Shown here in pieces: positions 1 through 43,420 of a stretch of 43,420 nucleotides of DNA. Numbering within the stretch: position 1 is the stretch's first letter; each line of letters begins with the position of its first letter. The stretch is taken from IMG/VR virus record IMGVR_UViG_3300048592_000523, positions 1 to 43,420 of that record; one strand, written 5' to 3'. Made by a program: the position numbers and the translations under genes. The DNA is from a virus. The notes beneath the pieces were generated by a model, which saw only the letters and a list, made by a program, of their open reading frames with translations, made no database searches and was not told the DNA's origin.

Positions 1-402
1 ATCTCGTTGGGCCGCACGTTCGAAGATTTTCGCGGTTTGCTACAGCGCCGCAACATTGCAGGTGTAACGGCATCGCAGGTTGGCCGCGTTGGCATGGAGG
101 CCAAGACGCTACGGGTGACGCACGTTGCCGAGGACATATCGCTTATCAACACCAGCGACATTGCGCTTACGTATTCGCAAACCGATGCCGAACACGCTGC
201 AGGCCTTGCGCGGTTGTTTGTTGATAAGGCCCGCTCGGATGCCGACAAGTTTGGCCTAGTGATTACGCAGAATTACCGGCTAGGCCAATTCGCGCTGCAA
301 AGCGCCATGCTCAATACCGCGTACTATGCCGACCACATGCCCCAGCCGCTAAAGGCCAAGGGCGAAGGGGACGACGAGGGCGATGGCGACGAGGGCGAAT
401 AG
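1..402 (+). CDS. DnaB-like replicative helicase, C-terminal part (partial at left edge)
   Basis: The reading frame is open to the first base, so the gene starts outside the window; the in-frame TTG at 7 is probably internal. About 130 residues are visible. They match the end of the RecA-like ATPase core of DnaB-family helicases: a VTASQ segment (the strand carrying the polar sensor), then EDISLINTSDIALTYSQ, where DnaB proteins describe the protomer boundary, then RLFVDKARSDADKFG, corresponding to the K-x-R arginine-finger region, and a last beta strand. The protein ends in an acidic Asp/Glu/Gly tail, which is not typical of cellular DnaB. Expected role is unwinding at the phage fork, consistent with primase, polymerase, clamp and loader genes downstream. 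Walker A and B lie outside the window, so the family call rests on the C-terminal pattern only. Confidence 0.72.
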   Translation: MSLGRTFEDFRGLLQRRNIAGVTASQVGRVGMEAKTLRVTHVAEDISLINTSDIALTYSQTDAEHAAGLARLFVDKARSDADKFGLVITQNYRLGQFALQSAMLNTAYYADHMPQPLKAKGEGDDEGDGDEGE

Positions 403-660
403 GGCTGGATTAGCCGCCCGCCTGTGCGCTGGCTGCGCCCGGGGGCTACCCAAGGCCCCCCGGGGGCCGCAAAACGCGCCAGTGCCCCGGAAAAGCAAAA
501 GCCCCGGCTGGGTTAGGAGGCCCTGCCGGGGCTTAGGGGGCTGGCTTTGGCAGCCCGGGTTGCAAGGCTCGCTCCTGTGCTGGTGTCCACCACCGGGTAA
601 AGCTTGCCCGGGCATAGTGCCAGCCGGTACGGTGGTCGGTCAAGGGGCAGGGTAACGGGC
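403..660 (+). other. GC-rich intergenic region with hairpins
   Basis: This stretch has no supported gene. It contains runs of C and G able to fold (for example the near-palindrome around 454-468) and the hairpin annotated at 499-534. Two 12-nt words, GCAAAACGCGCC (469-480) and AGCTTGCCCGGG (601-612), recur in the intergenic region at 10671-10859 (10813-10824 and 10722-10733), so the two regions look related. A promoter for the helicase gene may lie here, but no convincing -10/-35 pair is visible. Confidence 0.5.
499..534 (+). terminator. Stem-loop, possible terminator or mRNA end
   Basis: AAGCCCCGGC (499-508) and GCCGGGGCTT (525-534) form a perfect 10-bp stem around a 16-nt loop, about 100 nt after the helicase stop. 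There is no T-run after it, so it may be a processing or stability hairpin rather than a true intrinsic terminator. Confidence 0.45.
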
Positions 661-2223
661 ATGGGTTTTATTCGGCCGAGTGCGGTGCGGGCGTTCCTGC
701 AGCAGCCGCGTCCAGATTTTCGCAAGTGGCGCGACTACCCGCTCGCCAAGCTGCAGCGCATCATGGAAAAGCGCCTGCCGGTGCGCCCGCCCATTTGGAA
801 AAAGCTGGCCAAGCATCAACGCGTCGCCCTACTGCTAGGTGCCATCAACGAGCGGTTTTGCTTTTGGATGGATACCGGCACCGGCAAGACCCTGACGTCG
901 ATTGCGTTGGCGCGCTATTTCATACGGGCCAAGCGTGCCGAGCGTTCGCTCGTGCTGGTGCCAGCCAAAGTGAACCGGGACGAATGGGCACGTGAGATTA
1001 GGAAGCACAGCCCCAATACGCCGCACGTGGTGCTGCGCGGCAGCACCACGCAAAAGTGGCGCACGCTGGAAACGGTGGACGCGGATATATTCATCGACAC
1101 GTACGCTGGCTTTACGCGCATGGTGTCGACCACCAAGGCAGTCACAAAGAAGGGCAAGACTAAAAACAAACTGGTGATGAATCCGACGCGTATGAAAAAG
1201 GTGGCTGCCCGGGTGCAGGGCCTAATCATGGACGAGTCGATTCAGGTGGTCATGAAAGGCAAGCATGGCTCGCTGCAGCACCGGGTGTGCCGCAAGTTGT
1301 CACGCATGGTGGTATTTGCCTTTGCGTTGAACGGCACTCCGTTCGGTCGCGACCCGCAAGATATTTGGGGGCAGATGTTTGTGGTCGATCACGGCAAGAC
1401 GCTAGGGCCAACGCTTGGACTTTTCCGTGCTGCCTTTTTCACGGAGTCCGAAAACTTTTGGGGCGGCAGCGAGTACAAGTTCAAGCACCGCATGGAGCCA
1501 GACCTGCACCGCATGATGGCCGCTGGCTCGATCCGGTACGAGGTGGACGAGGCCGACCTGCCGCGCGTGGTGCCAGTGATCAAAAAGGTGAAGCTTGGGC
1601 GCGATGCAAATGACATGTACATCGATGCAATGGAAAAGATGCGCGCTGCACGTGGCAACCCGGTTGCGCAGGAGAATTCGTTCATCCGCATGCGCCAGAT
1701 ATCGAGCGGCTGGATTGGGTACAAGGACGACGTGGAAGGCACGCGCGCCCGGTACGAGTTCAAGGAAAATCCAAAGCTGGACGCACTGCTTGAAATGATC
1801 GACGAGATCAACGGCGCGTACAAGGCCATCGTCTATTACGACTTTACACACAGCGGCGACATGATCGAACGCGCACTAAAGGAGCGTGGTGTTGGCACCG
1901 TGCGCATTTACGGCAAGACCAAGGACGCTGCAGGTGTGCTTGCCAAGTTTGATGCCAGCAAAAAGCACAGCGTTTTGATACTGCAGAATTCAATGGCGGT
2001 TGGATTGAACCTGCAGGTTGCTCGCTATGGCTTGGTCTTTGAGTCGGCCGTTGCAGCAGTGATGCGCAAGCAAGCCGACCGCAGGTTCATACGCCAGTAC
2101 TCGAACCACAAAAGCGTGGTACTTGCCGACTTTGTGGCAGCCGGTACGTACGATGAGCGGATACTGCAATATCACAAGCAGGGGGCCGACCTGTTTAGGG
2201 CCATTGTGGATGGCAAGGCATAA
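661..2223 (+). CDS. SNF2/DEAD-type superfamily 2 helicase
   Basis: A 520-residue ATP-dependent helicase or translocase. Walker A is DTGTGKT at residues 71-77, preceded by the KHQR segment that resembles the SNF2 Q motif. Motif Ia is LVLVPAK and motif Ib DTYAGF. Motif II reads MDES at about 190-193 in place of DEAH/DEAD. Motif III is LNGTP. The second RecA-like domain follows, with AIVYYDF, and an arginine-rich motif VI region (RKQADRRFIRQ) near the C-terminus. The start was placed at ATG 661; the frame remains open upstream to 604, but the extra residues are encoded by hairpin-rich DNA and look non-coding. Phage SNF2 proteins act in replication restart or recombination. Helicase membership is well supported; its exact role is not. 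Confidence 0.85.
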   Translation: MGFIRPSAVRAFLQQPRPDFRKWRDYPLAKLQRIMEKRLPVRPPIWKKLAKHQRVALLLGAINERFCFWMDTGTGKTLTSIALARYFIRAKRAERSLVLVPAKVNRDEWAREIRKHSPNTPHVVLRGSTTQKWRTLETVDADIFIDTYAGFTRMVSTTKAVTKKGKTKNKLVMNPTRMKKVAARVQGLIMDESIQVVMKGKHGSLQHRVCRKLSRMVVFAFALNGTPFGRDPQDIWGQMFVVDHGKTLGPTLGLFRAAFFTESENFWGGSEYKFKHRMEPDLHRMMAAGSIRYEVDEADLPRVVPVIKKVKLGRDANDMYIDAMEKMRAARGNPVAQENSFIRMRQISSGWIGYKDDVEGTRARYEFKENPKLDALLEMIDEINGAYKAIVYYDFTHSGDMIERALKERGVGTVRIYGKTKDAAGVLAKFDASKKHSVLILQNSMAVGLNLQVARYGLVFESAVAAVMRKQADRRFIRQYSNHKSVVLADFVAAGTYDERILQYHKQGADLFRAIVDGKA

Positions 2224-2273
2224 GTGCCCATTTCATCGGTGTTTGAATTCGTTAACCGATGTTGACAACCCCC

Positions 2274-2303
2274 TTGCCGCCCGCCCGGCTTTGGCCCTAT
2301 ACT
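2274..2303 (+). promoter_or_regulatory. Candidate sigma-70-type promoter
   Basis: TTGCCG (2274-2279) and TATACT (2298-2303) are separated by 18 bases. The hexamers match bacterial consensus at most positions, and the site lies in non-coding DNA ahead of a run of tightly coupled genes. A TTGACA occurs at 2262-2267 but is too far from the -10 to pair with it. Inference from sequence only. Confidence 0.35.
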
Positions 2304-2582
2304 GCCCCTGTTGCTGCCGCCCGCAATGACAAGCCGAACTGGCACCCGGGCGCAGCAAGAGGGACCGAGACGCCCCCCGGGTTAGGAGCCGGGATGCACG
2401 CGCCTTGCAGCCCACCACACGGCAAAAGCGGCAGTAGCCAGCGAGTAGCCCGGTGCATGGTCGGACAACGCAGCACGTTGTCGAATCGACGACAAGCTTT
2501 GCCACGCCATGTGCACATGATGCCGGGAGCGAGACCCCAGCGGCCCGCAAAGATCAAACCGGCGACCCTGCCCCATACAAAA

Positions 2583-2669
2583 TCGAAAGGCTGCACCTCC
2601 ATCAAGGTACAGCCTCGTTGCACAGTGGTGTGTGCAGCCTGAACGATGACAGCCAGTATGGAGGCGCAA
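2583..2669 (+). ncRNA. Structured 5' leader, copy A
   Basis: A candidate cis-acting RNA leader in front of the gene at 2670. It begins TCGAAAGGCTG (2583-2593). Hairpin 1 pairs AGGCTG (2588-2593) with CAGCCT (2610-2615), and ACCT with AGGT inside it. Hairpin 2 pairs TGCACA with TGTGCA just downstream (about 2619-2636). A segment GCCTGA..ATGACA.GCCA leads into the GGAGG ribosome site. The same order of elements occurs at 3638-3725, with hairpin 2 changed in both arms so that pairing is kept. Function is unknown. Confidence 0.5.
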
Positions 2670-2813
2670 ATGCGAATCACAATCATAGACTCAACACCGG
2701 GACGACAGGAGCGATGGACGTTCTGGATCAGCTTCCCGCAAGTGCTGCTTGACGACTATGGGCTCGGCAGTGACGAGACACCACGGCCGCAGGGCAAGGT
2801 GGAGGTGGAGTGA
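2670..2813 (+). CDS. Small protein of unknown function (47 aa)
   Basis: ATG 2670 lies 5 nt after GGAGG (2660-2664), and the TGA overlaps the next ATG by one base (TGATG), which supports translation and coupling. The product begins MRITIIDSTPGRQERWTFWI and ends in an acidic stretch. It has one predicted beta strand at the N-terminus and three aromatic residues in the middle; no transmembrane segment or motif is recognised. It is probably an early accessory protein expressed with the 2813 gene. Confidence 0.55.
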   Translation: MRITIIDSTPGRQERWTFWISFPQVLLDDYGLGSDETPRPQGKVEVE

Positions 2814-3028
2814 TGGCCCGGCGCAACGCTGTGCTTGAAGCGGTGATCGAGGAACTAGAAGAGGCCGAGGTTGACTACCGGATCGAACGGCGGTCGCACA
2901 TACACGTGTCTTGGGGCAATGGTGGCCCCAAGCAAAGAGTCATCATTTCACAAAGCGCCAGCGACCACCGGGCGGCTATGAATGCCCGGTGTGACGTGCG
3001 GCGCAAACTTGGAGTCATGTACCGATGA
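2813..3028 (+). CDS. Conserved phage hypothetical protein (71 aa)
   Basis: The product starts MARRNAVLEAVIEELEEAEV, then DYRIERRSHIHVSW, a strand with a central His, and ends with QSASDHRAAMNARCDVRRKL. This layout (helix, Y.IERR.HIHV.W strand, then S.SD.RA..NARADVRR.L) is one I associate with a short family common in phages of Proteobacteria, without a known role. It superficially resembles the small HicA fold (helix followed by a strand bearing His), but no toxin assignment is justified. The start overlaps the stop of the gene before by one base, so the two are translationally coupled. Confidence 0.65.
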   Translation: MARRNAVLEAVIEELEEAEVDYRIERRSHIHVSWGNGGPKQRVIISQSASDHRAAMNARCDVRRKLGVMYR

Positions 3029-3229
3029 CAAAAGGAGGCGGTAAGCGTAGGAGCTACAGTACAACAGGCCTTGACCAGTTAGGGCCGCGCCCGAGTTGCT
3101 CGGCTGACGGTGTGTGGATGCCAAAGTCGAAAGGCAGGCCACACAGCATCAAGACCCGCGTTGCTCAATCAGCAGGGCGGCGCAAACCACCAATTACACT
3201 GCCAACGTTCAAATGCTTGGAGGATACCG

Positions 3230-3634
3230 ATGGCGAAGATTAAGGATCGAATCGAGGCCGGTGTTGCCGAGGTGTATGCAGGATCGAATGCCCTGCGCGC
3301 ATCGGAGTTTGGCCGCATCTACTTTTGGCAGGAGGTTAGCACCCTTGCCGATGCCAAACTGAAAAAGGCATGGGAGGCCAAGCAGGGCGGGCACCTGCCT
3401 AGCGATGACGACATGCGGGCCGCTGGTGAAGGCGACCACGTGCTGGAACGTGATAAGCGCTTCACTGTGCTGGCCAAGGTAAGCAAGGCGCGCGAGTCGT
3501 TCGACTTGGACGGCTTCATTGCCAAGCTGGCCAAAAAGCACAAGCTGGACCCGGTGGCGCTTAAGGCCATGGCTGACGGCTGCAAAAAGGTGGGCAAGGC
3601 CAGCCTTAGCAAGCGTGTGTTGGAGGCCGAGTGA
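3230..3634 (+). CDS. Hypothetical helical protein (134 aa)
   Basis: ATG 3230 follows GGAGG (3219-3223) with six bases between, which decides the start against longer upstream extension. The product is predominantly helical and highly charged (many Lys, Ala, Glu and Asp) with no Cys-rich or membrane segment except a single Cys near the C-terminus. Nothing in it identifies an activity. Genome position between early small genes and the DUF932 gene suggests an early role in host interaction or replication support; that is inference. Confidence 0.65.
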   Translation: MAKIKDRIEAGVAEVYAGSNALRASEFGRIYFWQEVSTLADAKLKKAWEAKQGGHLPSDDDMRAAGEGDHVLERDKRFTVLAKVSKARESFDLDGFIAKLAKKHKLDPVALKAMADGCKKVGKASLSKRVLEAE

Positions 3635-3637
3635 ATG

Positions 3638-3725
3638 TCGAAAGGCTGTGCACAACGCAGCCTCGCGTTGCAGGTGGCACCTGCACGCCTGATGATGACA
3701 AGCCACAACTCAACAGGAGCCTAAA
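3638..3725 (+). ncRNA. Structured 5' leader, copy B
   Basis: A second copy of the leader seen at 2583-2669, now in front of the DUF932 gene. TCGAAAGGCTG is at 3638-3648. Hairpin 1 pairs AGGCTG (3643-3648) with CAGCCT (3658-3663). Hairpin 2 pairs GCAGGT with ACCTGC (3670-3684 region). The element then reads GCCTGATGATGACAAGCCA before the AGGAG ribosome site. Hairpin 2 differs from copy A in both arms but remains paired, which is the pattern expected if the structure is selected. Confidence 0.5.
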
Positions 3726-4850
3726 ATGAAAGCTGGAAAAACCCTGCAGGAGCTTGCTGCCGAAATCGAACGCCGCGCTGCTGCAAAGAAGGACGTGGTC
3801 GTTGCCTCCAAGGACATCCGCATGGCGACTGGCGGTCGGCTGGGTGACGATACCGGGCTGGCAATTGCCGGGCGGCTGTACGTGGGCATCAACGACCACG
3901 CACACGTGCAGGTTGGCGCACACGCTGGAATCCCCAAGCCCTATTACGACAAGATGCGCGCCGAGGCACCGCAACTGCTTTGCGACAACGTCAACACGTG
4001 GCTCGCCCGCGACGTGACCGACAAGGGTGTGCCGGTCAAGCGCATGGTGCGCATGATGGACGGCAAGGCCCGGGCGTTTTTGTCGGATGCGTACCGGCCA
4101 CTCGAAAACGAGGAGCTTGCGCGCGCCGTGCTGCCGGTACTGATGGAAATGGACCTTGCGGTCATGTCCTGCGAGATCACTGACCGCAGGCTGTACATCA
4201 AGGCGGTCGACCGCAAGGTGGAGCGCGAGCTTGCTGCCATGGGCGGCAAGTTTGGCGATGGCCAGCACAAAATCGTGCGGTGCCTGAGCCCGGCTGTTAC
4301 CATCAGCAACAGCGAGGTCGGTGCCAGCGCCTTGTCGGTGCTTGGTGGTGTGTACGACGCATTCTGCAGCAACCTCGCCAGCTTTGGCGAGCGCAGCGTG
4401 CGCAAGTATCACACAGGTGCGCGGCATGCGATTGCCAACGAGGCAACCATGCACCTGCTTTCACACGATACCATGCGCAAGACCAACGAGGCACTTTTTG
4501 CGCAGGTAGCTGACATTACCAAGGCAGCCTTTAACCGGGCGCACTTCGATTCGCTGTGCGACACCATCGAGGAAACGCGCGAGCACAAAATCGAAGGCGA
4601 CCCGGTGAAGGTGATCGAGCTTGCAACCAAGCAGGCCACCGGCCTTGGCTTGTCGCCAACTGATGCACCGGACATCCTGCGCCACCTGATCGAAGGCGGT
4701 GAACTGAACCGGTTCGGCCTGTACAATGCCATCACGCGGGCATCGCAGGACGTGGACGACTATGATCGGGCAACCGACATGGAACGGGCTGGCGCGAAAA
4801 TCATCGAGCTTAAGCCTGCCGAATGGAAGCGCCTCGCGGCTGCCGCATAG
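3726..4850 (+). CDS. DUF932 domain protein
   Basis: A 374-residue member of the DUF932 family (phage/plasmid-like protein), recognised from the N-terminal LQELAAEIERRAAAKKDVVV, the central RMMDGKARAFLSDAYRPLEN segment followed by two beta-rich repeats (DLAVMSCEITDRRLYIKAV), the ISNSEVGASALSVLGGVYDAFCSN segment with its conserved NSEVG, and the RKYHTGA segment after it. The last third is helical. These proteins are widespread in phages and conjugative elements and their biochemical role is not settled. The gene has an AGGAG site (about 3714-3718), sits behind structured leader B, and is followed by a strong hairpin (4867-4905), so it may be its own transcription unit with high expression. Confidence 0.85.
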   Translation: MKAGKTLQELAAEIERRAAAKKDVVVASKDIRMATGGRLGDDTGLAIAGRLYVGINDHAHVQVGAHAGIPKPYYDKMRAEAPQLLCDNVNTWLARDVTDKGVPVKRMVRMMDGKARAFLSDAYRPLENEELARAVLPVLMEMDLAVMSCEITDRRLYIKAVDRKVERELAAMGGKFGDGQHKIVRCLSPAVTISNSEVGASALSVLGGVYDAFCSNLASFGERSVRKYHTGARHAIANEATMHLLSHDTMRKTNEALFAQVADITKAAFNRAHFDSLCDTIEETREHKIEGDPVKVIELATKQATGLGLSPTDAPDILRHLIEGGELNRFGLYNAITRASQDVDDYDRATDMERAGAKIIELKPAEWKRLAAAA

Positions 4851-4866
4851 CCGCAGCGCTTCCCGG

Positions 4867-4905
4867 GGGCCGAGGTGCATGATCTGATCGACAACACCTC
4901 GGCCC
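4867..4905 (+). terminator. Strong hairpin between DUF932 gene and next gene
   Basis: GGGCCGAGGTG (4867-4877) and CACCTCGGCCC (4895-4905) pair perfectly over 11 bp with a 17-nt loop. There is no T-run. The distance to the next start (27 nt) is also compatible with a 5' leader hairpin, like those seen at 2583, 3638 and 5543. Confidence 0.5.
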
Positions 4906-4931
4906 TTACCACCACGTAAATGGAGTCCGTG

Positions 4932-5630
4932 ATGCTAAAATCTACATTCAAGCGCTTGTTGTCGCGCCTTGGTTTGACAAAAACAGCGATGTGCAAAATG
5001 GATTTTGATTTTCCATTTTTGAAGCACATAGAGATAAACACTGATTTGTTGGCGGTGATGATTGACCGCTGCGCAGATGCATCGTGTATCGGGGATTACG
5101 ATGACGATGATTATGCCAAGTTCAAGAACTTGCTTTTGCAAGAGCTTGTTTTAACGCTGGCTGATTTTCGCATGCATTGCTTTTATGGTGGATCGGGTAG
5201 CCCACACAAAGTCAGTGCGTGCACATGGGCAATAGGTGCGGACGGTGATGAAGACCAGCTTTTTGCAATCACATTGCCTTTTGAACTTTTGTTCAATTGG
5301 CGCATTGCGCTGGATTTTGATTGTGGCCCCTTGGGGCATGTTGGAAAAACATGCGACGAGGTTTGGAAAGGGAGTGCCAATGATGCCAGTGCTGTTGACG
5401 AGGTGCAGCAATCGATTAGCGCATTCAAGTCTGCAACTGGCGTTGACGAGTTGCGCAAGTATTTCAAGAAGCTTCTTAAGCGCAAGGCTGCAGAGTCAGC
5501 AGTAGCGCCACCACTGGCTGCTGCTGAATCTGAAACGAGTCAGCCGGGGCAACAACGCCTCGGCCACACACGCCAGCAACGGAGGAATCCACATGGCAAA
5601 AAAGACTGCTGTTCAATGGACTGTGCATGA
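4932..5630 (+). CDS. AT-richer hypothetical protein, probably recently acquired
   Basis: A 232-residue protein beginning MLKSTFKRLLSRLGLTKTAM. The start at ATG 4932 is preferred over ATG 4920 because GGAG (4922-4925) lies six bases before it. The body is visibly richer in A and T and in codons such as TTT, GAT and TTG than flanking genes, which suggests recent transfer. It contains an acidic DYDDDDYAKFK patch and two short hydrophobic strands; no motif is recognised. The final 30 or so residues are encoded by the leader of the next gene (hairpin 5543-5564, GGAGG 5581-5585) and the stop lies 38 nt inside that gene, so the C-terminus may be an extension produced by loss of an earlier stop. Confidence 0.6.
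   Translation: MLKSTFKRLLSRLGLTKTAMCKMDFDFPFLKHIEINTDLLAVMIDRCADASCIGDYDDDDYAKFKNLLLQELVLTLADFRMHCFYGGSGSPHKVSACTWAIGADGDEDQLFAITLPFELLFNWRIALDFDCGPLGHVGKTCDEVWKGSANDASAVDEVQQSISAFKSATGVDELRKYFKKLLKRKAAESAVAPPLAAAESETSQPGQQRLGHTRQQRRNPHGKKDCCSMDCA
5543..5564 (+). other. Leader-type hairpin inside the end of the 4932 gene
   Basis: GCCGGGGC (5543-5550) pairs with GCCTCGGC (5557-5564), with one G-U pair, around the loop AACAAC. The CGCCTCGGCCA segment resembles ACACCTCGGCCC at 4894-4905, and it sits 28 nt before the ATG at 5593, similar to the other leader hairpins in this region. Confidence 0.4.
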
Positions 5631-5931
5631 GGCTGTTGCGGCGCTGCGTGCGTTCCGTAACGAGAAATATCCGAAAGCCAAAGCGGACAAGGCCAATACC
5701 TCGCACCCGTTCACGCTGACCAAGAATGAGGTACGGTACTTTTCGGACTTCTTGTACCGGCATCACAAGCGTATCGCAGCGGCCACCGATGAAGGGCAGC
5801 CCAGCTTCATTTTGAATGCACTATGCCTCGTTGGCTTATTGCATATCATTCAGCAGGTGCAAAAGAACCGCGTTGTCGATAAGGCCAAGGCCAAGGCAGC
5901 CAAGGCAGCCAAGAAGGCGAAGCGCGGCTAA
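5593..5931 (+). CDS. Hypothetical protein with Lys/Ala-rich tail (112 aa)
   Basis: The ATG follows GGAGG (5581-5585) and the stop overlaps the next ATG (TAATG). The first 80 residues are helical with conserved-looking aromatic residues (NEVRYFSDFLYRHHKRI) and a hydrophobic helix near LNALCLVGLLHIIQQV. The last 20 residues are almost only Lys and Ala, giving a basic tail suited to binding nucleic acid. No family recognised. It is the first of a chain of five small overlapping genes leading to the primase. Confidence 0.65.
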   Translation: MAKKTAVQWTVHEAVAALRAFRNEKYPKAKADKANTSHPFTLTKNEVRYFSDFLYRHHKRIAAATDEGQPSFILNALCLVGLLHIIQQVQKNRVVDKAKAKAAKAAKKAKRG

Positions 5932-6266
5932 TGCGCGTACGCATCAACAAGGCTGCTGCGCAAGCAGCCAAGGTGTACCCGGTCGTCCATAAGGGCGACC
6001 GGGTTTCACTGCGATGGGAGCCGGGCATGTTCGGGACCATCGTCGAGCCGGGCGTGGAGGTTAGTGGCTGCATCATGGATGACCAGCCCGACAAGTTTCC
6101 GCGCTATTACGCAAACGAGCATTACCTGACAGGAGAAAAGCATGCAGGTGGAAATCGCACCCGGCACGGTGCTGAACGTGAACCTCGACTCGCCCGCAAG
6201 GGACAAGTGGAACAACCCGCATTGGCCAGCCGTACCCGTACCCGCATCCGTATCGCGCAGCGATAA
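5931..6266 (+). CDS. Hypothetical small protein, KOW-like N-terminal part
   Basis: The start ATG overlaps the previous stop (TAATG). The first 70 residues look like a genuine small beta domain: VHKGDRVSLRWEPGMFGTIV resembles the turn of a KOW/SH3-like barrel, followed by a conserved-looking SGCIMDDQPDKFPRYY. From about residue 71 on the frame runs under the next gene (start 6142) and becomes Arg-rich, so the real protein may end in low-complexity sequence or the stop may have been lost. Overlap with the next gene is 125 nt, unusual for this genome. Confidence 0.45.
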   Translation: MRVRINKAAAQAAKVYPVVHKGDRVSLRWEPGMFGTIVEPGVEVSGCIMDDQPDKFPRYYANEHYLTGEKHAGGNRTRHGAEREPRLARKGQVEQPALASRTRTRIRIAQR

Positions 6267-6516
6267 CTCGATCATGATGGGCGAGCACGTTGGCAACATC
6301 ACTGCCAAGGACGGCACTGTGATTGCGCGTGTTGGCCGCAGCGTGGTTGGTTTTGCCTTCGATATTCAATTCGAAGACGAGGCACTGCGTGGGCGCTTTG
6401 GCAGGTTGACGGTGGTCGCTGACTTCAAGGATGCGCTGGTCAAACTTTCGGAGGCAGCGGTGGAATGGGCTGCTGCTGAATACCAAGCACCACCGCCGCG
6501 CGAGGCCAAGGAGTAG
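6142..6516 (+). CDS. Hypothetical protein (124 aa)
   Basis: ATG 6142 lies behind AGGAG (6131-6135 region). The product is beta-rich in its first 80 residues (MQVEIAPGTVLNVNL, then GTVIARVGRSVVGFAFDIQF) with a helical, acidic C-terminus. No catalytic motif or membrane segment is visible. It lies in the coupled chain 5593-7824 and its stop is two bases from the next start, so it is expected to be co-translated with its neighbours. Function is unknown. Confidence 0.6.
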   Translation: MQVEIAPGTVLNVNLDSPARDKWNNPHWPAVPVPASVSRSDNSIMMGEHVGNITAKDGTVIARVGRSVVGFAFDIQFEDEALRGRFGRLTVVADFKDALVKLSEAAVEWAAAEYQAPPPREAKE

Positions 6517-6518
6517 CC

Positions 6519-6755
6519 ATGGACGACAAGCGAATCGAAATCGCAGCCCGGGCCATCTTCAAGGTGCGCCCGGACTGCCAAGGCAAGCGGTGGCCAATTG
6601 AAACGCCCGAGCAACGGCGGGCGTATCCGCACAACCCTATTGCAGCGGTCGACCTGTGCTTTGCCTACGCAAAGGCAGCGCTGCAGGCTGACAAGCTGTA
6701 CCGGCAGGCGCAGGCAAAGGAGCGCAAGTACGATGGCGACGACGGTTCAATCTAA
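6519..6755 (+). CDS. Hypothetical protein (78 aa)
   Basis: Starts two bases after the preceding stop with AAGGAG overlapping that stop. The product is helical and basic: IEIAARAIFKVRPDCQGKRW, then AVDLCFAYAKAALQADKLYR. The alternation of ARAIF and AYAKAAL is like small phage proteins that pack as two helices, but I do not recognise a named family. Its 3' end overlaps the next gene by 23 nt. Confidence 0.55.
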   Translation: MDDKRIEIAARAIFKVRPDCQGKRWPIETPEQRRAYPHNPIAAVDLCFAYAKAALQADKLYRQAQAKERKYDGDDGSI

Positions 6756-7824
6756 ACTCCACAAGGCGCTGGAGTTGGCGTACGCGGGCGAGGTGTACTT
6801 GCCCGCAACGCATCGAACGGTGTTGGGCCGCGATGGTGTTGATCCCGGCAAGGCCAAGCACTGGAGCGAATACGGCGCAGACCTGAGCCGCATCATCGAA
6901 GGTATCTCGGTGCATGCAGATGGTTGCCCATCGTTTGTCATGAGTCCGACTGTGTGCCGCATGATGGAGGGCCGCATGGTGGACTTTCAAAAGTCGATGG
7001 TGGATTTGAAAGAGGCCGAGATGCTTGGCCTGCCGTTCCCGATCATGAATGTTGAATTCGATTACACCACTGGTGCCAACACCACCGCGCGTGCGCTGGT
7101 GCACATGAGCGACCTGCACAGCGAGGAGGTGCAGGACGGATTCAAGTACGCCATGCTTGGCGAGGATGCCAACCTGAATCCAAGATACAAGGCCGCTGCC
7201 TACAAGCAGTTCAAGGAATTGCTGGAGGACAAAAGCTTTGACGTGCTGGTGGAGATCGGGCGCATCGAAAAGGATGACCACGGCGATTACCTGATTTACT
7301 CGCCTAACTACACGTTTGTCGGCATCCAGCGCGGGCCTGATGGCGAGCCATGGGTGAAAACATCGGCGCGGCAGTTTGCGTACTACGAGCCATCTGCTGC
7401 GCTGGACGAGGTGTCCGAGGTCATACAGCGGCGCGATGCGCACGTGGCCTTGTACGCGTTCATCTGTGCCACGCTGATTTACAACACGCAGGGCATCGAA
7501 AAGGAACGCATCGACTGCGAGAAGCTGAATAAGAAACGCAGGGCAAGCGGCAAGCCAACCATTGCGCAGCATCATTACCTGTACATCGACCGCGTGTATC
7601 GCAGCACCAAGGCCGAGGACAGCAGCAGTGAAAAGTACGACGAGCGAAAACACCCGCGCCCGCACTGGAGGCGCGCGCACGTGCGTGGTGTTCGGTTCGG
7701 CAAAGGGCGCACCGAGATCAAGCCAATGAAGATACCGGCGCGCATTGTTGCTTGGAATGGCAAAGGCCCCGAACCTGACAAACCTAGCACCACCACCATT
7801 GTCAAAACCCGGAGGCAAAAGTGA
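6733..7824 (+). CDS. Conserved phage hypothetical protein with RPHWRRAHVR C-terminal motif
   Basis: A 363-residue protein. ATG 6733 is preferred; the frame is open further upstream but that part lies inside the previous gene. The first 300 residues are mixed alpha/beta without a clear motif. The C-terminus has RPHWRRAHVRGVRFGKGRTE followed by KPMKIPARIV, a pattern (H.RRGH.R....G..R...I.P..V) seen at the end of many phage hypothetical proteins of unknown role. It is placed directly before, and overlaps, the primase gene by one base, so it may work in replication; this is inference from context. Confidence 0.65.
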   Translation: MATTVQSKLHKALELAYAGEVYLPATHRTVLGRDGVDPGKAKHWSEYGADLSRIIEGISVHADGCPSFVMSPTVCRMMEGRMVDFQKSMVDLKEAEMLGLPFPIMNVEFDYTTGANTTARALVHMSDLHSEEVQDGFKYAMLGEDANLNPRYKAAAYKQFKELLEDKSFDVLVEIGRIEKDDHGDYLIYSPNYTFVGIQRGPDGEPWVKTSARQFAYYEPSAALDEVSEVIQRRDAHVALYAFICATLIYNTQGIEKERIDCEKLNKKRRASGKPTIAQHHYLYIDRVYRSTKAEDSSSEKYDERKHPRPHWRRAHVRGVRFGKGRTEIKPMKIPARIVAWNGKGPEPDKPSTTTIVKTRRQK

Positions 7825-8828
7825 TGTTTGACTTGCGTGCCTTCTTTGACCAGCACGGCATCAAGTACCGCACCAGCGGTGCCAACGTGTCCCGGGGCAA
7901 CATCGCAATCCACTGCCCGTTTTGCGGACCCGACGATCCTAGTGAGCACTTGTCGGTCAACATCGAGGGCAAGGGCTGGCGGTGCTGGCGGCACCCTGAC
8001 CACCGTGGCAAATCGCCTGCACGCCTTGTGCGGGCGCTGCTGCGGTGTTCGATGGACAAGGCCCGCGAGATCGTTGGCCATAGCGTGTTCCTACCCGAGG
8101 ACTTTGGCGACCGTGTCAAAGCCTTGTTTGCCAGCAACGATGATGCGCCCGAGGTGGATGACTTGCCGCTGCCTGATGAATTCAGGCGCTTAGGTGGCCA
8201 GCCATCTGCGCGGCCGTTTGTGCGGTATTTGACCGACCGTGGTTTCACACCGCTGCAGATTGGCAAGATGACCAACCGCTATGGCATCCGGTATGCAATC
8301 GAGGGTTCATACCAAGGGCGCATCATCTTCCCCGTAACGTATGACGGGGAATTGGTGTCATGGACCGGGCGCAGCATTTCAAAGAATGCAACGCTGCGGT
8401 ACAAGACGCTAAGCACCGATGAAGAGTCGGCCGACCGCGAAGGCTACCGCCCGGCGCTTGGTGCAATTTCGCATTATCTGCTTTGGTTCGATGAACTGGA
8501 GGACACAGGTGGCGAGTTGCTGGTGCTGTGCGAGGGACCATTTGATGCGCTTAAGGTGGACGTGCTTGGCCGCAGCCAAGGCATTCGTGCGACCTGCTTC
8601 TTTACGGCCGCACCAACCGAGGCGCAGGTGGACTTGCTGCACACCCTTGCGCGGCGGTTCGACCGGGTGCTGCTGTTGCTCGATAAGGGCACAGTGAGTC
8701 TTGGCATGCGGGTTAGCCAGCAACTTGCGTCGGTGCGCGTAGACTCGGCGCACCTACCAAAAGCCTTGAAAGACCCGGGGGAATTTACCCGGGACTCGTT
8801 CGCCAAATTTTTCCTTGCCCACCGCTAG
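7824..8828 (+). CDS. DnaG-type DNA primase (zinc finger plus TOPRIM)
   Basis: A 334-residue primase that would make RNA primers for the family A polymerase. The N-terminal zinc-binding domain has C31-x2-C34 and C54-x2-H57 in the CHC2 pattern (IHCPFCG, then WRCWRH). A TOPRIM domain follows, with LCEGPFDALK containing the conserved Glu at about 237, and LLLLDKG with Asp at about 287. The Asp-x-Asp of classical TOPRIM is reduced to one clear Asp, which is unusual. There is no DnaB-interacting C-terminal domain, so the protein is short compared with bacterial DnaG (about 580 residues). GGAGG at 7811-7815 and a one-base overlap with the preceding stop support ATG 7824. Confidence 0.85.
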   Translation: MFDLRAFFDQHGIKYRTSGANVSRGNIAIHCPFCGPDDPSEHLSVNIEGKGWRCWRHPDHRGKSPARLVRALLRCSMDKAREIVGHSVFLPEDFGDRVKALFASNDDAPEVDDLPLPDEFRRLGGQPSARPFVRYLTDRGFTPLQIGKMTNRYGIRYAIEGSYQGRIIFPVTYDGELVSWTGRSISKNATLRYKTLSTDEESADREGYRPALGAISHYLLWFDELEDTGGELLVLCEGPFDALKVDVLGRSQGIRATCFFTAAPTEAQVDLLHTLARRFDRVLLLLDKGTVSLGMRVSQQLASVRVDSAHLPKALKDPGEFTRDSFAKFFLAHR

Positions 8829-8878
8829 GGCACGGCGCTACCCTGTAACCCCGGGCATGGTGGGAGGACTCCAAATTG

Positions 8879-9439
8879 ATGCCAATGGACAACGGCGCGC
8901 GGCACTGGCTGCTGCGTACGGCGAAGCTGAATCTCTGGCGCGTCGCCACGTTCTACGACCTAAGCGACCTGATACAAGATGGCTGCCTTGTTTGGTGCAA
9001 GGTGACCAGCAAGTACGAGCGGCAGGCGGGCACCACGCTTAAGCGTGCCCACCTGATGGCGTTATTCAAACGCAGCTATATGAACCACCTGCACGACTTG
9101 GCCAACGAGCGGACCAAGCTGCAGGAGGTGTTGGTGTCTGATTTGATCGCAGGCTCCAGCATGATAAGCGAGTACGACATTTGGGACCGGTACGTGAAAG
9201 CACCGGCCGATGAATTGGACCACGCACTGCTCCTCGTTGAAATGGACCCTGTTGCAAAGCAGGCGATATTGATGATGGAGTCCGATGAAGGTGCACGGCT
9301 TTTGCGCCTGCCTGCGCGCAAGCGCATCAAGCCCCGACTACCCGAAACCGACGAGGACCGCGTACGCCAGATGATGGGCGTGGCTGATGACGCGCCTGCG
9401 GTACTGCCGCAGGTGAAATCGGCCCTGCTTAGCGCCTAG
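8879..9439 (+). CDS. Sigma-70 region 2-like protein
   Basis: A 186-residue protein. Residues 10-85 read LLRTAKLNLWRVATFYDLSD then LIQDGCLVWCKVTSKYE and MALFKRSYMNHLHDLANER, which follow the pattern of sigma factor region 2 (DL..DLIQEG....... KF....F..Y....I.N...D..R). A region 4 helix-turn-helix is not obvious in the C-terminal half, so it may be a degenerate sigma factor, an anti-host polymerase-binding protein, or an unrelated helical protein. Start is ATG 8879 (GGGAGG at 8862-8867); TTG 8876 is an alternative with better spacing. If functional it could direct transcription from the GTATGTATAG sites at 9441 and 16252. The call is moderate. Confidence 0.55.
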   Translation: MPMDNGARHWLLRTAKLNLWRVATFYDLSDLIQDGCLVWCKVTSKYERQAGTTLKRAHLMALFKRSYMNHLHDLANERTKLQEVLVSDLIAGSSMISEYDIWDRYVKAPADELDHALLLVEMDPVAKQAILMMESDEGARLLRLPARKRIKPRLPETDEDRVRQMMGVADDAPAVLPQVKSALLSA

Positions 9440-9440
9440 C

Positions 9441-9458
9441 GTATGTATAGGTGAGGGA
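9441..9458 (+). promoter_or_regulatory. Repeated promoter-like element GTATGTATAG, copy 1
   Basis: GTATGTATAG (9441-9450) followed four bases later by GGGA. The same 10-mer followed by the same GGGA spacing occurs at 16252-16269, also immediately after a stop codon and upstream of a gene start. No -35 hexamer is apparent at 17 bases, so it may be an extended -10 or a phage-specific promoter. Confidence 0.4.
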
Positions 9459-9477
9459 AGGTTTCTAAGCCATCGAT

Positions 9478-9534
9478 GCAGCGCCCCGGCGCTGCCTTGG
9501 TACAGGTGCCCGCTAAGCGGGCGGTTGGCACCTG
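9478..9534 (+). terminator. Tandem hairpins between 8879 and 9579 genes
   Basis: GCAGCGC (9478-9484) pairs with GCGCTGC (9489-9495) around CCCG. CAGGTGCC (9503-9510) pairs with GGCACCTG (9527-9534), and an alternative inner stem CCCGC/GCGGG (9509-9521) is possible. No T-run follows. The structures sit between the promoter-like element and the TTG start at 9579, so they could be leader elements. Confidence 0.45.
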
Positions 9535-9578
9535 CAACGTAATGCCCGGGCGTCCCCTAGAATGTTGGGAGGCACGTT

Positions 9579-10670
9579 TTGAGTCAGATCGAAAAAGAGA
9601 TTCTGAAAGCTACAGGGCTGAAAGGCCCCAAGGCTGCGGAGGATATCCAAGCGTACCTTGAACGGCTGGCGCTTGGTGCCGACAAGTTATCCGATTCGCA
9701 GTTCAACAAGCTTTCGGATGAAGCGCAGGAATGGTTGAACGATGCATCCGAGGTGGTGCTCGCCAACAAAGGCAAGCCTGCCAAGAAAAAGAAGGACATC
9801 GAACCGTTCCCCGATGCCGAGCCTGATGACGAGGACGAGGCGGATGATGAACCGCGCGGCAAGTCAAAGGCCAAGGCCAAGGGCGGCAAGCGCCGCGCTG
9901 CGGACGAGGACGATGATGACGACGCGGATTCCGATTCCGATGATTCGGATTCGGATGACGAGGACGAGGACGACGAGCCTGCGCCCCGCAAGGGCAAGGG
10001 CAAGCCTGCTGCAAAATCGAAATCCAAATCGCGGCGTGATGCCGACGAGGACGATGATGATGATGCAGATTCCGATTCGGATTCCGACGAGGATGAAGAT
10101 GACGAGCCTGCGCCGCGCAAGCGCAAGCAGCGCGATGCAGATGACGACGAGGACGAGGACGACGAGCCTGCTCCTCGCCGCAAAGCGAAATCCAAATCGC
10201 GCCGTGCGGCCGACGAGGACGACGATGACGATTCGGATTCTGATTCCGATGATTCGGATTCGGATGACGAGGACGACGAGCCTGCCCCGCGCCAGCGCGG
10301 CAAGGCCAAGTCGGCAAAGCGTTCGCGTGATGCCGATGACGACGACAGCGATGACGCTGACGGCGATTCCAACGATGAAGATGACGAGGGCGATATGGCT
10401 ACCAAGAAGTCCAAGGCCAAGAAGGGCGGCACCACCAAGAAGGCTGCAGACAAGAAGAGCACCGGCACCGGCAGCGGCGGTGGTGTGAACTACGAGGTGC
10501 GGCGCATGATCGTCAAGAATCCGCGCCAGAGCTTCGAGCAGATCGAAAAGGCACTCAAGAAGGCTGGGCACAAGGGGCTGAGCGCGGCCACGATCCGCGC
10601 AGCCATCAGCGGCACGCTGCAGATCTTGCGTATCGCCAAGGAGCTTGGGCTGCCCAAGGGCGAATTCTAA
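9579..10670 (+). CDS. Acidic repeat protein with folded C-terminal domain
   Basis: A 363-residue protein starting at TTG 9579, chosen because GGGAGG (9567-9572) is six bases upstream and no ATG fits. Residues 1-60 form a helical domain. Residues 80-285 are low-complexity: long runs of Asp/Ser/Glu interrupted at intervals by basic DEPAPRK/R-type modules. Residues 300-363 form a small helical domain (RQSFEQIEKALKKAGHKGLS then ATIRAAISGTLQILR) resembling a winged-helix or SAP-like DNA-binding fold. The same DEPAPR modules occur in the ssDNA-binding protein at 17025. A scaffold or DNA-mimic role in the replication complex is possible but unproven. Long direct repeats in the Asp block make length variation between isolates likely. 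Confidence 0.7.
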   Translation: MSQIEKEILKATGLKGPKAAEDIQAYLERLALGADKLSDSQFNKLSDEAQEWLNDASEVVLANKGKPAKKKKDIEPFPDAEPDDEDEADDEPRGKSKAKAKGGKRRAADEDDDDDADSDSDDSDSDDEDEDDEPAPRKGKGKPAAKSKSKSRRDADEDDDDDADSDSDSDEDEDDEPAPRKRKQRDADDDEDEDDEPAPRRKAKSKSRRAADEDDDDDSDSDSDDSDSDDEDDEPAPRQRGKAKSAKRSRDADDDDSDDADGDSNDEDDEGDMATKKSKAKKGGTTKKAADKKSTGTGSGGGVNYEVRRMIVKNPRQSFEQIEKALKKAGHKGLSAATIRAAISGTLQILRIAKELGLPKGEF

Positions 10671-10859
10671 CCCGCCCCGGTCGGCTCGCCACCGGCTGAC
10701 GTGCGGCCCCCGGGTGCTACCAGCTTGCCCGGGGGCTGCCCACCAGCCCCACACAGGCCCGCGCCTGTGCCGCTAAAACGCCCGGGCGGCTACCCCAGCC
10801 GCCCCCGGTCCAGCAAAACGCGCCCATCAGGCTTATTTCGGTTTATACAGGGGGCAGGG
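10671..10859 (+). other. Intergenic region with three tandem perfect hairpins
   Basis: Three perfect stems follow each other: GCCCCCGGG (10706-10714) with CCCGGGGGC (10728-10736); CACAGGC (10752-10758) with GCCTGTG (10763-10769); GGGCGGCT (10784-10791) with AGCCGCCC (10797-10804). None has a T-run. The region ends AGGCTTATTTCGG, TTTATACAG, then the start TTG at 10860. TATACA (10844-10849) could be a -10 only 11 bases before the start codon, which would make a very short leader. Its words GCAAAACGCGCC and AGCTTGCCCGGG also occur at 403-660. Confidence 0.55.
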
Positions 10860-11132
10860 TTGCCAAAGAAACCAGCCAAACGGGGGGCCAAGGCCCCCAG
10901 CGCCAAGCAGCCGCCCGCCCGGGCGGCTTTGCCGTCCGACCACCACTTTCCCGACGACTTTGTGCTGGCCATCAGCGACGCGGTGTACCGCGAGCGGCTG
11001 GGGCCTAAAGCCGTTGTCCGCCTGCTTGCCGAACCACGCGGCGAGGCATCACTGCGCGCCCGCGCCATCGCATACAACTCAATCACACGCGCGTACCTGC
11101 GTGTGCTGCAAACGAAAGGGCTGTTGAAATGA
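10860..11132 (+). CDS. Hypothetical basic protein (90 aa)
   Basis: The start is taken as TTG 10860, behind GGGGGCAGGG; upstream sequence in this frame encodes Pro/Arg-rich residues over the hairpins and is unlikely to be translated. The N-terminus is Lys/Ala/Pro-rich and basic (about 25 residues), followed by a helical domain DDFVLAISDAVYRERLGPKA then AIAYNSITRAYLRVLQTK. This second part is plausible as a small DNA-binding helix bundle. The stop overlaps the next ATG (ATGA), so it is coupled to the sliding clamp gene. No family recognised. Confidence 0.55.
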   Translation: MPKKPAKRGAKAPSAKQPPARAALPSDHHFPDDFVLAISDAVYRERLGPKAVVRLLAEPRGEASLRARAIAYNSITRAYLRVLQTKGLLK

Positions 11133-12226
11133 ATCGCTCCGACCTGATTGCGCGGCTCGACCTGCTTGCGCCTGCAGTGACCAAAAACGAAACGCTGATA
11201 AAGCTGACTCACTATTGGTTCACTGGCGACCGCGTGATCGCGGACAACACTATCATCCACATGCAGGCCCCGCTAAAGACTCCCTTTGCCGGTGGTGTGC
11301 CCGGCATGCGCTTGCTGGGGCTGCTCAAGGCGTCACGCTTCAAGGAGTGCAAATTCGAAAGCGGGCACAGCGACGAGTTGCTGATCAAGGCAGTCGGCTC
11401 GTCGACCAAACTTTCCTTTGCGATGCTACCAGCCACCGAGGCACGTGCCATCAGCAAGCCGCGCACCATGGACAAGGACAACACGTTCACGGTCAACCGC
11501 AAGCGGCTGGAGCGGGCCATCGGCGTGCAGATGCTATCGGTGGCCAAGGGCGAGGCAACGTTCGGCATGAGCGGTGTCACGTTCATTGGGCGCGGCAACG
11601 TGCTGGACCTGTACAGCACCAACGATGCGCAGCTATCCCATTCGCAACTCAAGATCACAAGCGGATCGTGGAAGGGCCGCGCGGTGGTGCCGGTTGAATT
11701 CCTGCGCACGCTGCTTGCCGTGACCGATGATGGTGCCAAGGAGGTGCCGCTGGAAATCGAATCCGATGCAGGCGACAAATCCTACATCATGACCAAAGGC
11801 AAGTACGGCATTGTGCTGGTTGGCTCGCTGCCGGTGCCACCTGCCACGCACACCAAACCCATGAACTTTGACAAGATCATGGAGGTCTTTTACCCGCCCG
11901 AGGTGCAAAAGAAGCTGGTGCCGATCCCGACCAAGATGGAGCTTGTGCTTGAACGCGCCAGCATCATCGAAAGCGATAGCGCCGACGAGATCATGACCGA
12001 CATCGAGGTGGCTGGCACCAAGGCCACCTTTAGCACCAAGTCAAAGAAGGGTGACGCATGGGATGAGGTGGAGTTGGCAAGCAGCGCCAAGGCCAGCATC
12101 ACGGTCAGCCCCAAGCGGGTGCGCGAAGGCATCGGCACGTTTGTCAACATGGCCATCACTGACCGCGCGTTCATCATGGAGGGCAACGGCGCGCAGTATT
12201 TCGTGGTGCCCGGCAAGCGGGAGTAA
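11129..12226 (+). CDS. Probable DNA polymerase sliding clamp (beta-clamp-like)
   Basis: A 365-residue protein, the usual length for bacterial beta clamps (about 366). It is composed of three similar stretches of alternating beta strands and a helix: residues 1-120, 120-240 and 240-365, each with strands such as LTHYWFTGDRVIADNTIIHM and NVLDLYSTNDAQLSHSQLKI that resemble the clamp repeat (strand, D-x-y strand, long helix). The last residues (AQYFVVPGKRE) recall the beta-clamp C-terminus VMPMRL. The clamp would encircle DNA and tether the polymerase encoded at 12321; the DnaX-type loader at 15274 supports this. Sequence similarity to cellular clamps is weak, so the call depends on length, repeat pattern and neighbours. 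Confidence 0.6.
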   Translation: MNRSDLIARLDLLAPAVTKNETLIKLTHYWFTGDRVIADNTIIHMQAPLKTPFAGGVPGMRLLGLLKASRFKECKFESGHSDELLIKAVGSSTKLSFAMLPATEARAISKPRTMDKDNTFTVNRKRLERAIGVQMLSVAKGEATFGMSGVTFIGRGNVLDLYSTNDAQLSHSQLKITSGSWKGRAVVPVEFLRTLLAVTDDGAKEVPLEIESDAGDKSYIMTKGKYGIVLVGSLPVPPATHTKPMNFDKIMEVFYPPEVQKKLVPIPTKMELVLERASIIESDSADEIMTDIEVAGTKATFSTKSKKGDAWDEVELASSAKASITVSPKRVREGIGTFVNMAITDRAFIMEGNGAQYFVVPGKRE

Positions 12227-12231
12227 CCACC

Positions 12232-12318
12232 ATGTACGGGCCGCGTGAAAAGTTTGCCTGCTGCAAGTACGACGCTAAACGGCGCTGGTGGCGCGATAAA
12301 AAGATGGCAGGAGGTTGA
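12232..12318 (+). CDS. Tiny basic protein (28 aa), tentative
   Basis: ATG 12232 lies eight bases after GGGAG and its TGA (12316-12318) falls just before the polymerase TTG. The predicted product, with two adjacent Cys and KRRWWRDKK, is basic and aromatic. Its last codons contain the ribosome site of the polymerase gene (GGAGG 12310-12314), so translation of this frame could open that site. It could be a regulatory leader peptide or a chance frame. Confidence 0.35.
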   Translation: MYGPREKFACCKYDAKRRWWRDKKMAGG

Positions 12319-12320
12319 CT

Positions 12321-14882
12321 TTGGGATTCTACGAATACGACGAGAACCCGGTACAGGCCCCGACCAAAGTGAAGGGCCTATCGCTCGCGGCCCTGCACGC
12401 TGCCGGTTGCAGCCTGTGCCCGCTGGCCAAGAACAAAAAGGCGTGCAGCCCCGATATGAAGCCGAGCGGGGCAAAGCGCCCGCTCGTGTACATCCTTGGC
12501 GACCAGCCGTTGCGCGAGGATGACTTGGCTGACGAGCAAATGCGCGGCGACGCTGGCAAGTACCTGCGCAGGCTGATACCCGACGACTTTGACGATGCGA
12601 TCCGGTTCAACAATGCTGTGCGTACGCGCACGCCCAAGGACCGGGTGCCGGACCAAGTCGAAATCGAGTGCTGCAGGCCTAGCATCATCAAGGATATTGA
12701 AAGGCAGAAGCCGGTCGCAATCTTTGGCTTTGGCGCGTTGCCGCTGAAATGGGTAACGGACCAATCGCAAAGTCTGCCCAACTGGCGCGGCAAGCGCATG
12801 CCGGTAAAGATCGGCAGCCACACGTGCTGGTTTTACGTTTTCAACAGCCCTGCGGACATCATCGAGTCATGGCCCGAGTGGTACGAGCCGGGCAAAAGCA
12901 GCCGCAAGTGGGGCAGTGATATCGAGTTTGCGTTCCAACACGACCTGCGCACCGCGTTCAAGCAGGTGCGCAAAGGCCTGCCTAAGCCGGTGGTGCATTC
13001 GTTCGAGGATGCCGAGCGTGACGTGCGCTGGGTTACAGGCGCAAAGCCGGGCGACCTGCGCACGGTGCTGGATTGGTTTGATAAGTGCGAGGCTGCAGAC
13101 GCCTGCGGCTTTGACTACGAGACCAACGCGCTGCGGCCGTACCGTGATGGCAAGCTGTTGACGCTATCGCTTAGCATCGACGATGGCACGCTGGCATTCC
13201 CGCTCGACCACCGGCAAAGCCAATTCAGCAACGAGGACCGCGCCACCATACGCAAGCGGCTAAAGCGCTTCCTGTTGACGTCCAAGCACGTGCACAAGGC
13301 GGTGCACAACTTGGCGTTTGAACTGGAATGGTCGTGCGTCACCTTTAGCCGCGAGGTAGCGTTCACGCCAAAATGGGAATGCACGCAGTCGCAAAGCTTT
13401 GTGCTGGATACCCGGGCCTACGCACACTCGCTGGACTTCAAGTGCTATGAATACTTTGGCCTGCCCATCAAGGATATGACAACGACGCTGGACAAGAACA
13501 ACCTTGACGGCTGTGAGCTTGAGCAGGTGTTGCGTTACAACGGTGTCGACTCCAAGTACCACTTGCTGGTCTACCGCTACCAAGTGAAGCTGCTGCGCCA
13601 GCGCAAACTCGATTGGGTGTACGACGAGCACATGCGCCGCGTGCCTGCTGCAGTGCTAACGCAGGTGCAGGGCGTGCCGGTCGACCAAGCCACCGTCACC
13701 AAGTTTGATAAGCGGCTGCGCAAGGAATTGCGCGTGATCGAGGACAACATATTCAACGAGCCGGATACCGAGCGCTACGCCAAAAAGTTTGGCCACGAAT
13801 TCGAGCCGTCGAATCAGAACCATGTGAAGCGGTTGTTCAACGACCTGCTTAAGATGAACTTGGAAAAGACCGAGAAGCTTACGCTTGAAAAAGTAAAACA
13901 CCCGCTGGCAAAGCTGGTGCTGGAGCATCGCGGTGTTGCCAAGCTTAAGTCAACGTACGTGGACGTGCTGAAGCCCGAGTCGCCGCTGGTGTACCCGGAT
14001 GGCAAATTCCACGCGGTGATCGCCACCACCAAAGTGCGCACGTCTCGCACAAGCAGCGAAGACCCGAACGCGCAGAACTGGCCTAAGCGTGGTGCCAAGG
14101 TATTCATACGCGAGCAGGTGAAGGTTGATGATGACCACGTGATCGTGGCCATCGACTACGCGGGCATCCAAGGGCGCAATGTTGCAATGGAGTCGCTGGA
14201 CAAGCGGCTCACTGAATCGTTCTGGAATCACTACGACATCCACCACGACTGGCTTGAGCGGTTGATCCGGCGGTATCCCAAATTTCATAAGCTGACCAAA
14301 GAGCAGGACCCCAAGGAGTGGAAGGAAAAGCGGTCACTGGTGAAAAACCGTTTTGTGTTTCCTACCTTCTTTGGCGCGTACCCAAAGAAGCTGGCCACCG
14401 AGTTGCACGTGCCGCTTGATATTGGCGAAGGCCTGCGCGAGGAATTCTTTGGCGAGTTCCGTGACATTCACAAATGGCACGAGGTGCTAAAGGAAAATTT
14501 TGAACGCACTGGCTACGTCACAGGCCTTAGCGGTTATCGGCAGTACGCGCCCATCAGCCCCAACCAAATGATCAACAGCCCCATCCAAGCAGACGAATGC
14601 GTCATCGTGTGTGCTGCATGGGATTCGCTATCTCGCGAGCGTAACCGTTACCTGCAGCCGGTTATGATGATTCACGACGACCTGACTTTCATTTTTCCGC
14701 GCAAGCGGTTGGAGGAATACATCGACATCGCAGTCGACCACATGACGCGCATCAACTTCCCGTGGATCAACTGCCCGCTTGAGGTGGAGGTTAGCACCGG
14801 ACAAGATTGGGCCAACCTGAAGGAGATAGGCAAGTACGAGCGCGCACCGGGATGGAAATCATGGAAGCAAATCAGCGGTTGA
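12321..14882 (+). CDS. Family A DNA polymerase with N-terminal UDG-like domain
   Basis: An 853-residue replicative polymerase. TTG 12321 is chosen because GGAGG (12310-12314) is six bases before it. Residues 1-170 resemble family 4/5 uracil-DNA glycosylases: CSLC (C30, C33), GDQPLREDD, GDAGKYL, then ECCRPSI (C117/C118). One usual Fe-S cysteine is replaced (RTRTPKD instead of .CRPP.N) and the HPS motif reads NSP, so activity is doubtful. A DEDD exonuclease follows: D265-Y-E267, H329-N330...E334 (Glu where Asp is usual), and YNGVD with D410. The polymerase domain has motif A IDYAGIQ (D612), motif B KNRFVFPTFFGAY (from K675) and motif C HDDL (H785-D787). SPO1-type phages have a comparable fusion. 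The last 13 codons are duplicated downstream at 15281-15322 (see findings). Confidence 0.9.
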   Translation: MGFYEYDENPVQAPTKVKGLSLAALHAAGCSLCPLAKNKKACSPDMKPSGAKRPLVYILGDQPLREDDLADEQMRGDAGKYLRRLIPDDFDDAIRFNNAVRTRTPKDRVPDQVEIECCRPSIIKDIERQKPVAIFGFGALPLKWVTDQSQSLPNWRGKRMPVKIGSHTCWFYVFNSPADIIESWPEWYEPGKSSRKWGSDIEFAFQHDLRTAFKQVRKGLPKPVVHSFEDAERDVRWVTGAKPGDLRTVLDWFDKCEAADACGFDYETNALRPYRDGKLLTLSLSIDDGTLAFPLDHRQSQFSNEDRATIRKRLKRFLLTSKHVHKAVHNLAFELEWSCVTFSREVAFTPKWECTQSQSFVLDTRAYAHSLDFKCYEYFGLPIKDMTTTLDKNNLDGCELEQVLRYNGVDSKYHLLVYRYQVKLLRQRKLDWVYDEHMRRVPAAVLTQVQGVPVDQATVTKFDKRLRKELRVIEDNIFNEPDTERYAKKFGHEFEPSNQNHVKRLFNDLLKMNLEKTEKLTLEKVKHPLAKLVLEHRGVAKLKSTYVDVLKPESPLVYPDGKFHAVIATTKVRTSRTSSEDPNAQNWPKRGAKVFIREQVKVDDDHVIVAIDYAGIQGRNVAMESLDKRLTESFWNHYDIHHDWLERLIRRYPKFHKLTKEQDPKEWKEKRSLVKNRFVFPTFFGAYPKKLATELHVPLDIGEGLREEFFGEFRDIHKWHEVLKENFERTGYVTGLSGYRQYAPISPNQMINSPIQADECVIVCAAWDSLSRERNRYLQPVMMIHDDLTFIFPRKRLEEYIDIAVDHMTRINFPWINCPLEVEVSTGQDWANLKEIGKYERAPGWKSWKQISG
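14844..14857 (+). repeat. 14-bp direct repeat, left copy (polymerase 3' end)
   Basis: GCACCGGGATGGAA, identical at 15284-15297, exactly 440 bp away. It encodes APGWK in the polymerase frame and the first codons of the inserted homing-type gene in the other frame. Confidence 0.9.
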
Positions 14883-15277
14883 AAACTGCGTACCACCAGC
14901 AAGTGTGGCGGGCTAAGAATCGTGGCATCAAGATGCTATTCACTTTTGATGAGTGGCTGGCATTTTGGAAAGCATCTGGCAAGCTGCACTTGCGCGGGCT
15001 TGGGCGTGGCAAGTATGTCATGGCGCGCAATGGTGACCGTGGCCCGTATGCGCCCGACAACGTTCGTATCATCTTGTTTGAAGACAACATGAAGGAAAAG
15101 CGCCTTACAAAAGCGATGCGCAATCGAATACGGGTGGCACGCTTAGGCACTAAAGCCAGCGCGGCTACTCGTGCAAAGATGAGTCAATCACACACCGGGC
15201 GTGTTAAGACCAAGGCACACCGGCAGGCGTTATCAAAGTCACTAAAGCGATCATGGCAGGAAAGGGCAGCGCAGTGA
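14852..15277 (+). CDS. Homing-endonuclease-like protein with NUMOD3 repeats
   Basis: A 141-residue protein from ATG 14852 (ATG 14861 is an alternative), overlapping the polymerase stop. The middle reads FTFDEWLAFWKASGKLHLRG, GRGKYVMARNGDRGPYAPDN and VRIILFEDN, a pattern known to me from free-standing phage HNH-type genes (W...GK...RG.G.Y.M.R..D.G.Y...NV.I....N). The C-terminal half has LGTKASAATRAKMSQSHTGR then AHRQALSKSLKRSW, NUMOD3-type DNA-binding repeats. A complete HNH core is not visible, so it may be a DNA-binding remnant or use a different nuclease core. Codon use is AT-richer than in the neighbours. It separates polymerase from clamp loader, and the junction is duplicated on both sides. 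Confidence 0.75.
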   Translation: MEIMEANQRLKTAYHQQVWRAKNRGIKMLFTFDEWLAFWKASGKLHLRGLGRGKYVMARNGDRGPYAPDNVRIILFEDNMKEKRLTKAMRNRIRVARLGTKASAATRAKMSQSHTGRVKTKAHRQALSKSLKRSWQERAAQ

Positions 15278-16245
15278 AAAAGGGCACCGGGATGGAAGGC
15301 GTGCAAGCGGATAAGCGGGTAGCGCCGCTGCATTTGAAATACAGGCCCAAGACCTTCGAGGAGGTGGTGGGCCACGGCGCAGCGGTGAAGGCGTTCAAAC
15401 GTTCGCTCGCTGACTCGCAAGCGTTCCTGCTGACCGGGCCTGCAGGCACCGGCAAGACTACGCTGGCGCGCATTGGCTGCAGCCACCTTGGCATCACGGA
15501 CGATGCAATCATCGAGATCGATGCAGCCAGCAACAATGGTATCGACCACATGCGTGCGCTGCAAAGCGTGATCCTGTACAAGCCCATCGGTGGCGACCGG
15601 CGCGGTGTGGTGATCGACGAGGCACACGGCTTGTCCAAGCAAGCATGGGACTCGCTGTTGAAAGTGGTGGAGGAGCCGCCGCACCACTTGGTTTGGTTTT
15701 TCTGCACCACCAACGCAAGCAAGGTGCCGACCACCATCAAGACCCGGTGCACACCTGTGCCGCTGCAGCCCATAGGCACGCAGCAGTTGGAGGACCTGCT
15801 GGACGAGGTGGCAGCCGAGGAGGGTATTGAACTGCCGCAGGGCGTGGCCAGCCTGTGCGTGCGGGAAGCCAACGGCAGCGCCCGGCAATTGCTCGTCAAC
15901 TTGGCCACGGTGCGCGGTGTCAAAAACCGCGAGGCTGCGGCCCGGCTGCTGCGGTCGGCTGTTGATAGCGACCCGGTGATTGCCCTATGCCGGTCGCTGG
16001 TGCAGGGCACCACGTTCATCAAGGCCAAGGCACTGGTTGCCGAATGTGATGGCCAGACACCGGAGGGCATCCGCCGTGTTGTAAACGGCTACATGGCAAG
16101 CGTGATGAAAGGCACAAACAACGAAAAGGCAGCCGGGCGGCTGCTGGACATCATGGATGCCTTTGAGCGGCCGTTCTACGACGACGATTCAATGGCACCG
16201 CTGTATTTGGCGCTTGGCAAGGTGCTGCTGCCCCCGGGCAAGTAG
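15274..16245 (+). CDS. Clamp loader ATPase (DnaX/RFC-like)
   Basis: A 323-residue AAA+ protein. It begins the core with LHLKYRPKTFEEVVGH, the DnaX/RFC entry motif, then Walker A GPAGTGKTT, Walker B VVIDEAH, sensor 1 CTTNASKVPTTIKTRC with the TRC arginine finger (SRC in RFC), and sensor 2 NGSARQLL. The C-terminal third is the helical collar. It lacks the DnaX zinc-binding cysteines, which makes it closer to a single-subunit phage loader such as T4 gp44. It should load the clamp encoded at 11129. Start choice is uncertain: GTG 15274 (GTGA overlap, AGGAAAGG upstream) is given, ATG 15253 is possible, and ATG 15292 is the probable ancestral start because it sits in the duplicated junction. Confidence 0.87.
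   Translation: MKKGTGMEGVQADKRVAPLHLKYRPKTFEEVVGHGAAVKAFKRSLADSQAFLLTGPAGTGKTTLARIGCSHLGITDDAIIEIDAASNNGIDHMRALQSVILYKPIGGDRRGVVIDEAHGLSKQAWDSLLKVVEEPPHHLVWFFCTTNASKVPTTIKTRCTPVPLQPIGTQQLEDLLDEVAAEEGIELPQGVASLCVREANGSARQLLVNLATVRGVKNREAAARLLRSAVDSDPVIALCRSLVQGTTFIKAKALVAECDGQTPEGIRRVVNGYMASVMKGTNNEKAAGRLLDIMDAFERPFYDDDSMAPLYLALGKVLLPPGK
15284..15297 (+). repeat. 14-bp direct repeat, right copy (clamp loader 5' end)
   Basis: GCACCGGGATGGAA again. In the polymerase frame the sequence continues as APGWKACKRISG-stop (stop TAG 15320-15322), a near copy of the present polymerase end. In the clamp loader frame ATG 15292 is the likely original start. Confidence 0.9.
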
Positions 16246-16251
16246 ACCCGG

Positions 16252-16271
16252 GTATGTATAGAAAAGGGAGT
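16252..16271 (+). promoter_or_regulatory. Repeated promoter-like element GTATGTATAG, copy 2
   Basis: GTATGTATAG (16252-16261) then GGGA (16266-16269), as at 9441-9458. It starts seven bases after the clamp loader stop and lies about 20 nt before the next start. No -35 box is evident. Confidence 0.4.
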
Positions 16272-16279
16272 CTTTTTGC

Positions 16280-16870
16280 ATGGCTAGGGTGCGGGTAAAA
16301 CGCAGGCGCGATGACGAGGATGCGGAGGACAACGTGTACCTGCGGGTGCTGCATGACAGCGGCGGTGTGTTCAAGCAGCGCGAGCCGCTGGATATCAGTG
16401 GGCTGGAGGAGGGCCTGCGCATCAGCAAGGATGCGCTGGATGATGGCCTGCTGCAGCAGCCCGACTTGTTCTACCGCGTGTCAAAGGAATTGACGCTGGC
16501 CACCAGCCGCCGCGATGCGGCCAAGCAGGGCGTTGCCGATGCGGAGGCGCAGGTGGAGTTGGGCCTGCACCGCTCGCGCGACAAATATACGGTCGGTGAA
16601 ATCAAGGCGCACGTTGCCGTGGCACCTAGTGTCAAGGCTGCGCGCAAGCTGCTTGCCGACCTGCAGTACGAGGTGAATCAGTTGAACGCTTTGAAGGAAG
16701 CGTTCAGCCAGCGCAGCTACGCGCTAAAGGAATTGGTGTCGTTGTTCATCGCCAATTACTACGGGGACATCGACCGCAGTGCCGCGCGCCGTGTGCAGGA
16801 CGTACAGGCCAATGATGCGCGGCGCAGGGCCAACGCTGTACGCAAGCGGCAAGAGAGGGAGGATGACTAG
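16280..16870 (+). CDS. Helical phage protein of unknown function (196 aa)
   Basis: The N-terminus is Arg-rich and acidic, then residues 60-160 form long predicted coiled-coil helices: RRDAAKQGVADAEAQVELGL, then KYTVGEIKAHVAVAPSVKAA and ALKEAFSQRSYALKELVSLF. The order (pre-helix, K.T..EI...V....., R..L..L...) matches a type of helical protein commonly found beside recombination genes in phages. The C-terminus is basic. A recombination-mediator role next to the ssDNA-binding protein and RecA-like gene is plausible by context, not by motif. Start is ATG 16280, in the same MARVR pattern as the genes at 17025 and 18723. Confidence 0.6.
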   Translation: MARVRVKRRRDDEDAEDNVYLRVLHDSGGVFKQREPLDISGLEEGLRISKDALDDGLLQQPDLFYRVSKELTLATSRRDAAKQGVADAEAQVELGLHRSRDKYTVGEIKAHVAVAPSVKAARKLLADLQYEVNQLNALKEAFSQRSYALKELVSLFIANYYGDIDRSAARRVQDVQANDARRRANAVRKRQEREDD

Positions 16871-17018
16871 GTTTTTGGAATATGCAGTTTACGGTGCCGC
16901 GTGCTTGTCGGCGCTGTATCTCGTCACGCTGACGGTCGCACATGCGTGGCATTCGGTGAAGCACGCACACCACCGCAAGGTGCTGAGCGAGTTTGGTAAC
17001 ATGCAGGAAAAGGAGTGA
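16863..17018 (+). CDS. Small single-pass membrane protein (51 aa)
   Basis: Overlaps the preceding stop by eight bases. The product starts MTRFLEYAVYGAACLSALYL and has one hydrophobic helix (about residues 6-28), followed by a His-rich HSVKHAHHRK segment and a polar tail. It sits seven bases before the ssDNA-binding protein gene. Its function is unknown; a membrane anchor or inhibitor role cannot be judged. Confidence 0.6.
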   Translation: MTRFLEYAVYGAACLSALYLVTLTVAHAWHSVKHAHHRKVLSEFGNMQEKE

Positions 17019-17024
17019 CATTGC

Positions 17025-18281
17025 ATGGCTAGGACTAGGGACCGTGATGATGATAGGGGCAGCCGCCGCAGCGGTCGCTCCTCGTACGAGGAAAACTTGG
17101 ACAAGAACGTCCGCAGGCGTGGCGAGCAAACCGGTGGCAGCTTCGATTCCTTTTTCAAGGAAGGCGTCACCCGGTACAGCCCGCCGCGTGGTGATAACGC
17201 GGTGCGCTTCCTGCCGCCAACATGGGAAGATGCCGAGCACTATGGGCACGACATTTGGGTGCACTACGGCATCGGCGCAGACAAAGGCTCATACCTTTGC
17301 CTGAAAAAGATGAAGGACAAGCCGTGCCCCATCTGCGATGCCGCCAACGAGATGAAAGCCGAGGGCGGCAAGGAAGCTGAAGCGGGCAAGCGCATCAGTG
17401 CCAAGCAGCGCGTGCTTACGTACGTGATCGACCGCAACGAGCGCAGGCCCAAGCTTGCCGTGTGGGCCATGCCGTGGACTGTTGACAAGGACGTGTCCCT
17501 CGCCAGCCAAAACAAAAAGACCGGCGAGGTGTTGAACATTGTCAACGCCAAGAAGGGGTACGATGTTTTCTTCCGGCTCGAAGGCCAGAAGCTAAACACC
17601 AAGTATAGCGGCGTAAGCATCGACCGCGACCCAAGCCCGTTGTCGGATGACAAACGCGAGGCCGAGGAATGGCTCGCTGAAGCCGAGGAGCGGCCGTTGC
17701 CCAAGCTGCTCAAGTTCTACGATGCCGACTACCTGCAAGAGGTGGTGGATGGCCACTCGGCTGCCAGCACCGATGACGATGATGATGATGACGCGCCGCG
17801 CAGCAAGCGCAAGCGGCGTGACTCGGATGATGATGATGACGAGGAGGACGAGGGGCCGCGCAACCGGCGCAGCAGCCGTAACTCGGATGACGATGATGAC
17901 GACGGACCTGCACCGCGCAGGCGCGGCCGTGATCGGGATTCCGATGACGACGACGAGGAGGACGCACCGCGCGGCAAGCGCAAGCGCCCTGCTGATGACG
18001 ATGACGATGACGAGCCTGCGCCGCGCAAGCGCAAGCGCGCATCGGATGATGACGACGACGAGGATGATGCGCCGAGTCGTAAGAAGCGCAAGCGCAGTGA
18101 TGACGAGGACGAGGCGGACCCGGCTGATGACGATGACGACGCGGACGACCGGCCGCGTAAGAAGCGCAGCCGTTCCTCGGATGAAGACGATGACGAGGAC
18201 GAGCGTCCCCGCAAGCGTGCGCGCGATTCCGACGACGATGATGATGACGACGAGCCTGCACCGCGCAGGCGCAGGCGTTAA
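17025..18281 (+). CDS. ssDNA-binding protein (gp32-like) with long charged repeat tail
   Basis: A 418-residue protein. Residues 40-240 follow the gp32-type layout: KEGVTRYSPPRGDNAVRFLP, WEDAEHYGHDIWVHYGIG, then C92 and C101-P-I-C104 with nearby His residues forming a probable zinc site, and beta strands of an OB fold. From about residue 246 to the end it consists only of alternating Asp/Glu runs and basic PR.KRKR modules, for example DEPAPRKRKR. Typical SSBs end in a short acidic tip; an alternation of acidic and basic blocks over about 170 residues is unusual. The tail would contact partners such as helicase, primase or recombinase. The gene sits between the helical 16280 protein and the RecA-like gene. 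Confidence 0.8.
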   Translation: MARTRDRDDDRGSRRSGRSSYEENLDKNVRRRGEQTGGSFDSFFKEGVTRYSPPRGDNAVRFLPPTWEDAEHYGHDIWVHYGIGADKGSYLCLKKMKDKPCPICDAANEMKAEGGKEAEAGKRISAKQRVLTYVIDRNERRPKLAVWAMPWTVDKDVSLASQNKKTGEVLNIVNAKKGYDVFFRLEGQKLNTKYSGVSIDRDPSPLSDDKREAEEWLAEAEERPLPKLLKFYDADYLQEVVDGHSAASTDDDDDDDAPRSKRKRRDSDDDDDEEDEGPRNRRSSRNSDDDDDDGPAPRRRGRDRDSDDDDEEDAPRGKRKRPADDDDDDEPAPRKRKRASDDDDDEDDAPSRKKRKRSDDEDEADPADDDDDADDRPRKKRSRSSDEDDDEDERPRKRARDSDDDDDDDEPAPRRRRR

Positions 18282-18295
18282 GTCGTAAGCGCATC

Positions 18296-18329
18296 GGGGG
18301 CAGCGGCTTTAGGGAGGCACGCTGCCCCC
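18296..18329 (+). terminator. Stem-loop after ssDNA-binding gene
   Basis: GGGGGCAGCG (18296-18305) and CGCTGCCCCC (18320-18329) form a perfect 10-bp stem with a 14-nt loop. No T-run. It ends 28 nt before the next start and may be a leader hairpin rather than a terminator. Confidence 0.5.
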
Positions 18330-18357
18330 AACCTGCATCAGCAAAAGGGAGTGCAAG

Positions 18358-18723
18358 ATGATACAGCTACCAAAGCGAGACGAGGTGTGGCAGCACTACA
18401 AGGGCGGCAAATACCTTGTGCTGGGCATCGGCTACGATGAAAACGGAATGCCGGTGGTGGTGTACACCGACAACACCGAGCCGCCCGGGCCAATGTTGTA
18501 CACGCGCAGCCTCGGCACGTTCCTGCAAACGGTGGACGTGGACTTGGAATGCAAGATGACCGGGCGCGCGGTCAGCGAGGGACACATACCGAATGGCGTG
18601 GCGACCAAGGTTGCCCGGTTCAGGCGCACAGGCGAGCGGCGCACCGCACGCGGCCCGATGGGCTGGGCAACACATGACGCGGGCATCCCAACCGATGCAC
18701 CTGCCAATGGGGGACAAAGCTGA
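18358..18723 (+). CDS. DUF1653-like protein
   Basis: A 121-residue protein whose first 70 residues match DUF1653: RDEVWQHYKGGKYLVLGIGY, then MPVVVYTDN..PPGPMLYTRSL, then FLQTVDV. The pattern in the family is (Y/W)xHYKGxxYxVLG.......VVY..........W.R.L..F...V. Function of the family is not established. The C-terminal 50 residues are polar and basic and lie outside the domain. Start ATG 18358 follows GGGAG; the stop overlaps the next ATG, so it is coupled to the recombinase gene. Confidence 0.75.
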   Translation: MIQLPKRDEVWQHYKGGKYLVLGIGYDENGMPVVVYTDNTEPPGPMLYTRSLGTFLQTVDVDLECKMTGRAVSEGHIPNGVATKVARFRRTGERRTARGPMGWATHDAGIPTDAPANGGQS

Positions 18724-19772
18724 TGGCTCGGGTACGGATTGGCAAGGTTGCGGCACCGGCAGCCAAAGGCACAGCGGCGACGCGGGCCAAGGGTGCGGGC
18801 AATTACTTTGTCGACGATGAAAAGGACGTCCAGTTTATACCCAGCGGGTGCAAGCTGCTCGACCTTGCGCTTGGTGGTGGCTGGGCTGATGGGCGCATCG
18901 CCAACATCGTTGGCGACAAGGCGGTGGGCAAGACACTGCTGTGCATCGAGGCGTGCGCCAATTTCATCCGCGTGCATCCCAAGGGCAAACTGTTCTACCG
19001 TGAGGCCGAGGCTGCGTTCGACAAGGGCTACGCCAAGGCGCTTGGCATGCCAGTCAGCCGCATCGACTTTGGCCAACCGCTGGAAACAGTGGAGGACATG
19101 TTCGAAGATTTGCAGCAGGTGTTGCGCACGCTCAAAGGCCCGGGCCTGTACATCGTTGACTCGCTGGATGCCCTGACCGACCGCGCCGAGCTTAAGCGGG
19201 ACTTGGACGAGGGTAGCTACGGTGCCAACAAGGCCAAGCAGCTATCGCAGTTGTTTAGGCGGCTGGTGCGCAAGATGGAGCGCAAGCAGCTTACCATCAT
19301 CATCGTGAGTCAAGTGCGCGACAAGATTGGCGCAATGTTCGGCCGCAAGACGACGCGCAGCGGCGGCAAGGCGTTGGACTTCTACGCATCGCAGGTGGTG
19401 TACCTCGCCAACCTTGGCGTCGAGTACGCAACGCTGCACGGCACCAAGCGGGCCACTGGTGTCAACGTGCGCGCCAAGCTGGACAAGAACAAGGTGGGCC
19501 TGCCATTCCGCGAGTGTGACTTCACCATCATCTTTGGGTACGGCATCGACGACCTGCGTGCTGGTGTTGCGTACCTGAAGCTGACCAAGGCACTGCAGAA
19601 CGCTGGCATCAACAAGGGAGTCGACCCGAAAAAGTACGCTGATGAATACCGGCGCGAACACTTGGGCACAACCAAGTACAAGGAACGCCAGCGCCGTGTA
19701 AACGAGGCACTGGTGGAACGGTGGGCCGAGATGGAACGGTCGCTGATGCCTAGCCATCAAAAGTACGCGTAA
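18723..19772 (+). CDS. RecA/UvsX-like recombinase
   Basis: A 349-residue strand-exchange ATPase. Walker A is GDKAVGKT (residues 64-71), Walker B GLYIVDSLDAL, and the region IIIVSQVRDKIGAMFGRKTT covers the sensor and loop L2 start. The conserved GGKALDFYASQ follows. The N-terminal 25 residues are Ala/Lys-rich and basic. The protein should form filaments on ssDNA coated by the 17025 protein and work with the SbcC/SbcD-like pair at 22797-26173 in recombination-dependent replication. It is shorter and more divergent than bacterial RecA and closer in style to phage UvsX-type proteins. Confidence 0.88.
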   Translation: MARVRIGKVAAPAAKGTAATRAKGAGNYFVDDEKDVQFIPSGCKLLDLALGGGWADGRIANIVGDKAVGKTLLCIEACANFIRVHPKGKLFYREAEAAFDKGYAKALGMPVSRIDFGQPLETVEDMFEDLQQVLRTLKGPGLYIVDSLDALTDRAELKRDLDEGSYGANKAKQLSQLFRRLVRKMERKQLTIIIVSQVRDKIGAMFGRKTTRSGGKALDFYASQVVYLANLGVEYATLHGTKRATGVNVRAKLDKNKVGLPFRECDFTIIFGYGIDDLRAGVAYLKLTKALQNAGINKGVDPKKYADEYRREHLGTTKYKERQRRVNEALVERWAEMERSLMPSHQKYA

Positions 19773-19782
19773 GGAGGCGATG

Positions 19783-20205
19783 ATGCGCGAGCGTGTGCGG
19801 GTAAGGATGTACGGCTCCAAGTACAGCCGCGCGCCAATGGCAACCAGTGAGATCAAGCGCATCGATGGGAATAACACGCGCGTGCTCGCTGCCCTACAGC
19901 GCGGATCAAAGACCAACGTGTGGCTATCGTCACACGTGTCACTTGATTACGGCCGGTGCATCCGCAAGCTGCGGCAAGCTGGTTACAACATATGGGGCAG
20001 GCGTCTGCGCGGCGGTTTGTTTCGCTACACACTGAAGGCACACACCGACCCGGTGTGGCTGGTGAAGGCAAGAGTCACGCTCGCGGATGGCCGCACGTTT
20101 GTGCAATGGGTTGCCGTCAATGCGTGTGATGAAGGTACTGCGCGCAACCGCGCGCAGCACAAAGTCACCAAAGTAAAGATATTGAAATCGAAATTGAAGG
20201 AGTAG
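19783..20205 (+). CDS. Winged-helix-like DNA-binding protein
   Basis: A 140-residue protein starting at ATG 19783 (AAGGAGG at 19771-19777; ATG 19780 is too close). Residues 30-85 read NNTRVLAALQRG, then SSHVSLDYGRCIRKLRQAGY and IWGRRLRGGLFRYTL, the layout of phage helix-turn-helix proteins in which the second helix precedes I..LR..G..I and a beta wing. The C-terminal 50 residues form a small beta-alpha unit with a basic end. It may regulate early or middle transcription. No specific operator could be assigned. Confidence 0.6.
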   Translation: MRERVRVRMYGSKYSRAPMATSEIKRIDGNNTRVLAALQRGSKTNVWLSSHVSLDYGRCIRKLRQAGYNIWGRRLRGGLFRYTLKAHTDPVWLVKARVTLADGRTFVQWVAVNACDEGTARNRAQHKVTKVKILKSKLKE

Positions 20206-20207
20206 CA

Positions 20208-20696
20208 ATGGCCACGCTATCTGCCCAATCGATCCGGCTGCTGTGCGTACCGTTCCTTGCGGACGACCCCAAGATGCTGCAGCCCTTCCACGAGCGTACG
20301 CGGCATAAGGGCCGCACGTTCGGTCTGTCATCATGCGGCTACGACATCCGCATTGCCGAAACCGTTTGGCTTTGGCCTATGTTTGGTCGGCTCGCATCCA
20401 GCATGGAATACTTTCACATGCCCAAGGACGTGTACGCCGAGGTGAAGGACAAAAGCACCAACGCGCGCCTCTTTCGGTTTGTGCAGAACACAGTCATCGA
20501 GCCGGGCTGGCGTGGCTACCTTACGCTCGAATTGACGCGCGACCGGCCATGGCCTGTGCGCATTGAAGCGGGCACGCCGATTGCGCAGATCATATTCCAC
20601 CGGCTCGACTACCCGACCGAGCAACCGTACGAGGGCAAATTTCAGGATCAGCGCAAGGGCGCGCAGCCTGCTATATTGGAGCCGGATGATGCGTAA
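20208..20696 (+). CDS. dcd: dCTP deaminase
   Basis: A 162-residue member of the dCTP deaminase/dUTPase superfamily, a usual length for Dcd. Motifs in order: SSCGYDIRI, AEVKDKSTNAR with the conserved KDKS, NTVIEPGWRGYLTLEL containing the catalytic Glu, GTPIAQIIFHRL and the C-terminal Y.GKFQDQRKG. It would convert dCTP to dUTP, which can feed thymidylate synthesis. No thymidylate synthase or dUTPase is visible in this window. Its co-occurrence with a polymerase carrying a UDG-like domain is noted in the findings. The stop lies within the next gene start (overlap of 11 nt). Confidence 0.9.
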   Translation: MATLSAQSIRLLCVPFLADDPKMLQPFHERTRHKGRTFGLSSCGYDIRIAETVWLWPMFGRLASSMEYFHMPKDVYAEVKDKSTNARLFRFVQNTVIEPGWRGYLTLELTRDRPWPVRIEAGTPIAQIIFHRLDYPTEQPYEGKFQDQRKGAQPAILEPDDA

Positions 20697-21201
20697 GGCA
20701 GGTGGTGGCAAAGCCAAGGGCGCTGCGTTCGAGCGGGTCTTTTGGGCGCGTGTTTTCACGGCCGAGCATGGGGCCTGCTGGCCTTGGCTTGGTGCCTGCA
20801 GCAGCACTGGGTATGGTGTTGTGTCACGTGATGGTCAACTTGTTCACACACACCGCGTGGCTTGGGAGCTAACGCATAAAAAGAAAGCCGGGCGGTGGAA
20901 GGTTCGCCACACTTGCGATAACCCGCTTTGTTGCAACCCTGCGCATTTGAAGCGCGGTACGCAAAAACAGAATGTGCACGATTCAATAAAACGTGGCCGC
21001 GCGCACAAGCATCAAGGGCCTAAGCCTTGGGTAGCAGGTGAGCTTAATGCGATTGCCAAGTTGACCGATGCTGGTGTGTTGTGGGCACGCCGCGTCGTGT
21101 TGTCGGGCAAAGTCAGCTTGGCTGCAGCGAGTCGCAAGCTGGGGGTAAGTCCCGGTACTATGCACTCTGCTGTTCATGGCAACACTTGGAGGCACCTGTG
21201 A
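20686..21201 (+). CDS. HNH homing endonuclease
   Basis: A 171-residue protein from ATG 20686 (overlapping the dcd end). The HNH_3-type core is clear: CWPWLGACSSTGYG, VHTHRVAWELTH, then VRHTCDNPLCCNPAHL and QNVHDSIKRGRA. A C-terminal helix-turn-helix (LSGKVSLAAASRKLGVSPG) matches the DNA-binding domain often attached to such enzymes. Codon use is AT-richer than the neighbours. The first 17 residues (RKAGGGKAKGAAFER) copy the start of the nuclease gene immediately downstream, so the element appears to have inserted a few codons inside that gene. Free-standing HNH genes cut unoccupied copies of their site and spread by repair. Confidence 0.9.
   Translation: MMRKAGGGKAKGAAFERVFWARVFTAEHGACWPWLGACSSTGYGVVSRDGQLVHTHRVAWELTHKKKAGRWKVRHTCDNPLCCNPAHLKRGTQKQNVHDSIKRGRAHKHQGPKPWVAGELNAIAKLTDAGVLWARRVVLSGKVSLAAASRKLGVSPGTMHSAVHGNTWRHL
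20695..20736 (+). repeat. Duplicated gene start, left copy
   Basis: Codons 4-17 of the HNH gene. They align without gaps with 21201-21242: about 30 of 42 bases and 11 of 14 residues are identical (K-GGGK-KGA-FER). Confidence 0.75.
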
Positions 21202-21761
21202 AACAAGGTGGTGGAAAAAACAAAGGCGCGACATTCGAAAGGTCTGTGTGCAAGGCGCTTGGCCTTTGGGTGACCGGGGGCAAGCGTGACGATATCTTCT
21301 GGCGCAGCGCCATGTCGGGCGGGCGCGCTACGATCCGGCAGCGCGGCGGCAAAGAGACGCGGCACCAAGCAGGCGATATCAGCAGCGTGCACGAGGCAGG
21401 GCACGTGCTGACTAGCTACTGGTTTATCGAGTGCAAGTTTGTCAAAAACCTGCGCATCACAAACTTTGTGCTGCAGACCGGTGGCGGCTTGATGGAGTAT
21501 TGGCGCACGGCCGTTGATCAAGCCCGGGTGCATGACCGCATCCCGATGGTCATTGCAAAACAGAACCGGGGCCAGACTATCGTGGTGATCCCGGAGTCCG
21601 AGCGCGTCAAATACGGGTGGGCGCGCAATGCCTGCGTCGCAACGGTGCTTGACGCCGGGTGCCACGCCGCAATTCTTTCATTTGAGACCATGATGGAATG
21701 CAAGCCGGAATTCAGAACGCCGGTGACCACCATCGAGAGGGTGAGGATTAGACAGCGATGA
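21198..21761 (+). CDS. PD-(D/E)XK nuclease, Holliday-junction-resolvase-like
   Basis: A 187-residue nuclease starting at GTG 21198, behind GGAGG (21188-21192) and overlapping the HNH stop (GTGA). It opens with KQGGGKNKGATFERSVCKAL, then W.TGGKRDDIFWRSAMSGGRAT. The PD-(D/E)XK core is visible as GDISS with the Asp, and after about 20 residues WFIECKF with E-x-K. This arrangement (GK.KG..FER.V, DDVFWR..SGG, GDI...IE.K) is characteristic of a phage nuclease group sometimes called resolvase. Expected role is processing branched or replicating DNA. The start region is a diverged replacement of the original start now carried by the HNH gene (see findings). Confidence 0.75.
   Translation: MKQGGGKNKGATFERSVCKALGLWVTGGKRDDIFWRSAMSGGRATIRQRGGKETRHQAGDISSVHEAGHVLTSYWFIECKFVKNLRITNFVLQTGGGLMEYWRTAVDQARVHDRIPMVIAKQNRGQTIVVIPESERVKYGWARNACVATVLDAGCHAAILSFETMMECKPEFRTPVTTIERVRIRQR
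21201..21242 (+). repeat. Duplicated gene start, right copy
   Basis: Codons 2-15 of the nuclease gene, matching 20695-20736. This copy is richer in A (aaa, caa, gga, aac) than the left copy, suggesting that it arrived with the HNH gene. Confidence 0.75.
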
Positions 21762-22654
21762 CCAAAAGCAAAGTGACCGAATACGGTGGTGATCTCTACA
21801 ACGCAGACTGCTTCGACGTCTTCCCGCACATCAAGGAAGGCTCAATCGATATGGTGCTTTGCGACTTGCCCTACGGCGTAACCGACTGCGCATGGGATTC
21901 GGTGCTGCCATTTGACCAGCTTTGGGATGCGTTGGAGCGCATCGTAAAACCGAAGGGCGCCATCGTGCTTACCGCGACCAACCCGTTCGCGAGCGCGGCG
22001 GTCTCGTCCAAATATGACTGGTTTAGGCACGACTGGGTGTTCGAGAAAAACAACCACTCCAACTTCATGACTTCGAAGATCATGCCGCTGCGTTATCACG
22101 AATACGTTCTGGTCTTTGGCAAGCAGAGTCCAAACTATTACCCGATTATGACGGCGCGCAAGAATCGGCTGAGCAAGGCCTTCTATGCTCATGGACCGCG
22201 CGAGATCATTGGCCGCACGATCAAGGCCGGTAAGTTTAGCATCAGCGATATGCAGTATCCCGGCTCGGTGCAAAAGTTTGACGTCATGCGGCGCGGCGAC
22301 GCCAAGGGGCACCACCCTACGCAAAAACCGGTCTCGCTGTTCGAATACATGATCAAGACCTACTCGCTGCCCGGCGAGACGGTGCTCGATATGACGGTCG
22401 GCAGCGGCACCACCGCCATTGCCGCAATCAATACCGGGCGCAAGTATATCTGCGTCGAGCACGATAAGGCGATCTACAAGCGCATGGTGGATCGGGTGCG
22501 GACGCATTGGCACGCGACCGCAGCTTGGCGTCGCAAGCACGGTGAGAAGATGATCGCAGATGAGATGAAGGCCAAGGAGGCCTTTTTCAAACTGCTTAAG
22601 CAGCGCGGCGAGCGTGGCGGTGGTGAGTCCGAGCGGGTGAGGATTGCCAAATGA
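21758..22654 (+). CDS. DNA methyltransferase (N6-adenine or N4-cytosine, beta class)
   Basis: A 298-residue modification methylase. The order of motifs is catalytic motif IV DLPYG (about residue 32), a central variable region, then motif I-type DMTVGSGTTAIAA with SAM-binding Gly residues and HHPTQKPVSLFEY before it, which is the beta-class order. Asp-Leu-Pro-Tyr replaces the usual D/N/S-PP-Y/W at one position. The C-terminus is helical and basic. No restriction partner is visible, so it is a solitary methylase that may protect phage DNA or alter promoters. Codon use (many GTC, GAT, ATG-rich blocks) differs somewhat from neighbours. Start ATG overlaps the preceding stop. Confidence 0.87.
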   Translation: MTKSKVTEYGGDLYNADCFDVFPHIKEGSIDMVLCDLPYGVTDCAWDSVLPFDQLWDALERIVKPKGAIVLTATNPFASAAVSSKYDWFRHDWVFEKNNHSNFMTSKIMPLRYHEYVLVFGKQSPNYYPIMTARKNRLSKAFYAHGPREIIGRTIKAGKFSISDMQYPGSVQKFDVMRRGDAKGHHPTQKPVSLFEYMIKTYSLPGETVLDMTVGSGTTAIAAINTGRKYICVEHDKAIYKRMVDRVRTHWHATAAWRRKHGEKMIADEMKAKEAFFKLLKQRGERGGGESERVRIAK

Positions 22655-22800
22655 TGATGCGTAAACTTGAGCGGCCTGATCCGGTGGTCGATGTGTATGT
22701 GTTCAGGCGCGGCGTTGGTTTGGTTGAACGGTGGCGCGCTGTGCGCATAGGCAGCAGCGTGTTTATGATCCCGGGCAGCTATCACGAGGCACGGCAATGA
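22651..22800 (+). CDS. Small protein of unknown function (49 aa)
   Basis: Starts with three consecutive ATG codons at 22651, overlapping the methylase stop, and ends in an ATGA overlap with the next gene, so it is coupled at both ends. The product (MMMRKLERPDPVVDVYVFRR then RWRAVRIGSSVFMIPGSYHE) looks like a small beta-rich protein. No family recognised. Confidence 0.6.
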   Translation: MMMRKLERPDPVVDVYVFRRGVGLVERWRAVRIGSSVFMIPGSYHEARQ

Positions 22801-23813
22801 GCAGCGGCGAGGCACTGGTAACGGCCGACATACACTTGGCCATCAACCCGCGCGACCATTACCGGCTGCAGTACATGCGCACGATGCCCGACCGCTTGAA
22901 GCGCGGGCAGGTGGACAGCTTTGTGATACTTGGCGACCTGTGCGAGGAAAAGGACGAGCACAACTCGTGGCTCGTGAATCAGGTGACCGACCTGATTGTT
23001 GAATGTGCCATCTATAGCAAGGTCTACATCCTGCTTGGCAACCACGATTACATCGACCGCGCGCATCCCTTCTTTGTGTACCTGCGCCACCTGCACAATG
23101 TGGTGTTCATCACTGAGCCGTGCATCTACAAAGTCAAAGGCATCGGCATCGTGACTTGGTTGCCGCACACACGCCAGCCCGAGAAGGATTGGGAGGCGGT
23201 GGTGTGCACCGATGCTTACCGGCATTGCGACGTCGTGTTCGCGCACCAAACATTTGAAGGCGCGCAGGTAGCGAACGGCAAGCGTCTGAGCGGCGTGCCG
23301 ACCGACCTGCTGCCGTACGACAAAACAATCATCGCAGGCGACATCCACGTGCCGCAAACGGTTGGCCGCGTTGAGTACGTTGGCTCGCCTTACCGCATTG
23401 ACTTTGGCGACGAGTGGGATGGCCGCTTGCTGCGGTACTGCAATGGCAAGCGCATGAACGACCTGTCGGTGGCTGCAACGCAGAAGCGGCTAATCAAGGT
23501 GCGCAAGCCCGAGGAGATTGGCAGCGCGCAGTTTAACCGGGGCGATATCCTGAAGGTGATGGTCGACCACAATGACAACGAGCCGTGGTCACAAACCGTT
23601 AGCGTGGTGCGCGGCATCGTGGCTCGCATGGGCGCTATAGCACACACGGTGGTGCCGACCGGTGGTGTGGCGCTGGGGAAGCGCGTGCGCATCAAACAAC
23701 GTAAGCAGGCCAAGGACGACCTGCAGGTGGTGGAGGAGTTCGGCAAGCGTGTTGGTGTTGATGACCGCACGCTTAAGACCGGCAAGTTTATCATGGGAAG
23801 GAGCAAGGCATGA
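22797..23813 (+). CDS. SbcD/Mre11-like metallophosphatase (gp47-like)
   Basis: A 338-residue calcineurin-type phosphoesterase. Metal-binding motifs appear in order: D11-x-H13 (TADIHLA), LGDLCEEKDEH, LLGNHDY, FAHQTF and IAGDIHVPQ. The C-terminal third is a capping region with a basic end. In SbcCD/Mre11-Rad50 and T4 gp46/47 this subunit is the nuclease. The ATPase partner lies 510 bp downstream (24323), with three tiny genes between, all in overlapping start-stop order. It should process DNA ends for recombination-dependent replication. Confidence 0.9.
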   Translation: MSSGEALVTADIHLAINPRDHYRLQYMRTMPDRLKRGQVDSFVILGDLCEEKDEHNSWLVNQVTDLIVECAIYSKVYILLGNHDYIDRAHPFFVYLRHLHNVVFITEPCIYKVKGIGIVTWLPHTRQPEKDWEAVVCTDAYRHCDVVFAHQTFEGAQVANGKRLSGVPTDLLPYDKTIIAGDIHVPQTVGRVEYVGSPYRIDFGDEWDGRLLRYCNGKRMNDLSVAATQKRLIKVRKPEEIGSAQFNRGDILKVMVDHNDNEPWSQTVSVVRGIVARMGAIAHTVVPTGGVALGKRVRIKQRKQAKDDLQVVEEFGKRVGVDDRTLKTGKFIMGRSKA

Positions 23814-24028
23814 GTGCATTCGATAAATTGCCCGGTGTTCGAAAGCCGGGTGTTGAGGACTATCAGAAGGCGTTGGCGCTGGCACTCAAGATGCTTGCGC
23901 CACATGAGCCACCGGATAGCCGGAACGTATCCGAGGAGTTCGTTGCACTTGCCTGCATCCAGAATCAGCAGTGCTCGGACAACGTGATGCTGATCATTGA
24001 CCGGGCTTTGGCGAGGGAAGAGTCATGA
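23810..24028 (+). CDS. Small protein of unknown function (72 aa)
   Basis: ATGA overlaps at both ends. The product is mostly helical (VEDYQKALALALKMLAPHEP then VSEEFVALACIQNQQCSDNV). Nothing identifies it. Its position between the two SbcCD-like genes suggests it belongs to the recombination operon, although small spacer genes of this kind in phages are often unrelated to their neighbours. Confidence 0.6.
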   Translation: MSAFDKLPGVRKPGVEDYQKALALALKMLAPHEPPDSRNVSEEFVALACIQNQQCSDNVMLIIDRALAREES

Positions 24029-24162
24029 GTCTGCTGTATTACCTGATGCAAGTGCGGTGGCAGGGAGGTTGGTACAACGGTTGGTGCGCGTGGCGCACTG
24101 GCCTTACAGCGTACGCCTGCATCGTTGCTGACATTGTGATCATATTGGCGCTTAGCAAATGA
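24025..24162 (+). CDS. Tiny membrane protein (45 aa)
   Basis: Starts in an ATGA overlap and ends in one. The sequence has many Trp (VRWQGGWYNGWCAWRTG) and a C-terminal hydrophobic helix (TAYACIVADIVIILALSK). Possibly an inner-membrane peptide; function unknown. Confidence 0.55.
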   Translation: MSLLYYLMQVRWQGGWYNGWCAWRTGLTAYACIVADIVIILALSK

Positions 24163-24326
24163 AAATCACAGCCGAGATGCTGCATGCGTGGTTTGTGGCT
24201 CAAAACGACTGCGCATTGGTGACCGATCCTGATGGTGCTGGCAACGTGATGATTGACGGCGTTTTCAACTTTGTAAGCCTTGCTGATAACATCAACGCAG
24301 TTGTGCAGCAGCAGGGCGACAAATGA
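24159..24326 (+). CDS. Small acidic protein (55 aa)
   Basis: Overlaps both neighbours by four bases (ATGA). The product runs MKITAEMLHAWFVAQNDCAL, then VMIDGVFNFVSLADNINAVV. It is a probable small alpha/beta protein without motif. Its codon use resembles that of the AT-richer small genes nearby. Confidence 0.55.
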   Translation: MKITAEMLHAWFVAQNDCALVTDPDGAGNVMIDGVFNFVSLADNINAVVQQQGDK

Positions 24327-26173
24327 AGGCCATCGAGTTTGTCAGCGTAACGGTCGAGAACTTCAAGTCGTACCGTGGCAAACACGTGCTGCGCTTCGAT
24401 GCGTACGATAGTGGTGTGCACTTTGTGAAGGCCATCAACAAGGTGCAGCCCCGGCTTGGCAGCAATGGCTCGGGAAAATCCACGCTATGGGCCGACGCGC
24501 CCAACTGGTGCCTGTATGGCAAGACCGGTGGTGGCCTGCGCGGCACCGACGTCAAGCCGTGGAGCCGCAAGGCCAAGGGACCAACCAGTGTAAAACTGCG
24601 CCTGTTAGTCACCGGCAAAGAGCATGTGATACGGCGTAGCATCAACCCAAGTCTGCTTTGGATCGACGGCAAGGATGCATCGCAGGAAGCGGTCGAGCGG
24701 CTGGTTGGCATGACGCAGGTGACTTTCAATAACACCGTCATCTTGGGGCAGGGCCGCGATTTGTTTTTTGATTTGAAGCCGCGCGACAAGATGGCGTTGT
24801 TTGTGGATGCGCTGCAGCTTGGCAAATGGGACGACCGCAGCCGCACCGCATCCGCTCGTGCACAGGAACTTGCGCTAAGCGCCAGCAACATCGAGGGCGA
24901 AATCACTGGCTTGCGCACGTCGCTTGCCGGACTCGAATCGTATATGCGTAGCGAGCAAGCCAAGTCGGAGGACTGGGATGCGCAGCGGCGCAAGGCAATC
25001 AAAGAGGCCAAGGCAAACCTAGCGGTGCTGGAAAAGCTGCACACCGCCGCGCAGCGTGCACGGGACACGGCCGACCTTGCACTGGAGTCGGCTGAAACCG
25101 AACGCAGGCACTACGAGCGCAAGCTGCCCGATGCCGAGGAAGCATTGCTGCAGGCCGACAAGGCTCTGCAGGCCGAGGAGGCCCGGGTAGCACAGGCAAA
25201 GGCTAAGCTGCGTGGTGCGCGCAGTGAACTGGATGACATAGGTGATGGCGACAAATGCGATCACTGCGGCCAATCACTGAAAGGCACGGCACTGGAGCGG
25301 CACCGGGCCGAGCTAAGGAAGCGCATCAAAGCGTTGCGCAAGGAGGCTGATGATGGCGTTAGACCACCAGTCGCACAGAAGGCGCAGGAGGCTGACATGC
25401 AAGTGCGGCACCTGCGACAAATGCAACGCAAATTTACAGCCGAGGCGATTGCGGCCCGCGACACTCTGGAAAGCAAAGCCCGGCTTTACGAGGAAGCCAA
25501 AGCGCAAATAGCTGCAGCGGCCAAGGCCATGCAGGGGCACGAGGACGAAACCAACCCGCACGCCCAAACCCTAGTCACCCTGCGCAAGCGCATGCGCAAG
25601 GCAGAAGCCGACATCAGGGATGCCACCGATGAACTGCGCAGCGTGCAGGCCAAGCACCAGCGTGCGCAGTATTGGGTGAAGGGCTTCAAGGACGTGCGCC
25701 TGTACGTGCTGGAGGAGGTGTTGCAGGAATTGGAATTGACCACCAACGCAATGCTCGATGATGCAGGGCTGGTGGATTGGGTGTGCACCTTTAAGCTGGA
25801 ACGCGAAGGCGCAAAGGGCAGTGTGTTTGGACTGCATGTGTTGATTGAGTCACCTGATAGTGCGGGGCGTGTGAAATGGGAATCATGGTCGGGGGGCGAA
25901 GCGCAACGGCTGCGCATCGTAAGTGCGCTGGCGCTAAAGGAGGTGCTGTTGAATCGCGCGGGCGTGGAGCCTTTGCTGGAGGTTATCGACGAACCGACGC
26001 GCGGCTTGAGCAGCGAAGGCGTGGACGACTTGGTGGAGTACCTGCAGGCGCGCGCAACGCGGCTGGACCTGCCGGTGTTTTTGATCGACCACGCGGCCCG
26101 GGAGTCGGCCCGCTTTGCCAGCGTGACCACGGTGGTGCGGGACACCACCGGCAGCCACCTGCAGGGGGCCTAA
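24323..26173 (+). CDS. SbcC/Rad50-like ATPase (gp46-like)
   Basis: A 616-residue SMC-type ATPase. The N-terminal lobe has the Walker A GSNGSGKST (residues 46-54) after VENFKSYRGKH. A long coiled coil follows (about 180-300 and 330-480) with a zinc hook C312-D-H-C315 in the middle. The C-terminal lobe carries the ABC signature WSGGEAQRL (522-530) and Walker B LLEVIDEPTRGL with D556-E557. Length is short compared with SbcC (over 1000 residues) because the coiled coil is short. It is the partner of the 22797 metallophosphatase; together they resect or process double-strand ends. The gene ends 226 bases before the NusG-like gene, closing the recombination operon. Confidence 0.9.
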   Translation: MKAIEFVSVTVENFKSYRGKHVLRFDAYDSGVHFVKAINKVQPRLGSNGSGKSTLWADAPNWCLYGKTGGGLRGTDVKPWSRKAKGPTSVKLRLLVTGKEHVIRRSINPSLLWIDGKDASQEAVERLVGMTQVTFNNTVILGQGRDLFFDLKPRDKMALFVDALQLGKWDDRSRTASARAQELALSASNIEGEITGLRTSLAGLESYMRSEQAKSEDWDAQRRKAIKEAKANLAVLEKLHTAAQRARDTADLALESAETERRHYERKLPDAEEALLQADKALQAEEARVAQAKAKLRGARSELDDIGDGDKCDHCGQSLKGTALERHRAELRKRIKALRKEADDGVRPPVAQKAQEADMQVRHLRQMQRKFTAEAIAARDTLESKARLYEEAKAQIAAAAKAMQGHEDETNPHAQTLVTLRKRMRKAEADIRDATDELRSVQAKHQRAQYWVKGFKDVRLYVLEEVLQELELTTNAMLDDAGLVDWVCTFKLEREGAKGSVFGLHVLIESPDSAGRVKWESWSGGEAQRLRIVSALALKEVLLNRAGVEPLLEVIDEPTRGLSSEGVDDLVEYLQARATRLDLPVFLIDHAARESARFASVTTVVRDTTGSHLQGA

Positions 26174-26398
26174 CCGGGGGGCTGCCCCGGGGGCTGGGTA
26201 GCAGCCCGAATTGCGGTCAGCCACAACCCGAAATAAGCCTGACCGGTGCGATTCCAGCGCCCGGGGGCGGTAGGGGTAGCCCCCAGCCCCAGCCAGCGCA
26301 CGGACGGGGCTTATTTCCAGCCCGGCTACCCGGGAAAATAGGCCCGGTTCGGCCCAAAATTTGCGGATACCGCCCGAATCGCATACAGCCCCCTGCCC
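26174..26398 (+). other. Structured intergenic region with long inverted repeats
   Basis: The region has GC-rich runs and two nested inverted repeats that face each other: GAAATAAGCC (26230-26239) with GGCTTATTTC (26308-26317), 10 bp exact, and GGGTAGC (26196-26202) with GCTACCC (26325-26331). Inside lies GCGCCCGGGGGC. The reverse complement of the first arm plus flanks, TCAGGCTTATTTCGG, also occurs at 10828-10842 before another gene. CATACA (26382-26387) could be a -10, 11 bases before the NusG-like start, with no SD, so the transcript might be nearly leaderless. No gene is visible. Confidence 0.55.
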
Positions 26399-26893
26399 AT
26401 GCAAGGCGCATGGCTACTGGCACAGGTGAAGGGCGGGCGCGAACGGTACGCGGCCGACAACGTACGCAAGCAGGGGCACGAGCCGTACCTGCCGCAATAC
26501 TGGTGCGAGCGCACCAAGCAGCGCCGGGCATTGTTCCCGGCTTATTTGTTCATCCGCAGTGTCGATGCGACTTGGCATTGGATCGAGTCAACGTATGGCT
26601 GCCGCAAGGTGGTGGCGGTTGGGGAGCAAGCGTACCAAGTGCCGCTCGGTCTGATCAAAGGACTCAAAGCACAGGAAAACAAGAACGGTGTCATCGAGTT
26701 GCCCAAGGCGACACCACGCACACAGTACAAGCGGGACGACGCAGTGCGCGTACGCGAAGAGACGCATCCCTTTTGGGGCCATGTCGGAATCTTCCAGCAC
26801 TACACAGCAGCAAAGCGTATCAGCATCCTTTTGTCGGTACTCGGCAAATGGGTGCCAGCCGAAATCGACGAGGCGATGACCGAGCCTGTGTAA
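26399..26893 (+). CDS. NusG/RfaH-like transcription elongation factor
   Basis: A 164-residue protein beginning MQGAWLLAQVKGGRERYA, the NGN-domain start, followed by KQGHEPYLPQYW and RALFPAYLFIR, typical of NusG paralogues. The KOW-containing C-terminal domain follows, with KRDDAVRVREETHPFWGHVG then ISILLSVLGKW and a PAEIDEAM helix. NusG paralogues such as RfaH suppress pausing and termination. This gene stands alone between the replication block and the virion block, ahead of an intrinsic terminator (26970), so it may control late transcription. No ribosome site precedes ATG 26399. Function in antitermination is inferred. Confidence 0.85.
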   Translation: MQGAWLLAQVKGGRERYAADNVRKQGHEPYLPQYWCERTKQRRALFPAYLFIRSVDATWHWIESTYGCRKVVAVGEQAYQVPLGLIKGLKAQENKNGVIELPKATPRTQYKRDDAVRVREETHPFWGHVGIFQHYTAAKRISILLSVLGKWVPAEIDEAMTEPV

Positions 26894-26924
26894 CAGGCCT
26901 GCACGTCGAGCGGCTGTACCACCG

Positions 26925-26965
26925 GGGCTTTTGCAGCCTCCGGTGCGGTAGCCATCGCAAAGCCC
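26925..26965 (+). other. Bulged hairpin after NusG-like gene
   Basis: GGGCTTTTGC (26925-26934) can pair with GCAAAGCCC (26957-26965), with one bulged T. The loop contains GCAGCCTCCGGTGCGGTA. It lies between the stop and the terminator and may be an attenuator-like alternate structure. Confidence 0.35.
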
Positions 26966-26969
26966 AATT

Positions 26970-26996
26970 AAAGCGCCGTTCATCGCGGCGCTTTTT
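26970..26996 (+). terminator. Intrinsic terminator
   Basis: AAAGCGCCG (26970-26978) and CGGCGCTTT (26986-26994) form a 9-bp stem with a 7-nt loop, followed by a T-run (26992-26996). This is the only clear Rho-independent terminator in the window and it closes the NusG-like unit, 22 bases before the next start. Confidence 0.85.
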
Positions 26997-27017
26997 CTAT
27001 TCAAGCGGGAGGCAGTG

Positions 27018-27227
27018 ATGAGCGTAGCGGCGACGGTGTTCGCGGTTTACTACCTGTTCGGCCAAGGCGTGTTGGCGTTGGGCCTGCTGATAAGCAAGCC
27101 AAATGACGACACCATCAACACACTGCGCAAGATGACGGTGCCGTGCTGGCTGCTGGCAATACTGGCGCACGTGATGCTGCTGTTTTGGCCGGTGCTGGTT
27201 TACTGGAATTACAAGGACAAGGCTTGA
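27018..27227 (+). CDS. Small membrane protein with two transmembrane helices (69 aa)
   Basis: ATG 27018 follows GGGAGG (27006-27011). Two hydrophobic helices are visible: AATVFAVYYLFGQGVLALGL and CWLLAILAHVMLLFWPVLVYW, joined by a polar KPNDDTINTLRK loop, with a basic/acidic C-terminus (NYKDKA). Such proteins at the start of a virion operon are sometimes holin-like, but nothing specific supports that and lysis genes are not visible here. It is the first gene after the terminator. Confidence 0.65.
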   Translation: MSVAATVFAVYYLFGQGVLALGLLISKPNDDTINTLRKMTVPCWLLAILAHVMLLFWPVLVYWNYKDKA

Positions 27228-27856
27228 TGATGGATACGGCGGCAAAACAGCGCGAACACTATAAGCAGGTGAAAGCCCGCCTGAATGCGCCGTCGTCTAT
27301 CATCGACCCGGAGGCCCCGTACCTGCGCGGCAATCGCAAGCTGCATCCGGTGCTCGACAATCAGCTAGGCGACCCACCGGTTGAACTGGCACCGCACGAG
27401 GTTCGTAGCCGCGCGCACAAAATCCGCACCAAAGCTTTGCTGCACAAGACAAGGAAAGCAGCCAAGGCAACACAGGCTGCAGCCCGCAAGCGTAGGCAGG
27501 AGATCACGCGGCCGTACGATGAATGGGAGGCAATGGATGCATCGGCGGATAAGCCCACTAGCGATGATGGCAGCAATGGCGGCAATAGGCCCCATGACGA
27601 TGCATCGTGCGCAAAGGGATTTGCACCAAAGGCAAGCGCACAAGGATTCCAGCAATGGCTCGCCCAACGCAGGGGACAACAAGATTCCGCAAACACCGGA
27701 TGCATCGCAAACAACGATGACAAGACAACAGCGCAGGCAGATGCAGCGCAGGCTGGACAAGCAGACCAGCAGGTAATGACGCTGCCACCGCTGGAATACG
27801 TGCAACAGATATGTGATGCAGCCGATGCATCACGCGACCAAAAAATAGTGGAGTGA
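27227..27856 (+). CDS. Hypothetical protein (209 aa), helical and charged
   Basis: ATG 27227 overlaps the preceding stop; ATG 27230 is an alternative. The first 80 residues carry QREHYKQVKARLNAPSSIID and HEVRSRAHKIRTKALLHKTR, a basic helical region. The remainder is low-complexity, rich in Ala, Gln, Asp and Ser, and ends with a short helix (LEYVQQICDAADASRDQ). It may be an accessory packaging or head protein because of its position before the terminase genes. No motif recognised. Confidence 0.55.
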   Translation: MMDTAAKQREHYKQVKARLNAPSSIIDPEAPYLRGNRKLHPVLDNQLGDPPVELAPHEVRSRAHKIRTKALLHKTRKAAKATQAAARKRRQEITRPYDEWEAMDASADKPTSDDGSNGGNRPHDDASCAKGFAPKASAQGFQQWLAQRRGQQDSANTGCIANNDDKTTAQADAAQAGQADQQVMTLPPLEYVQQICDAADASRDQKIVE

Positions 27857-27864
27857 CATAGGCT

Positions 27865-28377
27865 ATGGGTACGGCAGAACGGGTACGCGTGCAGGTGACG
27901 GACAAGCATACGGGCAAGAGCCTGCCTGCTGTGATCGATGACACGCGCTTCCAGAAGGGCCACACCAAGCGCGGTGGACGCAAGCCCGGCAGCACCAACC
28001 GTCACACCGCATTGCTCAAGGATGCAATCATCGCTGCAGGCACCTCAGCCGGTGAACAAATCCTCGATGAAGCTATCCGCGAGACCCGGCGCTTGTGGCG
28101 TATCGCAAAGCGGCATGCGCACAGCAACGAGGACACGCTGTACGAGACACTGCAGAAGATGAAGGCGTACCGCGATGGCGGGCCTGACATGCTGACCGAG
28201 TATTTGAAATGGATGGCGCTGAACCATCCCAAGACCTACGGGGCCTTGCTGGGCCGCGTGCTGCCGTTCCACCTTACTGCCAAGGTTGACCACTCGCACC
28301 GCGAGTACAACAGCAAGGAGGAGATCATGGAACGGCTGAAAGAGGCTGGTGTGCCGATCCACACCATCAGCAATTGA
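27865..28377 (+). CDS. Putative terminase small subunit
   Basis: A 170-residue protein. The N-terminus has RFQKGHTKRGGRKPGSTNRH, a basic DNA-binding stretch often found in small phage packaging proteins, followed by helices and the segment MLTEYLKWMALNHPKTYGAL with LLGRVLPFHL. The pattern (F.KG...RGGRKPGS.N, .YL.W.A...P..F..LLGRVLP) is recurrent in genes just upstream of the large terminase in phages of Proteobacteria. A helix-turn-helix is not explicit. The GcrA-like and 29148 genes lie between it and the large subunit. Function would be recognition of the packaging site. Confidence 0.6.
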   Translation: MGTAERVRVQVTDKHTGKSLPAVIDDTRFQKGHTKRGGRKPGSTNRHTALLKDAIIAAGTSAGEQILDEAIRETRRLWRIAKRHAHSNEDTLYETLQKMKAYRDGGPDMLTEYLKWMALNHPKTYGALLGRVLPFHLTAKVDHSHREYNSKEEIMERLKEAGVPIHTISN

Positions 28378-28405
28378 ACTGTGTAGCGTAACGGGGGAAT
28401 ACCTG

Positions 28406-29137
28406 ATGACTGACGTGCCTAGCAAGATCGTACGCAAGCCACTGCCGTTGATTGCCGGTGAACTGCGCGACCGTGAAACCGGGGGGCAGCGTGCCAACAT
28501 CAACTGGCACGATGAGGAGTTGCTGGAGGTGCTGACCGCAGCACACAAGGAAGGGCTTAGCGCCACGCAGATCATGTTCCGCATCCATGATCATTACATC
28601 GTGCCAGCGCACGCCTCGTTGACACGCAATGCCGTGCTAGGCGCATTGCATCGCAAGGGCATCAAGGGCAGCGACCGGTCGTTCAGGCCACGCAGGACAA
28701 ACCCGAGCGACGTGCCTGCTGCATCCAAGCAGCGTGGCAGGCCCAAGGGTGTTGGTAATGGTGGCGGCCGTGCGCAGCGCATCGTTGCACAGGCGCAGGC
28801 CAATGCACGTGCGGCCGTAATGGCAGAAGGCAAAGCCGGTGCTGATGAGGTGCTGGCGCAGTACGGGGACCTTGAGCCTTGGGAACGCATGTCGATTCCG
28901 TTCATCGCACCCGAGGGCAAGCGCACCATTGCGCTGGTGAAGCTGAACGAGACCACGTGCCGTTGGCCATTCGAATGTGATGACGGCATGGAAGGCAAGC
29001 ACACGTTCTGCGGCGATGCTGTGCGCCCGGGCACAGGCTTCCCGTATTGCCCGATGCATGCGCGCCTAGCATCGGGCGGCATGCCACCGCCAAAGAAGTC
29101 CGCACCGTACCCAATGCGCACACGGCAAACACGCTAG
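28406..29137 (+). CDS. GcrA-family transcription regulator
   Basis: A 243-residue protein. Residues 30-90 read INWHDEELLEVLTAAHKEGL then SATQIMFRIHDHY and TRNAVLGALHRKGIKG, the GcrA helix-turn-helix (W.DE....L..L...GLSA.QI......TRNAV.G..HR.G). The C-terminus has the family's zinc-like tail: NETTCRWPFECDDG, HTFCGDAV and FPYCPMHARLA. GcrA binds promoters methylated by CcrM and assists sigma-70 transcription in alphaproteobacteria. A phage version beside the terminase genes could recruit host polymerase to late or methylated promoters. A beta-class methylase is also encoded (21758). The link between the two is a hypothesis. Confidence 0.85.
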   Translation: MTDVPSKIVRKPLPLIAGELRDRETGGQRANINWHDEELLEVLTAAHKEGLSATQIMFRIHDHYIVPAHASLTRNAVLGALHRKGIKGSDRSFRPRRTNPSDVPAASKQRGRPKGVGNGGGRAQRIVAQAQANARAAVMAEGKAGADEVLAQYGDLEPWERMSIPFIAPEGKRTIALVKLNETTCRWPFECDDGMEGKHTFCGDAVRPGTGFPYCPMHARLASGGMPPPKKSAPYPMRTRQTR

Positions 29138-29147
29138 GGAGGCGTTG

Positions 29148-29792
29148 ATGAGCAGGTATGCAGACATGACGCAGCGTGCATTGGAAAAGCACCTGCAGGA
29201 CTACGGCAAGCCCGGTGCATTGGTTGGTGTTGCAACACAAGTCATCATCGCCAATTACGATGCGGACGGCTATCGCACGTTCAGCGAGACCAGCTACCCT
29301 TATGCCAAGTATGCGAAGGCGGGCGGCTTCCCGTACGGCGCTGTGCTGGAGATGGTGGCTGCGGTCGAGCACCACTATGCCACGCACAAAGGCCCGCCGC
29401 GTGACTGGATGATATACGATGCAACAGCGCACCTTGATGCGGTGGGCCTGCTTGGTGCGTACCGCAGGGACATCCATTGGCTTGTTGATTGCGAACATGC
29501 CAAGCGCAAGGGCGAGCCGATGCCGACATGGATTGACACGATGAACCTGCATGTCGAGATGCATCGCCGCAAGCGCCGCAGGTTCGACCCGGAGCTTGGT
29601 TTTGCGCAGATGCCGATGCCTCGCGTGGCTTACAGTGCTGGTGCCGATGGCGACTTGGAGATCAAGCGCACCAGTGTTGTGCACGATGATGGCACGCACC
29701 CTGCACGTGATGCATCAGTGCCGATGCAGGCGCAGGCCTTCCTTGAGCCAAAGCCCAAGCGCTACCAGTGGCCCTTTAAGCCGCCGCACTGA
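29148..29792 (+). CDS. Hypothetical protein (214 aa) upstream of large terminase
   Basis: ATG 29148 follows GGGAGG (29137-29142) by five bases; TTG 29145 is less likely. The first 120 residues are a mixed alpha/beta domain (ALVGVATQVIIANYDADGYR then YPYAKYAKAGGFPYGAVLEM). The middle has a basic EMHRRKRRRFDPEL segment. The C-terminus is rich in Pro and aromatic residues (QWPFKPPH). No known family. Context suggests a packaging accessory or a protein co-expressed with the terminase. Confidence 0.6.
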   Translation: MSRYADMTQRALEKHLQDYGKPGALVGVATQVIIANYDADGYRTFSETSYPYAKYAKAGGFPYGAVLEMVAAVEHHYATHKGPPRDWMIYDATAHLDAVGLLGAYRRDIHWLVDCEHAKRKGEPMPTWIDTMNLHVEMHRRKRRRFDPELGFAQMPMPRVAYSAGADGDLEIKRTSVVHDDGTHPARDASVPMQAQAFLEPKPKRYQWPFKPPH

Positions 29793-29801
29793 CACAGACC
29801 A

Positions 29802-31331
29802 ATGCTGCATTATCGTGACAACCCCTTCGCAACGGAGGGGATGAAAGCCCTTGCCCTGCTTGTGCGCCGTGCCGAGCGGGGCAAACGCGTCGTCACTGAG
29901 GAGCAATTACAACTGGTTGACCAGTTGCGGATCATGGAGGCGCGCGAATCCTTTTGGGCGTTCCGTTGCTACATCAACCCCAAGCTTAAGCTGTGCTGGT
30001 GGCACTACGATGCATCACTCGCACTGCAGGATTGGTGGGAAGCGTACAAGCGTGGCGAACGCCCAACGCTGGTGGTGCAGGCACCGCCGCAGCATGGCAA
30101 GACCACGATGATGCAGGACTTCCTTGCGTGGTGCTCGGGGCATAACCCGGACATCAAAAGCATCTATGCATCGTTCAGCGATGCGCTGGGCATCGAGACC
30201 AACAAGGCGATGCAGCGCATCTACAGCAACCCGGCATTCCAGCGGGTGTTCCCCGAGTTGGTCATCAACGCGCAGAACGTTGTGACCATGCTGCGTGCTG
30301 CGCGTAACAGTCAGCACATTGATTACATCGACCGCGAAGGCTCGTTCCGCAACACCACGGTCAATGGCGTCATCAACGGCTTTGGCTTGGACATTGGTTT
30401 GATCGACGACCCGATGAAGGGCCGCGTCGCTACCCAGTCCAAAACCATTCGTGACAATACGTGGTCTTGGTTCACCTCGGACTTTTTTGCACGTTTTAGC
30501 GATCATGCGGGCCTGATCATTATCATGACGCGGTGGCATGTCGATGACCCGGTTGGCCGGTTCATCGAGATGTTTCCCGACACGGTGGTCAAGATTTACA
30601 AGGCCATCGCCACCGAGGACGAGGAGTACCGTGCAAAGGGCGAGCCGCTATTCCCCGAGCACAAGTCGCTGGCCTTCCTGCTGCTGCGTAAGAAGGCCTT
30701 GGCAGCGTATGAATGGGAGTCGCTGTACCAGCAAAGCCCCATCATCGTTGGTGGTGACTTGTTCAAGGTGGAGGGCTTCAAGCTTATCGATGCGCAGCCC
30801 TACCCGCGCAACGTCATCAAGTCGGTGCGTTATTGGGATAAGGCAGGCACCGAAGGCGGTGGCGCGTACACCTGCGGCGTGCTGATGCATCTGATGGACG
30901 ATGACACCTGCGTTGTAAGCGACGTGGTGCGTGGCCAGTGGTCGGCACTGAAGCGCGAGGAACGCATGCGCCAGACGGCGCAGCTTGATGACGATAAGTG
31001 GGGCGTCGTTGCCGTATGGGTTGAGCAGGAGCCGGGTAGCGGCGGCAAGGAATCAGCCGAGCGTTCGATCATGAACCTGCGCGGGCATGACGTGCATGCC
31101 GACCGCGTTACTGGTGACAAAGAGGTGCGTGCACGGCCGTACGCTGCGCAGGTGGAGGCGGGCAACATCAAGCTGGTGCGCGCACCTTGGAACAAGGAAT
31201 TCATTGCCGAGCACGAGACGTTTCCTGCAGGCAAGTACAAGGACCAAGTGGACAGCGCAGGTGGTGCGTTCGCTAAAGTCGCAATCGGTGGCTCGTCATA
31301 CGATGAGTCCCTTTCATGGGTGGACAACTGA
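29802..31331 (+). CDS. Terminase large subunit
   Basis: A 509-residue packaging motor. The ATPase half has Walker A PPQHGKTT (K100), Walker B LIDDP (D202-D203), and motif III TRWH in the coupling region. The nuclease half shows the RNase H-like Asp sites: SVRYWDKAGT, VEQEPGSGGK and KDQVDSAGGAF. These positions match large terminases of the headful-type group. It cuts concatemers and translocates DNA through the portal encoded next. The start ATG 29802 is nine bases after the previous stop without a strong SD. The stop overlaps the portal start. Confidence 0.93.
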   Translation: MLHYRDNPFATEGMKALALLVRRAERGKRVVTEEQLQLVDQLRIMEARESFWAFRCYINPKLKLCWWHYDASLALQDWWEAYKRGERPTLVVQAPPQHGKTTMMQDFLAWCSGHNPDIKSIYASFSDALGIETNKAMQRIYSNPAFQRVFPELVINAQNVVTMLRAARNSQHIDYIDREGSFRNTTVNGVINGFGLDIGLIDDPMKGRVATQSKTIRDNTWSWFTSDFFARFSDHAGLIIIMTRWHVDDPVGRFIEMFPDTVVKIYKAIATEDEEYRAKGEPLFPEHKSLAFLLLRKKALAAYEWESLYQQSPIIVGGDLFKVEGFKLIDAQPYPRNVIKSVRYWDKAGTEGGGAYTCGVLMHLMDDDTCVVSDVVRGQWSALKREERMRQTAQLDDDKWGVVAVWVEQEPGSGGKESAERSIMNLRGHDVHADRVTGDKEVRARPYAAQVEAGNIKLVRAPWNKEFIAEHETFPAGKYKDQVDSAGGAFAKVAIGGSSYDESLSWVDN

Positions 31332-33412
31332 TGCAACGCATCCGCATTACCGACAATGCACGCGCGGGTATGATCCGCATGCAGCAGGCCGATGGGATGG
31401 AAAACTTCCTGACCGGCATGGGCCTGCAGGGCGACAAGACAGTTGGCACGCAGTGGATTGCGCGCGAGCTTGACCGCAATCAACTCAATGCCGCGTACCG
31501 TGGCGACTGGGTTGCGCGCAAGGTGGTGGCCATCCCTAGCGAGGATGCGACACGCGAGTGGCGTTCATGGCAGGCCGACCCGAATGACATCACGCTTATC
31601 GAAGAGCTTGAGCGTGTGTTCAAGGTGAAGCAGAAGACCAAGCTTGCCGACCAAAAGGGCCGCTTGTACGGCGGTGGCGCAATGGTGCTTGGTGTTGACA
31701 GTGGCCTGCCCGAGGAGCCGCTGGTGTATGACAACGTCAAGAAGGGCGATCTCAAGTTCATCCACGTTGTGTCCCGCTGGGATTTGACCGTGACTGAACT
31801 GGAGCGGGACCTGATGAGCCCGTTCTACGGCAAGCCCAAGTTCTACCAATCCACCACCGGGGCTGCAGGCGGCATCATGCGCATCCATCCATCGCGCGTG
31901 ATTCCGTTCATCGGCAGCGAGCATCCCGACCCGATGAATAACCCGTCCCCGGGTTGGGGCGATCCGGTACTGCAGGCCATTGCCGATGCAGTGAAGGCTT
32001 GCAGCACCGTGTCGCAATCGGTGGCAGGCCTTATCAGTGAACTGCAGACCGACATCGTGCGCATCCCGGGCATGGTCAACCAGCTTAAGACGGCTGACTA
32101 TGAACGCAGGCTGCTCAAGCGCTTTGGCTTGGCCGCTACAGCCAAGTCCATTTACAAGATTCTGCTGCTCGACAAGGACGAGGAGTGGCAGCGCATCAAC
32201 GCCAACCTGAGCGGTGTGCACGAGCTTATCAAGGTGTACCTGCTGATTGCATCGGGTGCGGCTGACATCCCTGCAACGCGCATGGTGGGGCAGGCACCGC
32301 AAGGGTTGAACGCGACTGGTGATGGCGACCTGCGCAATTACTACGACCGCGTCGCCACCGAGCAAAAGACCACGATGCAGCCCAACCTCGAACCGCTGGA
32401 CGAGGTGTTGATCCGTTCGGCACTTGGCGCAAGGCCCGAGGAAATCTTCTACAACTGGAATCCGCTTTGGCAGCCTACGCCCGAGCAGTCGGCCGAGCTT
32501 GCATCAAAGAAGGCCACCACGTTTACTGCCGACGTCAACAGCGGTGTCATCGAGCCTGCAATCATGCGCGAGGCACGCATTGCGCAATTGATCGAGGACG
32601 GCACGTACCCGGGGCTGGAGCAGATCATTGAAGACCTCGACCTGAATGGCGAATTCCTTGAAGCCGATCCGATGGACCCGGATGACGATCCTACTGATGA
32701 GGATGGCCCCGATGAAGCGGTGGAAGGCGAAGGTGGTGACAAGGGCGATAGCACCTTGAAGGATGCCAAGCGCCGCAAGCGTGTTCGCATTGGTGCAGAG
32801 GTGCGTGCGCGGTATCGGCCGCGTGACGTGCGTGGCGTATCAGGTGCAGGGCGCTTTGCCCCGGATCGCACGCCGCGCGCCATGCCTGCAGAGGTGCGCC
32901 GCTTCATGTTTGGCGATGCAACGACACCGCGTAGCCTGTACGTGTACCGGCCGGTGTTGAACGCCAACGAGATCAGGAAGCATTTCAAGGCGCAGGGCCT
33001 TGAGGCCATGGTGCCTGCCAAGGAGATGCACGTCACCATCATGTACAGCAAGTCGGTTGTCGACTGGTCAAAGGTTGGCGAGTCGTACCCGGGCGGCAAC
33101 GATGATGGCCGCATCCAGATTCGCCCGGGCGGCATGCGCCTAGTCGAGCGGTTCAAGGATGCGCTGGTGCTGGTGTTCAACAGCACCGACCTGCAGTGGC
33201 GGCATCAGGACATCAAGCACACCACCGAATGCGAATGGGAGTGGCCCGACTACACGCCGCACATCACGCTGACATACGATTCAAACAAGCTGCCTCGTGG
33301 CACCACGTTTGAACCGTACCGGGGCAAGATCATACTCGGCCCCGAGGTTTGGGAAGAGGCGACCGAAGGTTGGGGCGAGACCCTGATCGAAGACGCAATG
33401 GCTGCGCGCTGA
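31331..33412 (+). CDS. Portal protein with C-terminal Acb1-like 2H phosphoesterase domain
   Basis: A 693-residue protein. Residues 1-430 match the DUF1073-type phage portal (also named Acb1-like N-terminal domain): MENFLTGMG, QLNAAYRGDWVARKVVAIPS then EDATREWRSW, and the YNWNPLWQPTPEQSAELASK segment. An acidic linker (about 440-480, DPDDDPTDEDGPDE) and a basic stretch lead to a separate domain from about 520. This has two H-x-T motifs, HVT at 567-569 (in KEMHVTIMYS) and HIT at 644-646 (in PHITLTYD), 77 residues apart, the signature of 2H phosphoesterases including Acb1, which degrades CBASS cyclic nucleotides. ATG 31331 (TGATG overlap) is preferred to ATG 31316. Confidence 0.88.
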   Translation: MQRIRITDNARAGMIRMQQADGMENFLTGMGLQGDKTVGTQWIARELDRNQLNAAYRGDWVARKVVAIPSEDATREWRSWQADPNDITLIEELERVFKVKQKTKLADQKGRLYGGGAMVLGVDSGLPEEPLVYDNVKKGDLKFIHVVSRWDLTVTELERDLMSPFYGKPKFYQSTTGAAGGIMRIHPSRVIPFIGSEHPDPMNNPSPGWGDPVLQAIADAVKACSTVSQSVAGLISELQTDIVRIPGMVNQLKTADYERRLLKRFGLAATAKSIYKILLLDKDEEWQRINANLSGVHELIKVYLLIASGAADIPATRMVGQAPQGLNATGDGDLRNYYDRVATEQKTTMQPNLEPLDEVLIRSALGARPEEIFYNWNPLWQPTPEQSAELASKKATTFTADVNSGVIEPAIMREARIAQLIEDGTYPGLEQIIEDLDLNGEFLEADPMDPDDDPTDEDGPDEAVEGEGGDKGDSTLKDAKRRKRVRIGAEVRARYRPRDVRGVSGAGRFAPDRTPRAMPAEVRRFMFGDATTPRSLYVYRPVLNANEIRKHFKAQGLEAMVPAKEMHVTIMYSKSVVDWSKVGESYPGGNDDGRIQIRPGGMRLVERFKDALVLVFNSTDLQWRHQDIKHTTECEWEWPDYTPHITLTYDSNKLPRGTTFEPYRGKIILGPEVWEEATEGWGETLIEDAMAAR

Positions 33413-33444
33413 CATCGTAGCCCAACATAACGAGGAGAATGGGA

Positions 33445-33579
33445 ATGCTCGACCTGATCGTTGCAATCATCCTGCTGTACTTTGTGATTGGCCTTCTGCT
33501 GTACTGGAAGGACTACAAGGCGCAGCCGATGACTGCCAACACGCGCACCATCTACGCGTGGCCAAGCCGGTACTGGTGA
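33445..33579 (+). CDS. Small membrane protein (44 aa)
   Basis: ATG 33445 follows GAGGAG (33432-33437) by seven bases; ATG 33439 is too close. The product starts MLDLIVAIILLYFVIGLLLY, a single hydrophobic helix, followed by a basic/aromatic tail (KDYKAQPMTANTRTIYAWPS). It may be an internal-membrane or virion-linked peptide. Confidence 0.6.
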   Translation: MLDLIVAIILLYFVIGLLLYWKDYKAQPMTANTRTIYAWPSRYW

Positions 33580-33580
33580 C

Positions 33581-33661
33581 ATGGCTTTGCACGTAGCAAC
33601 CAGCACCACGATGCTAATCATCGTGGTCATTGTGGCGCGGTTGCTCGGCTTGGCACATTGA
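33581..33661 (+). CDS. Tiny hydrophobic peptide (26 aa), tentative
   Basis: ATG 33581 starts one base after the preceding stop. The product (MALHVATSTTMLIIVVIVAR then LLGLAH) is one hydrophobic helix. It overlaps the possible TTG start of the following gene. It may be real as part of a pair of small membrane peptides; no ribosome site is strong. Confidence 0.4.
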   Translation: MALHVATSTTMLIIVVIVARLLGLAH

Positions 33662-33663
33662 CA

Positions 33664-34647
33664 ATGCTGGCACGTTTGAACCATCCGGCTGCAAAGCCGC
33701 AGGTTTGCGTATGCGATGCGGAGCCGTCCGCTGACCCTACAGGGACGGCTCCCATTCGCCGCAAGTACAAGGCCCATGCCAATGCGGCGTGGATGCGCTT
33801 GTCGAATGCGCTGCGCAAGCTGGTCATCGACCAAGACTTCTTTGGGCTGGATGCGCCCAAGGGTAACGCGTTGGCCCTGCGTGTATTGATCACGGAGGAC
33901 CAGCGTGCAGCCGCATTCAGTGCGTGGTTGGACGGTGTTGTGCCTGCAGTGATGAAGCCGCTGCGCCTTGACACCATGATGAAGGAGGCCCGCCTGTACG
34001 CAGTGAAGCGTGCAGCCCGTTTGGCCCCTGCTGATTCAACACCGTACGAATCGCCGCAGACCATCAACCTGCGCGACCAAGCGCAGCGCGAATTGCGTGG
34101 CATCGTGGAAGCGGTGACGCAGCAGCTTACGCGCCACATGGCCAACCTGCAGGGCGAGAAGACACCGCCCATGCTGTACCGTGAACTGGACGAGATCGTC
34201 AGCCGCGTTGGCTCGTCCCGCACCAGCCTGCTTGTCGATACATTCGTGGTCGCGGCCCATGCAGCCAGCACGCTTGACCAGTTTGAAACGGCAGGTATCC
34301 ACAACGTGGGCATCGTGCCCGAGCACCTGCGTGCCGTGCGCAAGCTATTCGATGCGCGCACGCGTAACCGGATCAAATACAATGGTCCGGGCAGCCGCAT
34401 CAAAAAGGGCGAGATGCCTAGCAAGTCCACGTTGAACCGCATCCGCCGTGCGCAAAAGAAGATTGAAAAGCTGGGGCGCGTGGACGTGCTTACGGCTGGT
34501 GATGACGACGTGTGTCCGGTGTGTGAGGAGATCAGCGAGAATGGTCCCTACACAATCAACAAGGCGCGCAAGCTAATCCCTGCGCATCCCAATTGCCGCT
34601 GCGCATTCATCCCTGCGGATGACGCACGGTTCTCGGAGATCGATTAG
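33664..34647 (+). CDS. Phage head morphogenesis protein (Mu gpF-like)
   Basis: A 327-residue minor head protein. The C-terminal region has the family's signature: LGRVDVLTAGDDDVCPVCEE, with the paired Cys, then ENGPYTINKARKLIPAHPNC and RCAFIP, where HP.CRC ends the motif. The N-terminal two thirds are helical. SPP1 gp7 and Mu gpF belong to this group and act at the portal during head assembly. The position right after the portal and small membrane genes fits. ATG 33664 is preferred to TTG 33658. Confidence 0.82.
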   Translation: MLARLNHPAAKPQVCVCDAEPSADPTGTAPIRRKYKAHANAAWMRLSNALRKLVIDQDFFGLDAPKGNALALRVLITEDQRAAAFSAWLDGVVPAVMKPLRLDTMMKEARLYAVKRAARLAPADSTPYESPQTINLRDQAQRELRGIVEAVTQQLTRHMANLQGEKTPPMLYRELDEIVSRVGSSRTSLLVDTFVVAAHAASTLDQFETAGIHNVGIVPEHLRAVRKLFDARTRNRIKYNGPGSRIKKGEMPSKSTLNRIRRAQKKIEKLGRVDVLTAGDDDVCPVCEEISENGPYTINKARKLIPAHPNCRCAFIPADDARFSEID

Positions 34648-34863
34648 ATGATTGAGGTTTTCTACCAGTGCGCCTGCATGCCCAAGGAGGACTCGTTCCA
34701 CGTCAAGACGCGTGGTGCGGACGAGTCGATTGGGGACTTCATGATGCGCATCAGTAGGGGCTTGGCTGATGCACACCACGAGCGTTCGCCACTGTGCATG
34801 GCGCGCAGTGTTGACAAGGTGCGCATCCCCGTTACTGACGACGGCAGGGTTGGCGGCAAATGA
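34648..34863 (+). CDS. Hypothetical protein (71 aa)
   Basis: Starts immediately after the head-protein stop and overlaps the fibre gene by four bases (ATGA). The product (MIEVFYQCACMPKEDSFHVK then DFMMRISRGLADAHHERSPL) contains three Cys, one near the middle, and a polar C-terminus. No family recognised; it is coupled to the collagen-like fibre gene. Confidence 0.55.
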   Translation: MIEVFYQCACMPKEDSFHVKTRGADESIGDFMMRISRGLADAHHERSPLCMARSVDKVRIPVTDDGRVGGK

Positions 34864-36734
34864 GCAATCGCAAAACACGTGACGCCTTTGCGGCGTTGCT
34901 CGATGCCGAACCTGTGCAGCCTGTACCTGTGCCTGCGCGTGGCCCGCGCGGGCGTGATGGCATCGACGGTATCGATGGCGAGGACGGCAAGGATGGCAAG
35001 GACGGCGCACCGGGGCCAAAGGGCGACAAGGGTGATGATGGCAAGCCCGGCAAGGACGGCACTGATGGCAAGCCCGGGCCTAAAGGTGACAAGGGCGACA
35101 AGGGCGACACCGGCAAGCAAGGCCCCGAGGGTAAGCCCGGCAAGGACGGCCGCAACGGCAAGGATGGCGAACGCGGCCCTGCAGGCAAAGACGGCCGCGA
35201 TGGCAAAGACGGTGCGCGTGGCCCTGCAGGCAAAGACGGCAAAGACGGCAAGCAAGGCCCCAAGGGCGATGCCGGTCGCAACGGTGCCGATGGCGAGGAC
35301 GGGCTGCCGGGCTGGACGCCAATCCTCGGAATCGAGATCGATGGATTCAGGCGGCTGCTTAAGCTGATTGGCTGGGTGCAGGGTAAGCCCGATGTTGAAC
35401 CGGGGCAGTACGTTGGCGAGGCTGGCTTTGTAAAGCGTGCCGACGACGCGGTTGATATCCGTGGCCAGCGTGGCCTTAGCGGTGGCGGTGGTGGCACCAC
35501 CATCATCCGCGAAGATGGCAGCGGTGGTGCAGGCGAGCAAGGCCCGCAAGGCGAGCCGGGTGAAGATGGTGCGGACGGCGCTGATGGTGTTAGCGCAGGC
35601 CAGCAATACACGTACGATGCAACGCGCACCGATGAGCCGCAGGATGGCTTACCCCCGATCATGGGCGGCATTGCCAGCGGCATGTTTTGGTTTGACAACG
35701 CTGACTGGTCAGCAGCAACCAAGCTGTACATCAGCACAAGCGATGGTGATGCGAACCACCTGAGTCCGTGGTTCGCTGCTGTGTTCGATAACCGCGAGAT
35801 GACGTTCAAGGCAGCCGATGGTAGCTTTGGCGTCTTCCAAGCAACTGGCTACGCAGCCAGCATGGACTTTGTTGCTGTTGACGTTGTGTACGTTGCGGCA
35901 GGCGGCACGGCATCGAATGGCGAGGTGCACTACCTGACATTCAGCGGGCCACAAGGCCCGGCAGGTGCACCGGGTGCTGCAGGGGCGGATGGTGCACCGG
36001 GCGCTGATGGTGCCGATGGTGAAGACGGTGCACCCGGTGCTGACGGTGCAAGCGCATACGAGATCGCAGTCGCCAACGGCTTTGTTGGCGATGAACTTGC
36101 GTGGCTCGCATCACTGGTTGGCGAACAAGGCCCACAAGGTGAGCCGGGCACCAACGGCACCAACGGAACGAATGGCGCAGACGGTGCGCCCGGTAGCGTG
36201 TGGCGCGAGGGTACAGGTGCGCCATCCGATGCACTTGGCATCAACGGGGACTTTTACCTCAATGATGCAAACGGCGACGTGTACCAAAAGAGCAGCGGCA
36301 CCTACTCGGTTGTCGCCAACATCAAAGGGCCGCAAGGCGACCCGGGTGCCGATGGTGCTGACGGTGCTGACGGTGCGGATGGCGATGGCAGCTTTCAGTA
36401 TGCAGGCGTCAATAACATCGGCAACGCCAACCACACCTTGCTCGCGACCGATATCAACAAGGTTCTATTGTTTGCATTGAGCGCGAACAATCGCACGTTG
36501 ACCATTCCCGATAATGCGACGACTCCTATTGCCATCGGCTCAAAGGTCTTTATCGACCAGACCAAGACGACAACAAACCAAGCGTATCTCACAATCTCGG
36601 GTGTGGGCGTTACGATTTACGGCGGCCATGCTGTGAATCAAAGCGGCACCGTGCTTGGTACGAACTTTGCCAACGTGTCGCGGTTCTCGGCCATGCTTGA
36701 GAAGGTCGATACCGACGTTTGGATACTGCACTAA
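34860..36734 (+). CDS. Collagen-like fibre protein
   Basis: A 624-residue protein. Residues 28-151 are an uninterrupted run of about 41 Gly-X-Y triplets (GRDGIDGIDGEDGKDGKDG style), followed by a globular part (about 152-220). Shorter Gly-X-Y blocks recur near 225-245, 362-398, 420-445 and 492-510, and the last 110 residues form a beta-rich head (LSANNRTLTIPDNATTPIAI, then VFIDQTKTT). Such proteins form trimeric fibres. Because it lies between portal/head genes and the capsid genes it could be a head fibre or a tail/receptor fibre. The following five enzyme genes (36916-41030) are plausible modifiers of this or another virion protein. Repetitive DNA makes length changes likely. Confidence 0.82.
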   Translation: MSNRKTRDAFAALLDAEPVQPVPVPARGPRGRDGIDGIDGEDGKDGKDGAPGPKGDKGDDGKPGKDGTDGKPGPKGDKGDKGDTGKQGPEGKPGKDGRNGKDGERGPAGKDGRDGKDGARGPAGKDGKDGKQGPKGDAGRNGADGEDGLPGWTPILGIEIDGFRRLLKLIGWVQGKPDVEPGQYVGEAGFVKRADDAVDIRGQRGLSGGGGGTTIIREDGSGGAGEQGPQGEPGEDGADGADGVSAGQQYTYDATRTDEPQDGLPPIMGGIASGMFWFDNADWSAATKLYISTSDGDANHLSPWFAAVFDNREMTFKAADGSFGVFQATGYAASMDFVAVDVVYVAAGGTASNGEVHYLTFSGPQGPAGAPGAAGADGAPGADGADGEDGAPGADGASAYEIAVANGFVGDELAWLASLVGEQGPQGEPGTNGTNGTNGADGAPGSVWREGTGAPSDALGINGDFYLNDANGDVYQKSSGTYSVVANIKGPQGDPGADGADGADGADGDGSFQYAGVNNIGNANHTLLATDINKVLLFALSANNRTLTIPDNATTPIAIGSKVFIDQTKTTTNQAYLTISGVGVTIYGGHAVNQSGTVLGTNFANVSRFSAMLEKVDTDVWILH

Positions 36735-36901
36735 TGATTGTGTGGCTGCTTTGCTACTCGCTGGCTGGTGGATTGCCGCAGTGTGATCCGCACCAGTACG
36801 ACAACCTGCGCCAGTGCCAACTCGATGGCCAGTTCAGGGCGCACATTTATCAGCGGTGGATGGAGTACCGCTGGGTATGTGACAAGCGTACCGAGATTTA
36901 G
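36734..36901 (+). CDS. Small Cys-containing protein, possible export signal (55 aa)
   Basis: The start overlaps the fibre stop (TAATG). The N-terminus MIVWLLCYSLAGG is hydrophobic enough for a signal or anchor, followed by a soluble part with Cys at about 17, 28 and 49 (PQCDPHQYDNLRQCQ, YRWVCDKRTEI). It may be a periplasmic small protein. No family recognised. Confidence 0.55.
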   Translation: MIVWLLCYSLAGGLPQCDPHQYDNLRQCQLDGQFRAHIYQRWMEYRWVCDKRTEI

Positions 36902-36915
36902 TTGGGAGGCTACAG

Positions 36916-37713
36916 GTGAAGATTGGCATCATTGGGTACGGCTACGTTGGCAAGGGCATTGAGCGCATGTTCGAAGCGAGGGCCGATTGGGTAGCCGTGA
37001 TCGACCCGGCACAGAAGCGTGACGACCGCACGCGCATGGCCGAGGCCGATATCATTTTCGTGTGCGTGCCTACGCCGCGCAAGGATGGTGGCGACATGTG
37101 CGACACCAGCATTGTGGAAAGCGTGGTCGCTGAATGGGCTGCGCACTGCGCATCCAGCCGCGTGCTTATGTGCATCAAGTCAACGGTGCCACCGGGCACG
37201 ACCGAACGGCTTATCAAGCTGTACGGGGACCACGTGCACTTTAGCCCCGAGTACATGGGCGAGGGCGGCAACTATGTTGACGCACGCTACCCGGACCCGC
37301 GCAACGCTATGAGCCATCCGTTCTGCATCGTTGGTGGTCATCGCGCAGACCAAGTGCTGGCGTACTTTCAACGTGTGATGGCCACCTCGGCTCGCTACGT
37401 TGCAACGACTGCCACGGCAGCCGAGTTGGCCAAGTACATGGAGAATGCGTACCTCGCGACCAAGGTGGCATTCTGCAACGAGTTTGCCAGCATCGCTGAT
37501 GCGCACGGCGTGCCGTACAACACGCTGCGTGACTTGTGGCTGTGTGATCCGCGCGTCGACCCTTCGCATACGCTGGTGTTTCCAAACCAGCGCGGTTTCA
37601 ACGGCAAGTGCTTGCCCAAGGACCTTGCTGCGATTCGCATGGCCGCGTTTATCGCAGGCACCATGACGCCCCTGCTTGATAGTGTTGCGTACTACGACAT
37701 GGGAGGCGTGTGA
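36916..37713 (+). CDS. UDP-glucose/GDP-mannose dehydrogenase-like protein, short form
   Basis: A 265-residue protein starting at GTG 36916 (GGAGG upstream). The NAD-binding motif is GYGYVGKG (G7, G9, G12), then SEYMGEG-type region, STVPPGTT, the helix NAYLATKVAFCNEF and the catalytic Cys motif GFNGKCLPKD (C232). Full enzymes of this family have about 400 residues with a C-terminal nucleotide-sugar-binding domain; this one lacks that domain. Either it works with another protein or it is a reduced dehydrogenase with a changed substrate. It is the first gene of the modification block and overlaps the ATP-grasp gene. Confidence 0.82.
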   Translation: MKIGIIGYGYVGKGIERMFEARADWVAVIDPAQKRDDRTRMAEADIIFVCVPTPRKDGGDMCDTSIVESVVAEWAAHCASSRVLMCIKSTVPPGTTERLIKLYGDHVHFSPEYMGEGGNYVDARYPDPRNAMSHPFCIVGGHRADQVLAYFQRVMATSARYVATTATAAELAKYMENAYLATKVAFCNEFASIADAHGVPYNTLRDLWLCDPRVDPSHTLVFPNQRGFNGKCLPKDLAAIRMAAFIAGTMTPLLDSVAYYDMGGV

Positions 37714-38606
37714 TGAAACCTGCAAAGCTTTGGTGCTACGCGGACCACAAGAATTGGGGGCTGCAGCTTGGTCGTGCTGCAGCCAAACGCGGTTGGGATG
37801 CGGCGCTGTTTAGCAACGCTGCCACCGTAAAGCCTGCGCAGGGCACATTGGCATTCGTGCACATGCACCACGAGAAGACCCGCGAGTCGGATAAGAAGCT
37901 GATGCAGGACTTGCATGCCAAGGGCGTGCGCACGATCCCGGGGCTGGTGCAAGCCTATCTGTACGACGACAAGGTTGCGCAGGCGCAGGCCTTTCACAAG
38001 TGGATGCCGCGTACGCATTTCATTGGCACCCGCGAGGCAGCGCTGCGCATCATGCAGTACGAGATGCAGTACCCGTTCATCAGCAAGGCACGTGAGGGTG
38101 CTGCCTCGTACAACGTGCGCATCGTGCGGGACGAGGTACAGGCCTTGCACGAAATCAATGCGGTGTTTGGTGGCATGGGCCTGCCGCTGCACCGGCAGCA
38201 GGTGCAGCGCGAGTACCTGTTGTGGCAGGAGTTTGTTGCTGACAACGACCACGACATTCGCGTGATCGCAATCGGCAAGCAGCGCATGCTTTTGAAGCGC
38301 TATGTCCGCAGCGCCGAACAACCTTTTGCCTCGGGCAGCGGCAAGCTGGAGCCGATTGGCAACCTTGCCGATCCAATGATCGGCAGCGCGTACGCCTTTG
38401 CTGATGCCTTCTTTAAGGCCGAGGGCGAGACATGGTGTGGCATCGACTTGGTGTTTGATCACAAGGCGCAGCGCTGGCGCTTGTTGGAGACCACCGTTGG
38501 CTGGACCATGGCGGGTTACGCCAAGTGCACATTCTTTCCAGACGGCCGCATGGGCGACCGCTGGTGCGACGTCACACTGGACGAAATCGAAGCGGGGAAT
38601 CTTTAG
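37713..38606 (+). CDS. ATP-grasp ligase-like protein
   Basis: A 297-residue protein. The first 100 residues resemble the small N-terminal domain of RimK-type ligases (LAFVHMHHEKTRESDKK, VRTIPGLVQAYLYDDK). The ATP-grasp core has PFISKAREGAASYNV (ATP-contact Lys and Gly-rich loop), REYLLWQEFVADNDHDIRVI, and WCGIDLVFDHKAQRWRLLET with the metal-binding acidic residues and the ..E.... end. ATP-grasp enzymes join a carboxylate to an amine or thiol. With a dehydrogenase, methyltransferase and glycosyltransferases around it, it may attach an amino acid or sugar acid. Substrate is unknown. ATG 37713 (TGATG overlap) is preferred. Confidence 0.78.
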   Translation: MKPAKLWCYADHKNWGLQLGRAAAKRGWDAALFSNAATVKPAQGTLAFVHMHHEKTRESDKKLMQDLHAKGVRTIPGLVQAYLYDDKVAQAQAFHKWMPRTHFIGTREAALRIMQYEMQYPFISKAREGAASYNVRIVRDEVQALHEINAVFGGMGLPLHRQQVQREYLLWQEFVADNDHDIRVIAIGKQRMLLKRYVRSAEQPFASGSGKLEPIGNLADPMIGSAYAFADAFFKAEGETWCGIDLVFDHKAQRWRLLETTVGWTMAGYAKCTFFPDGRMGDRWCDVTLDEIEAGNL

Positions 38607-38608
38607 CA

Positions 38609-39205
38609 ATGGCAATGCAGCACTTTTGGCGCGATATCAAAGGCTGGGCATCCTTTCGTGAACTGTACGAGGAGATGGTCAAAGCAGCACCGGCCGACAC
38701 GCCTTCGCACTTTGTCGAAATTGGATCGTGGTTCGGCAAGAGTGCTGTGTACATGGCGGTGGAGATCGCCAATAGCGGCAAGCCAATCAAGTTTGATTGC
38801 GTCGACCCGTGGACGGATGGCGGTGCAGACTTGAAGCACAAGACGGTTGGTTGGGAAAAGGATGCGCTTTACAAGGCGTTCATCCGCAACATTCAACCGG
38901 TGCGCCACTACATCACGGCCGTGCGCGAGCGTTCGCTCGATGCAGCGCCGCGTTACGAGGATGCGTCGCTGGACTTTGTAATGATCGACGGCGACCACTC
39001 GTACGAGGCCTGCCTAGCCGATATCGATGCGTGGCTGCCCAAAGTGAAAAAGGGCGGTGTGATCGCAGGCGACGACTACAACTGGTCTGGCGTCAAGCGT
39101 GCGGTGCGCGACCGGTTCGACATGCGTGACGTCGATATCCGCTCGCACCAGCGTGTGGACAACCGCACGCTTAAGTCGTTCGAGTATTGGGTGCACAAGG
39201 TTTAA
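38609..39205 (+). CDS. Class I SAM-dependent methyltransferase
   Basis: A 198-residue methyltransferase of the Methyltransf_24 type. Motif I is FVEIGSWFGKSAVYMAVEIA, the motif II acidic loop CVDPW, then ALDFVMIDGDHSYEACLADI and GGVIAGDDYNW, where the Asp in DGDH is a usual metal/substrate contact. Enzymes of this group methylate sugar or amino groups on glycans. The gene begins two bases after the ATP-grasp stop. Substrate and target are unknown. Confidence 0.82.
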   Translation: MAMQHFWRDIKGWASFRELYEEMVKAAPADTPSHFVEIGSWFGKSAVYMAVEIANSGKPIKFDCVDPWTDGGADLKHKTVGWEKDALYKAFIRNIQPVRHYITAVRERSLDAAPRYEDASLDFVMIDGDHSYEACLADIDAWLPKVKKGGVIAGDDYNWSGVKRAVRDRFDMRDVDIRSHQRVDNRTLKSFEYWVHKV

Positions 39206-39217
39206 CGGGAGGCTGCC

Positions 39218-39511
39218 ATGTCTGAGCGTGTGATGCTGCAGGTGAATAAAACGCAGGTGGTGGATGCGGCGACCATCTTCGAGATCGATGGCCGCACCAC
39301 CGGGCTGCCCGAGGCCGAGCGCTGGGTGAACTTCAAGGCCCGCGATGCGGACGGCAAGGTGACGCTGTACAGCACCGACTTTGGTGTGGACGTGGTGCGC
39401 ACCATTGCCGAGGCCAACGACGCAATCATCCGCGCAGGCGGCAGCGTCGTGGTGTTGCAGCGTGGCAGCGACGTGCCGCCGACCATCGATACGGTTGTGG
39501 TGCCCGCGTGA
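39218..39511 (+). CDS. Hypothetical beta-rich protein (97 aa)
   Basis: The product (MSERVMLQVNKTQVVDAATI then GKVTLYSTDFGVDVVRTIAE) is made of alternating beta strands and one helix; no catalytic motif. It has a GGGAGG site, and its stop overlaps the GTG of the next gene. It could be a decoration or adaptor protein, or a partner of the modification enzymes. Confidence 0.6.
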   Translation: MSERVMLQVNKTQVVDAATIFEIDGRTTGLPEAERWVNFKARDADGKVTLYSTDFGVDVVRTIAEANDAIIRAGGSVVVLQRGSDVPPTIDTVVVPA

Positions 39512-40233
39512 TCACGTTTGTTTATACGTACTACGACAACCCGGTGATGCTGCAGACGCAGCTTGCCGCTTGGTTGCGGTACGACCAAGCTGCGCTTGCG
39601 CAGATCAAATTCATCGTCGTCGACGATGGTAGCGAGAAGCAGACAGCTTTGCCGGTGGTGCAGGGTGTAATGCAGGGCCAATGGGGCAAGCTGGACCTGC
39701 GGCTGTTTCGCGTGAACGTCAACATACCGTGGAACATGGATGGCGCGCGCAACTTGGCCATGCAGCATGTGAAAACGGAATGGGCGATGCTTTGCGACAT
39801 CGACCACCTGCTGCCGCCAAGCGAGACACTGTGGCTGCTGCAGCTACCGTTCACGCGCGGCACCGCGTACATGCCCAACCAAGTGCTTGCCGATGGGCGT
39901 TCACTCGGTCGGCCGCACCCGAACACGTACATCATGCGCAAGCAGGATTACTGGAATGTCGGTGGCTACGATGAAGACTTTGCAGGCTGGTACGGCAGCG
40001 ATGCAAACTTCCAACGCCTGCTGCGACAGTGGGGAATCGATTTGCAATACGTGTCCTCGCTGAACCTTACGGTCTACCGCAGCGAGGATATCGATGACGC
40101 GAATACCAAAGACTGGGGGCGCAACCGCACTCAATGGAGCGTGTCAAACAACCCGGCGCTGTTAGCGAAGGCACGAGGCCCCCGCTACAAGCCGATCAAC
40201 CCGGTACGCTTTCCTTGGGAGCAGCAGCTATGA
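39508..40233 (+). CDS. Family 2-type glycosyltransferase
   Basis: A 241-residue protein from GTG 39508 (GTGA overlap). GT-A fold motifs are FIVVDDGSEKQ near the N-terminus, the metal-binding DIDH in AMLCDIDHLL, the YIMRKQDYWNVGGYDEDF segment and AGWYGSDANFQRLL. The order matches single-domain GT2 enzymes that transfer a nucleotide-linked sugar to an acceptor. A transmembrane segment is absent, so it acts in the cytoplasm, likely on a virion protein or host glycan during infection. It overlaps the next gene. Confidence 0.85.
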   Translation: MITFVYTYYDNPVMLQTQLAAWLRYDQAALAQIKFIVVDDGSEKQTALPVVQGVMQGQWGKLDLRLFRVNVNIPWNMDGARNLAMQHVKTEWAMLCDIDHLLPPSETLWLLQLPFTRGTAYMPNQVLADGRSLGRPHPNTYIMRKQDYWNVGGYDEDFAGWYGSDANFQRLLRQWGIDLQYVSSLNLTVYRSEDIDDANTKDWGRNRTQWSVSNNPALLAKARGPRYKPINPVRFPWEQQL

Positions 40234-41030
40234 ATCGCGTGCACTTTGTGTCGTGGAAATGGAGCCAGACCAAACTCACTGGCAATCACCCGCTTGGTGG
40301 TGGCTACGTTGCCGAGCATGTGAATGTGATGCACGACATGCTGCTGCGCAATGTGACGATTCCATTCCGGCACGTGTGCGTCACGGACGAGCCGGGCAAT
40401 ATCAACCAGCGCGTCGACGTGCATCCGCTTTGGGATGATTTGAACGACAAGCACAACATCTGCGGCAGGCACCTGCCAAGCTGCTACCGCAGGCTCAAGC
40501 TGTTCGACCCCATCACGCAGCGCGAGATGGGCATCAGCAAGGGCGACCGCATCGTTAGCATCGACTTGGACTGCGTCATCGTGCGCAACACCGACCACCA
40601 CTGGCGCAGGCAGGAGCGGTTTGTTGGCTGGGCACGGCGCGGCAGCGTGCACCCGACCGTATTCAACGGCAGCATGTGGATGTTTACCGCAGGCGACTTG
40701 GAGGAAATCTGGACGGAGTTTGATCCGGCTACCTCGCCGCAGGAAGCAAACCGCGCTGGCTACATGGGCAGCGACCAAAGCTGGTTGTCGTACAAGCTGG
40801 TGCGCCAGAACTTTGTCGGGGGCTGGGAGCCGACCCGGGTGTTGTCGTACAGCAACGACATCTGGAACAAGCGCACCAACGCACTTAGCCGTGCGGACAT
40901 CATCTTTTTTCACGGCAGGCGTAAGCCGTGGCACGCGGAGGCCAGCAGCAAGCACCCGTGGATTCGTGACCACTGGCGCTTGTCCACCTCCACGAATCGG
41001 CAAGTCACTGGCGCTGCAATTCGCGCCTAG
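40230..41030 (+). CDS. Glycosyltransferase-like protein (DxD type)
   Basis: A 266-residue protein starting at ATG 40230 inside the previous stop. It begins MNRVHFVSWKWSQTK, followed by HVCVTDEPGN, VSIDLDCVIVRN with a D-L-D metal site, FNGSMWMFTAGDLEE, and GYMGSDQSWLSYK. The order is that of GT-A glycosyltransferases such as GT8-type. It follows the GT2 enzyme and closes the block, so the two could act in series on one acceptor. The C-terminal 50 residues are basic and may bind the acceptor. Confidence 0.8.
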   Translation: MNRVHFVSWKWSQTKLTGNHPLGGGYVAEHVNVMHDMLLRNVTIPFRHVCVTDEPGNINQRVDVHPLWDDLNDKHNICGRHLPSCYRRLKLFDPITQREMGISKGDRIVSIDLDCVIVRNTDHHWRRQERFVGWARRGSVHPTVFNGSMWMFTAGDLEEIWTEFDPATSPQEANRAGYMGSDQSWLSYKLVRQNFVGGWEPTRVLSYSNDIWNKRTNALSRADIIFFHGRRKPWHAEASSKHPWIRDHWRLSTSTNRQVTGAAIRA

Positions 41031-41062
41031 TACCCAACACCACCAACACAGGAGTGCAGCCC

Positions 41063-42319
41063 ATGGCTCGGCACATCATGGTCGACCGGCTTGAGTTTGA
41101 CGACGCGGCTCAAGTGCGTACGACCCAAAAGGGTTTCATCACAGCGATCCCGCGCGTCGCGCGTACCGGCATCCAAGTCTATTCGGGCAAGGAAGTCGGC
41201 AAGCACGATATGCAAACCGTGCGCGTGTACCGCAGCGAGGAGGAGGTATTCAAAAAGGATGCCTTTGCATCGCTGGCGCATACCACCATCACGGACGACC
41301 ATCCGGCGCAGATGGTGGACTCCACCAACTGGAGCAAGCTGGCTGTTGGCCAAGCTGACGGGGACGTGGTGCGGGACGGCGAATTCATTCGGGTGCCACT
41401 GGCGCTTATGGATGCCGGTGCAGTCGCAAAATACAAGGCAGGAAAGGCCGAACTGAGTGTCGGCTACACCTGCGATTTGGACTTCACCCCGGGGATTGAT
41501 CCTGCCTCGGGACTCGCATACGACGCGGTTCAACGGAATATCCGTGCGAACCACATCGCATTGGTCGACCGCGCACGTGGTGGCCACAAGCTTCGCATCG
41601 GTGACGACGGCACGCTGGTCGCTGATGTAACTGCTGATGATACAGCGGCCAGCAACACACAGGAGACTGATACTATGGCTGACGGTAAGCCGACCAAGAC
41701 CATCCTCATTGATGGCATCAGCGTGGCGCTCGAACAGCGTGACGCTGAATTCGTCCAGCGTGCACTCGATAGCGCGGCCAAGGCGCTGGAGACTGCCAAC
41801 GCACAAGTCGCGAAGCTGACGGCCGATGCCAAGAAGCGCGACGAGGACGAGGAAGAGGAAAAGAAAAAGAAGGAGGAACTCTTCAAGGCCAAGGACGCCG
41901 AGATCGTTGCCCTGAAAAAGCAGGTCGAGGACTCGGTGATGACCCCGGCCAAGGTCGATGCACTCGTCAAGGACCGCGCCGAGGTGATCGGCAAGGCCAA
42001 GGTGGTGCTCGGTGACAAGGCACCGAAGGATATCGATACGCTCGATTCCGATGCGGTGCGCAAGGCGGTCGTCGACCACAAGCTGGGCGATGCTGCCAAG
42101 GGCTGGGATGCTGGCCAGATCGGCGTGGCGTTCACGTCGCTCACTGCCGGTATCAAGGTCGGTGACAAATCGGCGGCCCCTGCCGGTGGTGGTGCGCAGC
42201 ACATGGCGCAGCACTTCGCGCAGACGATGCCGGTCGGTGACTCGCAAGGCGAGCCTGCCGGTTACGCGGCGTACAAAAAGCGCCTCGGTGACGGCTACAA
42301 GCAGAAGCCTGCGGCGTAA
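41063..42319 (+). CDS. Prohead protease-scaffold fusion (DUF2213-type)
   Basis: A 418-residue protein. Residues 1-200 form the DUF2213 protease-like domain: FITAIPRVARTGIQVYSGKE, LAHTTITDDHPAQMV with a candidate catalytic His, KAGKAELSVGYTCDLDF and NIRANHIALVDRAR. Residues 205-418 look like a scaffold: acidic/basic coiled coil (AKKRDEDEEEEKKKKEEL) and a helical C-terminus. ATG 41675 in the same frame, after AGGAG (41661-41665), would give a 214-residue scaffold alone, as with lambda C/Nu3. ATG 41063 follows AGGAG (41050-41054). The protein should shape the procapsid and be removed by proteolysis. Confidence 0.8.
   Translation: MARHIMVDRLEFDDAAQVRTTQKGFITAIPRVARTGIQVYSGKEVGKHDMQTVRVYRSEEEVFKKDAFASLAHTTITDDHPAQMVDSTNWSKLAVGQADGDVVRDGEFIRVPLALMDAGAVAKYKAGKAELSVGYTCDLDFTPGIDPASGLAYDAVQRNIRANHIALVDRARGGHKLRIGDDGTLVADVTADDTAASNTQETDTMADGKPTKTILIDGISVALEQRDAEFVQRALDSAAKALETANAQVAKLTADAKKRDEDEEEEKKKKEELFKAKDAEIVALKKQVEDSVMTPAKVDALVKDRAEVIGKAKVVLGDKAPKDIDTLDSDAVRKAVVDHKLGDAAKGWDAGQIGVAFTSLTAGIKVGDKSAAPAGGGAQHMAQHFAQTMPVGDSQGEPAGYAAYKKRLGDGYKQKPAA
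41661..41677 (+). promoter_or_regulatory. Internal ribosome site and start for scaffold
   Basis: AGGAG (41661-41665), nine bases, then ATG (41675-41677), in frame with the protease gene and at the domain border. The downstream product would begin MADGKPTKTILIDG. Confidence 0.55.
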
Positions 42320-42339
42320 GCCGTTCACGGGATACGGTA

Positions 42340-42358
42340 GCGCGGCCTAGCGCCGCGC
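42340..42358 (+). other. Leader hairpin before decoration gene
   Basis: GCGCGGC (42340-42346) and GCCGCGC (42352-42358) with a 5-nt loop, 50 nt before the next ATG and without a T-run. Confidence 0.45.
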
Positions 42359-42407
42359 ACCGAGCGTAACCGAGTATCACAATCCATCAACAAGGGAGTT
42401 AGGCATT

Positions 42408-42884
42408 ATGCCTTTCGTTCAGACCACCTACAGTGAGCGCATGCAGCCTGCCTTCGAGGGCATGCTCCATGGCACTGACAACGATGTTTTCACTGGCATC
42501 GTTGAAGCGGAAACGACCATCGGATTCGGCAAAGCCGTCAAGTCCGAGGCTGGTGCGGAGTCGATGAACAACATCATCGACTTTGGCGCGGCTGCTGCCA
42601 CGTTCGCTGGCATCACGGTCAAGGACCCGGCACTCGGGGCCGAGGTTACGGCGTACGGCGCTGGCAAGAATGCCGGTGTCCTGCGGCGTGGCCAGATTTG
42701 GGTGAAGTCGACCGGCGCTGCGGCGGTGGTCGGTGCCTTCGCCTATTACGTCCCGGCGACGGGCGTCATCCAAGCCAACTCCGGTGGTGGTGCTGTTGCC
42801 ATCGCTGGCTCACGCTGGGTGACCAACGCCGCGCAGGACGGACTCGCTGTGCTGTACATCCCGGGACCGGTCGCTAACGCCTAA
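42408..42884 (+). CDS. Capsid decoration-like protein (DUF2190-type)
   Basis: A 158-residue protein beginning MPFVQTTYSERMQPAFEGML and continuing with a Gly/Ala/Val-rich beta domain (FAGITVKDPALGAEVTAYGA; GQIWVKSTGAAAVVGAFAYY) and ending ASRWVTNAAQDGLAVLYIPG-like strands. This composition and the position between scaffold and major capsid genes fit the small beta-barrel cement proteins placed there in many phages. Codon use is more biased to GTC, CTC and GAC than in early genes, as expected for a highly expressed product. Family assignment is by layout and context. Confidence 0.65.
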   Translation: MPFVQTTYSERMQPAFEGMLHGTDNDVFTGIVEAETTIGFGKAVKSEAGAESMNNIIDFGAAAATFAGITVKDPALGAEVTAYGAGKNAGVLRRGQIWVKSTGAAAVVGAFAYYVPATGVIQANSGGGAVAIAGSRWVTNAAQDGLAVLYIPGPVANA

Positions 42885-42893
42885 GCCCCTGCC

Positions 42894-42913
42894 TGATTAG
42901 CGCAAGCTAATCA
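42894..42913 (+). other. Leader hairpin before major capsid gene
   Basis: TGATTAGC (42894-42901), loop GCAA, GCTAATCA (42906-42913), a perfect 8-bp stem. A second small hairpin GGCGC/GCGCC follows. Both lie between the decoration stop and the capsid start and lack a T-run. Confidence 0.5.
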
Positions 42914-42965
42914 TCAGGGCGCTTACGCGCCACGCTACCCGAACCACAATCGAAAGGACTAAAAG

Positions 42966-43420
42966 ATGTTTCTTCCCGACGCACAACAGGCGCTGGGCTT
43001 TGTCGTAAGCCAGACCTCGCACATCGAGGCCACGGTGTACGAGGAGCAGTATCCCGAGATTCAGTACGACAAGCTGATCCCGATCGATACCAGCGCCAAC
43101 GAATGGGCCAAGTCCGTCACGTACTACTCGATGAACAAAGTCGGCGCAGCCGGTTGGTTTCATCACTACGCGAAGGACATCCACGTTGCCGACAGCGAGC
43201 GTGCGAAGCACGAGGTCGGTGTCGAGATGGCCGACATCGGCTACCGCTGGTCTCTGGAAGAGATCGGCCAAGCGATGATGACCGGTACGCCGCTGCAGGC
43301 CGAACGGGCTGCGGCTGCGCGCCGTGCATACGAGGAGTTCATGGACGAGAAGGCCCTGTTCGGTGATGCCGACAAGGGAATTTTCGGCCTGCTGAACTAC
43401 CCGGGCATCACGACCACCAC
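42966..43420 (+). CDS. Major capsid protein, N-terminal part (partial at right edge)
   Basis: ATG 42966 follows AAAGGA and the frame stays open to the last base, 151 complete codons. The product begins MFLPDAQQALGFVVSQTSHI, then EEQYPEIQYDKLIPIDTSAN, SVTYYSMNKVGAAGWFHHYA and MADIGYRWSLEEIGQAMMTG. The order resembles DUF2184-type capsid proteins, in which an N-terminal arm is followed by the Y..LIP.DTS segment and a spine helix. It is the main shell protein and is shaped by the scaffold at 41063. The rest of the P-domain and A-domain lies beyond the window. Confidence 0.8.
   Translation, partial: MFLPDAQQALGFVVSQTSHIEATVYEEQYPEIQYDKLIPIDTSANEWAKSVTYYSMNKVGAAGWFHHYAKDIHVADSERAKHEVGVEMADIGYRWSLEEIGQAMMTGTPLQAERAAAARRAYEEFMDEKALFGDADKGIFGLLNYPGITTT

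Follow-up and report, generated by a model that had tools for sequence, protein, structure and literature searches.

Descriptions of free-standing homing genes usually place them in intergenic gaps. A review of the T4 homing endonucleases lists genes whose overlap with the ORF upstream measures 11-24 bp (20 bp for segC, 23 bp for mobA, and 24 bp for mobC) and contains no word beginning with 'duplicat' (PMC2988022). A hidden, out-of-frame HNH gene inside a methylase gene represents another route into coding sequence (PMC11855218). In mitochondria, endonuclease ORFs of Allomyces (atp6) and Glomus (atp6, atp9, cox2, and nad3) bring along a foreign C-terminus, which displaces that of the host gene (PMC3630166).

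The locus described here is found in IMG/VR virus record IMGVR_UViG_3300048592_000523, whose 43,420 nucleotides (the window) represent one genome of an uncultured phage. The window contains a real endonuclease insertion with a duplicated overlap, located between the genes for a DNA polymerase and a clamp loader. The features of the locus are as follows.

12315-14882 (predicted start), plus strand: DNA polymerase of family A with a UDG-like N-terminal domain, ending in the left junction copy.
14844-14882, plus strand: left junction copy, carrying the polymerase tail APGWKSWKQISG-stop and, in another frame, the nuclease start MEIMEANQRL; 29/39 match to 15284-15322.
14852-15277, plus strand: homing-type endonuclease gene, 141 aa; an alternative start, TTG 14879, overlaps the polymerase stop.
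15278-15291, plus strand: leader beginning AAAAGGG, a putative ribosome-binding-like stretch of the clamp loader (AAGGG 15280-15284) predicted from the sequence.
15284-15322, plus strand: right junction copy, a vestigial polymerase tail, APGWKACKRISG-stop, overlapping the clamp-loader start MEGVQADKRVA.
15292-16245, plus strand: clamp loader, a DNA polymerase III gamma/tau-like ATPase (phrog_5846, 1.6e-65; Pfam DNA_pol3_delta2, 2.7e-19).

The polymerase matches the Pfam families DNA_pol_A (2e-42), UDG (2e-7), and DNA_pol_A_exo1 (2e-6), as well as phrog_17 (1e-88). A longer clamp-loader ORF is possible from ATG 15253; the N-termini of its relatives start near L-H-x-K-Y-R-P. The stop codon of the nuclease gene (TGA, 15275-15277) directly adjoins AAAAGGG, and the right copy follows.

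The two junction copies match at 29 of 39 bases, including the first 14 without exception, and an ATG is located at offset 8 in both, serving the nuclease gene at 14852 and the clamp loader at 15292. Their best ungapped score (+1/-1) is 21. Among 400 draws of random window pairs, the mean score was 8.4 (sd 1.4) and the maximum was 16. Apart from three repetitive genes at about 9.6-10.7, 17.6-18.4, and 35-36.4 kb, no other pair at a spacing of 100-1500 bp reached 29/39 among the windows listed (60 of 93). In 47 related loci with other genes between polymerase and clamp loader, the junction-to-junction score was at most 12. The original prediction, made from the letters of the window, held that the gene junction is duplicated, that both gene starts lie in the same register, and that the left copy is the AT-richer one, and all three points are borne out (GC content is 0.51 in the left copy and 0.64 in the right). 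The resemblance holds in both reading frames: the copies are alike as polymerase tails and also as gene starts, reading MEIMEANQRLK on the left and MEGVQADKRVA on the right. The right copy remains polymerase-like one codon further upstream, where K-R-APGWK compares with E-R-APGWK.

The inserted gene matches phrog_16521 (function unknown) at 1.5e-24 over residues 9-116, and its conserved positions, W..W..G..RG.Y.M.R..D.G.Y..N, are invariant columns in a 33-member alignment of this family. On these grounds, the nuclease can be assigned to phrog_16521, an uncharacterised phage family, and 295 stretches encoding relatives were recovered from IMG/VR. Matches to homing-endonuclease PHROGs are weak, and NUMOD3 is sub-threshold. 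The sequence has no Pfam HNH match at E<1, no LAGLIDADG or GIY-YIG Pfam match, and no match in a sequence search of the PDB. An AlphaFold model built with the 33 members has a pLDDT of 92, and its first PDB match in Foldseek is the HNH enzyme PacI (3ldy; probability 0.96, E 0.07, TM 0.42). The model suggests that the enzyme is probably a PacI-like HNH nuclease, although the missing Pfam HNH match and the E value of 0.07 stop short of proof. The GC3 of the gene is 0.58, and that of its neighbours is 0.75-0.78, in keeping with a foreign origin.

Ahead of the conserved Y..Q motif, the window nuclease is ~10 residues longer than many of its relatives, and this stretch is the one encoded by the junction copy. 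No N-terminus of this kind is conserved in the 33-member alignment. Within the nuclease family, the junction repeat is seen in the window copy only, 1 of ~89 loci, so the duplication is not a property of the family. Several family members in T4-like phages are located within tRNA clusters. Repeats at four tRNA-flanked family members (L086, L088, L091, and L101) were considered as junction copies and rejected, as they represent shared tRNA arm sequence.

Protein scans of IMG/VR with the polymerase, clamp loader, and nuclease, and with an alignment profile, gave a best polymerase identity of 46%. The GTDB contigs contained no polymerase above this identity, a nucleotide search of INPHARED returned no match, and a degenerate pattern for the junction that allowed for either polymerase tail had no match; records very near that of the window may be left out of these searches. 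Neither an empty allele of this phage nor a near relative was found in IMG/VR, the GTDB contigs, or INPHARED, so the ancestral junction of the window phage is known by inference only. In distant relatives (L002, with ATGA, L003, and L030), the polymerase directly overlaps or abuts the clamp loader, which is a normal state among them. This junction is also frequently filled by unrelated small genes, and the polymerase tails of the distant relatives do not align past the conserved GxDW...GKF block. Two loci from near-identical phages, one empty (L021) and one with a 55-aa gene (L022), differ by an insert with a repeat of only 6-7 bp on either side; the repeat covers and preserves the stop/start overlap. 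An insertion that keeps both genes intact must therefore duplicate their overlap, and a long overlap calls for a long duplication.

An equivalent arrangement is found in other phages for which empty alleles are available. In phage T2, where the nrdD/nrdG junction is empty, nrdG starts MNYDRFYPCDFVN-GPGCR. In phage F25, the junction is filled: a nuclease starts MNYDRFYPCDFVN-DKLALI, and nrdG then restarts as MNYDRIYPCCFVNGPG. Klebsiella phage KP1 (empty; nrdG start MNFDRIYPSDFVN-GPGCR) and phage SmallBear (filled; a related nuclease starting MNFDRIYPSDFVN-DKLSSI, then the nrdG restart MNYDRIYPCCFVNGPG) form a second such pair. The first 40 nt of the nuclease gene are identical to the nrdG start of the empty partner in both F25/T2 and SmallBear/KP1, the two comparisons in which this identity was examined, and the parallels rest on few record pairs. 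The right copies in the filled phages match at 29-30 of 39 positions (30/39 for the F25 restart against T2). The left flanks of filled and empty alleles are nearly identical in both pairs. The right flanks are diverged over ~100-150 nt of nrdG and then near-identical again, with one further diverged patch in F25/T2. From the identity of the left copy and flank and the divergence of the right flank against the empty alleles, it follows that the nuclease entered nrdG after codon 13, adopted the resident start, and delivered a replacement 5' end, and that this happened twice, separately, in two genera. The left copy is thus the resident and the right copy the import.

This start capture, in which the N-terminus of the nuclease is identical to the resident start of the downstream gene in an empty relative, is seen in the F25/T2 and SmallBear/KP1 pairs. 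The two starts in the window (MEIMEANQRLK vs MEGVQADKRVA), compared without an empty allele, resemble it. Start capture is not described in the passages found in a phage nuclease gene survey (PMC10448857) or in a Skunavirus HNH study (PMC12724721). No description of phage homing genes that take and replace the start of a downstream gene was found in the open-access literature, subscription journals lying outside the search. The nrdG nuclease is matched over at least 80% of its length by 30 INPHARED records, and those with annotated neighbours sit at nrdD/nrdG. T4 mobC, which begins MNYDRIY and is also at nrdD/nrdG, has 21 of its first 24 nt in common with nrdG, and in RB7 the site is occupied by a gene annotated segD. 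This junction has thus been invaded by at least three nucleases. Among seven T4 homing genes tested, mobC alone has a start repeat; segA, segC, segF, mobA, mobB, and mobE have none. HNH genes near or overlapping their neighbours in KpV52, SBP, ORH_001, and JWAlpha show no junction repeat.

Another parallel is found in Dinoroseobacter phage R5C (KY606587), in which an HNH_3/AP2-like gene lies ahead of the clamp loader and downstream of a small ORF. In the empty alleles of Pan1 and R26L, the small ORF ends ...DWRNLAH-stop and directly overlaps the clamp-loader start MTGxTLHTK. In R5C, the left junction encodes DWRNLAH-stop along with the start of the HNH gene (MTGEISLT); the right junction carries the clamp-loader start VSETLHTK, and its old frame spells ERNTAH-stop. 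The left tail is identical in amino acids (NLAH) to the empty alleles and synonymously diverged (14/18 vs Pan1). The right copy is closer to Pan1, at 16/18, and looks the more native of the two.

These observations are best explained, with good confidence, by a free-standing homing-type endonuclease gene that entered a former overlap of polymerase and clamp loader, an overlap that is now present twice. The left copy completes the polymerase and provides the nuclease with its start codon and first ~10 codons, so that translation of the two genes overlaps. The right copy provides the clamp-loader start while still spelling the old polymerase tail, untranslated in that frame. This vestigial tail would persist because the same bases encode the N-terminus of the clamp loader. 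The inserted gene presumably homes, through cutting of DNA and repair from a donor copy, and one junction copy would have arrived with the donor. The differences between the copies would then reflect divergence between the donor phage and the recipient phage. As to which copy is foreign, analogy with the T4-like phages tips the balance slightly toward an imported right copy. The resident copy is the left one in the T4-like cases, and R5C and the mitochondrial precedent point to the right one.

The reverse polarity, in which the element brought a foreign polymerase tail (left) and displaced the native one (right) as in the mitochondrial mobile ORFs, retains somewhat less than an even chance. 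The left copy is the AT-richer one and in this resembles the nuclease gene, R5C leans the same way (14/18 for its left tail and 16/18 for its right copy, against Pan1), and the mitochondrial elements provide a precedent (PMC3630166). Against it, the polarity runs the other way in those phage cases that are best resolved, where near-isogenic empty alleles are available, and the two tails fit the codon usage equally well (-0.07 and -0.05). Over 39 nt, base composition and codon usage do not decide the polarity in the window. The original prediction thus stands in placing a homing-type gene in the polymerase/clamp-loader overlap, with the junction duplicated and a vestigial tail kept in the right copy. 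Its further claim, that the left tail was imported and the right copy is original, finds no support in an empty relative, none having been found, and is opposite to the T4-like polarity. Its remark that this is not a standard phage picture needs softening, as ~30 phage records carry the nrdG version.

Local duplication, in which the overlap was copied in place at insertion, through a staggered cut or replication slippage, and diverged later with no donor tail involved, is unlikely. The 6-7 bp repeat around the L022 insert indicates that a minimal local duplication suffices for a short overlap. The 26% divergence between the window copies would, however, require long residence, and in the T4-like phages the right copy runs on as diverged nrdG far past the repeat, which is donor DNA rather than a local copy. 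Microhomology is more doubtful still: here the nuclease gene would have had a start of its own that by chance looked like that of the clamp loader, joining would have taken place at this site, and the left copy would be nuclease-born and no copy of the junction. T4 mobC, with its nrdG-like MNYDRIY (21/24 nt), suits such a process, as does mobE, which is located elsewhere and has the similar beginning MNYQKIY. The similarity in the window, however, runs through the polymerase frame before and after the ATG, as far as the stop codon, and the nuclease family lacks a conserved N-terminus of such a kind. Chance similarity, for which the length of merely 39 nt might speak, is scarcely credible given a score of 21 against a null maximum of 16 and start and stop codons in exact register.

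The window shows how a homing-type gene can be placed without a gap, between overlapping essential genes, through duplication or exchange of their overlap. Phage homing genes may, with about even odds, act more generally as 'end-exchange' elements that adopt the resident start (or contribute a tail) for their own first codons and supply the invaded gene with a new end. Tightly packed operons that lack intergenic space could then be invaded without loss, and repeated invasion would produce mosaic ends of polymerase, clamp-loader, and reductase genes; the window would count among at least three separate cases whose nucleases are unrelated. Better-sampled phages provide this kind of locus both filled and free of the nuclease, and in them the insertion swaps the end of the invaded gene. 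The ends of phage replication genes that adjoin such nucleases are predicted to be recombinant, and the T4-like pairs T2/F25 and KP1/SmallBear bring this idea within reach of laboratory phages.

Compared with described systems, the window shares with the free-standing HNH and GIY-YIG genes of the seg and mob type small nuclease genes that lie between essential replication genes and often overlap the upstream ORF. Like the window, F25 and SmallBear have a nuclease between two overlapping genes, with its start taken from the downstream gene and a second, diverged copy of that start downstream. Unlike in the window, it is nrdG itself that is interrupted, at codon 13, and the nuclease has no sequence relation to that of the window; the tail of the upstream gene is not duplicated there because the upstream overlap is only 4 nt. 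R5C shares with the window the clamp loader as downstream gene and an overlap (~25 nt) duplicated on both sides, but its nuclease is HNH_3 and AP2-like, and its upstream gene is a small ORF rather than a polymerase. By these comparisons, the window fits the R5C/nrdG-type class of insertions. The original prediction had also pointed to mitochondrial endonuclease genes, an apt comparison (PMC3630166). In both settings, an endonuclease ORF is located at the 3' end of a host gene, that end is present on both sides of the ORF, the copies are diverged, and one is vestigial. The mitochondrial enzymes are of the LAGLIDADG and GIY-YIG classes, whereas the window nuclease matches neither in Pfam, and the native mitochondrial tail is usually debris, whereas the vestigial tail in the window is also the start of an essential downstream gene. 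With these differences, the mitochondrial element with a carried C-terminus is the closest precedent for the window.

The junction in front of the clamp-loader gene is occupied in other phages as well. In Dinoroseobacter phage R5C, an HNH gene lies at the clamp-loader overlap, which is duplicated; Pan1 (L007) and R26L (L094) carry the empty alleles of this junction. L021 and L022 are near-identical phages, and a 55-aa gene at the junction of L022, flanked by TGAGCG, is absent from L021.

L008, 5296-6909: HNH gene at the duplicated clamp-loader overlap, phage R5C
L022, 5437-5610: 55-aa gene at the polymerase/clamp-loader junction; matching empty site in L021 at about 5440

In the relative L003, the clamp-loader frame seemingly enters an intein- or hedgehog-like segment (DECFAPDTLVNTPTGLVTIKDIRVGDFVIGL) from about 5780, directly after the Walker B region. 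In the window, the polymerase has a uracil-DNA-glycosylase-like N-terminus, with a similar one apparent in L001-L003, and the single-strand binding protein ends in a very long tail built of acidic/basic repeats (DDDDD...RRK).

Window, 12315-12900: uracil-DNA-glycosylase-like domain, polymerase N-terminus (Pfam UDG, 2e-7)
Window, 17025-18281: single-strand binding protein (phrog_1192)

When T4 mobC (L180, 42906-43538) and nrdG are aligned ATG to ATG, 21 of the first 24 nt are identical. This likeness may be microhomology, because mobE too has a start of this kind, MNYQKIY.

HNH-like homing genes lie inside nrdG itself in two T4-like phages.

L185, 463-1302: Escherichia phage F25; empty comparison T2 (L183)
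L186, 658-1494: Klebsiella phage SmallBear; empty comparison KP1 (L187)

Compared with T2 and KP1, both are inserted at nrdG codon 13, and the resident nrdG start, which matches the empty allele exactly over 40 nt, forms the homing gene's N-terminus. The homing gene brought a diverged replacement nrdG start, within which its own stop codon falls.

Follow-up and report, generated by a model that had tools for sequence, protein, structure and literature searches.

An HNH homing endonuclease gene that probably invaded and captured the start of a nuclease gene in an uncultivated phage

The window analysed here, which is the whole 43,420-bp stretch of an uncultivated virus record (IMGVR_UViG_3300048592_000523), contains an HNH endonuclease gene directly in front of a nuclease gene, and the proteins encoded by these two genes begin with nearly the same residues. 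The question that this locus raises is how one gene start came to stand twice, with an HNH gene between the copies, and which of the copies arrived from elsewhere. From the comparisons described below, we consider it probable (roughly 0.8) that the HNH gene is a free-standing homing endonuclease gene that entered a phage PDDEXK nuclease gene at its 5' end.

The order of genes at the site is RecA-like, a small gene, dCTP deaminase-like, HNH, nuclease, DNA methyltransferase, and SbcD/SbcC-like genes, in which the names RecA and SbcCD are provisional and come from reading the sequences (for coordinates, see Table 1). Beginning with ATG 20686 or ATG 20689 (MMRKAGGGKAKGAAFER and onward), the HNH ORF overlaps the stop codon of the dCTP deaminase-like gene (20694-20696), and its own stop, TGA 21199-21201, overlaps the GTG start of the nuclease gene at 21198 to form GTGA. 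Both domains are intact. The HNH protein scores 28.8 bits against Pfam HNH_3 (cut-off 24.8, E 9e-7) and retains the invariant His, Asn, and Cys columns of this family in the HNH alignment, and the nuclease scores 66.3 bits against PDDEXK_15 (PF24608, E 4e-18), has a RusA-like Holliday junction resolvase as its PHROG match, and contains the GD...ExK residues, with D60, E78, and K80 being invariant in the nuclease family alignment. A group I intron was rejected, as positions 14500-22000 have no match to an Rfam intron family and the HNH ORF fills the insert, and so was an intein, as both genes are complete.

Table 1. Features of the HNH-nuclease site and of the other element in the window
Feature	Position	Strand	Basis
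Left copy of other repeat: DNA polymerase end in use and start of element ORF (ATG 14852)	14844..14878	+	28 of 35 bases identical to 15284-15318
ORF of other element, homing-endonuclease-like, NUMOD3-like tail	14852..15277	+	PHROG 16521, E 2e-24; PHROG 314 (homing endonuclease), E 1e-4
Right copy of other repeat: relict polymerase end and clamp-loader start (ATG 15292)	15284..15318	+	Pfam DNA_pol3_delta2, E 2e-19, for clamp loader
dCTP deaminase/dUTPase-like gene, 5' of HNH gene; stop overlaps captured start	20208..20696	+	Pfam DCD, E 3e-17; PHROG 1663, E 6e-41
GGAG, probable former ribosome-binding site of nuclease gene, now used by HNH gene	20678..20681	+	Sequence; putative role
Left copy MMRKAGGGKAKGAAFER, probable captured original nuclease start, now N-terminus of HNH protein	20686..20736	+	Family-wide nuclease start; HNH relatives without it
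HNH endonuclease body (VFWARV first, GNTWRHL last), with C-terminal helix-turn-helix-like region	20737..21201	+	HNH_3, E 9e-7; PHROG 1872, E 2e-28
GGAGG, putative new ribosome-binding site of nuclease gene, 5 nt 5' of GTG	21188..21192	+	Sequence; TGG AGG are W R codons of HNH C-terminus
Right copy (GTG KQGGGKNKGATFER), probable replacement nuclease start; GTGA overlap with HNH stop	21198..21242	+	-12 from FER, like family; GC3 5/14
Remainder of PDDEXK_15/RusA-like Holliday-junction-resolvase-type nuclease, native composition	21243..21761	+	Pfam PF24608, E 4e-18; PHROG 244, E 7e-17; GC3 11/14 directly past copy

The original prediction described an alignment of fourteen codons (20695-20736 and 21201-21242) with the HNH gene in between, and the sequence and its frames are as described: 11 of 14 residues and 30 of 42 bases are identical. 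In the DNA test of HNH flanks, this pair of copies scores 19, the 99.9th percentile of 8687 cross-locus controls being 14, and at the protein level it scores 56 vs 45 for the 99.9th percentile of 5397 controls. The similarity of the left and right copies ends at FER on both sides. Most of about 80 relatives of the nuclease, taken from viral contigs, start M[RK]xGGGKxKGxxFER, with the start codon mostly about 12 residues ahead of FER, and therefore both copies are genuine nuclease starts. One uninterrupted nuclease (L130) starts MKKAGGGKAKGASFER, which is almost the left copy, and another nuclease (L073) starts MRRGGGKNKGSAFER, which is near the right copy. Uninterrupted relatives that start with the right-copy sequence had been named in advance as a finding against insertion; L073 does resemble that copy, but the resemblance is not decisive: the right copy is itself a genuine nuclease start, as a donor would provide.

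Among the matches listed for the HNH protein of the window, alignments begin only at query residues 14-30. In the aligned HNH relatives, the N-termini ahead of the conserved FWxKV are unrelated, and the left-copy segment is absent. Since the nuclease family has this motif and these HNH relatives do not, the left copy is a nuclease start joined to the HNH protein. This is what was expected if the HNH gene uses the old start of the nuclease gene, with nucleases of the L130 type beginning like the left copy, and the comparison of HNH N-termini, which would have favored the opposite view had this segment been conserved at other HNH loci, came out for capture. One might still think of GGGKxKGxxFER as a functional module, for example for DNA binding, that the HNH protein and the nuclease both need, since it is a basic motif with strong conservation across the nuclease family. 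However, its absence from the aligned HNH relatives and the presence, on other HNH genes, of the start of the gene downstream of them (an SSB gene in L167 and a glycosyltransferase gene in L180) make a shared module exceedingly improbable.

Which of the copies is foreign can be approached through composition, expressed here as third-position G+C per 14-codon window (GC3), for which native genes have a mean of 10.6/14 over 4196 windows. The GC3 of the right copy is 5/14, an argument based on 14 codons, and values of 5 or lower account for 0.07% of the native windows. The left copy has a GC3 of 9/14; the HNH body, with lower GC3 than its neighbors, averages 7.8 vs 10.6 in native genes; and the nuclease is back to 11/14 in the window that immediately follows the right copy (from 21243). 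Position at a gene start does not by itself explain the low value of the right copy, as other native genes have a GC3 of 7-12 in their first 14 codons. As far as these few codons indicate, the foreign tract would comprise the HNH body and the right copy and end at 21242/21243, which is exactly where the similarity of the copies also ends. The simplest reading would thus be a clean insertion of the HNH body, a ribosome-binding site, GTG, and a donor start between FER and SVC of the recipient. The proposal that the element supplied a diverged start to the nuclease, with a new GTG and the GTGA overlap, is supported in that the right copy and the HNH gene are alike in their foreign composition.

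These observations also bear on the order of events. The nuclease start could first have undergone a local tandem duplication, through slippage of replication or through unequal recombination, with the HNH gene entering later without any link to homing; a duplication is simple, and copies that agree in 30 of 42 bases are only moderately diverged. Such a sequence of events is nevertheless quite improbable, as the right copy has the foreign composition of the HNH gene and not that of its own nuclease, with an exact boundary, as flank duplications recur at unrelated genes beside HNH genes, and as an HNH gene and a diverged nuclease start appear together when two loci, L001 and L076, are compared.

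L001 and L076 are 99.3% identical across 3 kb 5' of the nuclease start codon. L001 (3400-4170) has a 185-residue HNH gene, different from that of the window, exactly at the nuclease start; its nuclease gene is diverged and AT-richer over the first ~165 bp vs that of L076 (2960-3170), and near-identity resumes downstream. Between near-identical genomes, this is the pattern expected when homing co-converts the 5' end of the nuclease gene. The recipient's own nuclease start has been lost in L001 and not captured, and therefore the exact repair route differs between cases. HNH_3 genes abut the nuclease start in five loci (L001, L070, L095, L126, and L136), four of them with NUMOD4, and therefore different enzymes have reached the same place. 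Their presence is sporadic, with 74 nuclease loci having no abutting HNH gene. Insertion inside the start of the nuclease gene, as had been proposed for the window, is consistent with HNH genes reaching this same spot in the present/absent pair and in five loci in all.

In an exploratory comparison, the first nuclease codons were AT-richer relative to the rest in these five loci and the window than in the 74 loci without HNH genes (Mann-Whitney p 0.005). In addition, the HNH proteins of L136 and L070 start with VRSG and MRA, respectively, and resemble the nuclease starts MRTG and MRAG over 3-4 residues only, a likeness that is merely suggestive. A pattern search for an HNH C-terminus followed by a nuclease start matched only the contigs of L001 and L123, and in a DNA pattern search for further KGxxFERxFW fusions, all matches (L144-L146) were unrelated and due to chance. 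No close relative of the window phage was recovered when the HNH protein, the nuclease, and the dCTP deaminase were used as queries; its nearest nuclease relatives are ~50% identical, and an uninterrupted allele from its lineage was not found among them. The best named match for RecA, the polymerase, and the clamp loader is Edwardsiella phage ZHS, in which the stretch examined has no gene annotated as a PDDEXK_15 nuclease and in which RuvC is present.

The original prediction also guessed at a general mechanism. For a survey of 217 non-redundant HNH loci, limited to HNH genes like that of the window and with near-identical sequences collapsed only by exact signature, the sequence before the HNH core was compared with the sequence past the HNH stop. 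At the DNA level, 7 of the 217 loci, including the window, score at least 15, vs an expectation of 0.43 obtained with displaced segments from these loci, so that the guess holds in this survey, with a detectable duplication in only a few percent of HNH loci. At the protein level, the most conspicuous loci are the window and L180; L167 ranks lower. L180 encodes an HNH protein starting VRFHVPALP followed by a glycosyltransferase starting VRFHIPSLP, and a cyanophage relative begins VSNKFRFHILGLP. In L167, start capture is biologically clear: the HNH protein starts MSVNKVILIGRLGKDPETRY, Pfam SSB matches its first 20 residues (E 9e-4), and an ssb gene with a diverged start adjoins the HNH gene downstream. 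Among the loci of the DNA-level test, read one by one, L330 and L339 have decayed polymerase-like gene starts before the HNH gene. The mirror image, in which an element replaces a gene end, is found in L172, L385, and L261, where HNH ORFs finish on a copy of the end of the upstream gene (for example, ALTCGTTTGCG* vs CLTCGTTTGCG*), and L317 has a relict gene end past its HNH gene. Start capture and end capture both occur. Protein-test hits in L212, L283, and L233 were dismissed as low complexity. L303 and L331 were not counted as gene-end capture; their HNH genes adjoin tRNA-like sequence with a short tRNA repeat on the other side, and these repeats may be integration-like.

Across the HNH family, stops overlap a start codon in 44% of cases vs 7% in the background, and a Shine-Dalgarno-like motif occurs in the final 27 nt of the HNH gene in 42% vs 17%. 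In the window and several other loci, the source of this motif is the TGG AGG codons of a conserved C-terminal Trp-Arg. It seems reasonable, if a good deal less certain than the reading of the window itself, to think that phage HNH homing genes in general enter the terminal codons of genes, supply a substitute for that start or end, and take over the former start or stop for themselves, with the ribosome-binding site of start cases residing in a conserved Trp-Lys/Arg-His C-terminus. Such scar-free, self-repairing insertions would steadily swap gene ends between phages.

For the window, in which the HNH gene seems to stand about 16 codons into the nuclease gene, a route of insertion can be outlined as a hypothesis. 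The recipient nuclease gene, starting MRKAGGGKAKGAAFER and continuing with SVCKAL..., would have been cut near codon 16. The right end would then have been repaired from a donor carrying the HNH gene directly 5' of its own nuclease start, by which the donor start (GTG KQGGGKNKGATFER) and the HNH gene were copied in. The left end would have been joined illegitimately to the HNH gene just 5' of the conserved FWxxV, perhaps through the short ER similarity, and in this way the old ribosome-binding site and first 16 codons of the recipient would have become the HNH start. Finally, the donor GGAGG, within the HNH C-terminal Trp-Arg codons, and GTG would initiate translation of the nuclease, which the GTGA overlap would couple to the HNH stop. 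The joined empty site of the window phage would accordingly encode a nuclease starting MRKAGGGKAKGAAFERSVCKAL, and the new allele would presumably resist cutting. One-sided invasion followed by a microhomology join fits what is seen in the window.

A homology-driven exchange of the whole neighborhood, by co-conversion after a distant cut, might also be considered, in which case the HNH N-terminus would result from readthrough of an older start relict. In L330 (1350-1600) and L339 (880-1100), HNH genes with their own start are inserted 5' of a polymerase-like gene and are preceded by a decayed start of such a gene (MDLITLD...), and therefore relict and capture form a continuum. Free-standing enzymes of T4 also cut at a distance from their insertion site (PMC2988022). 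However, the captured start in the window shows no decay, is in frame, and passes directly into the HNH body right at the end of the nuclease copy, so that an exchange of this kind is unlikely here.

Direct invasion of the nuclease gene has its closest parallels in fungal mitochondria, where mobile ORFs (mORFs) with foreign C-terminal gene ends are known from Allomyces atp6 and from Glomus atp6, atp9, cox2, and nad3 (PMC3630166). As in the window, an endonuclease gene inserts in a host gene and brings a diverged gene end, and the native end is often kept as a duplicate; a diverged duplicate on the insert with the native end retained is likewise what the two copies, together with the composition of the right copy, indicate for the window. 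The mORFs differ in that they replace C-termini, are of the LAGLIDADG or GIY-YIG type, and reside in organelles, whereas the window has a phage HNH gene that replaces a gene start and an HNH ORF that uses the old start codon. N-terminal duplications are found in predicted introns of fungal mitochondria (PMC7315562), where the mobile insert also bears a diverged host-gene fragment exchanged via homing. These elements are predicted introns, one of them confirmed by cDNA tests, whereas no intron was detected in the window and its fragment of about 15 codons, unlike theirs, supplies a start codon and a ribosome-binding site.

In phages, the T4 seg and mob genes and Skunavirus HNH genes are free-standing homing endonuclease genes that, like the HNH gene of the window, are independent and located between phage genes, in some cases overlapping neighbors, with homing accompanied by co-conversion (PMC2988022, PMC12724721). 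They usually lie between genes and can cut far away, and the available parts of these two sources do not describe gene-start capture. The ShiLan-type hidden HNH insertions in phage methylase genes, described in 2025 (PMC11855218), similarly place an HNH gene within a phage coding sequence without a splicing element, but their host genes are read across the insert in a different frame, whereas in the window the host gene is restarted from a supplied start. The open-access literature, to which the search was confined, yielded no account of a phage HNH gene that uses the start or stop of the gene it invades.

By this route, a selfish gene could enter a phage gene that is essential or tightly packed and leave it functional, even without an intron or intein, and this may be a reason why HNH genes often overlap their neighbors by a few bases. 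Precise cut sites are predicted at the junction between the two copies, and flanking gene-end duplication could serve as a signature of past homing events and of gene-end exchange between phages. Phage HNH genes would in addition be linked to the gene-end-carrying elements of fungal mitochondria.

Finally, the window contains another element, at 14844-15318, which had been proposed as a mirror image of the nuclease site. The same logic does apply, but a strict mirror image does not, because the polymerase end and the clamp-loader start overlap and the 35-bp repeat extends over both, the element lying between these two genes, and the element also begins on a clamp-loader-like start. The left copy starts the element ORF (MEIMEANQR), and the right copy starts the clamp loader (MEGVQADKR). 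The score of this repeat exceeds all cross-locus controls in the survey DNA test and equals the 99th percentile of same-spacing controls, which include repetitive acidic genes; evidence for this site is therefore good but weaker. Long repetitive acidic tracts of Asp/Glu-Lys/Arg-Pro are found in two proteins of the window (9579-10670 and 17025-18281), and the second of these occupies the position of a single-strand DNA-binding protein.
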